A model generated the notes under the pieces. That model ran no database searches and was not told where the DNA came from. It worked only from the letters and a program-made list of their open reading frames with translations. This document shows, piece by piece, positions 1 through 64,000 of a stretch of 64,000 nt of DNA (positions are counted from its first letter, which is position 1; each line of letters begins with the position of its first letter). The position numbers and the translations under genes were made by a program. Where the stretch lies: NCBI RefSeq assembly GCF_026340655.1, contig NZ_JAPEOZ010000001.1:6138001-6202000 (forward strand), given 5' to 3'. Source of the stretch: Streptomyces sp. NBC_01275. Its GTDB lineage: Bacteria; Actinomycetota; Actinomycetes; Streptomycetales; Streptomycetaceae.

Positions 1-665
1 CGGGCGGTGCGGGGGGAGTCGGGGGCGAGGACGGCGTCCGTGCGGGCGAGGTAGGCGTCCAGGACGCTGTCGTCGAGGGTCTCCCAGCCGGCGTCCGGAC
101 GGGGCACGTCGTGGAGGGAGCGCACGGCGTCGATCCGGGCCGCGATCTCCGCGTCCGCCGGCGGCACGATCTGCGAGCCGTCGCCGAGGTAGACCTTGTA
201 GCCGTTGTCGCGGGGCGGGTTGTGACTGGCGGTGACCTCGACTCCGGCGACCGCGCCGAGGTGCCTTATGGCGTACGCCAGGACGGGGGTGGGGAGGGGA
301 CGCGGGAGCACGGCGGCCCGCAGCCCGGCGCCCGTCATCACCGCGGCGGTGTCCCGGGCGAAGTCCGCCGACTTGTGACGGGCGTCGTAGCCGATGACGA
401 CGAGGCCGCCGCGCTGCCCCTTGCCGTCGAGGTACGCGGCGAGGCCGGCGGCGGCGCGGATGACGACCGAGCGGTTCATCCGCATCGGGCCGGCGCCGAG
501 CTCGCCCCGCAGACCGGCCGTGCCGAACTGGAGGGTGCCGCCGAAGCGGGCGGCGAGCTCGGTGACGTCTTTGGCGTCCAGGAGCTCGGCGAGTTCCTCG
601 CGGGTCTCCGGGTCGGGGTCCTCGGCGAGCCATGACTGGGCTCTCGCGATGAGTTCGGCGTGCAC
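1..665 (-). CDS. Phospho-sugar mutase (alpha-D-phosphohexomutase family), N-terminal part, cut by window edge
   Basis: About 221 amino-terminal residues are present; the rest lies beyond the left edge. The substrate loop GTAGLRG (residues 48-54) and the phosphoserine loop TASHNPPRDNGYK (Ser147) are both intact, so the enzyme should be active. The GTG start follows GAGAGG at about 11 bases. It lies downstream of a purine nucleoside phosphorylase on the same strand. That pairing (known for actinobacteria) suggests conversion of ribose- or deoxyribose-1-phosphate to the 5-phosphate, the PGM2/phosphopentomutase-like role. Phosphomannomutase or phosphoglucomutase activity cannot be excluded because the specificity loop is outside the window. 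Confidence 0.9.
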   Translation of the reverse strand, partial: MHAELIARAQSWLAEDPDPETREELAELLDAKDVTELAARFGGTLQFGTAGLRGELGAGPMRMNRSVVIRAAAGLAAYLDGKGQRGGLVVIGYDARHKSADFARDTAAVMTGAGLRAAVLPRPLPTPVLAYAIRHLGAVAGVEVTASHNPPRDNGYKVYLGDGSQIVPPADAEIAARIDAVRSLHDVPRPDAGWETLDDSVLDAYLARTDAVLAPDSPRTA

Positions 666-698
666 GTCCTGGTCAACCTCTCGTCGTCTCGTGGTGCG

Positions 699-765
699 GG
701 CCCCGGGGGCTGCGCCCCCAGACCCCCCTTCGGCCCGAAAGGCCTCGTCCTCAAGCGCCGGACGG
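699..765. repeat. Dispersed Streptomyces intergenic repeat with GC hairpin
   Basis: The gap between the mutase and PNP genes holds a perfect hairpin, GGGGGC-TGC-GCCCCC (705-719), followed by ACCCCCC and then a stretch ending TCAAGCGCCGGACGG. The same composite (GC hairpin, then CTCAARCGCCGGACGG) recurs between genes in Streptomyces genomes, as I recall. It may end transcription from PNP or simply be a REP-like element. Only one copy is in this window. Confidence 0.55.
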
Positions 766-803
766 ACTGAATCGCAGTCACCGGCGCCGAGAACCGAGCC
801 TTC

Positions 804-1628
804 CTACAGCCGGTCCAGCACCTGCGCCAGCAGGGAGCCCATCCGGGTCGCCGAGTCGCGTCCCGCCTGGAGGACCTCCTCGTGGTTCAGCGGCTCGCCC
901 GTCATGCCCGCGGCGAGGTTGGTCACCAGCGAGATGCCCAGCACCTCCGCGCCCGCCTCTCGCGCCGCGATGGCCTCCAGCACGGTGGACATGCCGACGA
1001 GGTCCGCTCCGATGACCCGCGCCATGCGGATCTCGGCCGGCGTCTCGTAGTGCGGGCCGGGGAACTGGGCGTAGACGCCCTCCTCCAGCGTGTCGTCGAT
1101 CTCCTTGCACAGGGCGCGCAGCCGCGGGGAGTACAGGTCGGTCAGGTCGACGAAGTTCGCGCCGACGATGGGGGACGTCGCCGTGAGGTTGATGTGGTCG
1201 CTGATCAGGACCGGCTGGCCGGGGCGCATGCCCTCGCGCAGACCGCCGCAGCCGTTGGTGAGGACGATCGTCTTGCAGCCGGCGGACACCGCGGTGCGCA
1301 CACCGTGCGCGACGGCGGCGACGCCCCGGCCCTCGTAGTAGTGGGTGCGGCCCAGGAAGACCAGGGCGCGCTTCTCGCCGATCTTGTACGAGCGGATCGT
1401 GCCGCCATGGCCCTCGACCGCCGGCGGCGGGAAGCCGGGCAGCTCGGTGACCTGGAACTCGGCTTCGGGGGCGCCCAGGGCGTCCACGGCCGGCGCCCAG
1501 CCGGAGCCCATCACGAGGGCGACGTCGTGGGTCTCGGCGCCGGTCAGTTCGCGCAGGCGCGCGGCCGCGGCGTCGGCGAAGGCGTGGGGGTCGCCCTGGA
1601 TGTCGTCCGGGAGAAGAGATGCGTTCAC
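804..1628 (-). CDS. Purine nucleoside phosphorylase, trimeric PNP/MTAP type
   Basis: The 274-residue protein matches the usual length of the trimeric PNP class, which splits (deoxy)inosine and guanosine into base and (deoxy)ribose-1-phosphate in the cytoplasm. Visible motifs are the phosphate loop [26 protein letters not shown] and the late GMSTVLEA segment, in family order. I chose the GTG that opens VNASLLPDD rather than an upstream ATG, because the longer form adds 17 residues with no family resemblance. No Shine-Dalgarno is seen; TACCCT seven bases before the GTG would fit a leaderless transcript. It lies upstream of the mutase gene, with a RelE-like gene further upstream. Confidence 0.92.
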
Positions 1629-1731
1629 GCGGATGAGGGTAGCCGGTTCGGGCCTACGCGCGTAGATGACAGAGCCCACGGGAAGGCGATCGTTGTCTTG
1701 TCGTTTCCAACCAGGGGGTGCTGCCGGGCGA

Positions 1732-2010
1732 TCACTCGTCAGTGACGAGGATGTCCTTGTCGTTGAAGACCTCGACGATGAAGATCAGCAGGCGGCCGCG
1801 GCTGACCGTGTACTCGACCAGGACGTTCTGGGTGAGGCGGATGGTGCGGTCGTCGCCAGTGGACCCTATGGCCCGAGACACGGAAAGGAACGGGTCGCGG
1901 GCCAGCAGCGCGATGCCCTTGTCGAACGCGACGCGCTGCCGGTCCTCCAGTCGATCGCGGGCTTCGGCGGCCTGCACTGTGTAGTAGACGTCGTACGTGG
2001 TGGGGGCCAT
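1732..2010 (-). CDS. Small RelE/ParE-like protein without an adjacent antitoxin
   Basis: A 92-residue protein with an ATG start and a good GGAGAG site five bases upstream. The pattern is that of the RelE/ParE fold: a first strand (YDVYYTVQ), two helices with many Arg/Glu ([19 protein letters not shown] shape), the LARDPF turn, then strands DRTIRL, VLVEYTV and LLIFIVEV. RelE toxins cleave mRNA on the ribosome and ParE toxins poison gyrase. No small antitoxin gene precedes or follows: the neighbours are a gamma-glutamylcyclotransferase-like gene and PNP. It may be an orphan toxin, a domesticated regulator, or an unrelated small alpha/beta protein. The fold assignment is inference from pattern. 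Confidence 0.6.
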
Positions 2011-2060
2011 GTGCTCTCCCGTTGGCGTGTCGATTCCCCAAGTCTAGGGACAGGCACCCC

Positions 2061-2498
2061 TCAGCAGGGCCGTTTCCGCAGCTCCATCACGTAATCGTGG
2101 GGCGCCCCCGCCGACTCCGCCGCGTCGGCGATCTCCCCGAGGTAGCGGGCCGACGGCAGGCCGCCCTCGTAGCCGTTGAGCACGTACATCCAGGCGGACT
2201 CCTCGCCCTCCAGGGTGTGCACGCGGACCCGGGCGCGGCGGTAGATGCCCAGGCTCACGCCCTCCCAGCGGTCCAGGGAGTCCTCGTCCATGGGGGCGAT
2301 GTCGTACAGCGCGACGAAGACCTGCGAGGCGGGGTCTTCGACGACGGTCGCCAGCGCGCCCTCCCAGCCCAGCTGCTCGCCCCCGAAGGTCAGCCGCCAG
2401 CCGCTCAGCCAGCCGGTGGCGCGCAGCGGCGAGTGCGGGGCGCGGCGGGTCATCAGCCGCGCGTCGAGGTTGCCGGCGTACGCGGCGTAGAGCGACAT
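2061..2498 (-). CDS. Gamma-glutamylcyclotransferase-like (AIG2/GGCT) family protein
   Basis: The 145-residue protein opens with MSLYAAYAGNLD, which matches the GGCT nucleotide-loop signature (Y-G-S/N-L). The family folds as a small beta barrel that cyclises gamma-glutamyl dipeptides to 5-oxoproline, although many bacterial members have no proven substrate. The acidic stretch MDEDSLDRWEG holds a Glu where the family's catalytic acid usually sits. The gene is divergent from lpdA. There is no Shine-Dalgarno; TACTCT six bases before the ATG (see promoter entry) suggests leaderless expression. Confidence 0.82.
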   Translation of the reverse strand: MSLYAAYAGNLDARLMTRRAPHSPLRATGWLSGWRLTFGGEQLGWEGALATVVEDPASQVFVALYDIAPMDEDSLDRWEGVSLGIYRRARVRVHTLEGEESAWMYVLNGYEGGLPSARYLGEIADAAESAGAPHDYVMELRKRPC

Positions 2499-2504
2499 GC
2501 GACG

Positions 2505-2510
2505 AGAGTA
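2505..2510 (-). promoter_or_regulatory. Candidate -10 (TACTCT) for leaderless GGCT-like gene
   Basis: Read on the minus strand, TACTCT lies six bases from the ATG, the spacing typical of leaderless Streptomyces genes (TANNNT about 7 bases before the start). No convincing -35 was found. Confidence 0.4.
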
Positions 2511-2614
2511 CGGCAGCCCGCACGCGCCTCATCTCGTGTCGTCTCGCGTCACTCTCGTAACAGTGGCGGCCCCTGGGGCCCCCTGGGGCGGTGGCGCTGC
2601 GAAGGTGCGGGACA

Positions 2615-4063
2615 ATGGGGTACGTGACTCGGATCGTGATCATCGGTGGCGGACCCGGCGGCTATGAAGCGGCGCTGGTGGCCGCGCAGCTCGGCGCGGA
2701 GGTGACCGTCGTCGACTGCGACGGTCTGGGCGGAGCGTCGGTGCTGACCGACTGCGTGCCGTCGAAGACCCTGATCGCCACGGCCGAGGTGATGACCACC
2801 TTCGACTCCTCGTACGAGGAGCTGGGGATCATCGTGGCCGACGACACCCCGCCGCTGGAACAGGCGGCCCGGGTCGTGGGCGTGGACCTCGGCAAGGTCA
2901 ACCGGCGGGTGAAGCGCCTCGCGCTCGCCCAGTCGCACGACATCACCGCCTCCGTCACCAGGGCCGGCGCCCGCGTGCTGCGCGGTCGGGGCCGGCTGGA
3001 GGGCATGCAGGCCCTCGACGGCTCCCGCAAGGTCATCGTCACCGCCGCCGACGGCACCGAGGAGACCCTCACCGCCGACGCCGTCCTGCTGGCCACCGGC
3101 GCCTACCCGCGCGAGCTGCCCGACGCTCAGCCCGACGGCGAGCGCATCCTGAACTGGACCCAGGTCTACGACCTCGCCGAGCTCCCCGAGGAGCTCATCG
3201 TGGTCGGGTCCGGCGTCACCGGCGCCGAGTTCGCCGGCGCCTACCAGGCCCTGGGCTCCAAGGTCACCCTCGTCTCGTCGCGCGACCGCGTGCTGCCCGG
3301 CGAGGACCCGGACGCCGCCGCCGTGCTCGAGGACGTCTTCCGCCGCCGCGGGATGAACGTCATGGCCCGCTCCCGCGCCGAGTCCGCCAAACGGGTCGGC
3401 GACCGGGTCGAGGTCACCCTCTCCGACGGACGCGTCATCACCGGCTCGCACTGTCTGATGGCCGTCGGCGCCATCCCCAACAGCGCGGGCCTCGGGCTGG
3501 ACAAGGCGGGCGTCAGGGTCCGAGAGTCGGGACACATCTGGACCGACAAGGTCTCCCGGACCACCGCCCCCGGCGTGTACGCGGCGGGTGACGTGACCGG
3601 GGTGTTCGCGCTGGCCTCCGTCGCCGCCATGCAGGGCCGGATCGCCATGTACCACTTCCTCGGCGACGCGGTGGCCCCGCTGAACCTGAAGACGGTCTCG
3701 TCGAACGTCTTCACCGACCCCGAGATCGCCACCGTCGGCTACACCCAGGCCGACGTCGACGCGGGCAAGATCGACGCCCGGTCGGTGAAGCTGCCCCTCC
3801 TGCGCAACCCGCGCGCCAAGATGCAGGGCATCCGCGACGGCTTCGTCAAGATCTTCTGCCGGCCCGGCACCGGGATCGTGGTCGGCGGCGTGGTCGTCGC
3901 GCCCCGCGCCTCGGAACTGATCCACCCCATCTCGATCGCCGTCGACAACAATCTGACGGTCGAGCAGATCGCGAACGCCTTCACCGTGTACCCGTCCCTT
4001 TCGGGCTCGATCGCCGAGGTGGCCCGGCAGCTGCACACGCGGAAGGCGACGGGCGAGGCCTGA
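2615..4063 (+). CDS. lpdA: LpdA-type NAD(P)H-quinone reductase-like flavoprotein
   Basis: A 482-residue FAD protein of the pyridine nucleotide-disulfide oxidoreductase family: FAD motif GGGPGGYEAA at the N-terminus, NAD(P) motif VVGSGVTGAEFAGA in the middle, FAD motif VYAAGDVTG, then the dimerisation domain. The active-site disulfide of true lipoamide dehydrogenases is missing: the segment reads GGASVLTDCVPSK with one Cys, and the C-terminal catalytic His-Pro is Tyr-Pro (TVYPSLSGS). That is the signature of M. tuberculosis LpdA (Rv3303c)-like quinone reductases, which do not act on lipoamide. ATG at 2615 is chosen. The GTG nine bases later, preceded by GACAAT, is an alternative leaderless start. 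Confidence 0.87.
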   Translation: MGYVTRIVIIGGGPGGYEAALVAAQLGAEVTVVDCDGLGGASVLTDCVPSKTLIATAEVMTTFDSSYEELGIIVADDTPPLEQAARVVGVDLGKVNRRVKRLALAQSHDITASVTRAGARVLRGRGRLEGMQALDGSRKVIVTAADGTEETLTADAVLLATGAYPRELPDAQPDGERILNWTQVYDLAELPEELIVVGSGVTGAEFAGAYQALGSKVTLVSSRDRVLPGEDPDAAAVLEDVFRRRGMNVMARSRAESAKRVGDRVEVTLSDGRVITGSHCLMAVGAIPNSAGLGLDKAGVRVRESGHIWTDKVSRTTAPGVYAAGDVTGVFALASVAAMQGRIAMYHFLGDAVAPLNLKTVSSNVFTDPEIATVGYTQADVDAGKIDARSVKLPLLRNPRAKMQGIRDGFVKIFCRPGTGIVVGGVVVAPRASELIHPISIAVDNNLTVEQIANAFTVYPSLSGSIAEVARQLHTRKATGEA

Positions 4064-4137
4064 CCGTGCCGGAATCGGGGCTCTATACCACTCCCCGTCC
4101 CCCTGTGCGAACAACTTCTACTATTCGGCGCAAAGAG

Positions 4138-4167
4138 CTGAAAGCAGACGGTCGTCCGCGTTACTGT
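4138..4167 (+). promoter_or_regulatory. Candidate promoter of the deoR-type gene (leaderless)
   Basis: CTGAAA (4138-4143) and TACTGT (4162-4167) are separated by 18 bases, and the GTG start begins seven bases after the -10. There is no Shine-Dalgarno, so transcription probably starts at or next to the start codon. Confidence 0.5.
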
Positions 4168-4174
4168 CAGTTTC

Positions 4175-5143
4175 GTGTTCGCTGCAGAACGTCGCCAATT
4201 GATCCTCGAAATGGTGCGAGCGAACGGGGCCGTGTCGCTCCGTGAGCTCGCCCGCGTCGTCCAGACCTCCGAAGTGACCGTACGGCGGGACGTGCGCGCA
4301 CTGGAGGCAGAAGGACTCCTCGACCGCCGGCATGGCGGTGCGGTATTGCCGGGCGGGTTCACGCGTGAGTCCGGCTTTCCGCAGAAATCCCATCTCGCGA
4401 CCGCCGAAAAGACCGCCATCGCGGATCTCGCCGCAAACTTCGTCGAAGAGGGCGAGGCCATTGTGGTCGGGGCGGGAACCACCACCCAGGAGCTGGCCCG
4501 CCGGCTCGCCAGGGTGCCGGGACTGACCGTCGTCACCAACTCCCTGCTGGTGGCCCAGGCGTTGGCCCACGCGAACCGGGTGGAGGTCGTCATGACCGGC
4601 GGCACCCTGCGCGGGTCCAACTACGCGCTCGTCGGGAGCGGCGCCGAGCAGTCCCTCCAGGGGCTGCGGGTCTCCAGAGCCTTCCTGTCCGGGAGCGGAC
4701 TGACCGCCGAGCGCGGCCTGTCCACGTCCAACATGCTGTCGGCGTCCGTCGATCGGGCGCTGGTGCAGGCGGCCTCCGAGGTCGTCGTCCTCGCCGACCA
4801 CACCAAGCTCGGCAGCGACACCATGTTCCAGACCGTGCCCACGGACCTCATCACCCGGCTCATCACCGACGAGCCGCCCGCGCACGACGACCGCGCCGCC
4901 ACCGAGCTGCAGGCCCTCGCGGACCAGGGGGTGCAGATCGCCGTGGCGGGGGCGTCGGGGAGCCCGGGGGGTGAGGCGGTCCCGGCGCGCCAGCAGCAAC
5001 AGCGCCGGGACGTGCCGGTACCGGCCCCGCGTCGAGGCCAACTGCCGCAGAGCGGCTCGGCGACGGTGCGTGCGCTCACGGCCATGGGTGAGCTGCCGCC
5101 GGGCGCCGAGCGCGCCCGGGCCGCGGACCTCCGCCGTCGCTGA
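4175..5143 (+). CDS. DeoR/GlpR-family transcriptional regulator with extended C-terminus
   Basis: A 322-residue repressor-type protein. Residues 6-58 form the DeoR winged helix (VSLRELARVVQTSEVTVRRD, then EGLLDRRHGGA). Residues 75-240 form the sugar-phosphate-sensing domain of the phosphosugar isomerase-like fold (VGAGTTTQELA, VMTGGTLRGSNYALVG). Family members usually stop near 255 residues. Here about 65 extra residues rich in Gln, Arg and Pro follow, with no recognisable domain. No carbohydrate genes are adjacent, so the target is unknown. The GTG start is leaderless-looking (promoter entry). Confidence 0.87.
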   Translation: MFAAERRQLILEMVRANGAVSLRELARVVQTSEVTVRRDVRALEAEGLLDRRHGGAVLPGGFTRESGFPQKSHLATAEKTAIADLAANFVEEGEAIVVGAGTTTQELARRLARVPGLTVVTNSLLVAQALAHANRVEVVMTGGTLRGSNYALVGSGAEQSLQGLRVSRAFLSGSGLTAERGLSTSNMLSASVDRALVQAASEVVVLADHTKLGSDTMFQTVPTDLITRLITDEPPAHDDRAATELQALADQGVQIAVAGASGSPGGEAVPARQQQQRRDVPVPAPRRGQLPQSGSATVRALTAMGELPPGAERARAADLRRR

Positions 5144-5161
5144 GAACGCCTCCACACGAAA

Positions 5162-5198
5162 GCGCCCGGTTGACCGACCGCATCGGTCCACCGGGCGC
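5162..5198. terminator. Bidirectional terminator between deoR-type gene and accA2
   Basis: A long hairpin: GCGCCCGGT pairs with ACCGGGCGC, and inside it GACCGA pairs with TCGGTC around a CCGCA loop. It sits between two convergent genes and has no strong T-run, typical of Streptomyces. Confidence 0.7.
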
Positions 5199-5254
5199 CC
5201 GCTTCACGCCGTATCGCCTACGACGACGATCTCGCCGTCGGTCCTACGGTGACG

Positions 5255-7027
5255 TCAGTCCTTGATCTCGCAGATCGTCGCGCCGGACGTGATGGACGCG
5301 CCGACCTCCGCGGCCAGGCCCTTGATGGTGCCGGCGCGGTGCGCGTTCAGCGGCTGCTCCATCTTCATCGCTTCGAGTACGACGACCAGGTCGCCCTCCT
5401 TGACCTCCTGGCCCTCCTCGACGGCCACCTTGACGATGGTGCCCTGCATCGGGGAGGCGAGGGTGTCGCCGGAGGCCACGGGGCCGGACTTCTTGGCCGC
5501 GCGGCGCTTGGGCTTGGCGCCCGCCGCCAGACCCGTGCGGGCCAGCGACATGCCGAGCGAGGAGGGCAGCGAGACCTCCAGGCGCTTGCCGCCGACCTCG
5601 ACGACGATCGTCTCGCGGTCGGTGTCCTCGTCCGCCTCGGTGTCGGCGGGGGCGGCGAAGGCCGGGATCTCGTTGACGAACTCGGTCTCGATCCACCGGG
5701 TGTGGACCGTGAACGGGTCCGCGGAGCCGGTCAGTTCGGGGGCGAACGCCGGGTCCTTGACCACCGCGCGGTGGAACGGGATCGCCGTCGCCATGCCCTC
5801 GACCTGGAACTCCTCCAGGGCGCGGGCGGCCCGCTGGAGCGCCTGCTCACGGGTGGCGCCGGTGACGATCAGCTTGGCCAGGAGCGAGTCCCACGCCGGG
5901 CCGATGACCGAGCCGGACTCCACGCCCGCGTCCAGCCGCACACCCGGGCCGGACGGCGGGGCGAACGTCGTGACCGTGCCGGGGGCCGGGAGGAAGCCGC
6001 GGCCCGGGTCCTCGCCGTTGATGCGGAACTCGAAGGAGTGACCGCGCAGCTCCGGGTCGCCGTAGCCGAGCTCCTCGCCGTCGGCGATGCGGAACATCTC
6101 CCGGACGAGGTCGATGCCGGCGACCTCCTCGGTGACCGGGTGCTCGACCTGGAGGCGGGTGTTGACCTCGAGGAAGGAGATCGTGCCGTCGACGCCCACC
6201 AGGAACTCGACGGTGCCGGCGCCGACGTAGCCGGCCTCCTTCAGGATCGCCTTGGAGGACGCGTACAGCTCGGCGACCTGGGCGTCGGAGAGGAAGGGCG
6301 CGGGGGCCTCCTCGACCAGCTTCTGGTGGCGGCGCTGGAGCGAGCAGTCACGGGTGGACACGACGACCACGTTGCCGTGGGAGTCGGCCAGGCACTGCGT
6401 CTCCACGTGCCGCGGCTTGTCCAGGTACCGCTCGACGAAGCACTCGCCCCGGCCGAACGCGGCGACCGCCTCACGGACGGCCGACTCGTAGAGCTCGGGG
6501 ACCTCCTCCAGCGTCCGGGCGACCTTGAGACCGCGGCCGCCGCCGCCGAAGGCGGCCTTGATCGCGATCGGCAGCCCGTGCTCCTGCGCGAACGCGACGA
6601 CCTCCTCGGCCCCGGAGACCGGGTCCGGGGTGCCCGCGACCAGGGGCGCGCCGGCCCGCTGGGCGATGTGCCGGGCGGCCACCTTGTCGCCGAGGTCGCG
6701 GATGGCCTGCGGGGGCGGGCCGATCCAGATCAGGTCCGCGTCCAGGACCGCCTGCGCGAAGTCGGCGTTCTCGGAGAGGAACCCGTAGCCGGGATGGACG
6801 GCGTCGGCCCCGGACTCGCGTGCCGCGTTCAGCACCTTCTCGATGTCGAGATAGCTGGTGGCCGGAGTGTCACCGCCCAGGGCGAACGCCTCATCCGCGG
6901 CGCGGACATGCAGAGCGTCCCGGTCCGGGTCGGCGTATACGGCCACGCTCGCGATACCGGCATCCCGGCACGCCCGGGCCACGCGGACTGCGATTTCGCC
7001 ACGGTTGGCGATGAGCACCTTGCGCAC
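5255..7027 (-). CDS. accA2: Acetyl/propionyl-CoA carboxylase alpha chain: biotin carboxylase plus biotin carrier
   Basis: The 590-residue protein has the length and order of S. coelicolor AccA1/AccA2. It has an N-terminal biotin carboxylase domain ([15 protein letters not shown]), an ATP-grasp core with the Gly-rich loop GGGGRGLK and the [12 protein letters not shown] active-site run, a linker, and a carrier domain in which Lys555 of EAMKM carries biotin. It loads bicarbonate onto biotin with ATP and hands the carboxyl group to a beta subunit such as PccB, making (methyl)malonyl-CoA for lipids and polyketides. The GTG start follows a strong AAGGAGG about 12 bases upstream; longer forms lack family similarity. 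birA and pccBE are nearby. Confidence 0.95.
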
Positions 7028-7379
7028 GATTGAGGCTCCCTCCTTGAAACAAGCCGAGTTTAGGGACAGCCGACACGACACATCGACCCGTCCCCAATGG
7101 TGAGCTTGCCCACACGGAGCGTGATGCGAGGCTCGCTCGACCCGCGAAATCCCTTGTAGTACCGCCGTAGGCAGCACTCCTCCGAGAAACCCTAGCCCCC
7201 TCATGTGGTCAAGGTCTCTGTGACGAGGTGCTGCGGCCCACTCCGTTTCTTTGTGGAGTCCCTACGAATGGCCCAACGATTCTTTGCCGCCCGCAGAACC
7301 CTTGTCCCGCGGTTTACCCGTTAGTAGCGTTCGCGATGCTGAAGAAAGTCTGTGACGGGTCGAAGGCGGGTGGGGACCG
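7028..7379. other. 352-base gene-free region between accA2 and a divergent membrane-protein gene
   Basis: It holds the ribosome binding site of accA2 and must contain its promoter and that of the divergent gene. A stretch of lower GC (7230-7345, with TTCTTTG and GTTTACCCGTTAG) stands out. An 18-codon reading frame from ATG 7269 was seen but not called. No tRNA, hairpin terminator or clear operator was found. Confidence 0.5.
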
Positions 7380-7895
7380 GTGGTGCGCAGACCGGTGGCG
7401 TGGATCGTGGCGATCGTGCTGTTCGCGGAGGCGTTCGGCATCGCCGCGCTGAACTGGTTCATGGGGGTGGTGGTCGACCGGCAGGACATGTCCCTGGCCG
7501 GCCTGGACCCGGACGTGATGTCGACGTCCTCGAAGGTCGGCGGGATCGTCTTCGGGCTCTACTTCGCCCTGTGCGGCCTGGTGGCCCTGCTGGTGGCGCT
7601 GCGGGGCCGCCCGCCCGCCGGCTTCGGCCGCGTGCTGCTGATCAGCGTGGCCGTCGTGCACGGGCTGCTGGGCGCGTTCGCCTGGGGTCTGCTGGGCTGG
7701 CCGCAGTTCCTGTTCATGGTAGTGGTCCTGGCCCTGATCGTGCTGCTCCTGATGACGTACGACGCCCAGCCGCGACCCCAGGACAAGGGTCCCGCCCCGC
7801 AGGACAAGGGTCCCGCCCCGCAGGATCAGGGTCCCGCCCCGCAGGATCAGGGGCCTGCCCCGGTCAGTGGTCCGCCGGCGCCCACAACTCCGTGA
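7380..7895 (+). CDS. Four-helix-type membrane protein with PQDxGPA repeat tail
   Basis: The 171-residue protein has four hydrophobic segments: about residues 6-30 ([17 protein letters not shown]), 52-72, 84-104 and 108-125. A hydrophilic tail follows, made of four heptads [14 protein letters not shown] and ending PAPTTP. The first loop should be outside. No enzymatic motif is present and the family is unknown to me; a role in the membrane near the carboxylase locus is not implied. The GTG start follows GGTGGGGA. Its last 32 bases overlap the 3' end of the convergent maf gene. Confidence 0.75.
7776..7859 (+). repeat. 21-bp tandem repeat, 4 copies, inside the membrane-protein gene
   Basis: Four adjacent 21-base units (consensus CCGCAGGACAAGGGTCCCGCC; later copies have GATCAG) encode the heptads PQDKGPA twice and PQDQGPA twice. 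Because 21 is a multiple of 3, copy number can change without a frameshift. Confidence 0.9.
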
Positions 7896-8469
7896 TGCCG
7901 ACGCCCAATCGGCCCAGCAGCCTGCGGATCAGAGGCAGGCTGAGGCCGATGACGTTGCCGTGGTCGCCGTCGATGCCCTCGATGAACGGCGCCGAGCGGC
8001 CGTCGAGGGTGAAGGCGCCGGCGACGTGGAGGGGCTCGCCCGAGGCGACGTAGGCGGCGATCTCGTCGTCGGTCGGGTCGCCGAAGCGGACCACGGTGGA
8101 GGCGACGGCGGAGGTGTGACGCCCGCTGAGGGTGTCGTAGACGCAGTGCCCGGTCTGGAGCGTCCCGGCCCGGCCGCGCATCGCCTTCCAGCGCGCGGTG
8201 GCCTCCTCGGCGTCCGCGGGCTTGCCCAGCGCCTGGCCGTCCAGGTCGAGCACCGAGTCGCAGCCGATCACCAGCGCGCCCTTGGCCTCCGGCCGGGCCG
8301 ACACCAGGCTCGCCTTGGCCTCGGCGAGGGCGAGCGCCAGCTCCGCCGGGGTGGGGGCGGTGACCGCGTCCTCGTCGAACCCGCTGACGATGACCTCGGG
8401 GGCGAGGCCGGCCTGCCGCAGCAGGTTCAGCCGGGCGGGGGACTGGGAGGCGAGGACGAGTCTGCGCAT
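7864..8469 (-). CDS. maf: Maf/YhdE-type nucleoside triphosphate pyrophosphatase
   Basis: A 201-residue protein with the Maf signature [16 protein letters not shown] at the N-terminus, followed by the conserved SGFDEDA and the central KA-rich helix and [17 protein letters not shown] loop containing the catalytic Asp. Maf proteins hydrolyse dTTP, UTP, CTP or modified nucleotides to monophosphates in the cytoplasm and are thought to clean the nucleotide pool or restrain division. It is the distal gene of the pccB-pccE-membrane peptide-maf block. Its stop codon lies inside the 3' end of the convergent membrane-protein gene, a 32-base overlap. Confidence 0.92.
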
Positions 8470-8494
8470 ACGGTCAGCGTAGTGCCGCCGCCGC

Positions 8495-8623
8495 TTATCT
8501 GAGGCCCAGAACGATCATTGCCACCACCATGGCGAGCGCCAGGAAGAGACCGAGCCGCCTCAGGGACTCCTGCATGTCGCGGAGTTCCTTGGGCGGCTCG
8601 TTCTCGGGGTCGGACCACAGCAT
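8495..8623 (-). CDS. mmpB: 42-residue single-pass membrane protein (MmpB-like)
   Basis: A short gene encoding 42 residues: a charged N-terminus ([20 protein letters not shown]) followed by one transmembrane helix ([19 protein letters not shown]). GGTGGC precedes the ATG and the stop is TAA. From memory, Streptomyces genomes carry a peptide like this between maf and the carboxylase epsilon gene, annotated as morphogenic membrane protein MmpB; I could not check this. Position and strand suggest cotranscription with pccB/pccE or maf. Confidence 0.72.
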
Positions 8624-8755
8624 GCCACCAGCGTGGGGCTTCGCGGGTCCTGGGTGCCTGAGTACGCGTACTTAAATCGGCGGCCCGTGCCGCTGCTCTG
8701 TGCGCCCGCGCGGCCGAGCCGCACATCGATGCGGCCCCGCGCCCCTGAGAGTCCC

Positions 8756-8965
8756 CTAGACGGGCCAGTAGGTGCGGGTCCATGACGTCGGACCTGGTTG
8801 CGGTACGTGGCGTGCCGCGATGCGGGACGGGTCGGACCACGCGTCCCTCGGGGGCTCCGCGCCGGACGGCGAGGGGGCTGCCGCCGCGGCGCGGGCTCGG
8901 ACCACCGCCAGGGCGGCGGCCAGCTCCTCCGGGGTCGGGTTTCCCCGTACGACCTTGATGTTCAT
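8756..8965 (-). CDS. pccE: Propionyl-CoA carboxylase epsilon subunit
   Basis: The 69-residue protein opens MNIKVVRGNPTPEELAAALAV, the N-terminal signature of AccE/PccE subunits, and ends in a basic Trp-containing tail (SWTRTYWPV). In S. coelicolor the epsilon subunit bridges alpha and beta chains and raises carboxylase activity. GGGAG lies six bases before the ATG, and the pccB stop is 17 bases upstream, so the two should be translated from one mRNA. The middle is an Ala/Pro-rich linker. Confidence 0.92.
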   Translation of the reverse strand: MNIKVVRGNPTPEELAAALAVVRARAAAAAPSPSGAEPPRDAWSDPSRIAARHVPQPGPTSWTRTYWPV

Positions 8966-8982
8966 GACGGCTCCCAGCAGGT

Positions 8983-10566
8983 CTAGAGGGGGATGTTGCC
9001 GTGCTTCTTCGGGGGCAGGGATTCCCGCTTGGTGCGCAGTTGACGCAGGCCGCGCACGATGTGCCGGCGGGTGTCGGACGGCTTGATCACCGAGTCGATG
9101 TAGCCGCGCTCGGCCGCGATGTAGGGGTTGAGGAGCGCGTCCTCGTACTCCCGCATCAGCCGGGCGCGCGCCGCCTCGGGGTCCTCCGCCTCCGCGATGG
9201 TGCGGCGGTGCAGGATGTTGACCGCGCCCTGGGCGCCCATGACGGCGATCTGGGCGGTCGGCCAGGCGAGGTTGAGGTCGGCGCCCAGGTGCTTGGAGCC
9301 CATGACGTCGTAGGCGCCGCCGAAGGCCTTGCGGGTGATGACGGTGATGAGGGGGACCGTGGCCTCGGCGTAGGCGTAGATCAGCTTGGCGCCGCGGCGG
9401 ATGATGCCGTCGTGCTCCTGGTCGACGCCGGGCAGGAAGCCGGGCACGTCCACGAAGGTGACGACCGGGACGTTGAACGCGTCGCAGGTGCGCACGAAGC
9501 GGGCGGCCTTCTCGCTCGCCTTGATGTCCAGACAGCCCGCGTACTGCATGGGCTGGTTGGCGACGATGCCGATCGGACGGCCCTCGACGCGGCCGAAGCC
9601 GGTGAGGATGTTCGGCGCGAACAGCGGCTGCGTCTCGAAGAACTCGGCGTCGTCCAGGACGTGTTCGATCACCGTGTGCATGTCGTACGGCTGGTTGGCG
9701 CTGTCCGGGACGAGGACGTCCAGCTCCAGGTCCTCGTCGGTGACGGCGAGGTCCGCCTCCTCCGGGAAGGCCGGGGCCTCGCTGAGGTTGTTGGAGGGCA
9801 GGTACGACAGCAGCTGCTTGACGTACTCGACGGCGTCCTTCTCGTCGCCGGCCATGTGGTGCGCCACGCCCGACACGGAGTTGTGGGTGCGGGCGCCGCC
9901 CAGCTCCTCGAAGCCGACGTCCTCGCCGGTGACCGTCTTGATGACGTCGGGGCCGGTGATGAACATGTGCGAGGTCTGGTCGACCATCACCGTGAAGTCG
10001 GTGATCGCGGGGGAGTAGACCGCGCCGCCCGCGCACGGGCCGACGACCAGGCTGATCTGCGGGATCACCCCGGACGCATGGGTGTTGCGGCGGAAGATCT
10101 CGCCGTACGCGCCCAGGGAGGCCACGCCCTCCTGGATGCGGGCGCCGCCGGAGTCGTTGATGCCGATGACCGGGCAGCCGGTCTTCAGCGCGAAGTCCAT
10201 GACCTTGACGATCTTCTGACCGTAGACCTCGCCCAGGGCGCCGCCGAAGACGGTGAAGTCCTGGGAGAACACGGCGACCGGACGGCCGTCGACCGTGCCG
10301 TAGCCGGTGACGACGCCGTCCCCGTACGGACGGTTGTCCGCCAGGCCGAAGTTGGTGGACCGGTGCCGGGCGAACTCGTCCAACTCGACGAAGGAGCCCT
10401 CGTCCAGCAGCAGATCGATCCGCTCACGGGCCGTCAACTTGCCCTTGGCGTGCTGCTTCTCGACGGCGCGTTCCGAACCGGCGTGCGTCGCTTCCTGGAT
10501 ACGGCGCTGAAGATCCGCGAGCTTTCCCGCGGTCGTGTGAAGGTCGATCTCTTCCGGCTCGGACAT
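8983..10566 (-). CDS. pccB: Propionyl-CoA carboxylase beta (carboxyltransferase) subunit
   Basis: A 527-residue crotonase-fold carboxyltransferase with N- and C-terminal halves, including GGARIQEG with the N-terminal oxyanion glycines and [10 protein letters not shown] in the C-terminal half. The Asp near residue 420 of that motif is equivalent to Asp422 of S. coelicolor PccB, the residue reported to set propionyl-CoA rather than acetyl-CoA preference. That points to PccB, making methylmalonyl-CoA. It transfers carboxyl from AccA2-biotin to propionyl-CoA in an alpha-beta-epsilon complex. The gene heads the minus-strand block pccB-pccE-mmpB-maf and is divergent from birA. Confidence 0.95.
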
Positions 10567-10663
10567 CGGGATGCGGCTCCCTGGCTGCTCACAAGGGGGG
10601 ACGGTTGCTGCTCCGCAGCGTAGTGGTGCCCCTACCGATCGGCAGTGCGGCGTTTACCACACC

Positions 10664-10669
10664 TAGGGT
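10664..10669 (+). promoter_or_regulatory. Candidate -10 (TAGGGT) for leaderless birA
   Basis: TAGGGT ends seven bases before the birA ATG, with no Shine-Dalgarno between. The 110-base gap to pccB must hold both divergent promoters. A -35 was not obvious. Confidence 0.45.
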
Positions 10670-10676
10670 GGCTTGC

Positions 10677-11552
10677 ATGACGCCGCGAGATGCAGCAGAC
10701 GCGAACGACAGCCGGTGGTCCGACCTCGACCGGCCGCCCCTCAACGCCACCGCCCTGCGCCGGGCGCTGGTCAGGGACGGCGGACACGGCGGGCTGTACT
10801 GCGACGTGGAGGTCGTGCAGCGCACCGGCTCCACCAACTCCGACCTCGCGGCCCGGGCGGTCGCGGGCGACGCGGACGAGGGGGCCGTGCTGGTCGCCGA
10901 GGAGCAGACCGCCGGGCGGGGCCGGCTGGACCGGCGCTGGACGGCGCCCCCGCGCTCCGGGCTGTTCTTCTCCGTCCTGCTCACGCCGAGTGAGGTCCCG
11001 GTGGCCTGCTGGGGCTGGCTGCCGCTGCTCACCGGGGTCGCCGTGGCGACGGGCCTGTCGCGGGCGGCGGGCGTCGACACCGCACTCAAATGGCCCAACG
11101 ACCTGCTGGTGACCGTGGACGGCGCGGAGCGCAAGGCCGGCGGAATCCTCGCGGAGCGGGCCGGGGAGCACGGCGTGGTCGTCGGCGTCGGCGTCAACGT
11201 CACCCTGCGCGCCGACGAGCTCCCGGTGCCCCAGGCGGGCTCGCTGGCACTGGCCGGGGCCGTCGGCACCGACCGCGATCCGCTGCTGCGGGCCGTCCTG
11301 CGGTCGCTGGAGGAGTGGTACGGCCGCTGGCGCACCGCGGGCGGCGACCCGGCGGCCAGCGGTCTGCAGGAGGCGTACGCGGCGGGCTGCGCGACGCTCG
11401 GGCGGGTGGTGCGGGCGGAGCTGCCGGGGGACCGGTCGGTCGTCGGGGAGGCCGTCGCGATCGACGGGGACGGGCGGCTGGTGATCGCCACCGAGGAGGG
11501 CGTGCAGGAGCCGGTGGGCGCGGGGGACATCGTCCATCTCAGGCCGGCCTGA
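10677..11552 (+). CDS. birA: Biotin--[acetyl-CoA-carboxylase] ligase (group I, no DNA-binding domain)
   Basis: The 291-residue ligase joins biotin to the carrier Lys of AccA2 through biotinyl-5'-AMP. Motifs: TGSTNSDL, the adenylate loop GRGRLDRRW, KWPNDLLV and KAGGILAE in family order, then the small C-terminal SH3-like domain. There is no N-terminal winged helix, so unlike E. coli BirA it should not repress biotin genes. The ATG giving MTPRDAADA is preferred over an upstream frame start because of the -10 element seven bases before it. Placement opposite pccB fits its substrate. Confidence 0.93.
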   Translation: MTPRDAADANDSRWSDLDRPPLNATALRRALVRDGGHGGLYCDVEVVQRTGSTNSDLAARAVAGDADEGAVLVAEEQTAGRGRLDRRWTAPPRSGLFFSVLLTPSEVPVACWGWLPLLTGVAVATGLSRAAGVDTALKWPNDLLVTVDGAERKAGGILAERAGEHGVVVGVGVNVTLRADELPVPQAGSLALAGAVGTDRDPLLRAVLRSLEEWYGRWRTAGGDPAASGLQEAYAAGCATLGRVVRAELPGDRSVVGEAVAIDGDGRLVIATEEGVQEPVGAGDIVHLRPA

Positions 11553-11586
11553 GGCGAGAACGGCCCGGGGGGCTTACCGTCGGCTG

Positions 11587-11620
11587 CACGGAGAACCCCG
11601 CGCAGGACCACGGAGAACCC
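11587..11620. promoter_or_regulatory. Direct repeat CACGGAGAACCC upstream of the adenylate cyclase gene
   Basis: CACGGAGAACCC occurs at 11587-11598 and again at 11609-11620, that is 22 bases apart or about two helical turns on one DNA face. It lies in the 189-base gap before cya. It could be a pair of regulator half-sites; no protein can be assigned. Confidence 0.35.
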
Positions 11621-11741
11621 GGCGAGTCCAGGAGATTTCACAGGATTTCCGGAGTTCAGGACGGGAGTGAGCTACCGCACACCTACCGTAGAGTTGAGGC
11701 CGGTCGATACCTGACCGCGGAAGATCGGAAGGGCAGCAGGC

Positions 11742-12917
11742 GTGACCGTCGACGACACGGGCTCCGGCGCGGGCGCGGACGGCCGGGTGGACCCTCCCCC
11801 ACTCCCGGCTTCCCTCGATCGCGGGGATCCGCACGCCGCCGGCCCCGACGACGACTCCGACGGCGACCCGCTCGCCCTGCGGCTGGAGCAGCTCATCCTC
11901 GGCGCCGAGCGGCGCTACACCCCCTTCCAGGCGGCCCGCAGCGCCGGTGTCTCCGTGGAGCTGGCCACCCGCTTCTGGCGGGCGATGGGCTTCGCCGACA
12001 TCGGCCAGGCCAGGGCGCTGACCGAGGCGGACGTGCTCGCGCTGCGCCGGCTGTCCGGTCTCGTCGAGGCGGGGCTGCTGAGCGAGGCGATGGCGGTGCA
12101 GGTGGCCCGGTCCACCGGGCAGACCACCGCCCGGTTGGCGGAGTGGCAGATCGACTCCTTCCTGGAGGGCCTGACCGAGCCGCCCGAGCCGGGGATGACC
12201 CGCACCGAGGTCACGTATCCGATCGTCGAGCTGCTGCTGCCCGAGCTGGAGGAGTTCCTCGTCTACGTCTGGCGCCGGCAACTCGCCGCGTCGGCCGGGC
12301 GGGTCGTGCAGGCGACCGACGACGAGGAGATGGTCGACCGGCGGCTGGCCGTGGGCTTCGCGGACCTGGTCGGGTTCACCCGGCTGACCCGCCGGATGGA
12401 GGAGGAGGAGCTCGGCGAGCTCGTCGAGGCCTTCGAGACCACCGCGGCCGACCTGGTCGCCGCCCGCGGCGGACGGCTGATCAAGACCCTCGGCGACGAG
12501 GTCCTCTACGCGGCCGACGACGCCGGCACCGCCGCCGACATCGCGCTGCTGCTCGTCGAGACCATGAGCAACGACGAGACGATGCCCGAACTGCGCGTCG
12601 GCATGGCCTTCGGCACGGTGACCACCCGGATGGGCGACGTCTTCGGCACGACGGTCAACCTGGCCTCCCGGCTGACGTCGATAGCGCCCCGGGACGCCGT
12701 CCTCGTCGACAGCGCGTTCGCGCAGGAGCTGATCCGCACCGGCGACGCGCCCGCCTCGGAGGCCGAGGCCGCGGAGGCGGCCGTCGCCGCGGAGAAGGAG
12801 GGCGAGGACCCGCCGACGTACCGCTTCGCGCTGCAGCCGATGTGGCAGCGGCCGGTGCGCGGGCTCGGCGTCGTCGAACCCTGGCTCCTCACCCGCCGCA
12901 CCTACGCCTCGGAGTGA
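11742..12917 (+). CDS. cya: Class III adenylate cyclase
   Basis: The 391-residue protein fits the Streptomyces Cya described for S. coelicolor and S. griseus: a soluble N-terminal regulatory region (residues about 45-175, with a helical GVSVELATRFWRAMG segment resembling the Cya-associated HTH-like domain) and a C-terminal class III cyclase domain. The metal-binding Asp lies in FADLVGFTRLT and the second Asp in KTLGDEVLYA; the adenine/transition-state residues follow in VTTRMGDVFGTTVNLASRL. It makes cAMP, linked in Streptomyces to germination and development through Crp. The GTG start has GGAAGGG upstream. The 3' end is only 13 bases from a convergent gene. Confidence 0.92.
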   Translation: MTVDDTGSGAGADGRVDPPPLPASLDRGDPHAAGPDDDSDGDPLALRLEQLILGAERRYTPFQAARSAGVSVELATRFWRAMGFADIGQARALTEADVLALRRLSGLVEAGLLSEAMAVQVARSTGQTTARLAEWQIDSFLEGLTEPPEPGMTRTEVTYPIVELLLPELEEFLVYVWRRQLAASAGRVVQATDDEEMVDRRLAVGFADLVGFTRLTRRMEEEELGELVEAFETTAADLVAARGGRLIKTLGDEVLYAADDAGTAADIALLLVETMSNDETMPELRVGMAFGTVTTRMGDVFGTTVNLASRLTSIAPRDAVLVDSAFAQELIRTGDAPASEAEAAEAAVAAEKEGEDPPTYRFALQPMWQRPVRGLGVVEPWLLTRRTYASE

Positions 12918-12930
12918 CCCCGGCGGGCTC

Positions 12931-13596
12931 TCAGAGCCCCGCGCCCGCGTGCAACGGATCCACGCACAGTCCTACGACGGGCACGCACAGGCCCGGCTGG
13001 CCCGGCCGGCCCGGCTGACCGGGCTGCTGCGGCCTGGGCGCGGGCGCAGCGGTGGTCGGGGCGGGCGCAGGCGCCGGGGTGGCCGTGGCCGTCGGCTGCG
13101 GCGCGACGGTCGCCGTGGGCGGGTGAGCCGGGGCGTGCGGCGCGGCCGGTGCGGGTGTGACGCCGGGGGCGGCCGGGGTGTAGCTGGCCCCGGGGGTGAG
13201 GGCGACGGACGTGGGGGCGCCGGGGGCGCCCGGGAGGAGGCTGACCTCGGGAGTCGGGCGGGCGCCCGCCCCGCCCATGGGGGCCGGGGCGGTGGGGGCG
13301 GCGGAGACGGTGGCCCCCGCGTTGGCCGTACGGTCCGTGCCGGGGTCGGCGTCGTCGGCGTCGGTGACGGGATCCGGCCGGGGCTCCGCCTCCGCGGCGC
13401 CGATCCCTTCGACGCCCCCCGGATCGGGCGTCAGCCGTACCAGGCTCAGTACCCCGGCGGCCAGGGCGAGACCGCCCGCGGTGAACAGCACCTTGCGGGG
13501 CCGGGGCCGCCGATGCCGCCCACGGGGGCGCGGAGCCCAGGCCTGGGGTTCGGTCGGCTCCTGCCCGGTTCGCGTGGTGTCCGGCGTGCTCGTCAT
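12931..13596 (-). CDS. Pro/Ala-rich single-pass membrane protein
   Basis: A 221-residue protein: a basic cytosolic N-terminus (RPRGRHRRPRPRK), one transmembrane segment (VLFTAGGLALAAGVLSLV), then about 160 residues of Pro, Ala, Thr and Gly, ending in GLCVPVVGLCVDPLHAGAGL with two Cys. The tail probably lies in the cell wall; the two Cys could form a disulfide hook. No domain is recognised and it may be a spacer or wall-spanning anchor. The ATG follows GGAGAGGG. It is convergent with cya and divergent from a crotonase gene. Confidence 0.75.
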   Translation of the reverse strand: MTSTPDTTRTGQEPTEPQAWAPRPRGRHRRPRPRKVLFTAGGLALAAGVLSLVRLTPDPGGVEGIGAAEAEPRPDPVTDADDADPGTDRTANAGATVSAAPTAPAPMGGAGARPTPEVSLLPGAPGAPTSVALTPGASYTPAAPGVTPAPAAPHAPAHPPTATVAPQPTATATPAPAPAPTTAAPAPRPQQPGQPGRPGQPGLCVPVVGLCVDPLHAGAGL

Positions 13597-13774
13597 CGCG
13601 TTCCCTCTCCGATGCGGTCGCGCCCCCGATGCGCCGGGGCGGACGCACGTTATGCGCTCTCCTGGGCGCTTGTGGGGGAGTTGGGCGATGCGTCACCCGA
13701 ACGGGTCGGCGGGGTGTGCGGGGCTGACCGCCCTTTCCTTGACGGACCCCGGCTGCGATGATCGGGGCGGAGAT

Positions 13775-13790
13775 GTTAACCCGCGTTAAC
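13775..13790. promoter_or_regulatory. GTTAAC inverted repeat before the crotonase gene
   Basis: GTTAACCCGCGTTAAC is an almost perfect 16-base palindrome, two GTTAAC boxes around CCGC. It sits 11 bases before the GTG of the crotonase gene and abuts its GGAGGG ribosome site. Such A/T-containing symmetry is rare at this GC content. It could be an operator or an RNA element. Confidence 0.4.
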
Positions 13791-13801
13791 CGGAGGGCGT
13801 C

Positions 13802-14617
13802 GTGAGCGGAGAATTGAGCGAGGAGCGGTTCGGGGAGTTCGTGCTGGTGCGCCGGCACGGGGACGGCGGCCATGTCGCGGAGCTCGCCCTCGACCGGCCG
13901 AAGGCCATGAACGCCATGTCGACCGAGATGGCCCGCTCCCTCGCCGGCGCCTGTGCGGCGCTGGGCGAGGACCGGGACGTACGGGTGGTCGTGCTGACCT
14001 CGACGCACGAGCGGGCGTTCTGCGTCGGCGCCGACCTCAAGGAGCGCAACTCCTTCAGCGACGCCGAGCTGTTGCGGCAGCGGCCGGTGGCCCGGGCGGC
14101 CTACACCGGGGTGCTGGAGCTGCCGATGCCGACGGTCGCGGCGGTGCACGGGTTCGCGCTGGGCGGCGGGTTCGAGCTGGCGCTGGCCTGCGATGTGATC
14201 GTGGCCGACCGCACGGCCGTGGTGGGGCTGCCCGAGGTGTCGGTGGGGGTGATCCCGGGCGGCGGGGGCACCCAGCTGCTGCCGCGCCGGGTGGGGGCGG
14301 GGCGGGCGGCCGAGCTGGTGTTCACGGCCCGGCGGGTCGAGGCCGCCGAGGCGCGGGAGCTGGGCCTGGTGGACGTGCTGGTGGAGGAGGGCCGGGACCG
14401 GGAGGAGGCGCTCGCGACGGCGGCCCGGATCGGGGGCAACTCGCCGGTGGGGCTGCGGGCGGCCAAACGGGCGCTGCGGCTGGGCCACGGGCTGGACCTG
14501 CGGACGGGCCTGGAGGTCGAGGACGCGGCCTGGCGTGCGGTGGCGTTCTCGGGGGACCGGGCGGAGGGGGTCGCGGCGTTCAACGAGAAGCGGAGGCCGC
14601 AGTGGCCGGGGGAGTGA
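13802..14617 (+). CDS. Enoyl-CoA hydratase/isomerase (crotonase) family protein
   Basis: A 271-residue crotonase. The oxyanion-hole segments AFCVGADLKE and HGFALGGGFELALACD are intact. Both catalytic glutamates of true hydratases are present (GGGFELA and LPEVSVGV), so 2-enoyl-CoA hydration is likely. Substrate chain length cannot be read. The GTG follows GGAGGG at six bases. No beta-oxidation partners are adjacent. Confidence 0.88.
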   Translation: MSGELSEERFGEFVLVRRHGDGGHVAELALDRPKAMNAMSTEMARSLAGACAALGEDRDVRVVVLTSTHERAFCVGADLKERNSFSDAELLRQRPVARAAYTGVLELPMPTVAAVHGFALGGGFELALACDVIVADRTAVVGLPEVSVGVIPGGGGTQLLPRRVGAGRAAELVFTARRVEAAEARELGLVDVLVEEGRDREEALATAARIGGNSPVGLRAAKRALRLGHGLDLRTGLEVEDAAWRAVAFSGDRAEGVAAFNEKRRPQWPGE

Positions 14618-14652
14618 GTTCCCGGGGCGGGGGCGGGGTGCACCAGGGGATG

Positions 14653-14665
14653 TGACTCCCGGTGA
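14653..14665. promoter_or_regulatory. Possible BldD-like half-matching palindrome upstream of cdgE
   Basis: TGACTCCCGGTGA matches 11 of 13 positions of the BldD consensus TNACNCWGNGTNA; the two mismatches are in the centre. It lies about 46 bases before the ATG of the diguanylate cyclase gene. BldD is known to control several c-di-GMP genes in Streptomyces; the site is only suggestive. Confidence 0.3.
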
Positions 14666-14710
14666 CCCTTCGACCTCTCTTATCCGCACAAATGTCCCTA
14701 GCCTGGGGTT

Positions 14711-15856
14711 ATGGGTGACGACAGACGCCTCGCGGCGGTGGTGGCGCTGGCGCAGGGGATGGCGGCCGCGCACACGCCCCGGCAGTCCTGGCGCGCGGCG
14801 GCGCTCGGGGCGTGCCGGGCGCTGGCCGGCGGGTTCGCGGCGCTCTCGGTGTGGGAGCGCGACCTCGGACGGCTGCGGGTCCTGGTGAACGTGGGGGACC
14901 GGGCGGCCGACGAGGAGGAGTTCCCGGAGGACGAGGCCTACCCGGTCCACCAGTTCCCCGAGATCACCGAGTTCCTGCACGAACGCTGGGTGGCCGGCGG
15001 CGAGCCCAACGCCTGGGTGGAGACCGCGCAGGGCCCCGCCGCCGGCCGGCCCGGCTACTGCCATCAGCGGGTCGCCGCCCTGCGCCGCCGGGGCCGCGGC
15101 TCCTGCGTCGTCGCGCCGATCGTGCTGCACGGCCGCGCCTGGGGCGAGCTGTATGTCGCCCGCTCGGCCGGCACGCCCGTCTTCGACCGCGCCGACGCCG
15201 ACTTCGCCACGGTCCTGGCCGCCGTCGTCGCCGCCGGGATCGCCCAGACCGACCAGTTGGAGGAGGCCCGCCGCCTCGCCTACACCGACGCCCTCACCGG
15301 CCTGGCCAACCGCCGCGCCGTCGACGTACGGCTGGAGGAGGCGATCGAGCGGCACCGGGCGGAGGGCCTGGTCGTCGGCCTCGTCGTCTGCGACCTCAAC
15401 GGGCTCAAGCGGGTCAACGACACCCTTGGACACGCCGTCGGGGACCGGCTGCTGGAACGCTTCGGGTCCGTGCTGTCGCTGTGCGGGGCCATGCTGCCCG
15501 GGGCGCTGGCCGCCCGGCTCGGCGGGGACGAGTTCTGTCTGCTGGCCGTCGGGGCGCCCGCCGACGACGTGGTGAAGGTCGCCGACGACCTCTGCCGCCG
15601 GGCCGCCGAACTGGAGCTGGGCGAGGGCGTGGCCTGCGGGGTCGCCTGCACCGCGGACCCCATCGGAGAGGTGCGCTCGGCCCGCCGGCTCTTCCGGCTC
15701 GCCGACGCGGCCCAGTACCGGGCCAAGGCCGTGCGGGCCGTGCGTCCGGTCGTCGCGGGCCGGGAGGGCCCCGACGACCCCGTCGTACGGCTCGCCGACG
15801 AGCCGTCGCACGAGCGGACCGCCGCCGAGCGCCGCCGCTTCCGCGGCCGACCGTGA
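14711..15856 (+). CDS. cdgE: GAF-GGDEF diguanylate cyclase (CdgE type)
   Basis: The 381-residue protein has an N-terminal GAF-like sensor (residues about 15-180) and a C-terminal GGDEF domain. Its active-site loop is an intact GGDEF (ARLGGDEFCLLAV), with DALTGLANRR and the metal-binding DLNGLKRVND segment upstream, so it should make cyclic di-GMP from two GTP. The allosteric RxxD inhibitory site expected five residues before GGDEF reads LPGA, so product inhibition is probably absent. There is no transmembrane helix, so it is cytoplasmic. The domain layout agrees with S. coelicolor CdgE (SCO4931, from memory). TAGCCT six bases before the ATG suggests leaderless expression. Confidence 0.87.
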   Translation: MGDDRRLAAVVALAQGMAAAHTPRQSWRAAALGACRALAGGFAALSVWERDLGRLRVLVNVGDRAADEEEFPEDEAYPVHQFPEITEFLHERWVAGGEPNAWVETAQGPAAGRPGYCHQRVAALRRRGRGSCVVAPIVLHGRAWGELYVARSAGTPVFDRADADFATVLAAVVAAGIAQTDQLEEARRLAYTDALTGLANRRAVDVRLEEAIERHRAEGLVVGLVVCDLNGLKRVNDTLGHAVGDRLLERFGSVLSLCGAMLPGALAARLGGDEFCLLAVGAPADDVVKVADDLCRRAAELELGEGVACGVACTADPIGEVRSARRLFRLADAAQYRAKAVRAVRPVVAGREGPDDPVVRLADEPSHERTAAERRRFRGRP

Positions 15857-15917
15857 GGGCCGTGAGGCGCGCGACCTGCTGTGACCTTTCGGTAAGGGGC
15901 GAACCCGGGCCCCACTG

Positions 15918-15946
15918 GTGACATCTTCGTCTTCACTGCGTACGCT
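15918..15946 (+). promoter_or_regulatory. hutH promoter, leaderless
   Basis: GTGACA (15918-15923), a 17-base spacer and TACGCT (15941-15946) form a near-consensus vegetative promoter. The ATG of hutH comes seven bases later, so the transcript should start at the ATG. This argues against an upstream in-frame GTG that would overlap the -35. Confidence 0.65.
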
Positions 15947-15953
15947 CCTGAAT

Positions 15954-17498
15954 ATGGATATGCATACTGTGGTGGTGGGGACGTCCGGGGTGACCGCGTC
16001 CGACGTGCTCGCCGTGGCGCGCGACGGCGCCCGCATCGAGCTGTCCGGGGAGGCGGTGGCGGCCCTCGCCGCGGCCCGCGGGATCGTGGACGCGCTCGCG
16101 GCCAAGCCCGAACCGGTCTACGGCGTCTCCACCGGTTTCGGCGCCCTCGCCACCCGGCACATCAGCCCCGAGCTGCGCGCCCAGCTCCAGCGCAACATCG
16201 TCCGCTCGCACGCCGCCGGCATGGGCCCGCGGGTCGAGCGCGAGGTCGTACGGGCGCTGATGTTCCTGCGGCTGAAGACCGTCTGCTCCGGACACACCGG
16301 CGTACGGCCCGAGGTCGCGCAGACCATGGCCGACATCCTGAACGCCGGCATCACCCCGGTCGTCCACGAGTACGGCTCCCTCGGCTGCTCCGGCGACCTG
16401 GCCCCCCTCTCCCACTGCGCCCTCACGCTCATGGGCGAGGGCGACGCGGAGGGCCCGGACGGGGCCGTACGGCCCGCGGGCGAGCTGCTCGCCGAGCACG
16501 GCATCGCCCCCGTCGAGCTGCGCGAGAAGGAGGGCCTGGCCCTCCTCAACGGCACCGACGGCATGCTCGGCATGCTGGTCATGGCCCTCGCCGACCTGGA
16601 CCTGCTCTACAAGTCCGCCGACATCACGGCGGCCCTGTCGCTCGAGGCCCTGCTCGGCACGGACAAGGTCCTCGCCCCCGAGCTGCACGCCATCCGCCCG
16701 CACCCGGGACAGGGCGCCTCCGCCGCCAACATGCTGGCCGTGCTGGCGGGTTCGGAGCTGACCGGGCACCACCAGGACGACGCGCCCCGCGTCCAGGACG
16801 CCTACTCGGTGCGCTGCGCCCCGCAGGTCGCCGGCGCCGGCCGCGACACCATGGCCCACGCCCGCCTGGTCGCGGAACGGGAGTTGGCGTCGGCGGTGGA
16901 CAACCCGGTCGTCCTGCCGGACGGGCGCGTGGAGTCCAACGGCAACTTCCACGGCGCCCCGGTGGCGTACGTGCTGGACTTCCTCGCCATCGCGGTCGCC
17001 GACCTCGCCTCCATCGCCGAGCGGCGCACCGACCGGCTGCTGGACAAGAACCGCAGCCACGGTCTCCCGCCGTTCCTCGCGGACGACGCGGGCGTCGACT
17101 CCGGCCTGATGATCGCCCAGTACACGCAGGCCGCGCTGGTCAGCGAGTTGAAGCGGCTGGCCGTACCGGCCTCGGCGGACTCGATCCCCTCCTCCGCCAT
17201 GCAGGAGGACCACGTCTCGATGGGCTGGTCCGCGGCGCGCAAGCTGCGCACGGCCGTCGACAACCTCACGCGCGTGCTCGCCGTCGAGCTGTACGCCGCC
17301 ACGCGCGCCGTCGAGCTGCGCGAGGGGCTGACCCCGGCGGCGGCCACCCGGGCGGTCATCGAGGGCGTCCGCAAGGCGGGCGTCCAGGGCCCCGGCCCGG
17401 ACCGCTTCCTCGCGCCCGACCTCGCGGCGGCGGACGCGTTCGTGCGCGACGGGCGGCTGGTCGCGGCGGCGGAGGCGGTCACCGGGCCGCTGCGGTAG
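15954..17498 (+). CDS. hutH: Histidine ammonia-lyase
   Basis: The 514-residue enzyme deaminates L-histidine to urocanate, the first step of histidine use. The MIO cofactor forms from residues 145-147 in GSLGCSGDLAPLSH. The tripeptide is Cys-Ser-Gly instead of the common Ala-Ser-Gly; to my knowledge this variant is also found in other Streptomyces HutH. VSTGFGALA and MQEDHVSMGW are further family marks. The start MDMHTVVVGTSG matches S. coelicolor HutH and has a leaderless promoter. The other hut genes are not here; in Streptomyces they are scattered. A strong hairpin follows the stop. Confidence 0.96.
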   Translation: MDMHTVVVGTSGVTASDVLAVARDGARIELSGEAVAALAAARGIVDALAAKPEPVYGVSTGFGALATRHISPELRAQLQRNIVRSHAAGMGPRVEREVVRALMFLRLKTVCSGHTGVRPEVAQTMADILNAGITPVVHEYGSLGCSGDLAPLSHCALTLMGEGDAEGPDGAVRPAGELLAEHGIAPVELREKEGLALLNGTDGMLGMLVMALADLDLLYKSADITAALSLEALLGTDKVLAPELHAIRPHPGQGASAANMLAVLAGSELTGHHQDDAPRVQDAYSVRCAPQVAGAGRDTMAHARLVAERELASAVDNPVVLPDGRVESNGNFHGAPVAYVLDFLAIAVADLASIAERRTDRLLDKNRSHGLPPFLADDAGVDSGLMIAQYTQAALVSELKRLAVPASADSIPSSAMQEDHVSMGWSAARKLRTAVDNLTRVLAVELYAATRAVELREGLTPAAATRAVIEGVRKAGVQGPGPDRFLAPDLAAADAFVRDGRLVAAAEAVTGPLR

Positions 17499-17516
17499 AG
17501 CAGTCGAGACGCAGTC

Positions 17517-17551
17517 GGGGCCCTGCCGCACGAAGGTGACGGCAGGGCCCC
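17517..17551. terminator. Terminator after hutH
   Basis: Perfect 12-base stem GGGGCCCTGCCG/CGGCAGGGCCCC with an 11-base loop, between convergent hutH and the lipoprotein gene; it can serve both. Confidence 0.8.
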
Positions 17552-17564
17552 GACGGACAGTCGA

Positions 17565-17604
17565 GTTACTTGTTACTTGAGCTTGTTACTTGTTACTTGA
17601 GCTT
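17565..17604. repeat. Perfect 20-bp tandem duplication spanning the lipoprotein stop codon
   Basis: Two identical 20-base units lie head to tail, each itself containing two TTACTT words. On the minus strand the gene-proximal copy encodes the final Lys-Leu-Lys and the stop TAA, and the second copy lies in the 3' untranslated region. Confidence 0.85.
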
Positions 17605-18384
17605 GGCGACCTGCGCGGTGACGACGGCGGCCGGGTTGACGTCCATCTCGCCGCCCTTCGCGAGCGCGGCGAAGCTCACCGTGTAGAACGTGGCGATGGT
17701 GTTGCCCGTGCGGATCGCCTCGGCGTGGAAGGTGGCGGTGCCTTCGCCGTCCATGTCGACCGTCTCCGCGAACGCGATCGCCTCGTCGCCGCCCCCGGTG
17801 CCCTTCTCCGAGGCGACCTTGGTGACCTTCGAGTCCTCCCCGTCGGCCTTGAGGCCGTACCCGGAGGCACAGGCCGTCACGCCGTCGGAGACGGTCTTCA
17901 TGGCCTTCTCGGCGCCGTCGCCGTCGTAGGAGGACAGGCCCACGAACGTCAGGCTGACGTCGAAGGCGTCCTCGATGTCCGCCGCGTCGGGCGACGCGGT
18001 GGCGGACGACGTCTTGTCCTCCGTGAGGGAGTTGCTGGCGTTCGCGTCCGTGTCACCCGGGGCGAGGCCGGCGGTCGCCCAGGCGAGCGGGTCGCACGCG
18101 GCCTTGTCGGTCTTCACCGCGGACTTGGACTTCGGCAGGGTGTCGTCCCCCGAGTCGAACGTGTACCCCTTGACGTCGCCCTTCGCCAGCAGCAGCTTCT
18201 CCAGCTCGGCCGACGTGAGTGCCTTCACGTCCGACGCCGCCGCCGACGCGGAGGCCGAACCCTTGGAGTCCTTGGCGTCGGTCGACTTCTCGTCCGAGTC
18301 CGACGAACAACCCGTGACGAACGCGAGCGACAGGGCGCTCACCGCGGCTATGGCGCACAGCCGCGCCCCCGTTGATCTCTTCAT
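17593..18384 (-). CDS. Secreted lipoprotein, function unknown
   Basis: A 263-residue protein with a basic start (MKRSTGAR), a hydrophobic signal and the lipobox VTGC; the mature lipid-anchored Cys is followed by a Ser/Asp/Ala-rich linker. The rest (about residues 70-263) is a soluble domain rich in Thr, Ala and Asp, with predicted strands near the end (ATFHAEAIRTGNTIATFYTVSF). It is exported to the outer face of the membrane. I do not recognise the domain. I chose the ATG at the signal peptide and not an earlier in-frame start 12 residues upstream that would put Trp/Gln residues before it. Confidence 0.82.
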   Translation of the reverse strand: MKRSTGARLCAIAAVSALSLAFVTGCSSDSDEKSTDAKDSKGSASASAAASDVKALTSAELEKLLLAKGDVKGYTFDSGDDTLPKSKSAVKTDKAACDPLAWATAGLAPGDTDANASNSLTEDKTSSATASPDAADIEDAFDVSLTFVGLSSYDGDGAEKAMKTVSDGVTACASGYGLKADGEDSKVTKVASEKGTGGGDEAIAFAETVDMDGEGTATFHAEAIRTGNTIATFYTVSFAALAKGGEMDVNPAAVVTAQVAKLK

Positions 18385-18426
18385 GAGCGGACTATGAAGG
18401 TTCTGCCAAAGAAGAGTCAAGTTAAT

Positions 18427-18774
18427 TCAAAAGTCCAGGCGTTCCCGGCGAACCGAATAGAGCACGAAGCCCGCGCCCAGGGCGAGGAGCGTGGTTCCGC
18501 CGACCATGTACGGGGTGGTGTCGAAGCTTCCGGTGTCGGCGAGCCGGACGCCCTCGTCCGAGTCGGTGGACGAGGTCACGGTCGAGGTCGCGGACGACGT
18601 CCCGGACGAGGCCGTGGTCACGGAGGCGGCCCGCGCCTGGGTCGTGACCTGCGCCGTCGCTTCCGTTCTGGCCGGGGTGTCCTGGGACGCGTTGGCGGAC
18701 GGGACGAACCACAGGGCGCCCAGCAGGGTCCCCGCGGCGGTGGCGGTCAGCAACGGACGGCGAGCGGATGACAC
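18427..18774 (-). CDS. LAxTG-type sortase substrate (cell-wall surface protein)
   Basis: About 115 residues: signal peptide (RRPLLTATAAGTLLGALWFV, cut after ANA), a Ser/Thr-rich stalk of about 50 residues, the sorting motif LADTG, a hydrophobic helix (MVGGTTLLALGAGFVLYSV) and the charged tail RRERLDF. LAxTG is the motif cut by class E sortases of Streptomyces, which attach long chaplins and other proteins to peptidoglycan. The protein is short, with no ligand-binding domain, so it may be a wall spacer or adhesin stub. A GTG start is chosen because upstream residues do not resemble a signal peptide; the site is weak. Confidence 0.75.
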   Translation of the reverse strand: MSSARRPLLTATAAGTLLGALWFVPSANASQDTPARTEATAQVTTQARAASVTTASSGTSSATSTVTSSTDSDEGVRLADTGSFDTTPYMVGGTTLLALGAGFVLYSVRRERLDF

Positions 18775-18871
18775 GGAATATCGATCCCCTTGTGGCGCTG
18801 GTGAATTGGCCGTGTGCCCCGATGCTAATGAAAGGCGCGGGTCGCGGGAAAGCCGCGGGAGCTGTGAGCCG

Positions 18872-18877
18872 TACGCT
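18872..18877 (+). promoter_or_regulatory. Candidate -10 (TACGCT) for the acidic protein gene
   Basis: TACGCT ends six bases before the ATG of the acidic protein, in the 109-base divergent gap with the sortase substrate. No Shine-Dalgarno intervenes, so leaderless expression is likely. Confidence 0.45.
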
Positions 18878-18883
18878 CCGGGC

Positions 18884-19240
18884 ATGAGCACTGAAGAGAC
18901 ATCACGTTTTGTACGCCTTCGGGTGGAACTCGTCCTCGAGGTTCACGACGAGGACGCGGTCGCGAAGGCGGCGCTGCGGCGGCTCGCGGAGGAGGAGTCC
19001 GACCCGGAGGCTTCGGAGGGCGAGCGCGCGCATGCCGAGAGTGCTGTGACGGAAGACACCGCGGAGGCCCTCGCGTATCTCGTCGATCCGTTCGACCTGG
19101 TCAGTGAGGTTCCCGGGGTGGAACTCCAACAGGCCTCCTGGTCCAGCGAGGAGATCGACTACGACCCCGATTCGCCGGACTGGGACCTCGACGAGGATGA
19201 TGGCGACGAGAATGACGAGGGTGACAACGCGGACGGCTGA
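18884..19240 (+). CDS. Small highly acidic protein, unknown function
   Basis: A 118-residue protein, cytoplasmic by composition, with a helical N-terminal half (RVELVLEVHDEDAVAKAALRR; EEESDPEASEGERAHAESAV) and a very acidic C-terminus dominated by Asp and Glu (DLDEDDGDENDEGDNADG). The middle segment ALAYLVDPFDLVSEVPGVEL may be a conserved core. No known motif is seen. It could be a charge-mimic or chaperone-like partner. The start is set by the -10 element and a shift to coding composition at the ATG. Confidence 0.7.
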   Translation: MSTEETSRFVRLRVELVLEVHDEDAVAKAALRRLAEEESDPEASEGERAHAESAVTEDTAEALAYLVDPFDLVSEVPGVELQQASWSSEEIDYDPDSPDWDLDEDDGDENDEGDNADG

Positions 19241-19477
19241 ACGTCTTGGGGAATTCGTGACCCCGGACGGCAACCGCCGACCGGGGTCTCGTCGTCTCAG
19301 GGGACGCACTGACCGACACCCGCACCACCTGTCCCCCCTATTTCCGGGGACGTGGCGTGGCCCACACGTTCCGCGAAAGTGGAACGGGATGAACCGGTCT
19401 TGGCGTTGAAGTTTGTTAACGGGGACTGCGGGGACTCTCGGGGTTTCGGGAAATCGGCGACGATGGAGAAGCGTGTG

Positions 19478-20725
19478 ATGACGGACAGTAGGCGGCGTCG
19501 AGGTCTGATGACCGCGTCCGCACTGCTCGGTGGTGTTCTGGTGCTCTCTGCTTGTTCCGGCGGCGACAGCAGTGCCTCCGACGGCGGAGACAGCTCCTCG
19601 CAGGCGAAGGCCGACGAGGCGGCGGCGCAGAAGTCCTCCGAGGCCCAGATCAAGATCACGCCGACGGACGGCTCCGACAACGCCTCGATCAACAACTCGG
19701 CGGCCGTCACGGTGAGCAAGGGCACGCTCAGTTCCGTGACGATGACCACCTCCGACGGCACGGCCGTGCAGGGCGCGCTCTCGGCCGACAAGACCAGCTG
19801 GAAGCCCAGCGCCCAGCTGGAGCGCTCCACCACCTACAAGGTGACGGCCAGCGCGAAGGACTCCAAGGGCCTCGAGGCCCACGAGAACGCGTCCTTCACC
19901 ACGGTCTCGCCGGACAACAGCTTCATAGGCAACTTCACGCCCGAGGACGGCTCGACCGTCGGCGTGGGCATGCCGGTGTCGATCAACTTCAACAAGGAGA
20001 TCACCGACAAGGCGGCCGTCCAGAAGGGCGTCACGGTCACCAGCACCAGCGGCCAGGAGGTCGTCTGCCACTGGTTCTCCACCCAGCGCATGGACTGCCG
20101 GCCCGAGGACTACTGGAAGGAGAACTCCACCGTCACGCTGAAGCTCGCGCTCGACGGAGTGGAGGGCGCCAACGGTGTCTTCGGGGTCCAGCAGAAGACG
20201 GTCACCTTCAAGATCGGCCGCAACCAGGTCTCCGTCGTCGACGCGCAGACCAAGCAGATGAAGGTCACGCACAACGGCGCGGTCATCAAGACCATCCCGA
20301 TCTCGGCCGGTTCGCCCGACAACAAGACGTACGAAGGCCAGATGGTGATGTCGGAGAAGTTCAAGGAGACGCGCATGAACGGCGCGACCGTGGGCTTCAC
20401 CGACGACGACGGCAAGGGCGAGTACGACATCAAGGACGTGCCGCACGCCATCCGCCTCACCAACTCCGGCACCTTCGTGCACGGCAACTACTGGGGCGCG
20501 AAGTCCGTCTTCGGCTCGGTGAACACCAGCCACGGCTGCGTGGGCCTGTCGGACACCAAGGGCGCCAACGACACGGGCACCGCGGGCTACTGGTTCTACA
20601 CCAACTCGATGGTCGGTGACGTCGTGGTCGTGAAGAACACCGGCGACAAGACCGTGGCCCCGGACAACGGCCTCAACGGCTGGAACATGGACTGGGCGCA
20701 GTGGAAGGCCGGTTCGGCCGTCTGA
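19478..20725 (+). CDS. L,D-transpeptidase lipoprotein (YkuD) with Ig-like domains
   Basis: The 415-residue lipoprotein (lipobox LSAC after MTDSRRRRGLMTASALLGG) has a Ser/Asp linker, two Ig-like beta domains (about residues 50-240) and a C-terminal YkuD domain with the signature HGNYWG...SHGCVGL; Cys354 is the nucleophile. These enzymes make 3-3 crosslinks in peptidoglycan or attach proteins to it, acting outside the membrane. The layout matches mycobacterial LdtMt2-type enzymes. ATG 19478 has GGAGAAG nine bases upstream; an in-frame ATG at 19463 would add five residues. A strong terminator follows. Confidence 0.9.
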   Translation: MTDSRRRRGLMTASALLGGVLVLSACSGGDSSASDGGDSSSQAKADEAAAQKSSEAQIKITPTDGSDNASINNSAAVTVSKGTLSSVTMTTSDGTAVQGALSADKTSWKPSAQLERSTTYKVTASAKDSKGLEAHENASFTTVSPDNSFIGNFTPEDGSTVGVGMPVSINFNKEITDKAAVQKGVTVTSTSGQEVVCHWFSTQRMDCRPEDYWKENSTVTLKLALDGVEGANGVFGVQQKTVTFKIGRNQVSVVDAQTKQMKVTHNGAVIKTIPISAGSPDNKTYEGQMVMSEKFKETRMNGATVGFTDDDGKGEYDIKDVPHAIRLTNSGTFVHGNYWGAKSVFGSVNTSHGCVGLSDTKGANDTGTAGYWFYTNSMVGDVVVVKNTGDKTVAPDNGLNGWNMDWAQWKAGSAV

Positions 20726-20767
20726 GACGGTTTCCGGCGGTCTGATCCCTGGCCGATTCACAGCATT

Positions 20768-20795
20768 CCGATGCCGCCCTCAGGGGCGGCATCGG
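20768..20795 (+). terminator. Terminator after the L,D-transpeptidase gene
   Basis: CCGATGCCGCCC pairs with GGGCGGCATCGG-type bases around a TCAG loop (12-base stem) and is followed by TGTTT. Confidence 0.8.
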
Positions 20796-20880
20796 TGTTT
20801 CCGGGGTCAACCACAGCCTTCTCATCATTCTCTTATTTCTGCCTTATCCAGTCATCACGCGCCGTACCTACCGTGCGGCC

Positions 20881-22362
20881 ATGTTCTTCACCTACCTGAG
20901 GCGCGAGTTGCGCCGCCGCAGAAAGGCGGCCCTCGTCGTCGCCTCCGGCCTCGCGCTGGGCATCGCGCTGGTCATCGTGGTCTCTTCCGTGTCCTCCGGC
21001 ATGGGGAAGGCCCAGGACAAGGTCCTGCAGTCCCTGTACGGCCTGGGTACGGACATGACGGTCACCAAGGCGGCCTCGCCCACCGCCAGCGCCTCCGACC
21101 GTCCGCGTTTCCAGTTCGACGCGCAGGACAACGACTCGGACGCGGAGCAGAGCACCGACCGCGTCATGGTGCAGGGCTTCCAGACCCTGTCGACCTCGAC
21201 CGTCGCCAAGGTCGGCAAGCAGAGCGGGGTCTCCGACGCGGTCGGCGGGCTGAGCCTCCAAGTCATCAAGGTCAGCGGCCAGTTCACCCGCGGCCAGTTC
21301 CAGCAGAACGGCAACGGCGGCACCGGCGGCCAGCAGGGCGGCGGCCAGGGCGGCAACGGCGGCGGCACCGGCCAGCCGCAGGGCGAGGTCCAGGGCGGCG
21401 GCGCCAACTTCGACGTCAACAACTACTCCGTGTACGGCACCGACGTCACCAAGCCGGCCCTCGGCCCGCTGACCTCCTCCAAGATCACCAGCGGCCGTAC
21501 GTTCAAGACGACGGAGGCCGCCGCCAAGGTCGCCGTCCTCGACTCGGCGTACGCCAAGGAGAAGAAGCTCAAGGTCGGTTCGACCGTCACCATCAAGAGC
21601 GTCAAGTTCAAGGTGGTCGGCGTCGCCACGGCCGACAGCGGCGACTCGGCCGCCAACGTCTACATCCCGCTGACCCAGGCGCAGACGATCAGCGACTCGA
21701 AGAACAAGGTCACCACGATCTACGTCCAGGCGACGGACTCCCAGCAGATCGACAGCGTCAAGTCGACCATCCAGAAGAACGTCTCGGGTACGACCGTGAC
21801 GACCTCCGCGGACCTCGCGGACACCGTCTCCGGCTCCCTCTCCACGGCGTCCTCCCTCGCCACCAACGTCGGCAAGTGGCTGTCCATCGCGGTTCTGATC
21901 GCCGCGTTCCTGGTCGCCGGTCTGCTGACCTCCTCGGCGGTCTCCCGCCGGGTGCGCGAGTTCGGCACGCTGAAGGCGCTGGGCTGGAAGTCCGGCCGGG
22001 TCACCCGGCAGGTCGTCGGCGAGGCCATGGTCAACGGTCTGCTGGGCGGTGCGCTGGGCATCGGGATCGGTCTGGCGGGCGCGTACGTCGTCACCGCCAT
22101 CAGCCCCACCCTCCAGGCCCATTTGGGCAGCTCCGGGGGCGGCGGCGGTCAGGGCGGTCCCGGCGGAGGCGGCGGCTTCGGCGGCCCCGGTCGGCAGGCG
22201 GCGGCCAAGACGCTCGACGTCGCACTGACCGCGCCGGTGAGCGTCACCACGGTGGCCGTCGCGGTCGGCCTCGCCGTCGCCGGCGGTCTGATCGCGGGGG
22301 CGTTCGGCGGCTGGCGGGCGTCGAGGCTGCGGCCGGCCGACGCGCTGCGGCGCGTCGAGTAG
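20881..22362 (+). CDS. MacB/FtsX-type ABC transporter permease
   Basis: The 493-residue permease has an N-terminal transmembrane helix (VVASGLALGIALVIVVSSV), a large extracellular domain (about residues 45-325) with a Gly/Gln-rich insert (QNGNGGTGGQQGGGQGG) at 140-168, then three helices with the FtsX core (SRRVREFGTLKALGWKSGRV). A second Gly-rich loop (about 415-440) lies between the last helices. MacB-type permeases work by mechanotransmission: they act on substrates outside the membrane instead of carrying them across. The ATP-binding gene follows 47 bases later. TACCGT six bases before the ATG suggests leaderless expression. Confidence 0.9.
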   Translation: MFFTYLRRELRRRRKAALVVASGLALGIALVIVVSSVSSGMGKAQDKVLQSLYGLGTDMTVTKAASPTASASDRPRFQFDAQDNDSDAEQSTDRVMVQGFQTLSTSTVAKVGKQSGVSDAVGGLSLQVIKVSGQFTRGQFQQNGNGGTGGQQGGGQGGNGGGTGQPQGEVQGGGANFDVNNYSVYGTDVTKPALGPLTSSKITSGRTFKTTEAAAKVAVLDSAYAKEKKLKVGSTVTIKSVKFKVVGVATADSGDSAANVYIPLTQAQTISDSKNKVTTIYVQATDSQQIDSVKSTIQKNVSGTTVTTSADLADTVSGSLSTASSLATNVGKWLSIAVLIAAFLVAGLLTSSAVSRRVREFGTLKALGWKSGRVTRQVVGEAMVNGLLGGALGIGIGLAGAYVVTAISPTLQAHLGSSGGGGGQGGPGGGGGFGGPGRQAAAKTLDVALTAPVSVTTVAVAVGLAVAGGLIAGAFGGWRASRLRPADALRRVE

Positions 22363-22409
22363 CCGACCGACCCTCACCTCTCTCACGCATCCCAGGAGTT
22401 GTTGTCCCC

Positions 22410-23096
22410 ATGTACGAACTCAGCGGCGTCACCAAGCGCTACACCCGCGGCAAGGAGACGGTCCACGCGCTCGACGGCGTCGACCTGACGATCCCGGACG
22501 GCGACCGGCTCGTCATCCAGGGTCCCACCGGCGGCGGCAAGTCCACCCTCCTCCAGATGCTCGGCGGCCTCGACCGGCCCTCCGAGGGCGAGGTCGTCCT
22601 CGACGGCGTCGACCTGGCCAAGCTGTCCGAGGCCAAGCTCACGAAGGTGCGCAGCGAGAACATCGGCTTCGTCTTCCAGTCCTTCAACCTCATCCCGACG
22701 CTCACCGCGCAGGAGAACGTCGAGACCGCCCTCGTGCCGATGGGCGTGAAGACGAAGGAGCGGCGCGAACGGGCCGCCGAGGCGCTGAAGTCCGTAGGCC
22801 TGGGCGAGCGGCTCGGGCATCTGCCCGGCGAGATGTCCGGCGGCCAGCAGCAGCGCGTCGCCATCGCCCGCGCGCTGGTCAAGCAGCCGAAGGTGCTGCT
22901 CGCCGACGAGCCCACCGGCAACCTCGACGAGGGGATGCGCGACGAGATCATGGACGTGCTCCACACCATGTGGAAGGAGCACGGCCTCACCTTCATCATG
23001 GTCACCCACGACTCCTCGATCGCGAAGAAGGCCCCGCGGGTCGCGACGATCCGCAAGGGCAAGATCACGGTGAAGGAGAACGCGGCGTCGAAGTGA
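22410..23096 (+). CDS. ABC transporter ATP-binding protein (MacB/LolD type)
   Basis: A 228-residue ATPase with Walker A GPTGGGKST, Q-loop FVFQSFNLIPTLT, signature MSGGQQQRVA, Walker B VLLADEPTGNLD and H-loop VTHD. The length and NLD context match LolD/MacB partners. It powers the preceding FtsX-type permease as a homodimer on the cytoplasmic side. AGGAG is 12 bases before the ATG, and residues upstream of it would not align with the family. A minisatellite and a hairpin follow. Confidence 0.93.
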   Translation: MYELSGVTKRYTRGKETVHALDGVDLTIPDGDRLVIQGPTGGGKSTLLQMLGGLDRPSEGEVVLDGVDLAKLSEAKLTKVRSENIGFVFQSFNLIPTLTAQENVETALVPMGVKTKERRERAAEALKSVGLGERLGHLPGEMSGGQQQRVAIARALVKQPKVLLADEPTGNLDEGMRDEIMDVLHTMWKEHGLTFIMVTHDSSIAKKAPRVATIRKGKITVKENAASK

Positions 23097-23103
23097 GCTG
23101 AAC

Positions 23104-23169
23104 GTCGTATCGAGCCGAGAGTCGTATCGAGCCGAGAGTCGTATCGAGCCGAACGTCGTATCGAGCCGA
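23104..23169. repeat. 17-bp tandem repeat, 4 copies, after the ABC ATPase gene
   Basis: The 15-base core GTCGTATCGAGCCGA occurs four times at an exact period of 17 (starts 23104, 23121, 23138, 23155), with only the two linker bases varying. It is noncoding, between the ATPase stop and the hairpin. Confidence 0.9.
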
Positions 23170-23173
23170 ACCC

Positions 23174-23198
23174 GGACGCCGTCAGACGGACGGCGTCC
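23174..23198. terminator. Terminator shared by the ABC operon and the convergent XRE gene
   Basis: GGACGCCGTC and GACGGCGTCC form a perfect 10-base stem with loop AGACG. The stem overlaps the last codons and stop of the XRE gene on the other strand. Confidence 0.7.
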
Positions 23199-24114
23199 GG
23201 AAGCCCGTCCGTGTCGCGTCCGCGCCCCAGCTCGCCAGCAGGCGCAGGGCCTCCGCCGAAGCCGAACCCGGTTCCGCGTGGTACGTCACCATCGACTGCT
23301 CGGAGTCGTCGGCCAGCCTGAATCCCTCGAAGTTCAGGGACAGGTCGCCCACCAGCGGATGCTTCAGCAGCTTCACGCCGTGGCTCTTCTCCTTGACGTC
23401 GTGGGTCGCCCACAGGCGGCGGAAGTCCTCGCTCTTGACGGACAGTTCGCCGACCAGCGCCGACAGCCGGGGGTCGTCGGGATAGCAGCCGGCGTCCATC
23501 CGCAGCACGCACACGATGTCGATCGCCTTCTGCTCCCAGTCCACGAACAGCTCGCGGTACGCGGGCCGCAGGAACACCATCCGCGCCCAGTTGCGCTCCG
23601 CGACGGGCAGTTCCGCCCAGTCGCCGAAGACGGCCGCCGCCATCCGGTTCCAGGCCAGGACCTCCGTGCGCCGCCCCACGATGTACGCGGGCACCCCGTC
23701 CAGCAGGTCCAGGAACTGCTGCAGCGACGCCCGTGCCTGCTGCGTCCGCGCCCCCGGCTTCTTCTTGTGCTGCTTGGGCTTCGCCAGATGGGTCAGATGC
23801 GCGTGCTCGGCGTCGGTGAGCCGCAGCGCGCGGGCGATGGAGTCCAGCACCTCCGCCGACACGTTCCGCCCGTTGCCCTGCTCCAGCCGCGTGTAGTACG
23901 CCACCGACACCCCGGCCAGCTGCGCCAGCTCCTCGCGCCGCAGCCCCGGCACTCTGCGGTGCCGCCCGAAGTCCGGCAGCCCCACGTCCTCGGGCTTCAG
24001 CCGGGCCCGCCGGGTGCGCAGGAACTCGCTGAGCTCGGCGCGCCGGTCCAGGGAGGCGCCGGAGGCGGCCTCCGGCTGCTCGGTCCAGGCGTGCACGGGG
24101 TCCATCGCGTCCAT
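23182..24114 (-). CDS. XRE-family regulator with MmyB-like ligand domain
   Basis: The 310-residue protein has an N-terminal Cro/C1 helix-turn-helix (about residues 30-105: LRREELAQLAGVSVAYYTRLEQG, LDSIARALRLTDAE) and a C-terminal MmyB-type domain (about 130-300; VPAYIVGRRTEVLAWNRMAAAVFGDW) thought to bind a small hydrophobic or fatty ligand. In Streptomyces such genes commonly sit divergent to a dehydrogenase they control; here an alcohol dehydrogenase starts 219 bases away. Repeated CGTCCAG boxes lie in that gap. ATG 24114 is used; a second ATG three codons later is possible. Confidence 0.88.
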   Translation of the reverse strand: MDAMDPVHAWTEQPEAASGASLDRRAELSEFLRTRRARLKPEDVGLPDFGRHRRVPGLRREELAQLAGVSVAYYTRLEQGNGRNVSAEVLDSIARALRLTDAEHAHLTHLAKPKQHKKKPGARTQQARASLQQFLDLLDGVPAYIVGRRTEVLAWNRMAAAVFGDWAELPVAERNWARMVFLRPAYRELFVDWEQKAIDIVCVLRMDAGCYPDDPRLSALVGELSVKSEDFRRLWATHDVKEKSHGVKLLKHPLVGDLSLNFEGFRLADDSEQSMVTYHAEPGSASAEALRLLASWGADATRTGFRTPSV

Positions 24115-24115
24115 G

Positions 24116-24229
24116 CGTCCAGTATTCACGGTCGTACGTCCAGCATCCTGACCCCGCCAGTGGTAGGCACGGCAGACGTACGCAGAGGCGTGGCCTGGGT
24201 GAATCCTGGGCGATGGGGCAGGCTGGACG
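24116..24229. promoter_or_regulatory. CGTCCAG boxes in the XRE/alcohol dehydrogenase divergent region
   Basis: CGTCCAG occurs at 24116-24122 and 24137-24143, exactly 21 bases (two helical turns) apart. The inverse CTGGACG occurs at 24223-24229, and the latter two lie in a larger inverted repeat (ACGTCCAGC/GCTGGACGT). They may be operators for the XRE protein. Confidence 0.35.
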
Positions 24230-24333
24230 TCGTACCCGGTCAGATCCGGCGGGAATCCGGCGGCAACCCAGTCGGAATCCAACAGGATCAGAAGGCAGCC
24301 GGGCACGGACCCCCCTCCTAGGAGACCCCCAGC

Positions 24334-25374
24334 ATGACCACTGTTGCTGCGTACGCCGCCCCCTCCGCCAAGGCCCCGCTGGAGCGCACCACCATCGAGC
24401 GGCGCGCGGTCGGCGAGTTCGACGTACTGATCGACATCAAGTTCGCCGGCATCTGCCACTCCGACATCCACCAGGCCCGTGAGGGCTGGGGCGAGGCCAT
24501 CTTCCCGATGGTCCCCGGCCACGAGATCGCGGGCATCGTCTCCGAGGTCGGCTCCGGCGTCACCAAGCACGCCGTCGGCGACCGGGTGGGCGTCGGCTGT
24601 CTCGTCGACTCCTGCCGTGAGTGCGACAACTGCAAGGCGGGCCTGGAGCAGTACTGCACCGTCGGCGGCGTCGGCACCTACAACGCCGTCGGCAAGGACG
24701 GCGAGCCCACCTACGGCGGCTACTCCGAGAAGATCGTCGTCGACGAGAACTACGTCGTACGGATCCCGGACGGCCTGTCCCTGGACGTGGCCGCCCCGCT
24801 CCTGTGCGCCGGCATCACCACGTACTCCCCGCTGAAGCACTGGAACGCCGGCCCCGGCAAGCGGGTCGCCGTCCTCGGCATGGGCGGCCTCGGCCACATG
24901 GGCGTCAAGATCGCGCACGCGCTCGGCGCCGAGGTGACCGTCCTGTCCCAGTCGCTGCGCAAGAAGGACGACGGCCTGAAGCTGGGCGCCGACCACTACT
25001 ACGCCACCAGCGACCCGGAGACGTTCAAGGAGCTGGCGGGCACCTTCGACCTGATCCTGTCCACCGTCTCCGCCCCGCTCGACCTGAGCGCCTTCCTGGC
25101 CCTGCTCCGCACGGACGGCGCCTTCATCAACGTGGGCGCGCCCGAGGAGCCCGTCGCCCTCAACCTGTTCTCGGTGATCATGGGCCGCAAGACCCTCGCC
25201 GGCTCCGGCATCGGCGGCATCCAGGAGACCCAGGAGATGCTGGACTTCTGTGCGGAGCACGGCCTCGGCGCCGAGATCGAGCTGATCGGCGCCGAGCAGA
25301 TCAACGAGGCGTACGAGCGGGTGCTGGCGAGTGACGTCCGCTACCGGTTCGTGATCGACACGGCGACGATCTGA
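24334..25374 (+). CDS. Zinc-dependent NAD(P)-alcohol dehydrogenase
   Basis: A 346-residue medium-chain dehydrogenase. Catalytic zinc ligands are Cys in [10 protein letters not shown] and His-Glu in VPGHEIAG. The structural zinc is held by four Cys in [15 protein letters not shown]. The Rossmann motif is [11 protein letters not shown]. The [12 protein letters not shown] pattern resembles the YahK/Adh (cinnamyl-alcohol-type) group, which reduces aldehydes with NADPH. GGAGACC precedes the ATG. The divergent XRE/MmyB gene is its likely regulator. A 14-base minisatellite and a hairpin follow the stop. Confidence 0.93.
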
Positions 25375-25379
25375 TCCTG

Positions 25380-25449
25380 TGTGATCCGGCCCGTGTGATC
25401 CGGCCCGTGTGATCCGACCTGTGTGATCCGGCCAGTGTGATCCGACCTG
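25380..25449. repeat. 14-bp tandem repeat, 5 copies, after the alcohol dehydrogenase gene
   Basis: TGTGATCCGGCCCG and close variants occur five times at an exact 14-base period (starts 25380, 25394, 25408, 25422, 25436), with a truncated sixth at 25450. The unit begins six bases after the stop codon and runs into a hairpin terminator. Confidence 0.9.
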
Positions 25450-25455
25450 TGTGCC

Positions 25456-25486
25456 GAAGGGCCCCGGCGATGCGCCGGGGCCCTTC
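25456..25486. terminator. Terminator between alcohol dehydrogenase and lipoprotein genes
   Basis: A perfect 14-base stem, GAAGGGCCCCGGCG with its complement, closed by a three-base loop. It serves convergent genes on both strands. Confidence 0.85.
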
Positions 25487-25495
25487 CGCTTACGG

Positions 25496-25987
25496 TCACA
25501 TGGCGTGGGTGCCCGATACGACGGCTATCCTCCAGGTCGCCGCACCATCGCTGACGTGCACGGACAGAGCCTGCTCGACCGGATCGGTGTAGACCTGCCC
25601 GATGGTGATGGGCCCGTCGCACTTGACCCTGTTGGGGGCCTGGTCCGGGTGCTTGCGGTCGACGATGGTCACCGTGCCCGCTCCTGAGCATCTGGCGTGG
25701 ACGGTGTAGACGTCCGTCAACGGCTTGAACGCAGGAAGGTCGGTGTCCGCGGTGCCGCTGGTCAGGGGGACGAGGAGCTGTGACCCGGCCGGAAGGTCGA
25801 GTCCCGATCCCTTGGCGGACTGGTTGGTCTGCGCGGACGGGTTGGCCTGCGCGGACGGAGTGGACCGCGCGGCGCGGGAACTTCTGGTGTCGTGGGTCGC
25901 CGTGTCGTCAGTCGCCGTACAGGCGGCCGTGAGCAGCAGGACGAGCAGGACGAGCGGGGCGGGGACGGCGATGGCACGGCGGCCCAT
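25496..25987 (-). CDS. Small secreted lipoprotein
   Basis: The 163-residue protein has a signal (LVLLVLLLTAAC, lipobox TAAC), a Thr/Ser/Ala linker (residues 25-60) and a C-terminal domain with two Cys. Its strand pattern (DVYTVHARCSGAGTVTIVD, RVKCDG, ATWRIAVV) is common in Streptomyces lipoproteins of unknown role, where the Cys pair probably forms a disulfide. AAGGAGAA precedes the ATG at five bases. It lies 68 bases downstream of a secreted beta-rich protein on the same strand and may be its partner. Confidence 0.8.
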   Translation of the reverse strand: MGRRAIAVPAPLVLLVLLLTAACTATDDTATHDTRSSRAARSTPSAQANPSAQTNQSAKGSGLDLPAGSQLLVPLTSGTADTDLPAFKPLTDVYTVHARCSGAGTVTIVDRKHPDQAPNRVKCDGPITIGQVYTDPVEQALSVHVSDGAATWRIAVVSGTHAM

Positions 25988-26055
25988 GGGTTCTCCTTGG
26001 TGGGATGCCGCGACCCCGGCGGAAAAGCCGGGGCCGCGCCGATGGTCGGCCGAGG

Positions 26056-26691
26056 TCAGTTGACCTCCCAGCCCTCTCGGTAGGGCGCCCACACCGTCAT
26101 GTTCTTCTTGTTGGTGACCGAGCAGTCACCATTGAGGGTGGCCGTGTACCCCTGGATGTTCTCCTTCATGATTCCGTAATCGCCGGTTACGGTCGAATGT
26201 GCCTTGACCTGGCCACTGGTCCCGACGTTCAGCGACGACGTCCAGCTTTTCGAGGCGCTGGCGTTGATATCGGCTTTGATCTTCCCGAGCCACAGCACCT
26301 TGTACTCCGCGCTGATGGTGACGGATGCGCCGATGGTCGTCGTTCCCGACTTCTGTGAGCTGAAGTTGTAATCGATCGCGTAGGACTTGTTGTTCGTGAC
26401 GTACGTCGAGTACTTGACGGACATCGTGTTCTTCACGTTCTTCGTGATGTGGACAAAGGGCCCCGTCACGCTGCAGTGGCTGTCCGCCGAATACTGGGGC
26501 TCCTGGAACGTCGGTCCGTCGACCTCGCCGGGAATCGGAAGATCCTCGTCCAGTACCTCGTCGCTCTGCACCCCGGCCACCGCCGTCGAGTCCGCGGCCA
26601 ACGGTTGCGCATCGATCTCTCCCGCGAGTGCCGGTGTCGCACTCCCCATGAGCAGCAGACCGGTCATGACTGCTGCAGCACGCATCTTCAC
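26056..26691 (-). CDS. Low-GC secreted beta-rich protein, possible aerolysin/ETX-MTX2-like
   Basis: The 211-residue protein has a Sec signal (AAAVMTGLLLMGSATPALA, cut before GEID) and no membrane anchor. The mature part begins with an acidic stretch and continues with long Ser/Thr/Lys-alternating strands (SYAIDYNFSSQKSGTTTIGASVTI, KADINASASKSWTSSLNVG) and a GDYG..ENI.GY segment. This alternation with a SASKSW-type turn resembles the stem of aerolysin and ETX/MTX2 pore formers; that is inference. Two Cys (near residues 73 and 194) may pair. Base composition is clearly less GC-rich than neighbouring genes, suggesting transfer or special expression. The GTG is preceded by GGGGT at eight bases. 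Confidence 0.78.
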   Translation of the reverse strand: MKMRAAAVMTGLLLMGSATPALAGEIDAQPLAADSTAVAGVQSDEVLDEDLPIPGEVDGPTFQEPQYSADSHCSVTGPFVHITKNVKNTMSVKYSTYVTNNKSYAIDYNFSSQKSGTTTIGASVTISAEYKVLWLGKIKADINASASKSWTSSLNVGTSGQVKAHSTVTGDYGIMKENIQGYTATLNGDCSVTNKKNMTVWAPYREGWEVN

Positions 26692-26807
26692 GTTTTTACC
26701 CCCTGAATTCCCGGCCGCCCGGTCGAGGCCGCCGTTGCGGAGTGATCAGAGCACACTCCGACCGGCGAATAACAGGCAGTTGAGCAAAGCCTGAGGCTTT
26801 ATGGAAT

Positions 26808-26825
26808 GGTTCGACCGGTCGAACC
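26808..26825. promoter_or_regulatory. Perfect 18-bp palindrome upstream of the secreted protein gene
   Basis: GGTTCGACCGGTCGAACC is fully self-complementary and sits in a low-GC 240-base gap, about 117 bases before the start of the secreted beta-rich gene. The size and symmetry suit an operator for a dimeric repressor such as a TetR or LacI member. No regulator gene is adjacent. Confidence 0.5.
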
Positions 26826-26931
26826 GTACCTCAAGGGCAAAACCAAATTAAGTGTTTCGACTGTCGCATCCTTTTCCCAAATCTCATCCAAGAGATCTCC
26901 AAATGCCGATCGGAACTCCCTCGTTCGGTGG

Positions 26932-27264
26932 TCATCCGACGCAGTCGATCGGCCCGCCCGGCGACGGCTGGTACAGCGTCCGGATGATCAGGCCCCGGAG
27001 AGCGACCGGCGCGGGCGGCGCCCTCCCGGCCAGCTGCACGGGCCCGCGCGGGCGCAGCGCCTGCAGCAGCCGCCTCCCGGCCGACACCACGGCGGCTAGG
27101 GCGGCGAGAGCGGCGAGGGCGGCGAGGGCGGCGCGGAGCCCGGCGTACGCCGCCGCGGACATCGGCCGGCTGCTCGCCAGAGCGTGGCAGGCGGCCGACT
27201 CGGCCTCGGGACGCGCGTGCGCGACCGCGTCGCACCCATGCTCCTCAGGAAGGGCGCCGGGCAC
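26932..27264 (-). CDS. Unrecognised small Ala-rich protein at the end of the siderophore operon
   Basis: A 110-residue reading frame with about 90% GC at third codon positions, so probably translated. It starts inside the last codons of the upstream permease gene (20-base overlap), which suggests translational coupling. It has a short helix of Ala-Leu repeats (about residues 44-62; repeated GCC-CTC-GCC codons), then Arg/Pro-rich sequence ending IRTLYQPSPGGPIDCVG. It is not a transporter ATPase: there is no Walker motif. I do not recognise the family. Confidence 0.5.
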   Translation of the reverse strand: MPGALPEEHGCDAVAHARPEAESAACHALASSRPMSAAAYAGLRAALAALAALAALAAVVSAGRRLLQALRPRGPVQLAGRAPPAPVALRGLIIRTLYQPSPGGPIDCVG

Positions 27265-28348
27265 TGCCGGGTTCCCGTCCCAACAGCCACAGCAGATACG
27301 GCCCCCCGATCAGCGCGGTCAGCGCGCCGACCGGGATCTCCAGCGGCGGCAGCAGGGTGCGGGCGACGAGATCGGCGGCGACCAGGATGAACGCTCCCGT
27401 CAACGCCGAGGTGACGAGCGGGAGTTGGGGCGTGCTGGTGAGACGGCGGGCCAGCTGGGGCGCGGTGAGGGCGACGAACCCGATCGGGCCCGCCGCGCCG
27501 GTCGCCGTCGCGGCCAGGACGACCCCGAGCACGGTCAGCCCGAGCCGCACCCGGTCCACCCGTACGCCCAGCGCGGACGCGGTGTCCGCGTCCAGACCGA
27601 GCGGACGCGCGGCCCGGGCCGCCCACACCAGGGCGGGGACGGAGAGCAGCAGGACGACGGAGAGCGGCCTGGCCTGCTCCCAGCCGCGCCCGTTGAGGCT
27701 GCCGGTGAGCCACAGCTTGACCTGCTCGGCGGCCTCCAGCTCGCTGTCGGCGATGTAGAGCTGGACGACGGCGGACAGGGCGACGCCGATGCCGACCCCG
27801 GTGAGGACGAAACGGTTCGGCTGCATCCCGCGGCGCCATGCGAGGGCGTACACGAGGGCCGCCGCCGCGAGACCGCCCGCGACGGACACGGCGGGCATCG
27901 CCCCGGGCGAGGCGATGGCGCCGGTGGCGAGCGCGAGGACCGTCGCGGCGGCGGCCCCGTGCCCCACGCCGATCACATCGGGGCTGGCCAGCGGGTTCCG
28001 GGTGACCGTCTGCACGAGCGCCCCGGACAGCCCGAGCGCCGCGCCGACCAGGGCGCCGAGGACGATACGGGGCGCCCGCAGCTCGTCGACGATCAGGTCG
28101 TACGGGCCCGGCTCGCCGCGCAGGGTGCGGTAGACCTCGCCCGGCGGGACGTACGTCTGTCCCAGGCAGGCGGAGGCGAGCATGACCGCGCCGAGGAGGA
28201 CGAGGAGAGCGGCGGCGACGCCGAGGGAACGGCGGTGCAGGAGGACGGAGACACGGGGATGCGGGCGCAGGGCCGTCCACCCACGGGCGACCCCGGCACC
28301 GGCCGCGCCCTCCGCCCCGACCGTCCTCCGGCCCCGGTCGCCGCTCAA
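27245..28348 (-). CDS. FecCD-type siderophore ABC permease, second subunit
   Basis: The roughly 367-residue permease has about nine to ten hydrophobic segments and FecCD motifs: LVGAALGLSGALVQTVTRNPLASPDVIGVGHGA and GPIGFVALTAPQLARRL. It pairs with the permease encoded just upstream to carry Fe3+-siderophores across the membrane. I propose the TTG that overlaps the upstream stop (TTGA), because no ATG or GTG in frame falls between that point and the first helix; the start is inferred. C-terminal end matches (PYLLWLLGREPGSARRPS). Confidence 0.85.
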   Translation of the reverse strand: MSGDRGRRTVGAEGAAGAGVARGWTALRPHPRVSVLLHRRSLGVAAALLVLLGAVMLASACLGQTYVPPGEVYRTLRGEPGPYDLIVDELRAPRIVLGALVGAALGLSGALVQTVTRNPLASPDVIGVGHGAAAATVLALATGAIASPGAMPAVSVAGGLAAAALVYALAWRRGMQPNRFVLTGVGIGVALSAVVQLYIADSELEAAEQVKLWLTGSLNGRGWEQARPLSVVLLLSVPALVWAARAARPLGLDADTASALGVRVDRVRLGLTVLGVVLAATATGAAGPIGFVALTAPQLARRLTSTPQLPLVTSALTGAFILVAADLVARTLLPPLEIPVGALTALIGGPYLLWLLGREPGSARRPS

Positions 28349-29331
28349 CTCGCCGCACCCTTCCGTCGTACCAGCACCACCAGTACCGGCACTCCCACCA
28401 GTGCTGTCATCACTCCGGCCGGCACCTCCGCCGGCGCCCGTACCACCCGCCCGGCCACATCGGCGAGCAGCAGCAACGCGGCGCCCAGCAGGGCGGACAG
28501 GGGCAGCACCAGCCGGTGCGCGCCCCCGCGTGAGAGCCGGCGCGCGAGATGCGGCACCGCCAGGCCCACGAAGGCGATCGGCCCCGCCGCGGCCACCGCG
28601 GACGCGGTCAGCAGGGTCGCCCCGAGCGCCGCACACGCCCGTACCGTGTGCACCCGGTGCCCCAGCGCCCGAGCCGTCTCGTCCCCGAGGGCCAGCGCGT
28701 CCAGCCCCCGCGCGCACGCCCCCACCAGTACCGCCCCCACCAGCAGAAACGGCAGCATGGGTACGACGGTGTCGGCGTCGCGTCCGCTCAGCGCGCCGAC
28801 CTGCCAGAACCGGAACTGGTCGAGGGTCGCCGAACTCGACGTCAGGACGACGGTCGTGCCGCCCGCGGTCATGGCGGACAGGGCGGTGCCGGCCAGCGCC
28901 AGCTTCACGGGTGAGGCCCCGCCCCGGCCGCGGGTTGCGATGGCGTACACCAGGCACGCGGCGGCGACGGCGCCGGCGAAGGCGTACCAGACATAGCCGG
29001 TGAAGCCGTTGGCCAGGCCGAGGGAGACGGCCAGCACGACGCCGGCCGCGGCGCCCTGGCTCAGGCCGAGGACGCCGGGGTCGGCGAGCGGGTTGCGGGT
29101 GATGGCCTGGAGGGCCGCCCCGGCCAGACCGAGGGCCGCGCCGGCCGTCAGCCCGATCTCCGTGCGCGGCAGCCGCAGCGACCGTACGACGAGTGCGTCC
29201 GGGGTGCTGCCGCCGTGCAGCACGGCGTCGAGCACGGCGGACGGCGGCACGGCGCGGGTGCCGACGGCGAGGCTGAGCACGGCCGCGACGGCCACCAGGA
29301 GGGCGGCCGCCGGCCAGGCGAGGAACTTCAC
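28345..29331 (-). CDS. FecCD-type siderophore ABC permease, first subunit
   Basis: A 328-residue FecCD permease with the signature LAGAALQAITRNPLADPGVLGLSQGA and GPIAFVGLAVPHLARRL, plus about nine transmembrane segments. It forms a heterodimer with the next gene product. The GTG start lies ten bases after the binding-protein stop with little Shine-Dalgarno, so translation is probably coupled. Its stop shares bases with the TTG of the second permease. Confidence 0.92.
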   Translation of the reverse strand: MKFLAWPAAALLVAVAAVLSLAVGTRAVPPSAVLDAVLHGGSTPDALVVRSLRLPRTEIGLTAGAALGLAGAALQAITRNPLADPGVLGLSQGAAAGVVLAVSLGLANGFTGYVWYAFAGAVAAACLVYAIATRGRGGASPVKLALAGTALSAMTAGGTTVVLTSSSATLDQFRFWQVGALSGRDADTVVPMLPFLLVGAVLVGACARGLDALALGDETARALGHRVHTVRACAALGATLLTASAVAAAGPIAFVGLAVPHLARRLSRGGAHRLVLPLSALLGAALLLLADVAGRVVRAPAEVPAGVMTALVGVPVLVVLVRRKGAAS

Positions 29332-29341
29332 TTGAGGAACG

Positions 29342-30406
29342 TCACTTGCCGAGGTTGTCCGCGAGCTCGTTCACGACCAGGCGGGCCGCCGTCGGACCGG
29401 CGTTGAGGTACCACGGGTCGTCGTCGACCTTGACGGCCTGACCCGCCTTGACCGCGTCCATGCCCTTCCACAGCGGACCGGCCAGCGTGCTCGCCGCGTC
29501 CGTCTTCGACGCGTCGCCCTGCACCGAGTAGAAGATCCAGTCGCCGTCGGCGGTGTCGATCTTCTCGCTGCTGATGTCCTGTGAAATGGCCTTGAACTGC
29601 TGCGACTCGGGGCGCGACAGTCCCATGTCCACGGCGATGGAACCGGTGAAGGACGACACGCCGAACATCCGGGTGCGGTCCGGGGTGAAGCGCACCATGG
29701 AGACGGTCGGGCCGCCCTCGACGGCCTTCCCCTCGGTCTGCGCGTCGGAGACGATCCCGTCGAGCAGCTTCTGCGCCGCCTGTCCCTTGCCGATCGCCGC
29801 GCCGACGAGCAGCAGGTCCCGCTTCCAGTTGATGCCCTGGCCGGCCGTGACCACGGTCGGCGCGATCTTCGACAGCGTGGGGTAGAGGTCGCCGAGCGAG
29901 TCGTTGACCAGGATCAGGTCGGGCTTGGCGGCGGCGAGCGACTCCAGGTTGGGGGCCTGGCGGGTGCCGGCGTCGGTCATCGCGGCGAGCTTCGACTCGT
30001 ACTGCGGGAAGGCGTCCGCCAGGTAGTCCGGGACCAGGCCGGCGTTGTCGGCGCGGGTGGAGGCGGTGGGGACGACGCCGAGGGCCAGCAGGTCGTCGAG
30101 CTGTCCCGTGCTGAGCACGGCGATCTTCTTCGGCGCCGTCTTGACGGTCGTACTGCCCTGGAAGTGCTTGACCGTGCGAGGGAACGTTCCATCGGTGTCG
30201 GTGTCCGCGCCCATGCCGTCGGCGAGGGCGCTGGGAGCGGCGTCCGGGCCCTCGGACGCGCCCGCGACGAGGTTGCGGTCGCCGTCGGACTTCGCGGCGG
30301 AGGACGACGACTTGGCATCGTTGTCAGCTGCGGTGGAACACCCGGCCAACAGCCCTCCGACGACGACGGACGCGCCCAGGGCGGCCTTCCACTTCAACGT
30401 ACGCAC
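29342..30406 (-). CDS. Iron-siderophore binding lipoprotein
   Basis: The 354-residue class III solute-binding protein (BtuF/FhuD fold) opens with a lipoprotein signal (lipobox LAGC) and a Ser/Asp/Ala linker. The periplasmic-binding fold then starts at PKKIAVLSTGQLDDLLALGV, with the helical backbone bridging its two lobes. It delivers ferric siderophore to the two permeases encoded downstream. The GTG is preceded by GGAG at six bases. A 19-base iron box upstream indicates repression by a DmdR/IdeR regulator when iron is ample. Confidence 0.92.
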   Translation of the reverse strand: MRTLKWKAALGASVVVGGLLAGCSTAADNDAKSSSSAAKSDGDRNLVAGASEGPDAAPSALADGMGADTDTDGTFPRTVKHFQGSTTVKTAPKKIAVLSTGQLDDLLALGVVPTASTRADNAGLVPDYLADAFPQYESKLAAMTDAGTRQAPNLESLAAAKPDLILVNDSLGDLYPTLSKIAPTVVTAGQGINWKRDLLLVGAAIGKGQAAQKLLDGIVSDAQTEGKAVEGGPTVSMVRFTPDRTRMFGVSSFTGSIAVDMGLSRPESQQFKAISQDISSEKIDTADGDWIFYSVQGDASKTDAASTLAGPLWKGMDAVKAGQAVKVDDDPWYLNAGPTAARLVVNELADNLGK

Positions 30407-30451
30407 AGCTACTCCGAGTCCGAGGCTTGTTCACCGCGAGGGGTTACTCGC

Positions 30452-30470
30452 TAAGGTGAGGCTTACCTTA
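30452..30470 (-). promoter_or_regulatory. Iron box (DmdR/IdeR-type operator)
   Basis: TAAGGTGAGGCTTACCTTA closely matches the Streptomyces iron box (TTAGGTTAGGCTNACCTAA) and is nearly palindromic. It lies about 46 bases before the binding-protein gene start, so iron should repress this operon. Confidence 0.85.
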
Positions 30471-30534
30471 ACTGGTGTTGCTGTGGGTGATGACGGAGGG
30501 GCAGGAGGGGCGGGAGGCGGGAGGGGCGGGCTGG

Positions 30535-31236
30535 TCACCGTGGTCCGGAACCGCCCGCGCCCGGGGAGGCCTTGGTCAGCGGGGAGACGTCCTGCCCGCC
30601 CATGTCTAGACGGAACGGCGGATACACATCGGTCATCAGCGCCGCGTAGGCGGCCACCCGCGCGACCCAACGGGCCAGGCCGAGCAGGAAGTCGTAAAGG
30701 GGAACCGGGTAGCGGCCGGTGAAGGCCAGGATGATCACGGCGACCAGGGAGAGGAAGGAAATCAGCCCGCCGCCATGCCAGCCGCCCATCTTTCCCCACC
30801 CCCACCCCCAGCCGCCGACGAGCATCTCGACGACGATGTACTGCGGGATCGCCAGCAGCCACCACTTCACCAGAACCAGGCCGCGGGACAGCCGCTCGGG
30901 ATACGCGACGTCGAAGTGCGCCGGATAGTCGGGCACGTCCGCGAGGGTGAACGGCGGATACCGGTCGGTGCCGAGCGCGGCGTGGGCGTAATAGCCGACC
31001 CGCCAGTTCCAGCGCATCACACCGACGTTGAAGTCGAAGAGGGCCCGCGGGTATCGCTCGGTGAACAGAACGGCGAAGAACGCGACGACGGTCACGAGGG
31101 AGAACGCGATCCACAGAAAGAACAGCACGATGTAATGCGGAATCGCGAGAAGCCACTTCACCAGCCACAACCACCGGGACAACCGAGGATCGAGCGACGC
31201 CTCGAAACGGACTGGCGACAGACCGACCGGACTCAC
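30535..31236 (-). CDS. DUF4389 membrane protein with internal duplication
   Basis: The 233-residue protein has two related halves. Each starts with a P(R/E)RLSRxLxLVKWxLAIPxYIVx block (around residues 17 and 114), followed by a hydrophobic pair and a FT(E/G)RYPxxLYDF/LFDF segment (residues about 57 and 178), then a helix ending (D/T)xYPPFxL. DUF4389 proteins have four helices and unknown function; they are common in Actinobacteria and Chloroflexi. A Trp/Gly-rich loop ([17 protein letters not shown]) breaks the second half. The GTG follows GGAAGGAG. It lies upstream of the iron-regulated operon but has no iron box of its own visible. Confidence 0.85.
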
Positions 31237-31485
31237 GTGGCTCAGCTCCTTCCGAGCATCCCCACCCCGGCGACTACGGCCCGCACCCTCCTCCTTTCAG
31301 GCTCGCACGGGGAGTGGAAGGCCGCGACAGGGGAAGCCGAGGCCAAGAACACGTCATTCCGAGCCGCCGAGTCCTGAGAGTCCCGTCGGGAAACCACTTC
31401 AATGGCGGCTGCGCCGACATATGACCCACCGGCCGCAGCCGGCTGTCGAGCAAAGCGGCCCGTCATCCCCGTGCGCGGTCGTGGC

Positions 31486-32058
31486 TCAGGAGGTGGCGTT
31501 CCAGGAGTGTGCGACGTCGATGACCACGCGATCATCCAGCTGCGTCACCCGGAACGGCAGCCGGGCACGCACGCCGACCCCGATCAGCACATCATCCTCA
31601 AGGGCGTCGGCGTAGCGAGTGTCCTTGAACGTCTGGTAGCCCGTGATGTCCACTCCGGGCAGCGGTTGCCCGTGCTGCCCCGGGTAGGACGGCGAGCCGG
31701 TCGACGGGTCGTAGTTCGGGCCCACGGAGATCTGGAGGATCGCCCCGCCGTCGACGGGGATCTCCCCCGTACCGGGCGTGGTCAGCTTGTCGACGTACTT
31801 GACGCGGTAGCCGATCGGCCCGGCCGTCGAACCCTTGAAGTCGAGGACCATGCGGTCGAAGCACTCGTGCTGACCGGTCCTGATGTTCGCCAGCGGGGGC
31901 TTGTAGCCCTCCGTCGGCGACACGTGCTTCTCGAGGCTCCCCCACCCGGTCTCACACACTGCCGACGCGCCGGTGTCGGCCTGTGCCGTCCCCGCCGCTC
32001 CTGCGATCCCGGCTCCCGCCAGCATGAGAGCTGCCAGTGTGGTTCCGAGTCGTCGCAT
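31486..32058 (-). CDS. Secreted AMIN-like domain protein
   Basis: The 190-residue protein has a Sec signal (TTLAALMLAGAGIAGAAGTAQA) and a single domain with the AMIN-like signature HECFDRMVLDFKG, YRVKYVDKL, GGAILQISVGP, RVVIDVAHSW. In actinobacteria these secreted proteins are predicted to bind cell-wall carbohydrate, by analogy with the AMIN domain of amidases. Two Cys (near 35 and 66) may form a disulfide. GGGAG precedes the ATG at six bases. No partner gene is adjacent. Confidence 0.86.
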   Translation of the reverse strand: MRRLGTTLAALMLAGAGIAGAAGTAQADTGASAVCETGWGSLEKHVSPTEGYKPPLANIRTGQHECFDRMVLDFKGSTAGPIGYRVKYVDKLTTPGTGEIPVDGGAILQISVGPNYDPSTGSPSYPGQHGQPLPGVDITGYQTFKDTRYADALEDDVLIGVGVRARLPFRVTQLDDRVVIDVAHSWNATS

Positions 32059-32337
32059 GGTTGCTCCCAAAGATCGAGTACATGGGTACGGCGCCAGGGC
32101 CTGCCCACCAGAGCAGGCCTCGGGAGGCCGCGGTGGTTGAGACTGGGCCCGCAATGTGATCGGACCTGGCCCGGACCATCACGAAAAGGCAACAGTCAAA
32201 CGACCGAGGAAGCGCCCCCGCGACCCCGTTGAGGTCCCGATCGTCCGGCCGCTCCCGCTGACGTACGCCGCACCCCGCGCAGGAGCCGCCCGGCTCAACT
32301 GCGTAAGAACACGGTGACGAGGGTGAGCGGTGAGCCA

Positions 32338-32562
32338 ACGCCGCAGGTGGGCCAGCTCCTCCTCCGCCACCGGTTACGACCGCTCCTCCGGCAACAGCGC
32401 GGTCGCGCGGCCGAGTTCACCGGCCCGCACCTGCGCGTGTACTTCTCTCGCCCGCGAGCCCCAGCTGAAGAGACCGGTACGGAAGGGCGTTGAAGTGCAG
32501 GTCCCGCTCCGGATCCCACTGCACCCGCGCCGGAGCCTGCTTCAACTGCCGCTTCCACTCGG
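32338..32562 (-). pseudogene. Degraded DUF4291 gene, C-terminal fragment
   Basis: Reading the minus strand gives EWKRQLKQAPARVQWDPERD then LHFNALPYRSLQLGLAGE, clearly related to the intact DUF4291 protein encoded near 36 kb (QRQLKRAPARVQWDPERDLR). After that, about 23 residues are missing, the frame shifts, and HAQVRAGELGRATALLPEER with an in-frame stop recalls the DUF4291 end (HALVSGGDLDSASRLLPQEP). The N-terminal two-thirds is absent. It lies end to end with the truncated TerD gene. Confidence 0.7.
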
Positions 32563-33002
32563 CCTCGTTGTTTGCTCTCGTCTGCCGCGGCAACCGCGTC
32601 CTCAGTGACGATCACTTCGTCTTCTTCAACAACCCGCAGACGCCGGACGGCTCAGTGCGTGTTCTCCCCGCCACTGCACCTGACAAGGCGGCGATCTGTG
32701 TCTCCTTCGATGGATTGCCCGATGAGGCTGACCGGTTCGTACTCGTGGCGGCCATCGACCCAGAGGTCAACCCGGACGCCGACCTCTCTGGATTCACAGA
32801 CGCCAGCATCCGCCTGCTCGACCCAGGGCTGGCTGAGCTGGGACAGCTGGAAGTCTCCGACGGCCGGCCGCACGAAACCGCCTTGGTACTCGGCTCCTTC
32901 CGCCGCAGGGCAAACGGAGACTGGGACTTCGTGCTGGGCGGCAAGAGCTACACGGGCGGCCTGGAGGAACTCGTTGAGGACTTCGGCATCGAGGTGGAGT
33001 AG
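32563..33002 (+). pseudogene. TerD-family gene lacking its N-terminal part
   Basis: The frame encodes FALVCRGNRVLSDDHFVFFN, then a full TerD middle and C-terminus: VRVLPATAPDKAAICVSFDG, FVLVAAIDPE, DASIRLLDPG, HETALVLGSFRRRANGDWDF and GGLEELVEDFGIEVE. TerD proteins bind Ca2+ and belong to the tellurite/stress (Ter) system. Normal members have about 40-45 residues before this point, including the first strand; here that DNA is replaced by the DUF4291 fragment. The frame stays open upstream, so a chimeric protein is possible, but no plausible start with a ribosome site exists. Probably nonfunctional. Confidence 0.65.
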
Positions 33003-33138
33003 ATCCACCTGGGGCCAGAGCTCGTGCGCTGGATGAGGGCTGTGACCGCGGCTTGATGACATTTCTTGACTTGGACGGCCGCCACCGCACATCCAACCGT
33101 CGGAGCGACCGACCCGCCGACCGTTCCCGATCAGAGCC

Positions 33139-33501
33139 CTATTTCTCGCGCAGGTTCTCGACCTCGGCGGCCAGCACGGCCATGCCGCGCACATGCGTGT
33201 AGTACCTGGTCGCGTACTCGTCGTCGATCGCTGGGAGGACCTTGTCGAACACCGCCGTCAGCCGGGTGAGGCTTTCGCGGTGTTGTTCGGAAAGAGGTCC
33301 TTTGAGGACGCTCGCCGCGTAGCCGTAGGCGTCCGCGTCAAGCATCACCATGTCCTGGTCCTCGACGTCCAGGCCGCGGAAGCCGGGTGGGAACGGCATG
33401 GCCATGTGCTCGGCCGTCATCCGCGAGAGTGCATCCAGTTTCTCTTCGAACATGCCGGCGATCATGCCAGGCACACGCAGGTATCCAGGTGTGGTTCGCA
33501 T
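33139..33501 (-). CDS. Hypothetical cytoplasmic protein
   Basis: About 120 residues (some uncertainty in start: ATGs at 33501, 33465 and 33453 are all in frame with poor ribosome sites). The sequence is helical: KLDALSRMTAEHMAM, a linker PPGFRGLDVEDQDMVMLDAD, then AYGYAASVLKGPLSEQHRES and a C-terminal helix ending VLAAEVENLREK. It has no signal or membrane segment and no motif I know. Coding composition supports a real gene. It lies in the disrupted accessory stretch. Confidence 0.6.
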   Translation of the reverse strand: MRTTPGYLRVPGMIAGMFEEKLDALSRMTAEHMAMPFPPGFRGLDVEDQDMVMLDADAYGYAASVLKGPLSEQHRESLTRLTAVFDKVLPAIDDEYATRYYTHVRGMAVLAAEVENLREK

Positions 33502-33723
33502 GACTGGAACGGACGTCACTGCGCATCGGAACGCGTGCGGCCCCAACCTGGTGAACCTATGCGGTCACGGCGCTGGCAACCCAAAAGGCTTGTGGAACGG
33601 CCGGCGTGGGGCACGGATGACACGAAATTGCCAGTTCACCTGACGGTCCGGGTCTCGGATAGTCAAGACCTGTGGATCGAAGGGTGCTGCTGGCCGCGGC
33701 TGATGACGCGGCTGCCCATCTGA

Positions 33724-33958
33724 CTACCGGACTTCCGTCGGGACCGGGTCGAGGAAGAAGAGGCACCGGTCCGCGTTGAACTCGCCCACCTCGGCGATGA
33801 AACGGAACTTGTCGCCTGCGCCGACGGTGGCGGGGATCTTTTTGCCGGTCAGTTTCAGGTCAAGGATGGTGACGTCCTCGTACTTGAAGGCGGGGCCGAT
33901 CGCCGCGTTCGGTCCCTGGTCGCGAAGTCTTGTACTCGTACTTGATCTCGTCGGCCAT
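33724..33958 (-). pseudogene. Small gene with an internal frameshift
   Basis: The 5' part reads MADEIKYEYKT from an ATG with a GGAG-containing leader, then runs out of frame and stops after 32 residues. The adjacent frame carries the obvious continuation RDQGPNAAIGPAFKYEDVTI, DLKLTGKKIPA, GDKFRFIAEVGEFNADRCLF and FLDPVPTEVR, with strong coding bias. Removing one base of the ACTT at 33925-33928 restores a 78-residue protein. It is either a recent pseudogene or a sequencing error. The restored protein looks like a beta-rich cytosolic protein of unknown family. Confidence 0.6.
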
Positions 33959-34205
33959 GCGGCTCCGCGCCCCCTGAATGGGCTGCTCACACCAACTGCC
34001 TCGTGACATAAGGGACTCCGTGAGGGACTCGGCGTCACCGATTTCACCCTCGGTCCCGAGCCCGATCCGGGCCAAGGAGCACTCGGTCGGGGGCCCGTGA
34101 CGGCGTCGAAGAGGCCGTGACCATCGCGGGAAACGACCACCGGTGTCCGTACGCCCTCGCCTGAAAGGATCCGGCCAGTGCAGGACAGGACGGGTTGTGG
34201 AATCC

Positions 34206-34781
34206 ATGACGGAAGAGGAGTCGCGCCACAGGCGGCGGGCGCGCTTCGAAAGACTGGCGCACGTGGTGGTGGAACCGTTGCACCGGTATCTGCTGCGACG
34301 GACGAGCGCCGACATGGTCGACGACATCCTGGCGGAGGCGATGCTGGTGCTGTGGCGCCGTATCGACGACGTCCCCGGCCTGGGGTCGGCGCCAGGTTCC
34401 CTGCCCGACCCCGATGACGTGCTGCCGTGGTGCTACGGGGTGGCGCGGGGCTGCCTGGCGAATGCCCGCCGTGCCGACGGGCGCCGGCTCCGGCTGGTGG
34501 AGCGGTTGATCCGGACGCAGGAGCAGCAGCCGGCCGGGGTCGCCGACCACAGCGATCTGCACGCCGCGCTCGCCGCCCTCGGGGCGCTGGACCGTGAGGT
34601 GGTGCGGCTGTGGGCGTGGGAGGGGCTGGCGCCCCGGCAGATCGCGGAGGCGACCGGGCTGACGTCCAACGCCGTGAGCATCCGGCTGCACCGGGCGAAA
34701 AAGAAACTCGCCGAACAGTTGGGGCGAAAGCATGACGAACCGTCCGGACACAGGAGAGATGAAGGAAGGAGCGGTCAGTGA
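34206..34781 (+). CDS. ECF-type RNA polymerase sigma factor
   Basis: The 191-residue protein has sigma region 2 (RYLLRRTSADMVDDILAEAM, VLWRRIDDVP) and region 4 (REVVRLWAWEGLAPRQIAEA, TGLTSNAVSIRLHRAKKKL), joined by a linker with WCYGVARGCLANARR. It directs RNA polymerase to a small regulon. The next gene starts in its stop codon (GTGA) and encodes a membrane protein, the arrangement of sigma/regulator pairs. I use the ATG before TEEESRHRRR; upstream in-frame GTGs are possible but unneeded. Confidence 0.87.
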   Translation: MTEEESRHRRRARFERLAHVVVEPLHRYLLRRTSADMVDDILAEAMLVLWRRIDDVPGLGSAPGSLPDPDDVLPWCYGVARGCLANARRADGRRLRLVERLIRTQEQQPAGVADHSDLHAALAALGALDREVVRLWAWEGLAPRQIAEATGLTSNAVSIRLHRAKKKLAEQLGRKHDEPSGHRRDEGRSGQ

Positions 34782-35383
34782 ATGACGACGAGTTGCTGGC
34801 GCGGCTGAAGTCCGCGGACCCGGCGCTGACCCCACATGCTCCGCTGCCCGACATCGACCGACTTGTGGAGGACGTCTTGACCACTGACACCGCGCTCCAG
34901 ACCGGCAATACGGTCCCCGCGAAGACCGCTGCGCGACGGAGTCGCCGTCAGCTCCTCGGACTCGCGGCGGCTGCCGGTCTGCTTCTGCTCGGCGGCGGCA
35001 TCGCCGGAGGAGTCATGGCGAACAACGACAACGGGCACTCGGCTTCGGCCGGCCCGCTGGCACTCACCACCCACAGCGGCTTCGGCAGCCAGAAGTGTGT
35101 GACACCCAGTCCCGACACCCTGCGTGGGTACCCGACCCTCTTCGTGGGAACGGTCACCTCCATCAAGGGTTCCACGGTCACCCTCCGCGTCGACTACTGG
35201 TTGAAGGGCGGCGACACGGAGACGGTCGTGCTCGACAGCGACGCGAGCCGGCCGGAGGCGCTGACGTTCTCGGAAGGTGAGCGCTACATCGTGGCCGCCG
35301 AGAACGGCGTCGTCCCGGTGTGCGGTGCGAACGGGGTCTCGGACGAGACCGTCGACGAGTTCCGCCAGGCATTCGGGAAGTAA
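34778..35383 (+). CDS. Membrane protein coupled to the sigma factor, putative anti-sigma
   Basis: The 201-residue protein has a short cytosolic part opening MNDDELLARLKSADPALTP, a single helix (LLGLAAAAGLLLLGGGIAGGVM, about residues 57-80) and a roughly 120-residue outer domain with two Cys (near 106 and 186) that may form a disulfide. The N-terminal DDELLARL pattern and coupled start (GTGA) are typical of actinobacterial sigma partners. No ZAS motif (HxxxCxxC) is present, so it is not a zinc anti-sigma. The outer domain has alternating strands (TLFVGTVTSIKGSTVTLRVDY). Confidence 0.78.
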   Translation: MNDDELLARLKSADPALTPHAPLPDIDRLVEDVLTTDTALQTGNTVPAKTAARRSRRQLLGLAAAAGLLLLGGGIAGGVMANNDNGHSASAGPLALTTHSGFGSQKCVTPSPDTLRGYPTLFVGTVTSIKGSTVTLRVDYWLKGGDTETVVLDSDASRPEALTFSEGERYIVAAENGVVPVCGANGVSDETVDEFRQAFGK

Positions 35384-35541
35384 CGGAAACCAGCTGCACG
35401 GACGATCCGAGCCCACCGACGGCCGCGGCGGGCTCGGGCCGGTTGACCGTGTTCGCGCCGCGATGATCCTCAGGAGGAGAGGTGCGTGCAGGCCCGACGC
35501 GGAGCATCGGCAGCGGTTCGGCTGTCGGGTGAGCCGGCTCG

Positions 35542-36135
35542 TCATCCCAGGAGGTGGGCAAGAAGTTCGTCTCCAGCGGGATAGGGGGGTTCCTGGGGCA
35601 GCAGCCGGCTGGCGGAGTCCAAGTCACCACCGCTGACGAGGGCGTGGATCTCGTGGGCGAGCGGGGTCACGTCGCGGATGCCGACCGTCCACTCGTCCGC
35701 GTAGCGTCGTACGGCCTCACCGGAGAGCCCCAGTTGCAAGGACCTGTACGGCAGGGGCTGAAGGCGCAGGTCCCGCTCGGGGTCCCACTGCACGCGAGCG
35801 GGCGCACGCTTCAACTGACGCTGCCAGGTGGCTCGGTCGGGGTGCACCCCGCGGACGTAGCTCGACAGACACGCCTGGCTTAGCGCCCATTCGAAACCGT
35901 CACGGCTGATCTCGACAGCGAGGACGGTCTCCTGCCCCTCCTTCGCGGCCCAGCCGCACCGGTACATCATCCACAGGAAGCTGGGCTTGATCCACGTCAT
36001 CCGGTCCCGCTTCCACTCGGCGGGGAAACGGCCCTCCCGGACGGCGGGCAGGCCGATTTTCGGGGAGTACGCCTGGTAGACGGTGATCGTGGAGTCCGAG
36101 TGGGCCGCACGGATCCCGCGTTGTGGTTCTTCCAT
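35542..36135 (-). CDS. DUF4291 family protein
   Basis: The 197-residue protein has the family marks ITVYQAYSPKIGLPAV, KRDRMTWIKPSFLWMMYR, VLAVEISRDGFEWAL, QWDPERDLRL and PYRSLQLGLSGEAVRRYADEW. DUF4291 is widespread in bacteria and fungi with no known biochemical role. It is soluble and probably an ADP-ribosyl- or nucleotide-related fold, but that is a guess. The start at MEEPQRGIRAAHSDS lacks a strong ribosome site. A shorter, broken copy of the same gene occurs near 32.4 kb on the same strand. Confidence 0.87.
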   Translation of the reverse strand: MEEPQRGIRAAHSDSTITVYQAYSPKIGLPAVREGRFPAEWKRDRMTWIKPSFLWMMYRCGWAAKEGQETVLAVEISRDGFEWALSQACLSSYVRGVHPDRATWQRQLKRAPARVQWDPERDLRLQPLPYRSLQLGLSGEAVRRYADEWTVGIRDVTPLAHEIHALVSGGDLDSASRLLPQEPPYPAGDELLAHLLG

Positions 36136-36358
36136 GGCGTACAGCGTGGGGTCGGCCGGTGCGGGCGGCCACTGATTTTCGGCTGCTCCTCGCGGTGGCC
36201 GGTGGCAGGTGGCAGGTGGTCGGCGGCCCCAGAGCGGGTTGGACGGGCACGGAATCGCCTGGAACCCTCGCGCGTTGAGGACAGTGGGCATGGGATGCCG
36301 GTGGTGTGCGAGCCGAGCAGCCCGAGTGAGCGAGCTGACAGATATTGGAGGGGCCGTA

Positions 36359-36871
36359 ATGGCAGCGCAGACGCAGAGGGCCGTGCTGGCTGGCGGATGC
36401 TTCTGGGGGATGGAGGAGCTGATCCGCCGACTCCCGGGCGTGACGGCGACCCGGGTCGGATACACCGGGGGCGACGTGGCGAACGCGACGTACCGCAACC
36501 ACGGCACGCACGCGGAGGCCATCGAGATCCTTTTCGACCCCGCGAAGACCGACTTCCGCGCGATCCTGGAGCTCTTCTTCCAGATCCACGACCCGAGCAC
36601 CAAGAACCGCCAGGGCAACGACATCGGCCTCAGCTACCGCTCGGCGATCTACTACGTGGACGACGAGCAGAAGCGGATCGCCGAGGACACGATCGCGGAC
36701 GTGGACGCCTCCGGACTGTGGCCCGGCAAGGTCGTCACCGAGGTGGAGCCGGTCGGCCCCTTCTGGGAGGCCGAGCCCGAGCACCAGGACTACCTGCAGC
36801 GATACCCGGACGGCTACACCTGCCACTTCCCGCGCCCGGGATGGCGGCTGCCCGCCCGCGCGGAGGGCTGA
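36359..36871 (+). CDS. msrA: Peptide-methionine (S)-S-oxide reductase, short form
   Basis: A 170-residue MsrA: the catalytic Cys lies in [10 protein letters not shown] and the family's [34 protein letters not shown] and [15 protein letters not shown] segments are all present. It reduces methionine-S-sulfoxide in proteins. Only one other Cys (GYTCHF) occurs near the C-terminus, so recycling must use that Cys or thioredoxin/mycoredoxin directly. ATG with GGAGGGG at five bases. A different, longer MsrA lies tail to tail 100 bases away. Confidence 0.93.
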
Positions 36872-36970
36872 CCGGCCGAGGGCCGACCGCGAGGCGACCC
36901 GTCGAAAGACGGAGGCCGGCCGAGACCCCGCCGACGGACGTGGCGACGCCGGTGGGGCAGGACGCTGACA

Positions 36971-37636
36971 TCAGCCTTCGGCCTTCGCCACGCCGATCGG
37001 GCAGGACACGCCCGTTCCGCCGATTCCGCAGTAGCCCGCCGGGTTCTTGTCGAGGTACTGCTGGTGGTACGCCTCTGCCGGGTAGAAGGCGCGGCCCTCC
37101 GCCGGGAGGATCTCCGTGGTGATCGTGCCGTGGCCCGAGGCGGTGAGGACCTGTTGGTAGGCGGTGCGGGAGGAGTCGGCGGTGGTGGCCTGGGACGGGG
37201 AGTGGGTGTAGATCGCGGAGCGGTACTGGGTGCCGACGTCGTTGCCCTGGCGGAAGCCCTGGGTGGGGTTGTGGGACTCCCAGAAGGTCTTCAGGAGACG
37301 CTCGTAGGAGATCAGGGCGGGGTCGTAGACCACGCGGACGACCTCCGTGTGGCCGGTCAGGCCCGAGCAGACCTCCTCGTAGGCGGGGTGCTCGGTGTGG
37401 CCGCCCTGGTAGCCGACCAGGGTCGTCCACACGCCCACCGGGAGCTGCCAGAACTTGCGTTCGGCGCCCCAGAAACAGCCCAGGCCGAAGTCGGCGATCT
37501 CGTAGCCCTCGGGGTAGGGGCCGAGCAGCGGGGTGCCGAGGACCGTGTGGCGGTCGGGGACGGCGAAGATCGGCTCCGGGCGGCCCTTCAGCGCCTGCTC
37601 GGGGGTGGGCAGGACGGGCGTACGGCCGAACAGCAT
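36971..37636 (-). CDS. msrA: Peptide-methionine (S)-S-oxide reductase, long form
   Basis: The 221-residue MsrA has a roughly 40-residue N-terminal extension ([31 protein letters not shown]) of the type found in plants, yeast and E. coli. It has the catalytic Cys in [31 protein letters not shown] and a Cys-containing tail ([16 protein letters not shown]) that supplies resolving cysteines for the thioredoxin cycle. GGAG precedes the ATG at eight bases. Because the extension and Cys tail are absent from the neighbouring MsrA, the two are different subfamilies, not a recent duplication. Confidence 0.93.
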
Positions 37637-37781
37637 GACGCGGGCTCCTTCGTCTTCGCAGGTTTCGCAGTCGTCGCGGGACAGCACGGGCGACAACGTC
37701 TCCGTGCCGCCCCCCATTCCGGCGCCTGCTCCGGCGCCTGTTCCGGCCGGTTCGGCGTCGACTCCGGCGCGGGCGGTGACG

Positions 37782-38900
37782 TCAGTGCAGCAGCGTCGCC
37801 GGGCTGCCGCCGTTCGCCTCGTAGCCCGCCACCGCCAGCGCCCGGTAGACCGCGAACTCGCCCGCCGGGTCCGGGGAGAGGGTCCAGGGGAGGGCGCCCA
37901 CATGGCCGTCGACGTGTATCAGCTGGCTCATCGCCTCCGACCAGCGTTCGCCGCGCACCAGGAAGAACACCAGCAGATGGCGGACGTGCGCCAGCATCGG
38001 GTCGTCGGGACGGGCCGCGTGCACCGCGAACAGCGCGCCGTGGATCGCCTTCGTCACGACCTCGCTCTGGTAGAAGCTGCTGACCAGGTTCACCTCGGGG
38101 AGGTGCTCGAACACCGCGAACAGCGGCATGGCCGCCAGCAGGGACGCCCGGGGGGCCCGCGCCGCGGCCGCCTCCGCGAAGGAGTTCGCCAGGTCGCGCG
38201 AACCGTGCCACTTCTCGCACCAGTAGTGCAGGGCCGCCAGATGCGCCCCCATGTGGGCCGGAGCGCGGTCCAGGATTTTCAGCCAGAGCTGTTCGAACTC
38301 CGGCTGCGTGTACTCCAGGCCCCGGGCCACCGACAGTTCGACGATGTACGGGACCGGGTCGCCGGGGGAGAGCAGCGCCGCCTGCCCGCAGGCGTCCTTC
38401 GCCTCCTCCATGATGATCCGGAAGTCGTCCGTGCCCCGCGTCGACGTCCGCCACGCCTGCTGCACCAGGAACTCGGCGTGCACCGCCGCACCGCCCGCGT
38501 CCTTGGGCGCCTCCGCCCGCCACACCCGCAGCCACTGCCCGCCCGGCGCCTCGCTGACGCCGCCCGGCCGCTGCTGCAGCTCCAGCGCCGCCGCGCCCGC
38601 GAAGGCCTGCACACGCTGCCAGCGCAGCTCGCCCTCCGCCTCCGTGCCGGCCAGCAGCTGCTGCGCCGCCCGGTAGTCCTGCGTGTGCTGCACCACGTCC
38701 AGGACGTCCAACAGGTCCTGGTCGGGGCCGGGCATCCGGATGTCGAGCTCCTCCGTCCGCACGAACCCGTAGTCCGCCGGGTCCGCGGCGTCCGGGTGGC
38801 CCGCCGGGACCTGCTCGATCATGCCGCGCCTGCGCCGCAGGAACGGGAGCAGCACGAAGCTGATCATGATCAGCGCCATCAGGACCCAGAGAATCTCCAT
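37782..38900 (-). CDS. N-terminally membrane-anchored protein, function unknown
   Basis: The 372-residue protein opens with one transmembrane helix ([18 protein letters not shown]) and basic RRRRG. A large helical cytosolic part without recognisable motif follows ([92 protein letters not shown]). The helix pairs resemble TPR/alpha-solenoid packing. This family is common in Streptomyces next to cystathionine gamma-synthase, to my recollection. The ATG has GGTGAC just upstream; it is divergent from that gene. Confidence 0.8.
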
Positions 38901-39012
38901 GTCACCAGCGAACCAGACCACGCCGACAATTGGCCAACCCGTCCCCGCTCCTGTGGAAAACTCCCCGGACCCGTCCGGCACCGGGCCCGCGAGCGGACTA
39001 CGCTCGGTGCTC

Positions 39013-40167
39013 ATGAGCGACAGGCACATCAGTCAGCACTTCGAGACTCTGGCGATCCACGCGGGCAACACCGCCGACCCCCTCACGGGTGCGGTCGTCC
39101 CCCCGATCTACCAGGTCTCGACCTACAAGCAGGACGGCGTCGGCGGTCTGCGCGGCGGCTACGAGTACAGCCGCAGCGCCAACCCGACCAGGACCGCCCT
39201 GGAGGAGAACCTCGCCGCCCTCGAGGGCGGTCGGCGAGGCCTCGCGTTCGCGTCCGGACTGGCGGCCGAGGACTGCCTGCTGCGTACGCTGCTCAGCCCC
39301 GGCGACCACGTGGTCATCCCGAACGACGCGTACGGCGGCACGTTCCGTCTGTTCGCCAAGGTCGTCGCCCGCTGGGGCGTGGAGTGGTCGGTCGCCGACA
39401 CCAGCGACCCCTCCGCCGTACGGGCCGCGATCACCCCGAAGACCAAGGCTGTGTGGGTGGAGACCCCCTCCAACCCGCTTCTCGGCATCACCGACATCGC
39501 CGCCGTCGCCCAGGTCGCCCATGACGCGGGCGCCCGGCTCGTCGTCGACAACACCTTCGCCACGCCGTATCTGCAGCAGCCGCTGTCACTCGGCGCGGAC
39601 GCCGTGGTGCACTCCCTGACCAAGTACATGGGCGGTCACTCCGACGTCGTCGGCGGTGCGCTGGTCGTCGGCGACCAGGAACTGGGCGAGGAACTGGCGT
39701 ACCACCAGAACGCGATGGGCGCGGTCGCCGGGCCCTTCGACTCCTGGCTGGTGCTGCGCGGCGCCAAGACGCTGGCGGTGCGCATGGACCGGCACAGCGA
39801 GAACGCCGCCAAGGTCGCCGACATGCTGACCCGGCACGCGCGCGTGACGAAGGTGCTGTACCCCGGCCTGCCGGACCACCCCGGTCACGAGGTCGCCGCC
39901 AAGCAGATGGGGGCCTTCGGCGGGATGGTGTCCTTCCAGGTGGCGGGCGGTGAGGAGGCGGCCGTGGAGGTCTGCAACCGCGCCAAGGTGTTCACGCTCG
40001 GCGAGTCCCTGGGCGGCGTCGAGTCGCTGATCGAGCACCCCGGTCGTATGACGCACGCGTCGGTCGCCGGCTCGGCCCTGGAGGTCCCCTCGGACCTCGT
40101 CCGCCTCTCCGTGGGCATCGAGAACGTCGACGACCTTCTGGAGGATCTCCAGCAGGCCCTCGGCTAG
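39013..40167 (+). CDS. metB: Cystathionine gamma-synthase (PLP enzyme)
   Basis: The 384-residue Cys/Met-metabolism PLP enzyme makes cystathionine from an O-acyl-homoserine and cysteine; actinobacterial homologues also cleave cystathionine. The PLP-lysine motif is HSLTKYMGGHSDVVGG. Other marks are YEYSRSANPTR, SGLAAE, VVDNTFATPYLQQPL and ESLGGVESLIEHPG, whose conserved Ser fits the gamma-synthase/lyase group. The ATG at 39013 is used because the protein then begins at SDRHISQHFETLAIHAGN; TACGCT eight bases upstream could be a -10 of a near-leaderless transcript. Confidence 0.92.
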   Translation: MSDRHISQHFETLAIHAGNTADPLTGAVVPPIYQVSTYKQDGVGGLRGGYEYSRSANPTRTALEENLAALEGGRRGLAFASGLAAEDCLLRTLLSPGDHVVIPNDAYGGTFRLFAKVVARWGVEWSVADTSDPSAVRAAITPKTKAVWVETPSNPLLGITDIAAVAQVAHDAGARLVVDNTFATPYLQQPLSLGADAVVHSLTKYMGGHSDVVGGALVVGDQELGEELAYHQNAMGAVAGPFDSWLVLRGAKTLAVRMDRHSENAAKVADMLTRHARVTKVLYPGLPDHPGHEVAAKQMGAFGGMVSFQVAGGEEAAVEVCNRAKVFTLGESLGGVESLIEHPGRMTHASVAGSALEVPSDLVRLSVGIENVDDLLEDLQQALG

Positions 40168-40226
40168 GACAGGTCCGGGACGGCTGGGACCGGCCCCTGG
40201 AGGATCCAGGGGCCGCCCTTGCGGGC

Positions 40227-40475
40227 TTACCAGCCGGTGAGCGGTGGAGTCGTCTGCGACGGCGGCTCCACCCAGGGCTGGGCGATCACCGCCCAGACGA
40301 CGAAGGCCACGGTCGCCGCGAACAGCAGCAGCCACAGCAGTCGGCGGGCGAACGTCCGGCGGCGCAGAAGGCGACCGCCCCGGCGTACGACGTCCGCGTA
40401 CAGGTCCGGCGGCACGTGCGGCGCCGTCCCGTCCATGAGCTGCCGTACCGCGGCCTCCCGTTGGGGCCGGTTCAC
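40227..40475 (-). CDS. Small single-pass membrane protein coupled to a sigma-like gene
   Basis: The 82-residue protein has a helical N-terminal part (REAAVRQLMDGTAPHVPPDLYADVVRRG), a very basic run (RRLLRRRTFARR), then one helix (LLWLLLFAATVAFVVWAVIA) and a short outer tail. Its GTG overlaps the stop of the upstream sigma-like gene (GTGA), so the two are translated together. It is a plausible membrane tether or inhibitor of that protein. No zinc-binding Cys/His motif is present. Confidence 0.75.
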   Translation of the reverse strand: MNRPQREAAVRQLMDGTAPHVPPDLYADVVRRGGRLLRRRTFARRLLWLLLFAATVAFVVWAVIAQPWVEPPSQTTPPLTGW

Positions 40476-41017
40476 GACGTCGCCGCCTTCGGGCGCACCC
40501 GCGCGGGGGCCGGTCCGCGCGGGGGGTGCAGCAGGGTCGCCGTCGCCCGGTCGCAGACCGTGCGGACGCGTTCCGTCGGCAGCCCGAGCAGGGCCGCCAC
40601 CTGCTCCTCGGCGACCCCTTCGTACAGCCTCAGGACCAGGATGAGGCGCTCCTGATGGCCGAGCCGGGCCAGCGGTCCGACGGGGCGCACGCGCGCGTGG
40701 GCGCGGCCGAGGGGCAAGGGCAGCGGCAGGTACAGGTAGGGGGCCAGACCGCCGTACCGGTGCCAGGCCCCGCGCGCGAAGCGGGTGGCCAGATACTCGC
40801 GGGCGCGGTCGTACGGGTCCTCGCCGTGCAGCCGGTCCCAGCACGCGTACGTGTGCGCGAGGGCGAGCGTCAGCAGGCGCCGCGCGCGCGGGTTGGCGTC
40901 CGAGGCCTCCGCCGTGAGCAGGGTGGCGGTGTGCAGCAGCCGTCCGCCGGCTCCCGCGACGAACGCCTCGAACTCCCGGGCCCGGCGGGCTTCCTGGGCC
41001 GCATGCCTCTTGCGCAC
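40472..41017 (-). CDS. Sigma-70-like protein (region 4 helix-turn-helix)
   Basis: A 181-residue protein. The C-terminal half contains a region-4-like helix-turn-helix (RLGHQERLILVLRLYEGVAE, EQVAALLGLPTERVRTVCDR). The N-terminal half (GAGGRLLHTATLLTA, ARRLLTLALAHTYACWDRLHG) resembles a divergent SigE-type region 2. It is probably an atypical sigma factor or a sigma-like regulator. The GTG is preceded by GGGAGG. It is followed immediately by the coupled membrane protein. Confidence 0.72.
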   Translation of the reverse strand: MRKRHAAQEARRAREFEAFVAGAGGRLLHTATLLTAEASDANPRARRLLTLALAHTYACWDRLHGEDPYDRAREYLATRFARGAWHRYGGLAPYLYLPLPLPLGRAHARVRPVGPLARLGHQERLILVLRLYEGVAEEQVAALLGLPTERVRTVCDRATATLLHPPRGPAPARVRPKAATS

Positions 41018-41228
41018 ACCGAGCCTCCCGCCTGACGGCGACCCCCTGGAAACGGATCCCGGCGATGTACGGGCGCCGACCTGCGTACGACGAACGGGGA
41101 CCCGGTCTCATATGAGGCCAGGTGCGGGCTTTCGGTCAAGACCCGCGCACGCGCGGCGTCAGGGAACCGGATGTGGGGAACCGGATTCCGGGGAACCGGC
41201 GTTCAGAAGGCGGGCTCAGGACGCGGCC

Positions 41229-41753
41229 TCAGGAAACGGACGGCGACGACTCCGCGCCCGGCACGGCCTGGGCCATCCGGGAGGACAGCGCGGTGTTGAA
41301 GCGCGTGAGGAGCGTGCAGAACGCCTCGCGCTCCGCCGGCTCCCAGTCCTCGGTCAGCTCGGCCATCAACTGACGTCGGGAGGAACGCACTTCCTCCAGC
41401 CGGGACTGCCCGCGAGGGGACAGCTGCAGCACCACGGCCCGCCCGTCCTCGGGGTGCGAGGTGCGCTTGACCAGCCCGGTGTCGACGAGCGGGGCCACCT
41501 GCCGGGTGACGGTCGAGGAGTCGATGCCCATGCTCGCGGCGAGCGCCTTGACGCCCATCGGGCCTTCGTTGTCGAGGCGGTTGAGGAGCAGGTACGCGGC
41601 GCGGTCCATGGAGTTGCGCACCTGCCCCACACCGCCGAGCCGGGTCTGTTCGGCGCGACGCGCGAACACCGCGACCTCGTGCTGCAGCGTGTCGAGAAGG
41701 CCGGTGTCACCGACTGTCGTCATGTCCATCGACATTTCAGGTGTTGTGGGCAT
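41229..41753 (-). CDS. MarR-family transcriptional regulator
   Basis: A 174-residue winged-helix protein: dimerisation helices at both ends, the DNA-recognition helix in GPMGVKALAASMGIDSSTVT, and the wing TSHPEDGRAVVLQLSPRG, both typical of MarR. It likely represses a small transport or stress gene in response to phenolic ligands; which one is unclear. Divergent to ilvA (146-base gap). The ribosome site before the chosen ATG is weak; a downstream ATG in MSMDM is possible. Confidence 0.88.
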   Translation of the reverse strand: MPTTPEMSMDMTTVGDTGLLDTLQHEVAVFARRAEQTRLGGVGQVRNSMDRAAYLLLNRLDNEGPMGVKALAASMGIDSSTVTRQVAPLVDTGLVKRTSHPEDGRAVVLQLSPRGQSRLEEVRSSRRQLMAELTEDWEPAEREAFCTLLTRFNTALSSRMAQAVPGAESSPSVS

Positions 41754-41898
41754 GGCCGGAGGCTCGCTTCATGAAGGGGGTGCTGGGTTGGGGGACAGGG
41801 TACGCGGCCGGAAGCCGGGCCGTACCGACGCTGCGCAAACCAGTCTCGGAGGTTGGTCACAGCGGTCGTTCCCGCCTGTGAACTGCGATGCTGGAGTC

Positions 41899-43128
41899 AT
41901 GAGCTACAGCACGGCTGACTCCTTGCGACCCGTGACTCTCGACGACGTACGCGGCGCCCAGAAGATGCTCTCGGGCGTGGCGCGGGCGACCGCGATGGAG
42001 GGCAGCAGGCACCTGTCCCAGCTCGTCGGGGCGCCCGTGCACCTCAAGTGCGAGAACCTGCAGCGGACGGGATCGTTCAAGCTGCGCGGCGCGTACGTCC
42101 GCATCGCCGGGCTGCTGCCGGAGGAGCGGGCCGCCGGCGTCGTCGCGGCGAGCGCGGGCAACCACGCGCAGGGCGTGGCGCTGGCGTCGTCGCTGCTGGG
42201 CGTGCGCTCCACGGTGTTCATGCCCCAGGGCGCCCCGCTGCCGAAGATCAGCGCGACCCGCGAGTACGGCGCCGAGGTGCGCCTGCACGGTCAGGTGGTC
42301 GACGAGACGCTGGCCGCCGCCCAGGAGTACGCGGCCGAGACGGGCGCGGTGTTCATCCACCCCTTCGACCACCCCGACGTCATCGCCGGGCAGGGCACGG
42401 TCGGCCTGGAGATCCTGGAGCAGTGCCCGGAGGTGCGCACGATCGTCGTCGGGATCGGCGGCGGGGGCCTGGCCGCGGGCCTGGCGGTCGCGGTGAAGGC
42501 GCTGCGGCCGGACGTGCGGATCGTCGGTGTGCAGGCGGCGGGCGCGGCGGCGTACCCGCCCTCGCTGGCGGCCGGTCGCCCGGTGTCGCTCGAGAACCCG
42601 GCGACGATGGCCGACGGCATGAAGGTCGGCCGGCCCGGCGAGGTGCCGTTCGGGATCATCCGCGATCTGGTGGACGAGGTGCGCACGGTGACGGAGGACG
42701 AGTTGTCCGCCGCGCTGCTGTTGTGCCTGGAGCGGGCCAAGCTGGTCGTCGAGCCGGCCGGGGCGAGTCCGGTCGCGGCGCTGCTGAGCGAGCCCGGCGC
42801 GTTCGAGGGCCCGGTCGTCGCCGTGCTGTCCGGGGGCAACGTCGACCCGGTGCTGCTGCAGCGCGTGCTGCGGCACGGCATGTCCGCGCAGGGCCGCTAC
42901 CTGGCCGTTCGGCTGCGGCTGACGGACCGCCCGGGCGCCCTCGCCACGCTGCTGGGAGTGCTGTCGGCGGTCGACGCCAACGTCCTCGACGTGAGCCATG
43001 TGCGGACCGACCCCCGGCTCGGGCTGACCGAGGCGGAGGTCGAGCTGCACCTGGAGACCAAGGGGCCGGTGCACTGCGCCGAGGTCGGCCAGGCCCTGCG
43101 CGACGCGGGGTACACGGTCATCGTCTGA
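41899..43128 (+). CDS. ilvA: Threonine ammonia-lyase (threonine dehydratase) with ACT domain
   Basis: The 409-residue PLP enzyme converts L-threonine to 2-oxobutanoate for isoleucine biosynthesis or catabolism. The cofactor Lys lies in GSFKLRGAYVR, the substrate loop is SAGNHAQGVA, and the phosphate loop is GGGGLAAGLA. The C-terminal part (about residue 330 on; YLAVRLRLTDRPGALATLLG) is an ACT domain, normally binding an amino-acid effector, with one ACT copy as in catabolic-type enzymes. The ATG is chosen because GATGCT lies six bases upstream and a weak GGAG is near it. Confidence 0.92.
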   Translation: MSYSTADSLRPVTLDDVRGAQKMLSGVARATAMEGSRHLSQLVGAPVHLKCENLQRTGSFKLRGAYVRIAGLLPEERAAGVVAASAGNHAQGVALASSLLGVRSTVFMPQGAPLPKISATREYGAEVRLHGQVVDETLAAAQEYAAETGAVFIHPFDHPDVIAGQGTVGLEILEQCPEVRTIVVGIGGGGLAAGLAVAVKALRPDVRIVGVQAAGAAAYPPSLAAGRPVSLENPATMADGMKVGRPGEVPFGIIRDLVDEVRTVTEDELSAALLLCLERAKLVVEPAGASPVAALLSEPGAFEGPVVAVLSGGNVDPVLLQRVLRHGMSAQGRYLAVRLRLTDRPGALATLLGVLSAVDANVLDVSHVRTDPRLGLTEAEVELHLETKGPVHCAEVGQALRDAGYTVIV

Positions 43129-43191
43129 GGTCGGAGGCCCGTCGGAGGTACCTTCGCCGTGGGGGCGTTCACTCGTTCGAGGAAGTCTGTT

Positions 43192-43227
43192 GTGAGACGC
43201 GATACATCGCGTTATGGTGTGTCTCAC
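43192..43227. promoter_or_regulatory. Operator-like inverted repeats before the ABC drug exporter
   Basis: GTGAGAC (43192-43198) and its complement GTCTCAC (43221-43227) flank an inner symmetric core GCGAT-AC-ATCGC (43199-43210). The region sits about 85 bases before the exporter ATP-binding gene. It looks like a TetR/PadR-type operator; no regulator gene is adjacent. Confidence 0.5.
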
Positions 43228-43310
43228 GCCACCCTCATCGGGCGGATCAAAAGGTGCAAATCTAGGCTTTTCGAAGAATCCCCGAAGACGCGGAGACTCA
43301 GGAGACTCAT

Positions 43311-44384
43311 ATGCCAGGCGCCATCTACGCCGAAGGCCTGGTGAAGGCCTTCGGCGACGTAAAGGCTCTGGACGGCGTCGATCTGGACGTCCCGGAAGGC
43401 ACGGTCCTGGGCCTGCTCGGGCCCAACGGCGCGGGCAAGACCACCACGGTCCGCTGTCTCACCACCCTGCTGCGGCCCGACCGCGGTCGCGCGGTCGTCG
43501 CCGGCCTCGACGTGCTCAAGCATCCCAACGAAGTGCGGCGTTCGATAGGCCTGTCCGGCCAGTTCGCCGCGGTCGACGAGTATCTGACCGGCCGGGAGAA
43601 CCTCCAGATGGTCGGACAGCTCTACCAGATGAGGGCTGCCGCGGCGAAGGTCCGGGCGGCGGAGCTGCTCGACGAGTTCGGCCTCGCCGATGCCGCCGAC
43701 CGCACCGCGAAGACGTACTCCGGAGGCATGCGCCGTCGCCTCGACCTGGCCGCGGCGCTGGTCGTCTCGCCGCCTGTGATGTTCATGGACGAGCCGACCA
43801 CCGGCCTCGACCCGCGCAACCGCCAACTCCTGTGGGACGTGATCAAACGGCTCGTCTCCGGCGGTACGACACTGCTGCTGACCACCCAGTATCTGGAAGA
43901 GGCCGACCACCTCGCGCACGACATCGCGGTCGTCGACCACGGCCGCGTCATCGCCCGCGGCACCTCCGACCAGCTCAAGGCCCGCACGGGCGGTGAGCGC
44001 GTCGAGGTCGTCGTCCACCAGCGCGAGCACATCCCCACGGCCGTCGAAGTGCTCGCCGGCTTCGGCAAGGGCGACACCTCCGTCGAGGAGCACACCCGCA
44101 AACTCACCGTGCCCGTCACCGGCGGCGCGAAGCTCCTCGCCGAGGTCATCCGTGAACTGGACGCCCGCGGCATAGAGATAGACGACATCGGTCTGCGCCG
44201 CCCCACCCTCGACGACGTCTTCCTCTCCCTGACGGGACACGCGGCCGAGGGCAAGAGCGCGGAGAACGACCAGGAGAACGGCCCGAAGAGCAGTCAGAAG
44301 GACAGCCCGAAGGACACTCCGAAGGGCAGTCGGAAGGACATCCGGAAGGGCAGTCGGAAGAACGGCAAGGAGGCCGTCGGATGA
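43311..44384 (+). CDS. Drug-exporter ABC ATP-binding protein (DrrA type)
   Basis: The 357-residue ATPase has Walker A GPNGAGKTT, signature YSGGMRRRLDLAA, Walker B VMFMDEPTTGLDP and the DrrA-specific C-terminal domain (after residue 220; RVEVVVHQREHIPTAVEVL), ending in IDDIGLRRPTLDDVFLSLTG. The last 46 residues form a basic, repetitive Lys/Ser tail unusual for the family, made of a 12-base repeat. It energises the permease encoded next. AGGAG is seven bases before the ATG. Confidence 0.92.
   Translation: MPGAIYAEGLVKAFGDVKALDGVDLDVPEGTVLGLLGPNGAGKTTTVRCLTTLLRPDRGRAVVAGLDVLKHPNEVRRSIGLSGQFAAVDEYLTGRENLQMVGQLYQMRAAAAKVRAAELLDEFGLADAADRTAKTYSGGMRRRLDLAAALVVSPPVMFMDEPTTGLDPRNRQLLWDVIKRLVSGGTTLLLTTQYLEEADHLAHDIAVVDHGRVIARGTSDQLKARTGGERVEVVVHQREHIPTAVEVLAGFGKGDTSVEEHTRKLTVPVTGGAKLLAEVIRELDARGIEIDDIGLRRPTLDDVFLSLTGHAAEGKSAENDQENGPKSSQKDSPKDTPKGSRKDIRKGSRKNGKEAVG
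44292..44363 (+). repeat. 12-bp tandem repeat, 6 copies, encoding the SxKD tail of the ABC ATPase
   Basis: Six 12-base units encode SQKD, SPKD, TPKG, SRKD, IRKG and SRKN. The unit is a multiple of three, so the tail length can change without breaking the frame. Confidence 0.88.
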
Positions 44385-45244
44385 GCGCCGCCACCGACGC
44401 TGTACGCAGCGCCGCCCCCGCCCCCGCCCACCCCCTCGGGCAGTCCGTCCGCGACTCGCTGGTCGTTGCAAAACGCAACCTGATCAGAATGTCCAGGATT
44501 CCCGAAATGGTGATCTTCGGGCTGATACAGCCCATCATGTTCGTGGTGCTGTTCACCTATGTCTTCGGCGGTTCGATGCAGATCGGCGGCAGCACCAGCG
44601 CCACCGACTACAAGAACTTCCTCATGGCGGGGATCTTCGCCCAGACCGTCACCTTCGCCACCGCCGGCGCGGGCGCGGGCATCGCCGACGACATGCACAA
44701 GGGCCTCATCGACCGCTTCCGCTCCCTGCCCATGGCGCGCGGCGCGGTGCTGACCGGCCGGACCCTCGCCGACCTCGTGCAGACCGCCCTCACCCTGCTG
44801 GTCCTGGCCGTCGTCGCCCTCCTGGTCGGCTGGCGCGTCGGCTCCAACGGCGACACCAACGCGGCCCGGGTCCTGGCCGCCTTCGGTCTGCTGCTCCTGC
44901 TCGGGTACGCGTTCACGTGGATCGGCGCCCTGATCGGCCTGACCGTCCGCACCCCCGAGGCGGCCACCTCCGGCGGACTGATCTGGCTCTTCCCGGTGAC
45001 CTTCATATCCAACGCGTTCGTCGACACCGCGAACATGACGCCCTGGCTGCGTCATGTCGCCGAGTGGAACCCCTTCAGCGCGACCGTCCAGGCGTGCCGT
45101 GTGCTGTTCGCCAACCCCGGACAGTCGCAGTCCGACGCCTGGCCCATGCAGCACCCGGTGTGGGCCTCGCTGATCTACTCGGTGCTGATCGTCCTGGTCT
45201 TCCGGACGCTGGCGGTGCGCAAGTACCGCTCGGCCACCGCATGA
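44381..45244 (+). CDS. Drug-exporter ABC-2 permease (DrrB type)
   Basis: The 287-residue protein has six hydrophobic segments in the ABC-2 pattern, with an N-terminal amphipathic helix (VRDSLVVAKRNLIRMSRIPE), the KGLIDRFRSLPMARGAVLTGRT loop and C-terminal helices. Its ATG overlaps the ATPase stop (ATGA), so they make one operon. It exports a small, probably hydrophobic compound. A strong terminator follows. Confidence 0.93.
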   Translation: MSAATDAVRSAAPAPAHPLGQSVRDSLVVAKRNLIRMSRIPEMVIFGLIQPIMFVVLFTYVFGGSMQIGGSTSATDYKNFLMAGIFAQTVTFATAGAGAGIADDMHKGLIDRFRSLPMARGAVLTGRTLADLVQTALTLLVLAVVALLVGWRVGSNGDTNAARVLAAFGLLLLLGYAFTWIGALIGLTVRTPEAATSGGLIWLFPVTFISNAFVDTANMTPWLRHVAEWNPFSATVQACRVLFANPGQSQSDAWPMQHPVWASLIYSVLIVLVFRTLAVRKYRSATA

Positions 45245-45248
45245 CGAA

Positions 45249-45276
45249 GCCCCCGGCGGCACGGGGCGCCGGGGGC
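45249..45276. terminator. Terminator after the DrrAB-type operon
   Basis: GCCCCCGGCG and CGCCGGGGGC form a perfect 10-base stem with an 8-base loop, right after the permease stop and before convergent greA. Confidence 0.8.
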
Positions 45277-45292
45277 AACGTCCAGGAGAAAA

Positions 45293-45324
45293 CAGGCGAA
45301 GCGGAAAGCAGGCGAAGCGGAAAG
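45293..45324. repeat. 16-bp direct repeat between the exporter operon and greA
   Basis: CAGGCGAAGCGGAAAG occurs twice in tandem, with a third, degenerate copy after it; this short purine-rich stretch lies in the noncoding gap. Confidence 0.75.
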
Positions 45325-45371
45325 CGGGCGGAACGGGAAAGCCCGAAGCCGCGAAAGGAAGGGGGAGGGGC

Positions 45372-45872
45372 TCAGTCGCGGTAGGGCTCGGCCTTGAGGA
45401 TGCGCACGGAGGCCTTCTTGCCGTTGGGCAGCTCGTACTCCGCGTCCTCGCCGACCTTGTGGCCGATCACGCCGGTGCCCAGCGGGGACTGCGGCGAGTA
45501 GGTCTCGACGTCGGTGCTCGCGTATTCGCGCGAGGCGAGCAGGAAGGTCATCGTGTCGTCCTCGTCGCCGTCGAAGGCGATCGTCACGACCATGCCGGGC
45601 GCCACCGCACCGTCCGCGGAGGCCGGGGCCTCGCCGACCTTGGCGTTCTCGAGAAGCTGGGTCAGCTGGCGCACGCGGAGCTCTTGCTTGCCCTGCTCCT
45701 CCTTGGCCGCGTGGTAACCGCCGTTCTCACGCAGGTCGCCCTCCTCGCGCGCGGCCGCGATCTTGGCGGCGATCTCCGTGCGCGCAGGACCAGTAAGGTA
45801 CTCAAGCTCGACCTTGAGCTTGTTGTACGCCTCCTGGGTCAGCCAGGTGACGGACTCGCTGGTCTGGGTCAC
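45372..45872 (-). CDS. greA: Transcription elongation factor GreA
   Basis: The 166-residue protein has the N-terminal antiparallel coiled coil with its acidic tip (AREEGDLRENGGYHAAKEEQ, where the DxxE reaches the polymerase active site) and the C-terminal FKBP-like domain (GTGVIGHKVGEDAEYELPNG). It stimulates cleavage of backtracked RNA. GTG is the chosen start because GAGGAG precedes it at about seven bases and VTQTSESVTWLTQEAYNKL aligns with other GreA; the longer frame would add 30 unrelated residues. Confidence 0.95.
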   Translation of the reverse strand: MTQTSESVTWLTQEAYNKLKVELEYLTGPARTEIAAKIAAAREEGDLRENGGYHAAKEEQGKQELRVRQLTQLLENAKVGEAPASADGAVAPGMVVTIAFDGDEDDTMTFLLASREYASTDVETYSPQSPLGTGVIGHKVGEDAEYELPNGKKASVRILKAEPYRD

Positions 45873-46084
45873 AGGTGCTCCTCGTCGGTACTGGGAATAC
45901 AAAGCATCGCCGTACCCACAAGCATGTTCCTCGGTGGATGGGCGAAACCACGAGCCTAACAATTCACGGGCCGAAGGGGGAGGACATAAGCCATCAGAAT
46001 TACGTCAACGCAGGTCAGCGCGTATGCATTGAGGAGGACGACGGGGGCGGTCGTCGGCCGGGACGGCGTCGCGGGGCCCCGGGG

Positions 46085-46486
46085 TCAGTCGGCGTGGCAG
46101 CCGAGCAGCTCGCCGGTCGTGCCCTTGGCCGTCGTACGGAGCGTGACGACCTTGTCGATCCGCGTGTCCGGACCGGAGAAGCGGAAGTCGGCCCGGCCGA
46201 CCTCGGCGCCGTTGGCGGCCTGCGAGCGGATCGTGCAGTAGCCGCTCGCGCCCGCGTCCTTGCGGACCTCCAGATGCACCTGCACCGCGTCGTCGGAGGT
46301 GGCCTCGAAGGCGATCACCTCGGCGCTGATCTTGTTCTGGCCGACGTAGTGGTAGGCGAAGTAGCCCACCAGGGCGAGCAGCAGCGTGCTCAGCACGGCA
46401 GCGGCGATCTTGAGCTTGTGGTCGGCGCGCGCGTCCGAGGAACGGCCGTAGCGGCCCTCGGGCAGTCGCGTGCTCGCCGTACTCAT
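46085..46486 (-). CDS. DUF4307 membrane protein
   Basis: A 133-residue protein with a short cytosolic tail, one helix (IAAAVLSTLLLALVGYFAYHYV) and a small outer domain containing two Cys (YCTIR, LLGCHAD) that likely form a disulfide. DUF4307 is an actinobacterial family found next to mca and greA, as here, and of unknown function. GGGAGGAC precedes the ATG. Confidence 0.92.
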   Translation of the reverse strand: MSTASTRLPEGRYGRSSDARADHKLKIAAAVLSTLLLALVGYFAYHYVGQNKISAEVIAFEATSDDAVQVHLEVRKDAGASGYCTIRSQAANGAEVGRADFRFSGPDTRIDKVVTLRTTAKGTTGELLGCHAD

Positions 46487-46590
46487 GGTCGTCCTCCCGG
46501 CGCGGAATTATTCGCCTCCCGATTCGGTCACTATAGGAGCCTGCGACCGCGCCGGTTCACACCGGGCGCCGACTTACCGAGGATTGAGTC

Positions 46591-47472
46591 TTGACTGACC
46601 AGCTGCGACTGATGGCCGTTCACGCGCACCCCGACGACGAGTCGAGCAAGGGCGCGGCCACCATGGCGAAGTACGTGTCCGAGGGGGTGGACGTGCTGGT
46701 CGTGACCTGCACGGGAGGGGAGCGCGGCTCCATCCTCAATCCCAAGCTGCAGGGCGACAAGTACATCGAGGAGCACATCCACGAGGTGCGCAAGAAGGAG
46801 ATGGACGAGGCCCGCGAGATCCTCGGCGTCAAGCAGGAGTGGCTCGGCTTCGTCGACTCCGGGCTGCCCGAGGGCGACCCGCTGCCGCCGCTGCCCGAGG
46901 GCTGCTTCGCGCTGGAGGACGTCGACAAGGCGGCCGGCGAGCTGGTGAAGCAGATCCGCGCCTTCCGTCCCCAGGCGATCACCACCTACGACGAGAACGG
47001 CGGCTATCCGCACCCCGACCACATCATGACGCACAAGATCTCGATGGTGGCGTTCGAGGGCGCGGACGACGCCGAGAAGTACCCCGAGGCCGAGTTCGGT
47101 CCGGTGTACCGGCCGCTGAAGCTGTACTACAACCAGGGCTTCAACCGGCCGCGCACCGAGGCGCTGCACCACGCGCTGCTCGAGCGCGGCCTGGAGTCCC
47201 CCTACGGGGAGTGGCTCAAGCGCTGGGAGGAGTTCGGGCAGAAGGAGCGCACCCTCACCACGCATGTGCCGTGCGCCGAGTTCTACGAGATCCGTGACAA
47301 GGCGCTGATCGCCCACGCCACGCAGATCGACCCCGACGGCGGCTGGTTCCGGGTCCCGATGGAGATCCAGAAGGAGGTCTGGCCCACGGAGGAGTACGAG
47401 CTCGCGAAGTCCCGCGTGGATACCTCCCTCCCCGAGGACGACCTCTTTGCGGGCATCCGCGACAATGCCTGA
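46591..47472 (+). CDS. mca: Mycothiol S-conjugate amidase
   Basis: The 293-residue LmbE-like zinc enzyme has HAHPDDESSKG (residues 11-17 hold the His-Pro-Asp-Asp zinc site) and YPHPDHIMTH supplying the other zinc ligand. It cuts mycothiol-drug conjugates to a mercapturic acid and GlcN-Ins, the actinobacterial detoxification route, and distinguishes itself from MshB by length and C-terminus. The TTG start is preceded by GAGG; MTDQLRLMAVHAHPDD is the conserved N-terminus. It is divergent from DUF4307. Confidence 0.94.
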   Translation: MTDQLRLMAVHAHPDDESSKGAATMAKYVSEGVDVLVVTCTGGERGSILNPKLQGDKYIEEHIHEVRKKEMDEAREILGVKQEWLGFVDSGLPEGDPLPPLPEGCFALEDVDKAAGELVKQIRAFRPQAITTYDENGGYPHPDHIMTHKISMVAFEGADDAEKYPEAEFGPVYRPLKLYYNQGFNRPRTEALHHALLERGLESPYGEWLKRWEEFGQKERTLTTHVPCAEFYEIRDKALIAHATQIDPDGGWFRVPMEIQKEVWPTEEYELAKSRVDTSLPEDDLFAGIRDNA

Positions 47473-47473
47473 C

Positions 47474-47731
47474 ATGAGCGCAAGCGTGAGCCTGGCAATG
47501 ACGCATCTCGTCCCCCTCGCCAAGGAGGTCGACGAGAACAAGGTCACTCCCGGCGTCCTCGGTTTCATCGTCTTCGCGGCGATGGCCTTGGCGGTGTGGG
47601 CGTTGATGAAGTCCATGAGCAAGCACATGGGCAAGGTCGACTTCAAGGAGTCGCAGGAGTCGCAGGGTCCGGCGGAGTCGCAGGGTCCGGCGGCACAGCC
47701 GGAGCCCAGGAGCACCCCGGCGAAGAGCTGA
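47474..47731 (+). CDS. Small membrane protein after mca
   Basis: About 85 residues: an N-terminal segment MTHLVPLAKEVDENKVTPG, one helix (VLGFIVFAAMALAVWALMKSM) and a charged tail with repeated ESQGPA words (SQESQGPAESQGPAAQP). It starts next to the mca stop (ATG at 47474, with in-frame alternatives at 47465 and 47498), so it is probably cotranscribed. Function unknown. Its stop lies only three bases from the convergent STAND gene. Confidence 0.75.
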   Translation: MSASVSLAMTHLVPLAKEVDENKVTPGVLGFIVFAAMALAVWALMKSMSKHMGKVDFKESQESQGPAESQGPAAQPEPRSTPAKS

Positions 47732-47734
47732 CCC

Positions 47735-50700
47735 CTACCCCCGGTCCACCACGACCCCCATCACCTCGCGGGCACGCCTTCCCGGGACCATGCCCAGACG
47801 CCAGGCCTGCCAGCCCGACTCCAGGCGTACGCCGCGCTCCAGCAGCAGTTCGTAGGCGCGGATGTACGCGGTGAGCCCGGCGTCGCGCAGGGGGTGGGGG
47901 GAGCGGCCGAGCTGGGTCAGCTCCTCCTGGGCGACGGCCGTGCCGACCTCCACCCCGCCCGGGGAGGCGTAGGGCAGGAGGGTGCAGCGCAGGAAGCGGG
48001 CCCAGTCGTCGCCGCGGCGGTCGCCGTAGGAGGCGAACAGGCCCGCTGCCTCGTCGCACAGGGCCAGCGCCTGCTGGGTGCGGGCGTTGCCCGCCTCGAC
48101 GATCGCGAGTTCCAGGCAGGTCCAGGCCTCGCCGTGGGCGACGCCGATGCGCTGGAAGTCGGCGCGGGCGTCGACCAGGAGCTGGCGGGCGAAGCCGGAG
48201 TTGCGCAGCGAACCGGTCTGGGCGGCGCGCTGGTCGCGGGTCACCCGGGCCGAGTGGTGCCGGGCGCAGGCCAGGCCGTAGACGTCACGCAGCCGGGAGA
48301 AGAGCGAGCGGGAGCGTTCCAGCTCGCGCACGGCCCGGTCCAGGTCGCCGGTCTCCTCCAGGGCCAGGCCCAGGTAGTACACCGTCCAGGCCTCGCCGCG
48401 CGCGTCCTCGTTGTCGCGGTGCCGGGCGGCCGCCTGGCGCAGGCTCTCCGCGGCCGGGGAGGGATCGCCGGCGATCAGCCGCGCCCGGGCCAGCTGCGTC
48501 AGCGCCCACGCCTCGCCGCGGGCGTCGCGGGTGCGGCCGTACAGATCGAGGGCCTGGCGCAGGGCGTCCTGCGCGGCGGGGACGTCGCCGCGGCGCAGAT
48601 GCAGCTGGCCCAGCTGGAAGTGCGCCCATGCCTCGCCGTGCACGGAACCGCCCTCGCGGTGCAGCACCAGGGAACGGGTGAGCAGGTCCAGGGCCTCGGC
48701 GAGGCGGGCCCGGTCCCGTTCCACCGCGGCCAGCGCGTGCATCGTCCACGCGCGGTCCGTCGCCAGCTCGGGCGCGGCCTGGAGGTCCATCGCCTCCCGC
48801 AGCTTCGCCGCCGCCTCCGTGAGCTGCCCCTGGTGGTGCAGGGTGATGCCCAGCGAGCACAGGGCGCGGGCCGCGCCGGCGTCGTGATGGGCCTGGAGGT
48901 AGAGGTCGACGACCGAGCTGAGCGTGGTGCGGGCCTTGTCGAGCTCGCCCAGCTGCCGGGCCGCGATCCCCGTGCGCCACTGCACGGACCGCACCAGCAG
49001 GTCCTGGCCGAGCGACTGGGCCAGCTCGCTGATCTCGCCGAGGCGGTAGAGGTCGCCGCGCAGCAGGCAGTAGTCGCACAGCGCGCCGAGCAGACTGAGC
49101 ACGGCCGTCTGGTTCACGCCCTCCGCCTGGCGCAGGGTCGCCGTGATGAAGCTCGACTCGTCGTCCAGCCAGCGCAGCGCCTCGTCGAGGGAGGTGAAGC
49201 CGTGCGGGGTGAAGCGGTCCGAGCGGGTCGACATGTTCCCGTCGACCAGGCGCAGCACGGAGTCGGCGAGCTCGGCGTGGCTGACGATCAGTCGTTCCTG
49301 GGCCGCCGCGCGCTCGGCCGGTTCCTCCTCGTCCAGGAGGCGGGCCTGGGCGAAGGCGCGGACCAGGTCGTGCAGCCGGTAGCGGTCGCCGCGGACCCGG
49401 TCGACCAGCCCGGCGTCGGCGAGCGCGGCGAGATGGCGGGTCGCCTCGGCGCGGTCCGTGGCCAGCAGGGCGGCGGCGGCCGCCGCGCCGAGCGAGGCCC
49501 GGCCGGCCAGCGCGAGCCGGCGCAGCAGCCGGCGGGTGACGTCCGGCTGGTCGGTGTAGCGCAGCCACAGCGCGCGCTCGACGGGCTCCACCGGGCCGTA
49601 CGCCCCGAGGTCCGCCGCCAGGGCGCGTGGCGAGCGCGGGCCCAGCGAGGAGCCCGCGACGCGCAGCGCCAGCGGCAGCCCGCCGCACAGCAGGGTGATC
49701 CGGTCGGCGGACTCGGCGTCGTAGGGCCCCGAGGCGTCCCGCGCGACCGCGCCCAGCAGCTCCTCCGCGCCCGCCGCCTCCAGCGGCCGCACCGGCAGCT
49801 CGTGCACCAGGGCGGACAGCTCGGCGGGGAGGCGCAGCGGGGTGCGGGCGGTGACCAGGACCAGGCTTTCGGAGCGTTCGGGGACGAGTGCGCGGACCTG
49901 CTCCGGATCGGAGGCGTCGTCCAGGACGACGGTGACCGGCAGACCGTGGAGGTGCTGCTGGTACAGCTCGCCGAGCCGTTTGACCTGCTGGTCGGGGGAT
50001 GAGCGCTCCCGGAAGAGGAGCTGTTCGCGGGGCGCGCCGAGCCGGTTGAGCAGATGCAGCAGGGCGTCCCGGGTGGGCAGCGGGGTCTCCTGGGCGCTGT
50101 CGCCGCGCAGATCCACCAGACACGCGCCGCGGAACTGGTCCCGCAGCTCGTGCGCGGCCCGTACGGCGAGCGCGCTGCGACCGCTGCCCGGATCCCCGTA
50201 GAGCACGACGACCGTGGGCCGGGTCTCGGTGCCGGCCCGTGCCGCCTGCACCCACTGCCGGATCCGCGCCAGCTCCGCCCGACGTCCGGCGAACGGACCG
50301 TCCGGGTCGGGCAGTTGGCCGTACGACTGTTCCAGCGCCGTCCGTCCGCGGGCCGCCGCGCTCTTGTCCGCGCCGCGCAGCCGCGGCCCCTGCTTGTTCG
50401 CGCGGGCCGCGGTGCCGGCCGTCGGGCCGGTCGCCGCGCTGATCATCCGCTGCTGGTCCAGGAACGGCCGGATGCCCCGTACCTCCAGCGCCGTCAGCCA
50501 CTGCAGCCGCAGCTGCTCGGGGCCGCCGGGCTGGCCGGCCTTGCCGGCCCGGTGGTGGGCGGCGGGCAGATGCGACCCGGCCACCTTCACCACGGTCGCC
50601 GCGGCCCCGACGACCCCGACGGCGACCCCCGCTCCGATGGCCGTGCCCGGGCCCGTGCCCAGCGCGAGGTCGGCGACCGCGGTCGTGACCGCGGCAACGC

Positions 50701-50959
50701 CCGCCACCAGCAAGGGAGTTCGCCCACCGGTCTCGCGCGCGTAGCGCTGCCCGAAGCTGACCCGTCCGGCCTCCGTCTCCTCCAGGGCGCGCGCGTACGC
50801 CTCGTACTCCTCGGCGGCGGTCCGCGCCATCGCCTCCCACTCGCCGCGCGCCCGGGTCATCAGCACCTGCCGGTCGGCGCGGCCGCCCGAGCGCCGCACC
50901 TCCTCCTCCACGGCCCGTGCCAACAGCCCCTCGGCTTCCGCCCGATGACCGTTCCGCAT
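47735..50959 (-). CDS. Membrane-anchored STAND (NB-ARC) ATPase with C-terminal TPR array
   Basis: The 1074-residue protein begins with a helical region, then two hydrophobic segments (about residues 82-126) that should anchor it. An NB-ARC/STAND domain follows with P-loop GDPGSGRS (255-262), Walker B VVLDDA (344-348) and the GLPL motif [12 protein letters not shown], then a winged helix ([20 protein letters not shown]). The last 500 residues are about ten TPR-like pairs ([59 protein letters not shown]). Walker A has Arg261 where Lys is expected. STAND proteins assemble on signal. GGAGGGGG precedes the ATG; the function is unknown. Confidence 0.87.
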
Positions 50960-51119
50960 GTCCCGTCCCCCTCCGGCGGCCACAGCTGTCCTCGGTCAAG
51001 TGTGCGGCGGCGGGCGCACGGGCGCGAGGGTGCGAACGTGCCCCGACGGACGGGAGCGCACGGCGCGGGGCGAGGCGGCCTGCCGCGTGCCCGGCGGGGT
51101 CCTGCGGCAGGATGGACCC

Positions 51120-53153
51120 ATGGCGAACCGACTGGCCCATGAGACGTCCCCGTACCTCCTCCAGCACGCCGACAACCCCGTCGACTGGTGGCCCTGGTCG
51201 GCGGAGGCGTTCGAGGAGGCGCGCAGGCGGGATGTGCCGGTGCTGCTGAGCGTGGGATACAGCAGCTGTCACTGGTGCCATGTCATGGCGCACGAGTCCT
51301 TCGAGGACCAGGAGACCGCCGACCGCGTCAACGAGCACTTCGTCGCCGTCAAGGTGGACCGGGAGGAACGCCCCGACGTCGACGCCGTCTACATGGAGGC
51401 CGTCCAGGCCGCCACCGGGCAGGGCGGCTGGCCGATGACCGTGTTCCTCACGCCCGACGGGGAGCCCTTCTACTTCGGCACGTACTTCCCGCCCGCCCCC
51501 CGCCACGGCATGCCCTCCTTCCGGCAGGTGCTGGAAGGCGTCCGCCAGGCCTGGACCGAGCGGCGGGACGAGGTCGGCGAGGTCGCCGGGAAGATCGTCC
51601 GGGATCTGGCGGGCCGGGAGATCGACTACGGCACCGCCCAGGCCCCCGGCGAGGAGGAGCTCGCCCAGGCGCTGCTCGGGCTGACCCGAGAGTACGACGC
51701 GCAGCGCGGCGGATTCGGCGGAGCGCCGAAGTTCCCGCCGTCCATGGTCGTCGAGTTCCTGCTGCGGCACCACGCGCGGACCGGGGCCGAGGGCGCGCTC
51801 CAGATGGCGCGGGACACCTGCGAGCGGATGGCGCGCGGCGGGATCTACGACCAGCTCGGCGGCGGCTTCGCCCGGTACTCCGTCGACCGGGAGTGGGTCG
51901 TGCCCCACTTCGAGAAGATGCTGTACGACAACGCGCTGCTGTGCCGGGTCTACGCCCACCTCTGGCGCGCCACCGGCTCGGAGCTGGCCCGCCGGGTCGC
52001 TCTGGAGACCGCCGACTTCATGGTGCGTGAACTGCGCACGGCCGAGGGCGGGTTCGCCTCCGCGCTCGACGCCGACAGCGACGACGGCGCCGGCCGGCAG
52101 GTCGAGGGCGCGTACTACGTCTGGACGCCCGAGCAGCTGACGGAGGTGCTCGGCGGCGACGACGCCGAGGTCGCCGCCCGCTACTTCGGCGTCACCGACG
52201 ACGGCACCTTCGAGCACGGCTCCTCCGTTCTGCAGCTCCCGCAGCAGGACACGGTGTTCGACGCGGAGAGGATCGACTCGGTCAAGCGCCGTCTGCTCGC
52301 CGCCCGCGCCGTGCGCCCCGCTCCCGGCCGGGACGACAAGGTCGTCGCCGCCTGGAACGGGCTCGCCGTCGCCGCGCTCGCCGAGACCGGGGCCTACTTC
52401 GACCGCCCCGACCTGGTGGAGGCCGCCGTCGCCGCCGCGGACCTCCTGGTCCGGCTGCACCTCGACGACCAGGCGCGGCTGTCGCGCACCAGCAAGGACG
52501 GGCGCGTCGGCGCGAACGCGGGCGTCCTGGAGGACTACGCCGACGTCGCCGAGGGGTTCCTCGCCCTGGCCTCCGTCACCGGGGAGGGCGTCTGGCTGGA
52601 CTTCGCCGGGTTCCTCCTCGACCACGTCCTCGTCCGCTTCACCGACCCCGGGTCCGGAGCGCTGTACGACACGGCCTCCGACGCCGAGCAGCTCATCCGC
52701 CGCCCGCAGGACCCGACCGACAACGCCACGCCCTCCGGCTGGTCCGCCGCCGCCGGAGCCCTGCTGAGCTATGCCGCCCACACCGGCTCCGAGCCCCACC
52801 GCTCCGCGGCCGAGCGGGCGCTGGGGGTCGTCAAGGCGCTCGGGCCGCGGGTGCCCCGGTTCATCGGCTGGGGGCTCGCCGCCGCCGAGGCGCTCCTTGA
52901 CGGGCCCCGCGAGGTCGCCGTGGTGGCCCCCGCGACCGAGGTCCCGGCCGCAAAGTCCTTGCACCGCACGGCACTTCTGGGTACCGCGCCGGGGGCCGTG
53001 GTCGCGTTCGGCGTGACGGGGAGTGAGGAGTTCCCGTTGCTGGCCGACCGGCCTTCGATCGGCGGTGAACCGACGGCGTACGTCTGCCGTAACTTCACGT
53101 GTGACGCCCCGACGACCGACCCCGAGCGGCTGCGCACCGCGCTGAGCGGGTGA
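51120..53153 (+). CDS. DUF255/YyaL-type thioredoxin-domain protein
   Basis: The 677-residue protein starts with a thioredoxin-like DUF255 domain (residues 1-170): [20 protein letters not shown], the CxxC active site in [15 protein letters not shown], and [14 protein letters not shown]. The rest is an alpha-alpha toroid resembling N-acylglucosamine 2-epimerase/glycoside-hydrolase folds ([24 protein letters not shown] and [12 protein letters not shown] type segments). Its human relative is SPATA20; biochemical activity is unknown. The ATG at 51120 gives [10 protein letters not shown], the conserved start. Confidence 0.92.
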
Positions 53154-53355
53154 GACGTGAACGGACGGCGGTACTCCAGTACGAAAAAGTGAGCACCTGT
53201 TCGGATAAGTCCCCTTAGGAGTGACTGGGTTCGGAAACAATCTATTTATCGGAAGAACTCCAGGGCTTCACAGTCTCCCCCTAGCCTCTCCACAGTGACG
53301 CGGCGGATGTGACTCCTCGTCGCGACAGGGGGCTCTGGGATCTGGGGGGATCTGT

Positions 53356-54660
53356 TTGCTCACGTCTTTCTTCATCGCTGCCGTCTCGCTTGCCCTGTTC
53401 TGGATGGCGGCGTTCACTCTGTGGTGGCAGATGCACGCCTGGCGTACGCCAGAGGTGCTCGCCTCCACCCGGTTCAGCAGTCCGGACGGCGACGAACACG
53501 TCTCCTTCTCGCTGCTGCTGCCCGCTCGCCATGAGCAGGCCGTCCTCGACCACACCATCCAGCGGCTGCTGGAGTCCACGCACACCGACTTCGAGATCAT
53601 CGTCATCGTGGGGCACGACGACCCCGAGACCGCGGCGGTCGCCGAGAGCGCCGCCGCACGCGACCCGCGGGTCCGGGTCGTCGTCGACACCCACGAGAAG
53701 AAGAACAAGCCCAAAGCCATGAACACGGCGCTGCCGCACTGCCGCGGCGACGTCGTCGGGGTCTTCGACGCCGAGGACCAGGTCCATCCGGCGCTGCTCG
53801 CCCACGTCGACCACGCCTTCCGCACCACGCGAGCGGACGTCGTCCAGGGAGGCGTCCAGCTCATCAACTTCCACTCCAGCTGGTACAGCCTGCGCAACTG
53901 CCTGGAGTACTTCTTCTGGTTCCGCTCCCGGCTGCATCTCCACGCGCAGAAAGGATTCATCCCGCTCGGCGGCAACACCGTCTTCGTCCGCACGGACGTG
54001 CTGAGGGCAGCCGACGGCTGGGATCCGAACTGCCTCGCCGAGGACTGCGACCTGGGCGTGCGCCTCTCCAGCGTCGGCAAGAAGGTCGTCGTCGCCTACG
54101 ACTCCGCCATGGTGACCCGGGAGGAGACCCCGGGCTCGCTGATGTCGCTGCTCAAGCAGCGCACCCGCTGGAACCAGGGCTTCCTCCAGGTCTACCGGAA
54201 GAAGGACTGGAAGCAACTCCCGGGCTTCGGGCAGCGGTTGCTGGCCCGCTACACCCTGATGACACCGTTCCTGCAAGCGTTCTCCGGCGTCGTCATCCCG
54301 CTCAACGTGGCGATCGCGCTCTTCCTCGACGTCCCCGTCGGGATCGCCTTCGTCACCTTCCTGCCGGCCGTGACCGCGCTGGTCACGTTCGTCTTCGAAC
54401 TCGTCGGACTGCACGACTTCGGCAAGCAGTACGGCCTGCGCGTCCGCCTCGTCCACTACCTCAAGCTCGTCGTGGGCGGCCCCTTCTACCAGGTCCTCCT
54501 CGCGGGGGCCGCGATGCGCGCCGTCTGGCGTGAGCAACGCGGCCGTACGGACTGGGAGCTGACCACGCACGTCGGCGCGCATCTGACGGCAGGCGACACC
54601 GCAACCGCTTCCGGACCCGTTTCCGATCCCGCAGTGACCCGAGAGGACGTTCCTGCGTGA
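53356..54660 (+). CDS. Processive family 2 glycosyltransferase (CslA-like), first gene of glycan operon
   Basis: The 434-residue protein has an N-terminal helix (SFFIAAVSLALFWMAAFTLWW), a GT-A domain with the aspartates of the nucleotide-sugar site (FDAED at 138-141 and AEDCDLG at 229-231), the QRTRW motif (268-272) of processive synthases such as cellulose and hyaluronan synthase, and three or four C-terminal helices. It should elongate a beta-linked polysaccharide at the inner membrane face and start moving it out. The TTG start follows GGGGGGA at six bases. The stop overlaps the GTG of the next gene. Confidence 0.87.
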   Translation: MLTSFFIAAVSLALFWMAAFTLWWQMHAWRTPEVLASTRFSSPDGDEHVSFSLLLPARHEQAVLDHTIQRLLESTHTDFEIIVIVGHDDPETAAVAESAAARDPRVRVVVDTHEKKNKPKAMNTALPHCRGDVVGVFDAEDQVHPALLAHVDHAFRTTRADVVQGGVQLINFHSSWYSLRNCLEYFFWFRSRLHLHAQKGFIPLGGNTVFVRTDVLRAADGWDPNCLAEDCDLGVRLSSVGKKVVVAYDSAMVTREETPGSLMSLLKQRTRWNQGFLQVYRKKDWKQLPGFGQRLLARYTLMTPFLQAFSGVVIPLNVAIALFLDVPVGIAFVTFLPAVTALVTFVFELVGLHDFGKQYGLRVRLVHYLKLVVGGPFYQVLLAGAAMRAVWREQRGRTDWELTTHVGAHLTAGDTATASGPVSDPAVTREDVPA

Positions 54661-56321
54661 CCTCCACCCTTCCCGCGGCGACCACAGGCACGGTCCCCGC
54701 GCAGCGCCAGCCTGTGCCTGATGAACGTTCGACCGGCCGAACAGACCCGCCGGTCCCGCCGAGACGGCCGCGGCTGCGCGCCTCCCGTCCCGACCTGCTC
54801 CTGTGCGGCGCGCTCCTGGTCGCGATCCTCGTCGTGCAGGGCTGGAACATCGCCGACTACCCGACCCTCAGCGACGACGAGGGCACCTACCTCGCCCAGG
54901 CCTGGGCCGTCCAGGAGGGCCGGGGCCTCGCCCACTACACCTACTGGTACGACCACCCGCCGCTCGGCTGGATCCAGATCGCCCTGCTGACCTGGATCCC
55001 CAAGCTGATCAGCCCCGACTCGATGACCGTCGGCACCATGCGGGCGACCATGCTCGTGGTCAGCGCGATCAGCGCCGCCCTCCTCTACGTCCTGGGCCGG
55101 CGACTGTCCCTGCCCCGCTGGGCGGCGGGCCTCGGCATGGTCCTCTTCGGGCTCTCGCCCCTCTCGGTCGTCCTCCAGCGGGAGATCTTCCTCGACAACC
55201 TCGCGGTGATGTGGACGCTCGTGGCGTTCACACTCGCCGCCTCGCCCAACCGCCACCTCTGGCACCACTTCGGCGCGGGCGTCGCCGCCGCCACGGCCGT
55301 CCTCACCAAGGAGACGATGCTCTTCGTCCTCCCGGCGGTCCTGCTCACCATGGGACGGCACAGCCACCGCGACACCCGCAAGTTCGCCCTCACCGGCGCG
55401 ATCACCGCCTGCGTCCTGATCGGCCTGTCGTACCCCCTCTTCGCCCTCCTCAAGGGCGAGTTGCTGCCGGGCAGCGGCCATGTCTCCCTCTGGGACGGCA
55501 TCAAGTACCAGATGACGAGACCCGGTTCGGGCTTCATCCTCGACCAGGGCTCCGGCTCCCACGGCGTCCTGCAGTCCTGGCTCTACTACGACCGCGTCCT
55601 GATCGTCGGCGGCCTCGCGGGCGCGCTGCTGCTCCTGCTCACCTGGCGCTGGTCGGTCACCGCCCGCGCCCTGGCCGGACCCTCCCTGGCGGTGGCGATC
55701 CTCGCCGTCGTCGCCCTGCGCCCCGGCGGCTACCTGCCCGCGATGTACGTCATCCAGGCCCTGCCCTTCCTCGCCCTCGTCCTCGCCGGAGCCACGGCGA
55801 GCGTCGCCCACGCCGTCCTGCGCAGACGGCGCGGACCCGACGAGGTGCGCTGGAAGACCGGCGGCCGCTACGCCCTCGCCGCCGTCCTCGCCCTCGCCGC
55901 CGGGGCGTACGTCGTCCCGCACTGGTACGACGGCGACCGCACCGCCGTCACCGCCGACGCCAACGCCCCCTACCGGGCCGCCTCGACCTGGCTGTCCACC
56001 GAGGTCGAGGACCCGGCCGACACCCGCGTCCTGGTCGACGACGCGCTCTGGCTCGACCTCGTCCACGCCGGCTACCAGCCCGGACTCGGCGCGATCTGGT
56101 TCTACAAGGCCGATCTCGACCCGGCCGTGACGAAGACCCTGCCGAACGGCTGGCGGGACCTCGACTACGTCGTCGCCTCGCCGACCGTACGCCGGGACGC
56201 CAGCGACCTGCCGGGCGTCGACGCGGCGCTGAAGCACTCGACACCGGTCGCCGTCTTCGGCTCCGGCGAGGACCGGATCGAGATCCGGCGGATCCAGACC
56301 GTCTCCGGAGGCGTCCGATGA
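54657..56321 (+). CDS. GT-C multi-membrane glycosyltransferase (ArnT/PMT-like)
   Basis: A 554-residue protein with 11-12 hydrophobic segments. The first outer loop contains LSDDEGTY (Asp73, Asp74, Glu75), the acidic pair that is catalytic in GT-C enzymes of the ArnT/PMT type, and REIFLDNLAVMW and TKETML follow in typical places. These enzymes use a polyprenyl-phosphate sugar as donor on the outer face. That donor is probably supplied by the DPM1-GtrA protein encoded next. It has a GTG start inside the previous stop (GTGA). Confidence 0.87.
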   Translation: MTSTLPAATTGTVPAQRQPVPDERSTGRTDPPVPPRRPRLRASRPDLLLCGALLVAILVVQGWNIADYPTLSDDEGTYLAQAWAVQEGRGLAHYTYWYDHPPLGWIQIALLTWIPKLISPDSMTVGTMRATMLVVSAISAALLYVLGRRLSLPRWAAGLGMVLFGLSPLSVVLQREIFLDNLAVMWTLVAFTLAASPNRHLWHHFGAGVAAATAVLTKETMLFVLPAVLLTMGRHSHRDTRKFALTGAITACVLIGLSYPLFALLKGELLPGSGHVSLWDGIKYQMTRPGSGFILDQGSGSHGVLQSWLYYDRVLIVGGLAGALLLLLTWRWSVTARALAGPSLAVAILAVVALRPGGYLPAMYVIQALPFLALVLAGATASVAHAVLRRRRGPDEVRWKTGGRYALAAVLALAAGAYVVPHWYDGDRTAVTADANAPYRAASTWLSTEVEDPADTRVLVDDALWLDLVHAGYQPGLGAIWFYKADLDPAVTKTLPNGWRDLDYVVASPTVRRDASDLPGVDAALKHSTPVAVFGSGEDRIEIRRIQTVSGGVR

Positions 56322-57508
56322 CCCACGACTACACCGAATACAGCGCACCCGTCCCCGAACTGCGCGCGTCCGAGGTCGCCGAGCCCGGCGCGGTCACCAT
56401 CGTCGTACCGACCTTCAACGAGTCCGCGAACATCCGCCGACTCCTGCGCCAGATCACCGAGTCGGTGCCCGCCCGGCTGCCCTGCGAGGTCGTCTTCGTG
56501 GACGACTCCACCGACGACACCCCCGAGGTCATCCGGGACGCGGCGCGCGACTGCCCGTTCCCGGTGGCCGTGCTGCACCGGGACGAGCCGGTCGGCGGGC
56601 TCGGAGGCGCGGTCGTCGAGGGCATCCGGGCGGCCGGCTCGGACTGGATCGTCGTTATGGACGGCGACTGCCAGCATCCCCCGTCCCTGGTACCGGAGTT
56701 GGTGGCCACCGGCGAGCGGTCGCACGCCGGGCTCGTCGTCGCCTCCCGCTACATCAAGGGCGGCAGCCGCGCCGGACTCGCCGGAAACTACCGGATAGCG
56801 GTTTCACGCGGGGCGACCTGGCTCACCAAGTCCCTGTTCCCGCGCAGGCTGCACGGCATCAGCGACCCGATGAGCGGCTTCTTCGCGATCCGCCGCAGCG
56901 CGGTCACCGCCGACGTCCTCAAGCCCCTCGGCTACAAGATCCTCCTCGAGCTCGCCGTCCGCAGCCGCCCGCGCAAGGTCAGCGAGGTCCCCTTCGTCTT
57001 CCAGGACCGCTTCGCCGGCGAGTCCAAGTCCAGCGCCCAGGAGGGCGTCCGCTTCCTGCGCCATCTGATCGGCCTGCGCACCGCCTCGCCGATCGCCCGC
57101 ATGGTCGGCTTCGGTCTGATCGGAGCCACGGGCTTCCTCCCGAACCTGCTCGGCCTGTACGCCCTCACCGCCGCCGGACTGCACTACGTACCGGCGGAGA
57201 TCCTCGCCAACCAGCTCGGCGTGGCCTGGAACTTCGTGCTCATCGAGCATCTGCTGTTCCGCGACCGCCGCTCCCACCGCCGCTGGTGGGACCGGGTGGG
57301 CCGGTTCGCGCTGCTCGCCAACGCCGATCTGGTGCTGCGCATCCCGCTGATCGCGCTGTTCGTGCACCGGTTCGGGATGGGCGCGCTGTCCGCGACCGCG
57401 CTGGCGCTGGTGACGACGTTCGTCCTGCGCTTCGCGGGCACCGAGGCACTGGTCTACCTCCCCCGCAAGGGGCCGCGGGGAAGCCGCACAGCAAGGAGAG
57501 CCGTGTGA
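56318..57508 (+). CDS. Polyprenyl-phosphate sugar synthase fused to a GtrA-like flippase
   Basis: The 396-residue protein has an N-terminal GT2 domain of the dolichol-phosphate mannosyltransferase group (IVVPTFNES at 28-36; VMDGDCQHPP with DGD at 115-117; SRYIKGGSR and DPMSGFFAIRR). From about residue 265 a four-helix GtrA domain follows (VGFGLIGATGFLPNLLGLYA, ILANQLGVAWNFVLIE). It should load a sugar (probably mannose or glucose) onto polyprenyl phosphate and flip it, feeding the GT-C enzyme. It is tied to both neighbours by ATGA/GTGA overlaps. Confidence 0.92.
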   Translation: MTHDYTEYSAPVPELRASEVAEPGAVTIVVPTFNESANIRRLLRQITESVPARLPCEVVFVDDSTDDTPEVIRDAARDCPFPVAVLHRDEPVGGLGGAVVEGIRAAGSDWIVVMDGDCQHPPSLVPELVATGERSHAGLVVASRYIKGGSRAGLAGNYRIAVSRGATWLTKSLFPRRLHGISDPMSGFFAIRRSAVTADVLKPLGYKILLELAVRSRPRKVSEVPFVFQDRFAGESKSSAQEGVRFLRHLIGLRTASPIARMVGFGLIGATGFLPNLLGLYALTAAGLHYVPAEILANQLGVAWNFVLIEHLLFRDRRSHRRWWDRVGRFALLANADLVLRIPLIALFVHRFGMGALSATALALVTTFVLRFAGTEALVYLPRKGPRGSRTARRAV

Positions 57509-59910
57509 ACAGACGCCGTAGACGGGTCGCGATGCTGGCGGTGGCGGGCCTCACCGGGGGCCTGCTGCTGACCAGTCCGCAGCCCGCGTCCGCCGCCAAC
57601 CTCATCAAGAACGCCGGCTTCGAGACCGCGGGGGCCGACGGGATGCCGTACTGCTGGGAGAAGTCCGGGTGGGGCGACAACGACTTCACATTCGAGCACA
57701 CCTCGGACGCCCACACCGGGGCCAAGGCGATGAAGGTGACGCTGACCCGGCGGGTCGACGGCGACCGCAAGGCGCTGATCACCGAGTCCACGGAGTGCGC
57801 GCCGACGGTGACGCCGGGCAAGCAGTACGATCTGTCGCTCTGGTACAAGACGACCACCCCGGACGCGGCGGTCACCCTCTTCCGGCACGACACGACGGCC
57901 GGCTGGCAGTACTGGACCGACCTCAAGACCCTGGAGATGCAGGGCAGCTGGACCCAGGCGACGGTCCGCACCCCCGAGGCGCCCGCCGGCACCGACCGCA
58001 TCACCTGGGGCGTCTCCGTCTACGGCACCGGCTCGGCGACCACCGACGACTACACGATGGACCAGGTCCCGGACGTCCTGCCGCCCGCGACCTGCACCGC
58101 CACCGCCGACCAGTGCGCCAACGGCCGCTGGGACGTGCTGCCCACGCAGAACCCGGTCCGCTCCATGCACTCCGTCGTCCTCAACAACGGCAAGGTGCTG
58201 TTGATCGCGGGCTCCGGCAACAGCGAGGAGCAGTTCAACGCGGGCACCTTCACCTCCGCCGTCTACGACCCGGCGAACGGCAGCTACAAGGTCATCCCCA
58301 CCCCGAAGGACATGTTCTGCTCCGGGCACGTCCAGCTCCAGGACGGGCGGGTGCTGGTGATGAGCGGCAACAAGGCCTACCCGGTGGTCGGCGGGCACGG
58401 CTACGAGGGCTTCAAGGACTCGTACGTCTTCGATCCCGTCACCGAGACGTACAGCAAGACCAACGACATGAACGACGGCCACTGGTACCCGTCGGCGACC
58501 GTCATGGGCAACGGTGACGTGCTGTCCTTCGGCGGGCTGCGCGAGGACTCGACCGGCTCGGTGACCGCCGAGCTGTTCTCCGAGGCCGAGCAGCAGTGGC
58601 AGCCGCTGTGGAAGGTCAACCAGACCTGGTCGTACTGGGGTCTGTACCCGTCGATGATCCTGATGCAGGACGGCCGCCTCTTCTACTCGGGCAGCCATGT
58701 CTTCGGCAACAACATCCCCGGCACCGGCGCGGCGATCTACGACTACGACGCCAACACGGTCACCCAGATACCGGGGCTTCAGAACAAGGACCAGCGCGAC
58801 CAGTCGGCGAGCGTGCTGCTGCCCCCGGCGCAGGACCAGAAGGTCCTCACCCTGGGCGGCGGCAACATCGACTCCAACCCGGACGGCAACCGGCTGACCG
58901 ACGTCATCGACCTGAAGGCCGCCAACCCGTCGTACGTCGCGGGCCCGCCGCTTCCCCAGGGCACGGTGGACCTCGGCAACGGCCCGGTGGCCGAGACCGG
59001 CAACCAGGGCAAGATGTACGTCTCCGCCGTGCTCCTGCCCGACGGCAAGGTCCTGGAGACGGGCGGGGCGCTGCACAACCGCGCCGACCCGGTCTTCGAG
59101 TCCTCGCTCTACGACCCGGCCGTGAACACGTTCGATCCCGTGGCCGCCGACCCGCAGGCCCGCGGCTACCACTCCTCGTCCTTCCTGCTGCCCGACGGCC
59201 GGGTGATGTCGACCGGCGACAACCCGGGCAACGGCACCTGGAACCACAACGTGTCGATCTACACCCCGCCCTATCTGCTCAAGGGCGCACGGCCCACGAT
59301 CACTTCGGTGATCGACACCGAGTGGACGTACGGCGACACGCAGCGCATCACCGTCGACCGGCCCATCGCCAAGGCGGAGCTGATCCGCCCCGCGGCGGTC
59401 ACCCACTCCTCGGACCCGAACCAGCGGTACGTGGACCTGCCCCTGTCCGTCGACGGGAACAACGTCGACCTGAACGTGACGAGCAACCCGAACCTGGCTC
59501 CGCCCGGCTGGTACATGCTCTTCGCGGTCGATGCCAACGGCGTGCCGTCGGTGGCGAAGTGGGTGCACCTCCAGGGCCCCGCGGCCCTGAGCGCCTCCGA
59601 CGCCTCGGCGCACGTCCACACCTTCGCCGACGACCTGACGGGCAAGGTCACCGGCCAGGGGAAGAAGCGGACCTCGCAGAAGGTCCCCGCCACCGTCTCC
59701 GGCTGCGACCGGCACTACGGCTCGATCAACGTGTGCGTGCCGACCGCGTTCCCGGCGACCGTCAAGAAGACCACCGCCGCCCGCTGCACCTGGCTCAAGG
59801 CGAACGACTACGGCCGCCTCAAGGTCAACGGCAAGGACGACCCGCTCGGACTCGACCCGAACAACGACGGCCTCGCCTGCGGAAAGGGCGACCTGAAGAA
59901 GAGGAGCTGA
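57505..59910 (+). CDS. Secreted copper radical oxidase (galactose-oxidase/GlxA type) with Excalibur domain
   Basis: The 801-residue protein has a Sec signal (cut after ASA30), an N-terminal carbohydrate-binding jelly roll (residues 31-185), a seven-blade Kelch propeller, and a DUF1929/E-set domain (about 590-690). Every copper and cofactor residue of galactose oxidase has a counterpart: Cys272 (DMFCSGH) for the thioether, Tyr328 (HWYPSAT), Tyr555-His556 (GYHSSSF) and His634 (AVTHSS). The end (731-801) is an Excalibur Ca2+ domain (LDPNNDGLACGKG). It probably oxidises the glycan made by the three upstream genes, as GlxA does with CslA glycan in S. coelicolor and S. lividans. GTG with AGGAGAG. 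Confidence 0.92.
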   Translation: MNRRRRRVAMLAVAGLTGGLLLTSPQPASAANLIKNAGFETAGADGMPYCWEKSGWGDNDFTFEHTSDAHTGAKAMKVTLTRRVDGDRKALITESTECAPTVTPGKQYDLSLWYKTTTPDAAVTLFRHDTTAGWQYWTDLKTLEMQGSWTQATVRTPEAPAGTDRITWGVSVYGTGSATTDDYTMDQVPDVLPPATCTATADQCANGRWDVLPTQNPVRSMHSVVLNNGKVLLIAGSGNSEEQFNAGTFTSAVYDPANGSYKVIPTPKDMFCSGHVQLQDGRVLVMSGNKAYPVVGGHGYEGFKDSYVFDPVTETYSKTNDMNDGHWYPSATVMGNGDVLSFGGLREDSTGSVTAELFSEAEQQWQPLWKVNQTWSYWGLYPSMILMQDGRLFYSGSHVFGNNIPGTGAAIYDYDANTVTQIPGLQNKDQRDQSASVLLPPAQDQKVLTLGGGNIDSNPDGNRLTDVIDLKAANPSYVAGPPLPQGTVDLGNGPVAETGNQGKMYVSAVLLPDGKVLETGGALHNRADPVFESSLYDPAVNTFDPVAADPQARGYHSSSFLLPDGRVMSTGDNPGNGTWNHNVSIYTPPYLLKGARPTITSVIDTEWTYGDTQRITVDRPIAKAELIRPAAVTHSSDPNQRYVDLPLSVDGNNVDLNVTSNPNLAPPGWYMLFAVDANGVPSVAKWVHLQGPAALSASDASAHVHTFADDLTGKVTGQGKKRTSQKVPATVSGCDRHYGSINVCVPTAFPATVKKTTAARCTWLKANDYGRLKVNGKDDPLGLDPNNDGLACGKGDLKKRS

Positions 59911-59915
59911 CCGGA

Positions 59916-60647
59916 CTAGCGGTCACCCGCGAACTCCGCCAGGGCGCGCTCCACGATGGCCACCAGCTGCTCGTGGTGCGCGCCCTTCCAGTACGCGCGC
60001 CCGCAGTCCCCGCACTGCGCGAAGACGTCGTACGACCGCTGCGTCCCGCCGTGCAACTGGTCCGCCACGTCCTCCTTGGACGCCTCCCTGAGCATGCCGT
60101 TGCAGGCGGTGCACCGGGCCCAGGGCCGCAGCTCGGGGCGGAACCGGTCGAGGACGTCCCGAAGCTGCTCCTCGGGGTCGGTGCTGTAGACGTACGCGCC
60201 CGCCCACAGTTCGCGGCGGCGCAGCAGGCCCCGGTCGCGGCTGAGCATGACCCGCCGTTCGGCGGCGGACCGGGCGGCGAGCGCCGGGTCGCCGATGTCC
60301 GTCGACTCGTACGCCGTGTCCACGCCGAGCAGACGCAGCCGACGGGCGAGGGTGCCGAGGTGGACGTCGAGGAGGAAGCGGAGCGGGGCTCCCGGGACCT
60401 GCTGGGGGCGGGTCACCGGGCGGACGGTCACTCGCTCGCCGTCCGCCGGGATGTGCCCGACCGGCGTCTCCCGGCCGTCGACGACCAGCGCGCCGACCTC
60501 CGTCAGCGGCACCCCGAGCGACTCGACGACGTGCCCGAGGGTGGAGACGCCGTCCACGGCGAGCGCGGTGGCTCCGCAGCGGCGGGCGTGCGGGACGAAC
60601 AGGGCCAGCTCGGGGGCCACTTCGACGTGGATCTCGGGTCGGTTCAC
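59916..60647 (-). CDS. Mut7-C RNase domain protein with N-terminal ubiquitin-like fold
   Basis: A 243-residue protein: the N-terminal third is the ThiS/ubiquitin-like half (VDGRETPVGHIPADGERVTV), the C-terminal part is the PIN-like Mut7-C domain (FLLDVHLGTLARRLRLLGVD with its Asp, MLSRDRGLLRRR) followed by a zinc ribbon (CTACNGML and CGDCGRAYWKG). It is predicted to act as an RNase, with no known target. The GTG lies six bases after CATCCT. Convergent with the glycan operon by only five bases. Confidence 0.9.
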   Translation of the reverse strand: MNRPEIHVEVAPELALFVPHARRCGATALAVDGVSTLGHVVESLGVPLTEVGALVVDGRETPVGHIPADGERVTVRPVTRPQQVPGAPLRFLLDVHLGTLARRLRLLGVDTAYESTDIGDPALAARSAAERRVMLSRDRGLLRRRELWAGAYVYSTDPEEQLRDVLDRFRPELRPWARCTACNGMLREASKEDVADQLHGGTQRSYDVFAQCGDCGRAYWKGAHHEQLVAIVERALAEFAGDR

Positions 60648-60680
60648 CTGGTCAGGATGGCATGGGGGAGGGGCGCGGTC

Positions 60681-61319
60681 TCAGCGGTTTTCGTGGGGCA
60701 GTCCGTGCTGGAGCACCGTCATCGTGCGGTCGAGGAGGGCGGTGAAGTCCCCCTGGTGGCCGTTCTCCGCCCAGTACAGGGAGGTCTCCATCAGGCCGCC
60801 GATGAGGGACATCGCGTAGACGCGGACCTCCAGGCTGTCGGGGTCGCGGCCGGTGCGCTCGCTGATGGCGGTGCAGAGCATGCGGCCGGTGACCGACATG
60901 CTCTCCATCATCCGTGAACGCACCGCGGGCACCTGGACCATCAGCTGGGTGCGCAGCCGCGCCACCTCCTCGTCCTCCTCGATGCCCTGGCGGGCGGCCT
61001 CCAGCATCACGAACCGCATGGAGTCCGACCACGGCTCGTCGGTCGGCCGGGCGCGCAGTTCCTCCATGAGGATCGGGTCGTACTCGTCCGTGAGGACGAT
61101 GTCCTCCTTGGTCGGGAAGTACCGGAAGACGGTCGACGGCGACACCTCGGCGCGCTCGGCGATCTGGTCGATCGTCGTGGCGTCGTACCCCTGCTCCTTG
61201 ACCAGCGCGTACGTCGCCGTACGGATCGCCTCGCGCGTCTTGATCTTCTTGCGCTCGCGCAGGCTCAGCTGGGGGCGGTCGGCGGGGGAGCTGGTTCGTG
61301 CGGCCGTCATGGGGTTCAT
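60681..61319 (-). CDS. TetR-family regulator of the adjacent MFS exporter
   Basis: The 212-residue protein has the TetR helix-turn-helix (EQGYDATTIDQIAERAEVSP, STVFRYFPTKEDIVL) and a C-terminal ligand domain (LRTQLMVQVPAVRSRMMESM, YAMSLIGGLMETSLYWAENG). Its ATG overlaps the stop of the MFS gene (ATGA), so both come from one transcript. It should bind the palindrome before the MFS gene (62877-62891) and repress the operon until the drug appears. Confidence 0.92.
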   Translation of the reverse strand: MNPMTAARTSSPADRPQLSLRERKKIKTREAIRTATYALVKEQGYDATTIDQIAERAEVSPSTVFRYFPTKEDIVLTDEYDPILMEELRARPTDEPWSDSMRFVMLEAARQGIEEDEEVARLRTQLMVQVPAVRSRMMESMSVTGRMLCTAISERTGRDPDSLEVRVYAMSLIGGLMETSLYWAENGHQGDFTALLDRTMTVLQHGLPHENR

Positions 61320-62872
61320 TGTCGGGCATCGGCCTTCGCGGGGGCCACGTCGGAGTCGACGCCCTCGTCCTGCCGGGTCCCCGGCAGGAACGCGGCCGCC
61401 AGCAGCGCGGAGACCAGGGCGGCGACGCCGCACACCAGCAGGACCAGGCCCATGCCGTGGACGTACGCACTGTCCGCGGAGGCGGCGAGGCGGGCCGAAC
61501 CGGCCTTCTCGGCGATCAGATGGGCGGCGACCACCGAGTCCCCGGCGGTGTCGGCGGCCCCGGCCGGCAGCCCGGTGACGTCGAGGCGGTCGCGGAATGC
61601 TCCCGCGAGCAGGCTGCCGAGCAGGGCGATGCCGATGGCGCTGCCCACCTGGCGCAGGGTCATCAGCAGACCGGAGCCGCTGCCGGCGCGGTCGGTGGGC
61701 AGGGTGCCCAGGGCTCCGGACATCGCGGGCACGACCGAGAAACCGAAGCCGAAACCGGTCACGGAGAGCCACAGCGCGGTGAAGCCGTAGCCGGAGTCCA
61801 CCGTCGTACGGCTGCCGAGCAGCGCGGCGAAGGCCAGCGCCACCAGGCCCGCGCTCACCACGGCTCGCGCCCCGAACCGGACGACGACCGGCTGCGCGGC
61901 GCGGGCGGCGATCAGCAGGCCGCCCATCATCGGCAGCAGCCGCACCCCGGTGCCCAGGGCGTCATGGCCGAGGACGGCCTGGAGGTACGGCGGCAGCACG
62001 AACAGCAGACCGGACAGGACGAACATCACGAGGGTCGCCGCGAGCGTGTTGAACAGGAACCCGCGGTGCGCCAGCAGCCCCATGTCGAGCATGGGCCGTA
62101 CGGCCCGCCGCTCCCGCAGCACCAGCGCGGCGATCAGTACGACGGCCAGGGCGATCAGCGTGAGGATCAGCGGGTCGCCCCAGCCGCGGACCGGGGCCTC
62201 GATGATCGCGTAGATCAGCGCGCCGAGCCCGGCCGCGGTGAACGCCGTGGAGACGGTGTCGACCTTGGGGGAGGCCGGGTCGCGGGTCTCGGGCAGCAGG
62301 AAGACGCAGGCGGCGATGCCGATCGCGGCCATCGGGACGTTGATCAGGAACACCGAGCCCCACCAGAAGTGGTCGAGCAGCCAGCCGCCGATGATCGGGC
62401 CGAGCGGCAGGCCCAGCGTCGAGCCGGCGGAGACGATGCCGACGGCCTTGGTGCGCTCGTCCGGTGCGAAGAGCGAGGGCAGGACGGACAGGGCGAGCGG
62501 GGTGACCAGCGCGCCGCCGATCCCCATCACCGCACGGGCGGCGATCACCGCGTTCACGTCCCCGGCGAGCGCGCCGACGACCGAACCGGCCAGGAAGATC
62601 CCCAGCCCGACGATCAGCATCCGCCGCCTGCCGAACCGGTCCCCGAGGAGCCCGGCCGGGAGCATCAGCGAGGCGAAGACGACGACGTACGCGTCCGCCA
62701 TCCACTGCTGCTCGCCGGTGGTCGCGCCGAGCTGCCCGGCCATCGTCGGGAGCGCCACGTTGAGGATCGTCATGTCGAAGCCGAGCGTGAGCATGCTCGC
62801 GACCAGGGCCCCGAGGGCCCACCAGCGGCGCGGGTCGGGAAGCGACCCGGACGGTTGAGTGACAGTAGCCAT
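61316..62872 (-). CDS. DHA2-family MFS multidrug exporter
   Basis: The 518-residue protein has 14 hydrophobic segments and the EmrB/QacA motif A (DRFGRRRMLIVGLGIFLAGS) and motif C (GGALVTPLALSVLPSLFAPDER with GPIIGGWLLD). It uses proton flow to pump out drugs or metabolites. It heads a two-gene operon with a TetR repressor. An AT-rich promoter/operator sits directly before its ATG; transcription probably begins at or near the start codon. Confidence 0.93.
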   Translation of the reverse strand: MATVTQPSGSLPDPRRWWALGALVASMLTLGFDMTILNVALPTMAGQLGATTGEQQWMADAYVVVFASLMLPAGLLGDRFGRRRMLIVGLGIFLAGSVVGALAGDVNAVIAARAVMGIGGALVTPLALSVLPSLFAPDERTKAVGIVSAGSTLGLPLGPIIGGWLLDHFWWGSVFLINVPMAAIGIAACVFLLPETRDPASPKVDTVSTAFTAAGLGALIYAIIEAPVRGWGDPLILTLIALAVVLIAALVLRERRAVRPMLDMGLLAHRGFLFNTLAATLVMFVLSGLLFVLPPYLQAVLGHDALGTGVRLLPMMGGLLIAARAAQPVVVRFGARAVVSAGLVALAFAALLGSRTTVDSGYGFTALWLSVTGFGFGFSVVPAMSGALGTLPTDRAGSGSGLLMTLRQVGSAIGIALLGSLLAGAFRDRLDVTGLPAGAADTAGDSVVAAHLIAEKAGSARLAASADSAYVHGMGLVLLVCGVAALVSALLAAAFLPGTRQDEGVDSDVAPAKADARQ

Positions 62873-62876
62873 AAAA

Positions 62877-62909
62877 TGAGAGTAGCTCTCAAAATATAGT
62901 TACTGTCAA
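62877..62909 (-). promoter_or_regulatory. Promoter and TetR operator of the MFS/TetR operon
   Basis: On the minus strand, TTGACA (62904-62909) is followed after 19 bases by TACTCT (62879-62884), six bases before the ATG, so the transcript looks leaderless. The palindrome TGAGAG-CTA-CTCTCA (62877-62891) covers the -10, so TetR binding would block polymerase. Confidence 0.7.
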
Positions 62910-62957
62910 TCTGTAGGCGCTGTCAGGGGGAGGGTCGGTGCAGGAGGCACACGAAAA

Positions 62958-62985
62958 CTGGCCACGGCTCGAGAGCCGTGGCCAG
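62958..62985 (-). terminator. Intrinsic terminator of the hemolysin III gene
   Basis: Perfect 11-base stem CTGGCCACGGC/GCCGTGGCCAG with a 6-base loop, followed on the minus strand by TTTTCG. It lies 56 bases beyond the hemolysin III stop and is one of the few in the window with a T-run. Confidence 0.85.
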
Positions 62986-63040
62986 AAAGAAGGCGGAAAA
63001 GCGTCGATCGCTACCCGCTGTCACTTGACGTCATCTGTCG

Positions 63041-63754
63041 TCACCCGTGCTGGTACGCCACCAGCGAGATGCCGACGTAGTGCACGACGAACGCGGCGAG
63101 CGTGAGGGAGTGGAAGACCTCGTGGAAGCCGAACCAGTGCGGTGACGGGTTGGGCCGCTTGATGCCGTAGATCACGCCGCCCGCGCTGTAGAGGAGCCCG
63201 CCGACGACCACCAGGACCAGGACGGCGATGCCGCCCGTGCGCAGGAAGTCGGGCAGGAAGAAGACGGCGGCCCAGCCCATCGCGATGTAGCAGGGGGTGT
63301 AGAGCCAGCGCGGAGCGCCCACCCAGAACACCCGGAAGGCGATGCCCGCCGTCGCCGCGCCCCAGATGCCCCACAGCAGCCACTGGCCCTTGGCCTCGGG
63401 CAGCAGCAGCATCGTCAGCGGCGTGTAGGTGCCCGCGATGATCAGGAAGATGTTCGCGTGGTCGAGCCGGCGCAGGATGCCGTCCATGCGCGGGCTCCAG
63501 TTGCCCCGGTGGTACAGCGCGCTCACGCCGAACAGCAGGCAGGCGGTGAAGGCGAAGATGCCGCAGGCGATCCGGCCGCGGGTGGAGTCGGCGAGAGCGG
63601 TGAGCACGAGGCCCGAGACGAGGACGGCCGGGAACATGCCGAGATGCAGCCAGCCGCGGAGCTTGGGCTTGATCTCGTGCGACAGGGGGAGCCCGACGGG
63701 GCCGTGGCTGGCGGCCGGCGTGTCCGTGGGCGCGTCGGGGACGGGCGCAGTCAT
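63041..63754 (-). CDS. Hemolysin III/PAQR-family membrane protein
   Basis: The 237-residue protein has seven transmembrane segments and the three PAQR/HlyIII metal-site motifs: SALYHRGNWSP, LDHANIFLIIAGTYTP, and HEVFHSLTLAAFVVHY. The conserved His/Ser/Asp residues coordinate zinc. The group (YqfA/TrhA) is linked to membrane energetics and lipid homeostasis, though the first member was described as a hemolysin. The ATG has TACGAT seven bases upstream, with no Shine-Dalgarno. Confidence 0.92.
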   Translation of the reverse strand: MTAPVPDAPTDTPAASHGPVGLPLSHEIKPKLRGWLHLGMFPAVLVSGLVLTALADSTRGRIACGIFAFTACLLFGVSALYHRGNWSPRMDGILRRLDHANIFLIIAGTYTPLTMLLLPEAKGQWLLWGIWGAATAGIAFRVFWVGAPRWLYTPCYIAMGWAAVFFLPDFLRTGGIAVLVLVVVGGLLYSAGGVIYGIKRPNPSPHWFGFHEVFHSLTLAAFVVHYVGISLVAYQHG

Positions 63755-64000
63755 GCGCTGAATCGTACCTACGGAACCGTAAGTTACGGATCAGTCCGGG
63801 GGTGTGAAGGGCGAAGAGTGGCCATCATCTCACGGTCGTTCAGGTCCGCCGGAGCCGGTTTCAGGCCCTACGGGAGCCTCCTTCACCCCAAAGAACCTTC
63901 CGCTGAACACCATGTGGACGCAAAGAGGCGCGGTTATGCGTGGCGATCCTCACTCTGCTCACCTGTGACGCCTTCTGGACAGATGGGCGCGCGCGTCGGA
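63755..64000. other. Right-edge noncoding region
   Basis: Contains the promoter of the hemolysin III gene and then about 200 bases with no supported gene. A GTG at 63965 opens a frame to the window end (12 codons), which is too short to judge. An 11-codon frame from ATG at about 63935 is also not called. Confidence 0.3.
63762..63767 (-). promoter_or_regulatory. Candidate -10 (TACGAT) for leaderless hemolysin III gene
   Basis: On the minus strand, TACGAT is separated from the ATG by seven bases. A -35 was not evident. It fits the leaderless pattern seen elsewhere in the window. Confidence 0.45.

Follow-up and report, generated by a model that had tools for sequence, protein, structure and literature searches.

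The window, a stretch of 64,000 nucleotides from Streptomyces sp. NBC_01275, contains at positions 53356-59910 a four-gene module that is defined by its gene content, motifs, folds, co-conservation and separation from CslA/GlxA. We consider it somewhat probable (roughly 55%) that this operon is a self-contained envelope-glycan module, producing a decorated and oxidized surface glycan in four steps. A membrane GT2 enzyme would make a glycan, probably β-linked, from nucleotide sugar, and a DPM1-GtrA protein would charge polyprenyl phosphate with one sugar and help present it outside the cell. A GT-C enzyme would then attach the lipid-carried sugar as a side group to the nascent glycan. Finally, a secreted copper radical oxidase (CRO), anchored to the glycan through its N-terminal carbohydrate-binding region, would oxidize primary alcohols, most plausibly at C6 of the added hexose, yielding aldehydes able to cross-link or toughen a layer that may serve the hyphae or spores.

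The genes and the two flanking genes that mark the site are as follows:

51123-53153, + strand: left flank, thioredoxin-domain protein (DUF255/DsbH), site marker outside the module
53356-54660, + strand: gene 1, membrane GT2 glycosyltransferase, cellulose/PNAG-synthase-like (434 aa, TTG start)
54657-56321, + strand: gene 2, GT-C fold (PMT/ArnT-like) lipid-carrier-dependent glycosyltransferase (554 aa, GTG start)
56318-57508, + strand: gene 3, fusion of a DPM1-like polyprenyl-phosphate sugar synthase with a GtrA/DPMS membrane domain (396 aa, ATG start)
57505-59910, + strand: gene 4, secreted CRO, AA5/GlxA-like (801 aa, GTG start)
59916-60647, - strand: right flank, Ub-Mut7C/Mut7-C RNase-domain protein, site marker outside the module

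Open reading frames, start and stop positions and Pfam searches confirmed the original prediction of a GT2, a GT-C, a DPM1-GtrA and a copper radical oxidase joined by GTGA/ATGA overlaps. All three junctions are 4-bp overlaps (GTGA at 54657, ATGA at 56318 and GTGA at 57505), which suggests that the four genes are transcribed as a single unit. An AAGGAG sequence ends six bases before the GTG start of the CRO. Third-position GC is 91-97% in the four genes, none of which contains a TTA codon. The Pfam matches were Glyco_tranf_2_3 (140 bits) for gene 1, PMT (33.8 bits, above the cut-off of 22.7) for gene 2, Glycos_transf_2 and GtrA_DPMS_TM for gene 3, and GO-like_E_set, Glyoxal_oxid_N and Kelch for gene 4. 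The host genome is 10.4 Mb in size and 99.99% complete. Alignments of the GT2, the GT-C and the CRO showed the catalytic motifs to be intact.

Gene 1 carries the acidic motifs and the QxxRW motif of processive GT2 synthases (cellulose, hyaluronan, PNAG). These motifs, DAE (138-140), ED (229-230) and QRTRW (268-272), were invariant in eight aligned sequences and, except for T270, in 36; the DAE occupies the place where DxD is usual. The fold is shared with cellulose and hyaluronan synthases, and the best structural alignment was to PcManGT (6yv7), at 12-18% identity in most structural-match rows for PcManGT, BcsA and hyaluronan synthase. The number of membrane helices is nearer that of PcManGT (three) than that of BcsA, which we take to have eight. 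(PcManGT is an N-glycan mannosyltransferase.) Fold and motifs thus predict a processive enzyme, as originally proposed, although PcManGT as the best structural match tells against a simple reading of this kind. Alternatively, gene 1 could be a PcManGT-type enzyme that adds single sugars to a lipid-linked or wall acceptor, so that the operon would decorate an existing wall polymer or lipoglycan that is then oxidized. We regard this non-processive scheme as rather unlikely.

Genes 2 and 3 have the make-up of a candidate lipid-sugar decoration pathway, which is supported by their domains and folds: the polyprenyl-phosphate sugar synthase, the GtrA domain and the GT-C of multi-component transmembrane glycosylation systems are all present. 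Among solved structures, gene 3 is nearest to the Pyrococcus furiosus dolichol-phosphate mannose synthase (DPMS; 5mlz, E 1.7e-49), with which it has in common, over residues 25-373, the architecture of a synthase followed by a GtrA-like membrane domain. In the description "lipid-sugar synthase/flippase", "flippase" is only a label. The GT-C has an invariant D74-E75-G-T-Y motif. Its PMT match in Pfam and its structural matches to Pmt1-Pmt2, Pmt4 and oligosaccharyltransferases also suit protein O-glycosylation, in which DPM1-GtrA and the GT-C would be a Ppm/Pmt pair acting on secreted proteins, possibly the CRO, and the GT2 would extend the glycans. We consider this improbable, and favor the emerging glycan as the putative acceptor of the GT-C.

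The following regions were distinguished in the CRO, in addition to its catalytic domains:

57505-57594, + strand: signal-peptide-like start, arginine-rich, with an ASA cleavage-like site (assigned by eye)
57595-57963, + strand: N-terminal CBM_4_9-like carbohydrate-binding region (E 6.6e-5; 23.7 bits, just below the 25.9 cut-off)
59290-59568, + strand: galactose-oxidase-like early set domain, containing H634 (Pfam)
59698-59907, + strand: Cys-bearing C-terminal tail, Excalibur-like by eye

The tail matched no Pfam family, even at E 5. Residues C272, W327, Y328, Y555, H556 and H634 were invariant in an alignment with GlxA, and the AA5 set (the cross-linked Cys and Tyr, the ligand Tyr-His and His, and the stacking Trp) is complete. 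C272 aligns with the cysteine of the FCxGH motif, which we take to be C121 of GlxA, and we assume that W327, Y328, Y555, H556 and H634 correspond to the AA5 stacking Trp, the cross-link Tyr and the ligand residues. C121 of GlxA is named as the cross-linking residue in extracts of PMC4736821. A hydropathy scan of the CRO N-terminus showed no span above threshold, and the start resembles a cleavable signal; in GlxA, the N-terminus anchors the protein in the membrane and binds CslA (PMC11022532, in extract).

The CRO is about 38-40% identical to canonical GlxA, and extra cslA-glxA copies have been described in three species (Liman 2013; PMC3543389, in extract). Both observations would fit a module that was merely the characterized CslA/GlxA cellulose locus, as the original prediction had allowed for, or a recent duplicate of it. 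However, the CRO scored 408.5 bits on the GlxA equivalog model NF052501 (SCO2837), below the cut-off of 800, and in a whole-genome search it was the sole match of the host to this model. Gene 1 is merely 23% identical to CslA (E 1e-7), over residues 113-339 only, and does not qualify as a CslA ortholog. (Three other host GT2 genes of 734-810 aa, found with gene 1 as the query, are 24-25% identical to canonical CslA.) A midpoint-rooted tree of 85 CRO rows, representing 81 distinct genes at 99% with the window gene present four times, separated a module clade from Streptomyces and Frankiaceae (56 rows, local support 0.959) from the canonical GlxA clade (24 rows, local support 0.995). Canonical Streptomyces and Kitasatospora GlxA has an insertion of 108-118 aa where the module enzymes have 0-1 aa, although the insertion alone is not diagnostic, since it comprises just 9 aa in one canonical enzyme from Frankiaceae. 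Furthermore, the canonical locus is present elsewhere in the module-bearing genomes G104 and G117, and GlxA scoring over the cut-off was found in 119 of 150 Streptomyces genomes, including, as read from rows, 46 of the 55 with the module; the window genome is among the other nine. Many of the 150 have two such GlxA copies, which fit Liman's duplicates better than the module CRO does. Score, tree and CslA identity thus set the module apart, and identity with the CslA/GlxA locus, or recent duplication from it, is highly improbable.

Each of the four proteins served as a query against these 150 Streptomyces genomes, with a limited number of candidates scored per genome and CRO rows kept at ≥60% identity. 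The CRO was present in 55 genomes, all 55 of which also had the GT2 and the GT-C. All four genes were clustered in 49 of these, 44 in the window order and five in a rearranged order with GtrA-GT2 divergent from GT-C-CRO. With 49 of the 55 CRO-bearing genomes keeping one cluster, the arrangement is beyond chance. Since related genomes do not count as independent, these figures exceed the true number of events; the rearranged clusters and the copies in Frankiaceae provide evidence of their own. In three genomes (G002, G021 and G035), DPM1-GtrA was absent at E 1e-80 and the GT-C to CRO gap was 84-259 bases, and in G111 a 49-residue remnant was left. Thus, the proposed lipid-linked sugar branch fits the make-up of genes 2 and 3, but is not obligatory in this form: in genomes that keep the other three genes but have lost DPM1-GtrA, either a different lipid-sugar synthase takes its place or oxidation does not require the branch. 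The module was spread over contigs in G028 and G130. In G073, a 1140-contig assembly, the GT2 and GT-C were on separate contigs and the CRO was absent from the kept rows. Four genomes had only a distant GT2 (42-44%) with a GT-C at 32-33%, and G137 had DPM1-GtrA alone (59%). A second, distant GT2-GT-C pair was seen in G097, which has a window-order cluster.

The thioredoxin-domain gene adjoins the module in seven of eight annotated loci besides the window (one by coordinates; the eighth is on too short a contig), and the Mut7-C gene does so in three of the eight. Both lie at the module in further genomes, for example G049, G101 and G104. The thioredoxin gene was found in 150/150 genomes and the Mut7-C gene in 132/150, and the two are ≤0.5 kb apart in at least 26 module-less genomes (rows read by eye). 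In G124, fragments of the GT-C and of the end of the CRO lie in the gap between them; in G043, fragments of the GT2, GT-C and CRO are found at another place. Thus, the module was lost by decay, at least in these genomes.

A class-wide sample of 345 genomes was also searched. In Frankiaceae, 17 genomes had a CRO at 48-61% identity together with the GT2, on the same contig in 13 (read from rows), and two more had the GT2 without such a CRO; three genomes of the family correspond, by identical coordinates, to Parafrankia EUN1f, Frankia CiP1_Cm_nod1 and Protofrankia coriariae. By tblastn, nine of ten Frankiaceae genomes inspected had the order GtrA, CRO, SCO1, GT2, GT-C, so that the four genes co-occur repeatedly in both groups rather than rarely. 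The Frankiaceae proteins are about 35-52% identical to those of the window, and the different gene order is accompanied by the SCO1 copper-chaperone gene (assigned by Pfam in three loci, L096, L098 and L110, and by similarity elsewhere). The tenth genome (G233) had GtrA, GT2 and GT-C without CRO or SCO1. At L112, both the GT2 and the GtrA match were split in two, with a change of frame between the pieces. In six of the nine, a short gene similar to the CRO tail lies 3' of the CRO, and the CRO at L096 has four PA14 stretches. In G166, SCO1, GT2, GT-C and GtrA lie in the Streptomyces order near a contig end, and a 57-61% CRO ends another contig; the two ends may join. Extracts of PMC4736821 report that GlxA maturation is impaired in Streptomyces Sco mutants under limiting copper, and that a Frankia sco gene adjoins the cslA-glxA cluster, as we also found at L108. 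A CslZ query gave no matches in the Frankiaceae module loci.

The GT2 (48-61%) and GT-C (37-43%) were also found together in five other actinobacterial families; a CRO search of these at E 1e-60, scoring no more than two candidates per genome, came up empty. A single locus was inspected in each family, drawn from six genomes with a GT2 match. In four families a GH8 gene lay close to the pair, and the fifth had a gene for a GH5 cellulase there. A DPM1-like gene (31-33%) was also near at L103 and L105, without a GtrA domain at L103. In Streptomyces G055, which has the distant GT2-GT-C pair, a gene with 41% identity to CslZ (GH6) lies within a few genes of it. Because β-1,4-glucan-cleaving enzymes occur in GH8, GH5 and GH6, these neighbors suggest that the product of the pair is a β-1,4-type glycan. 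No glucanase was seen beside the CRO-bearing clusters among the neighbors tested with Pfam. It is possible, if doubtful, that the module belongs to an undescribed actinobacterial system for aldehyde-bearing branched β-glycans, in which a compact synthase would make the backbone, DPMS-GtrA and GT-C would add a hexose branch outside, and the CRO would oxidize the branch for cross-linking. An older GT2-GT-C core would be paired with a glucanase (GH8 or GH5) in other families and with the oxidase in its stead in Streptomyces and Frankia, and the module could be a genome's only source of a GlxA-type oxidase, as in the window genome.

The components of the module all come from known families, and their combination, their spread and their split from CslA/GlxA appear to be new. 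In agreement with the original prediction that the exact module was undescribed, a literature search found no report naming the combination of GT2, GT-C, DPM1-GtrA and CRO. The literature on the Streptomyces apical glycan, as far as extracts show, presents CslA/GlxA as the glycan system that uses a copper oxidase; the module is a second one, distinct in its CRO clade and its GT2, which occurs in 55 of the 150 Streptomyces genomes and in Frankiaceae and may explain copper-dependent surface traits of strains without GlxA. Galactose units were raised as possible GlxA targets in the Discussion of PMC11022532 (in extract), and a module that itself supplies a branching sugar alongside an enzyme of the galactose-oxidase family is consistent with this idea, although the genomes that have lost DPM1-GtrA but keep the other three genes count against it. 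The pairing of a lipid-sugar branching pathway with such an enzyme offers a direct way to test what bacterial CROs act on in vivo.

Like the CslA-GlxA(-CslZ) complex (SCO2836-SCO2837; PMC11022532 and PMC3543389, in extract), the module clusters a GT2 synthase-like gene with a CRO gene, and the aligned AA5 residues of the two oxidases are identical. It differs in having a GT2 of another subfamily and a CRO of another clade, with a CBM-like start and a Cys-bearing tail, in its additional GT-C and DPM1-GtrA genes, and in the absence of a CslZ (GH6) gene among the neighbors tested. In the GtlA-GtcA-GtlB and CsbB-GtcA-YfhO systems (PMC8035078, in extract), a membrane GT-A polyprenyl-phosphate sugar synthase, a GtrA-type domain and a GT-C are combined as in the module. 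Unlike these systems, the module shows no apparent link to teichoic acid, has its synthase and GtrA domain fused, in the style of DPMS, and adds a GT2 and a copper oxidase of its own.

Upstream of the thioredoxin-domain gene that forms the left flank of the module, the window contains a long open reading frame:

47735–50983, minus strand: 1082 aa, judged by eye apparently an NB-ARC/TPR-like regulator

In the Frankiaceae, the module copper radical oxidase at locus L096 (7795–10992) has a long N-terminal half, in which four PA14 stretches occur along with bacterial Ig-like matches that are weak. At a second Frankiaceae locus, L101 (genome G233), GtrA, GT2 and GT-C are retained, and neither the oxidase nor the copper chaperone SCO1 was found there; this joint absence suggests that the two go as a pair.

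Parts of the module also occur elsewhere. In Streptomyces genome G137 (C1:7798000–7815000, L045), two PMT_2 GT-C genes come after a DPM1-GtrA homologue (58–59%), and neither the module oxidase nor its GT2 was found in this genome; the arrangement is that of a stand-alone lipid-sugar cassette. Three Streptomyces genomes (G055, G097 and G089; L044, L051 and L052) each have a subtilase gene near a distant GT2–GT-C pair. At L044, the genes after the pair encode a protein that matches no Pfam family and a PAS histidine kinase; on the far side of the subtilase there is a CslZ-like gene.

Genome G128 carries an additional distant oxidase (38% identity; C2:4490000–4505000, L056), adjoining both a LuxR-type AAA regulator and a protein in which a DyP peroxidase-like domain is weakly matched, a neighbourhood that suggests another Streptomyces copper radical oxidase system. 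Many of the 150 sampled Streptomyces genomes (e.g., G002, G011, G021 and G022) have two GlxA copies above the cut-off, which may correspond to the duplicates reported in Liman 2013 (PMC3543389).
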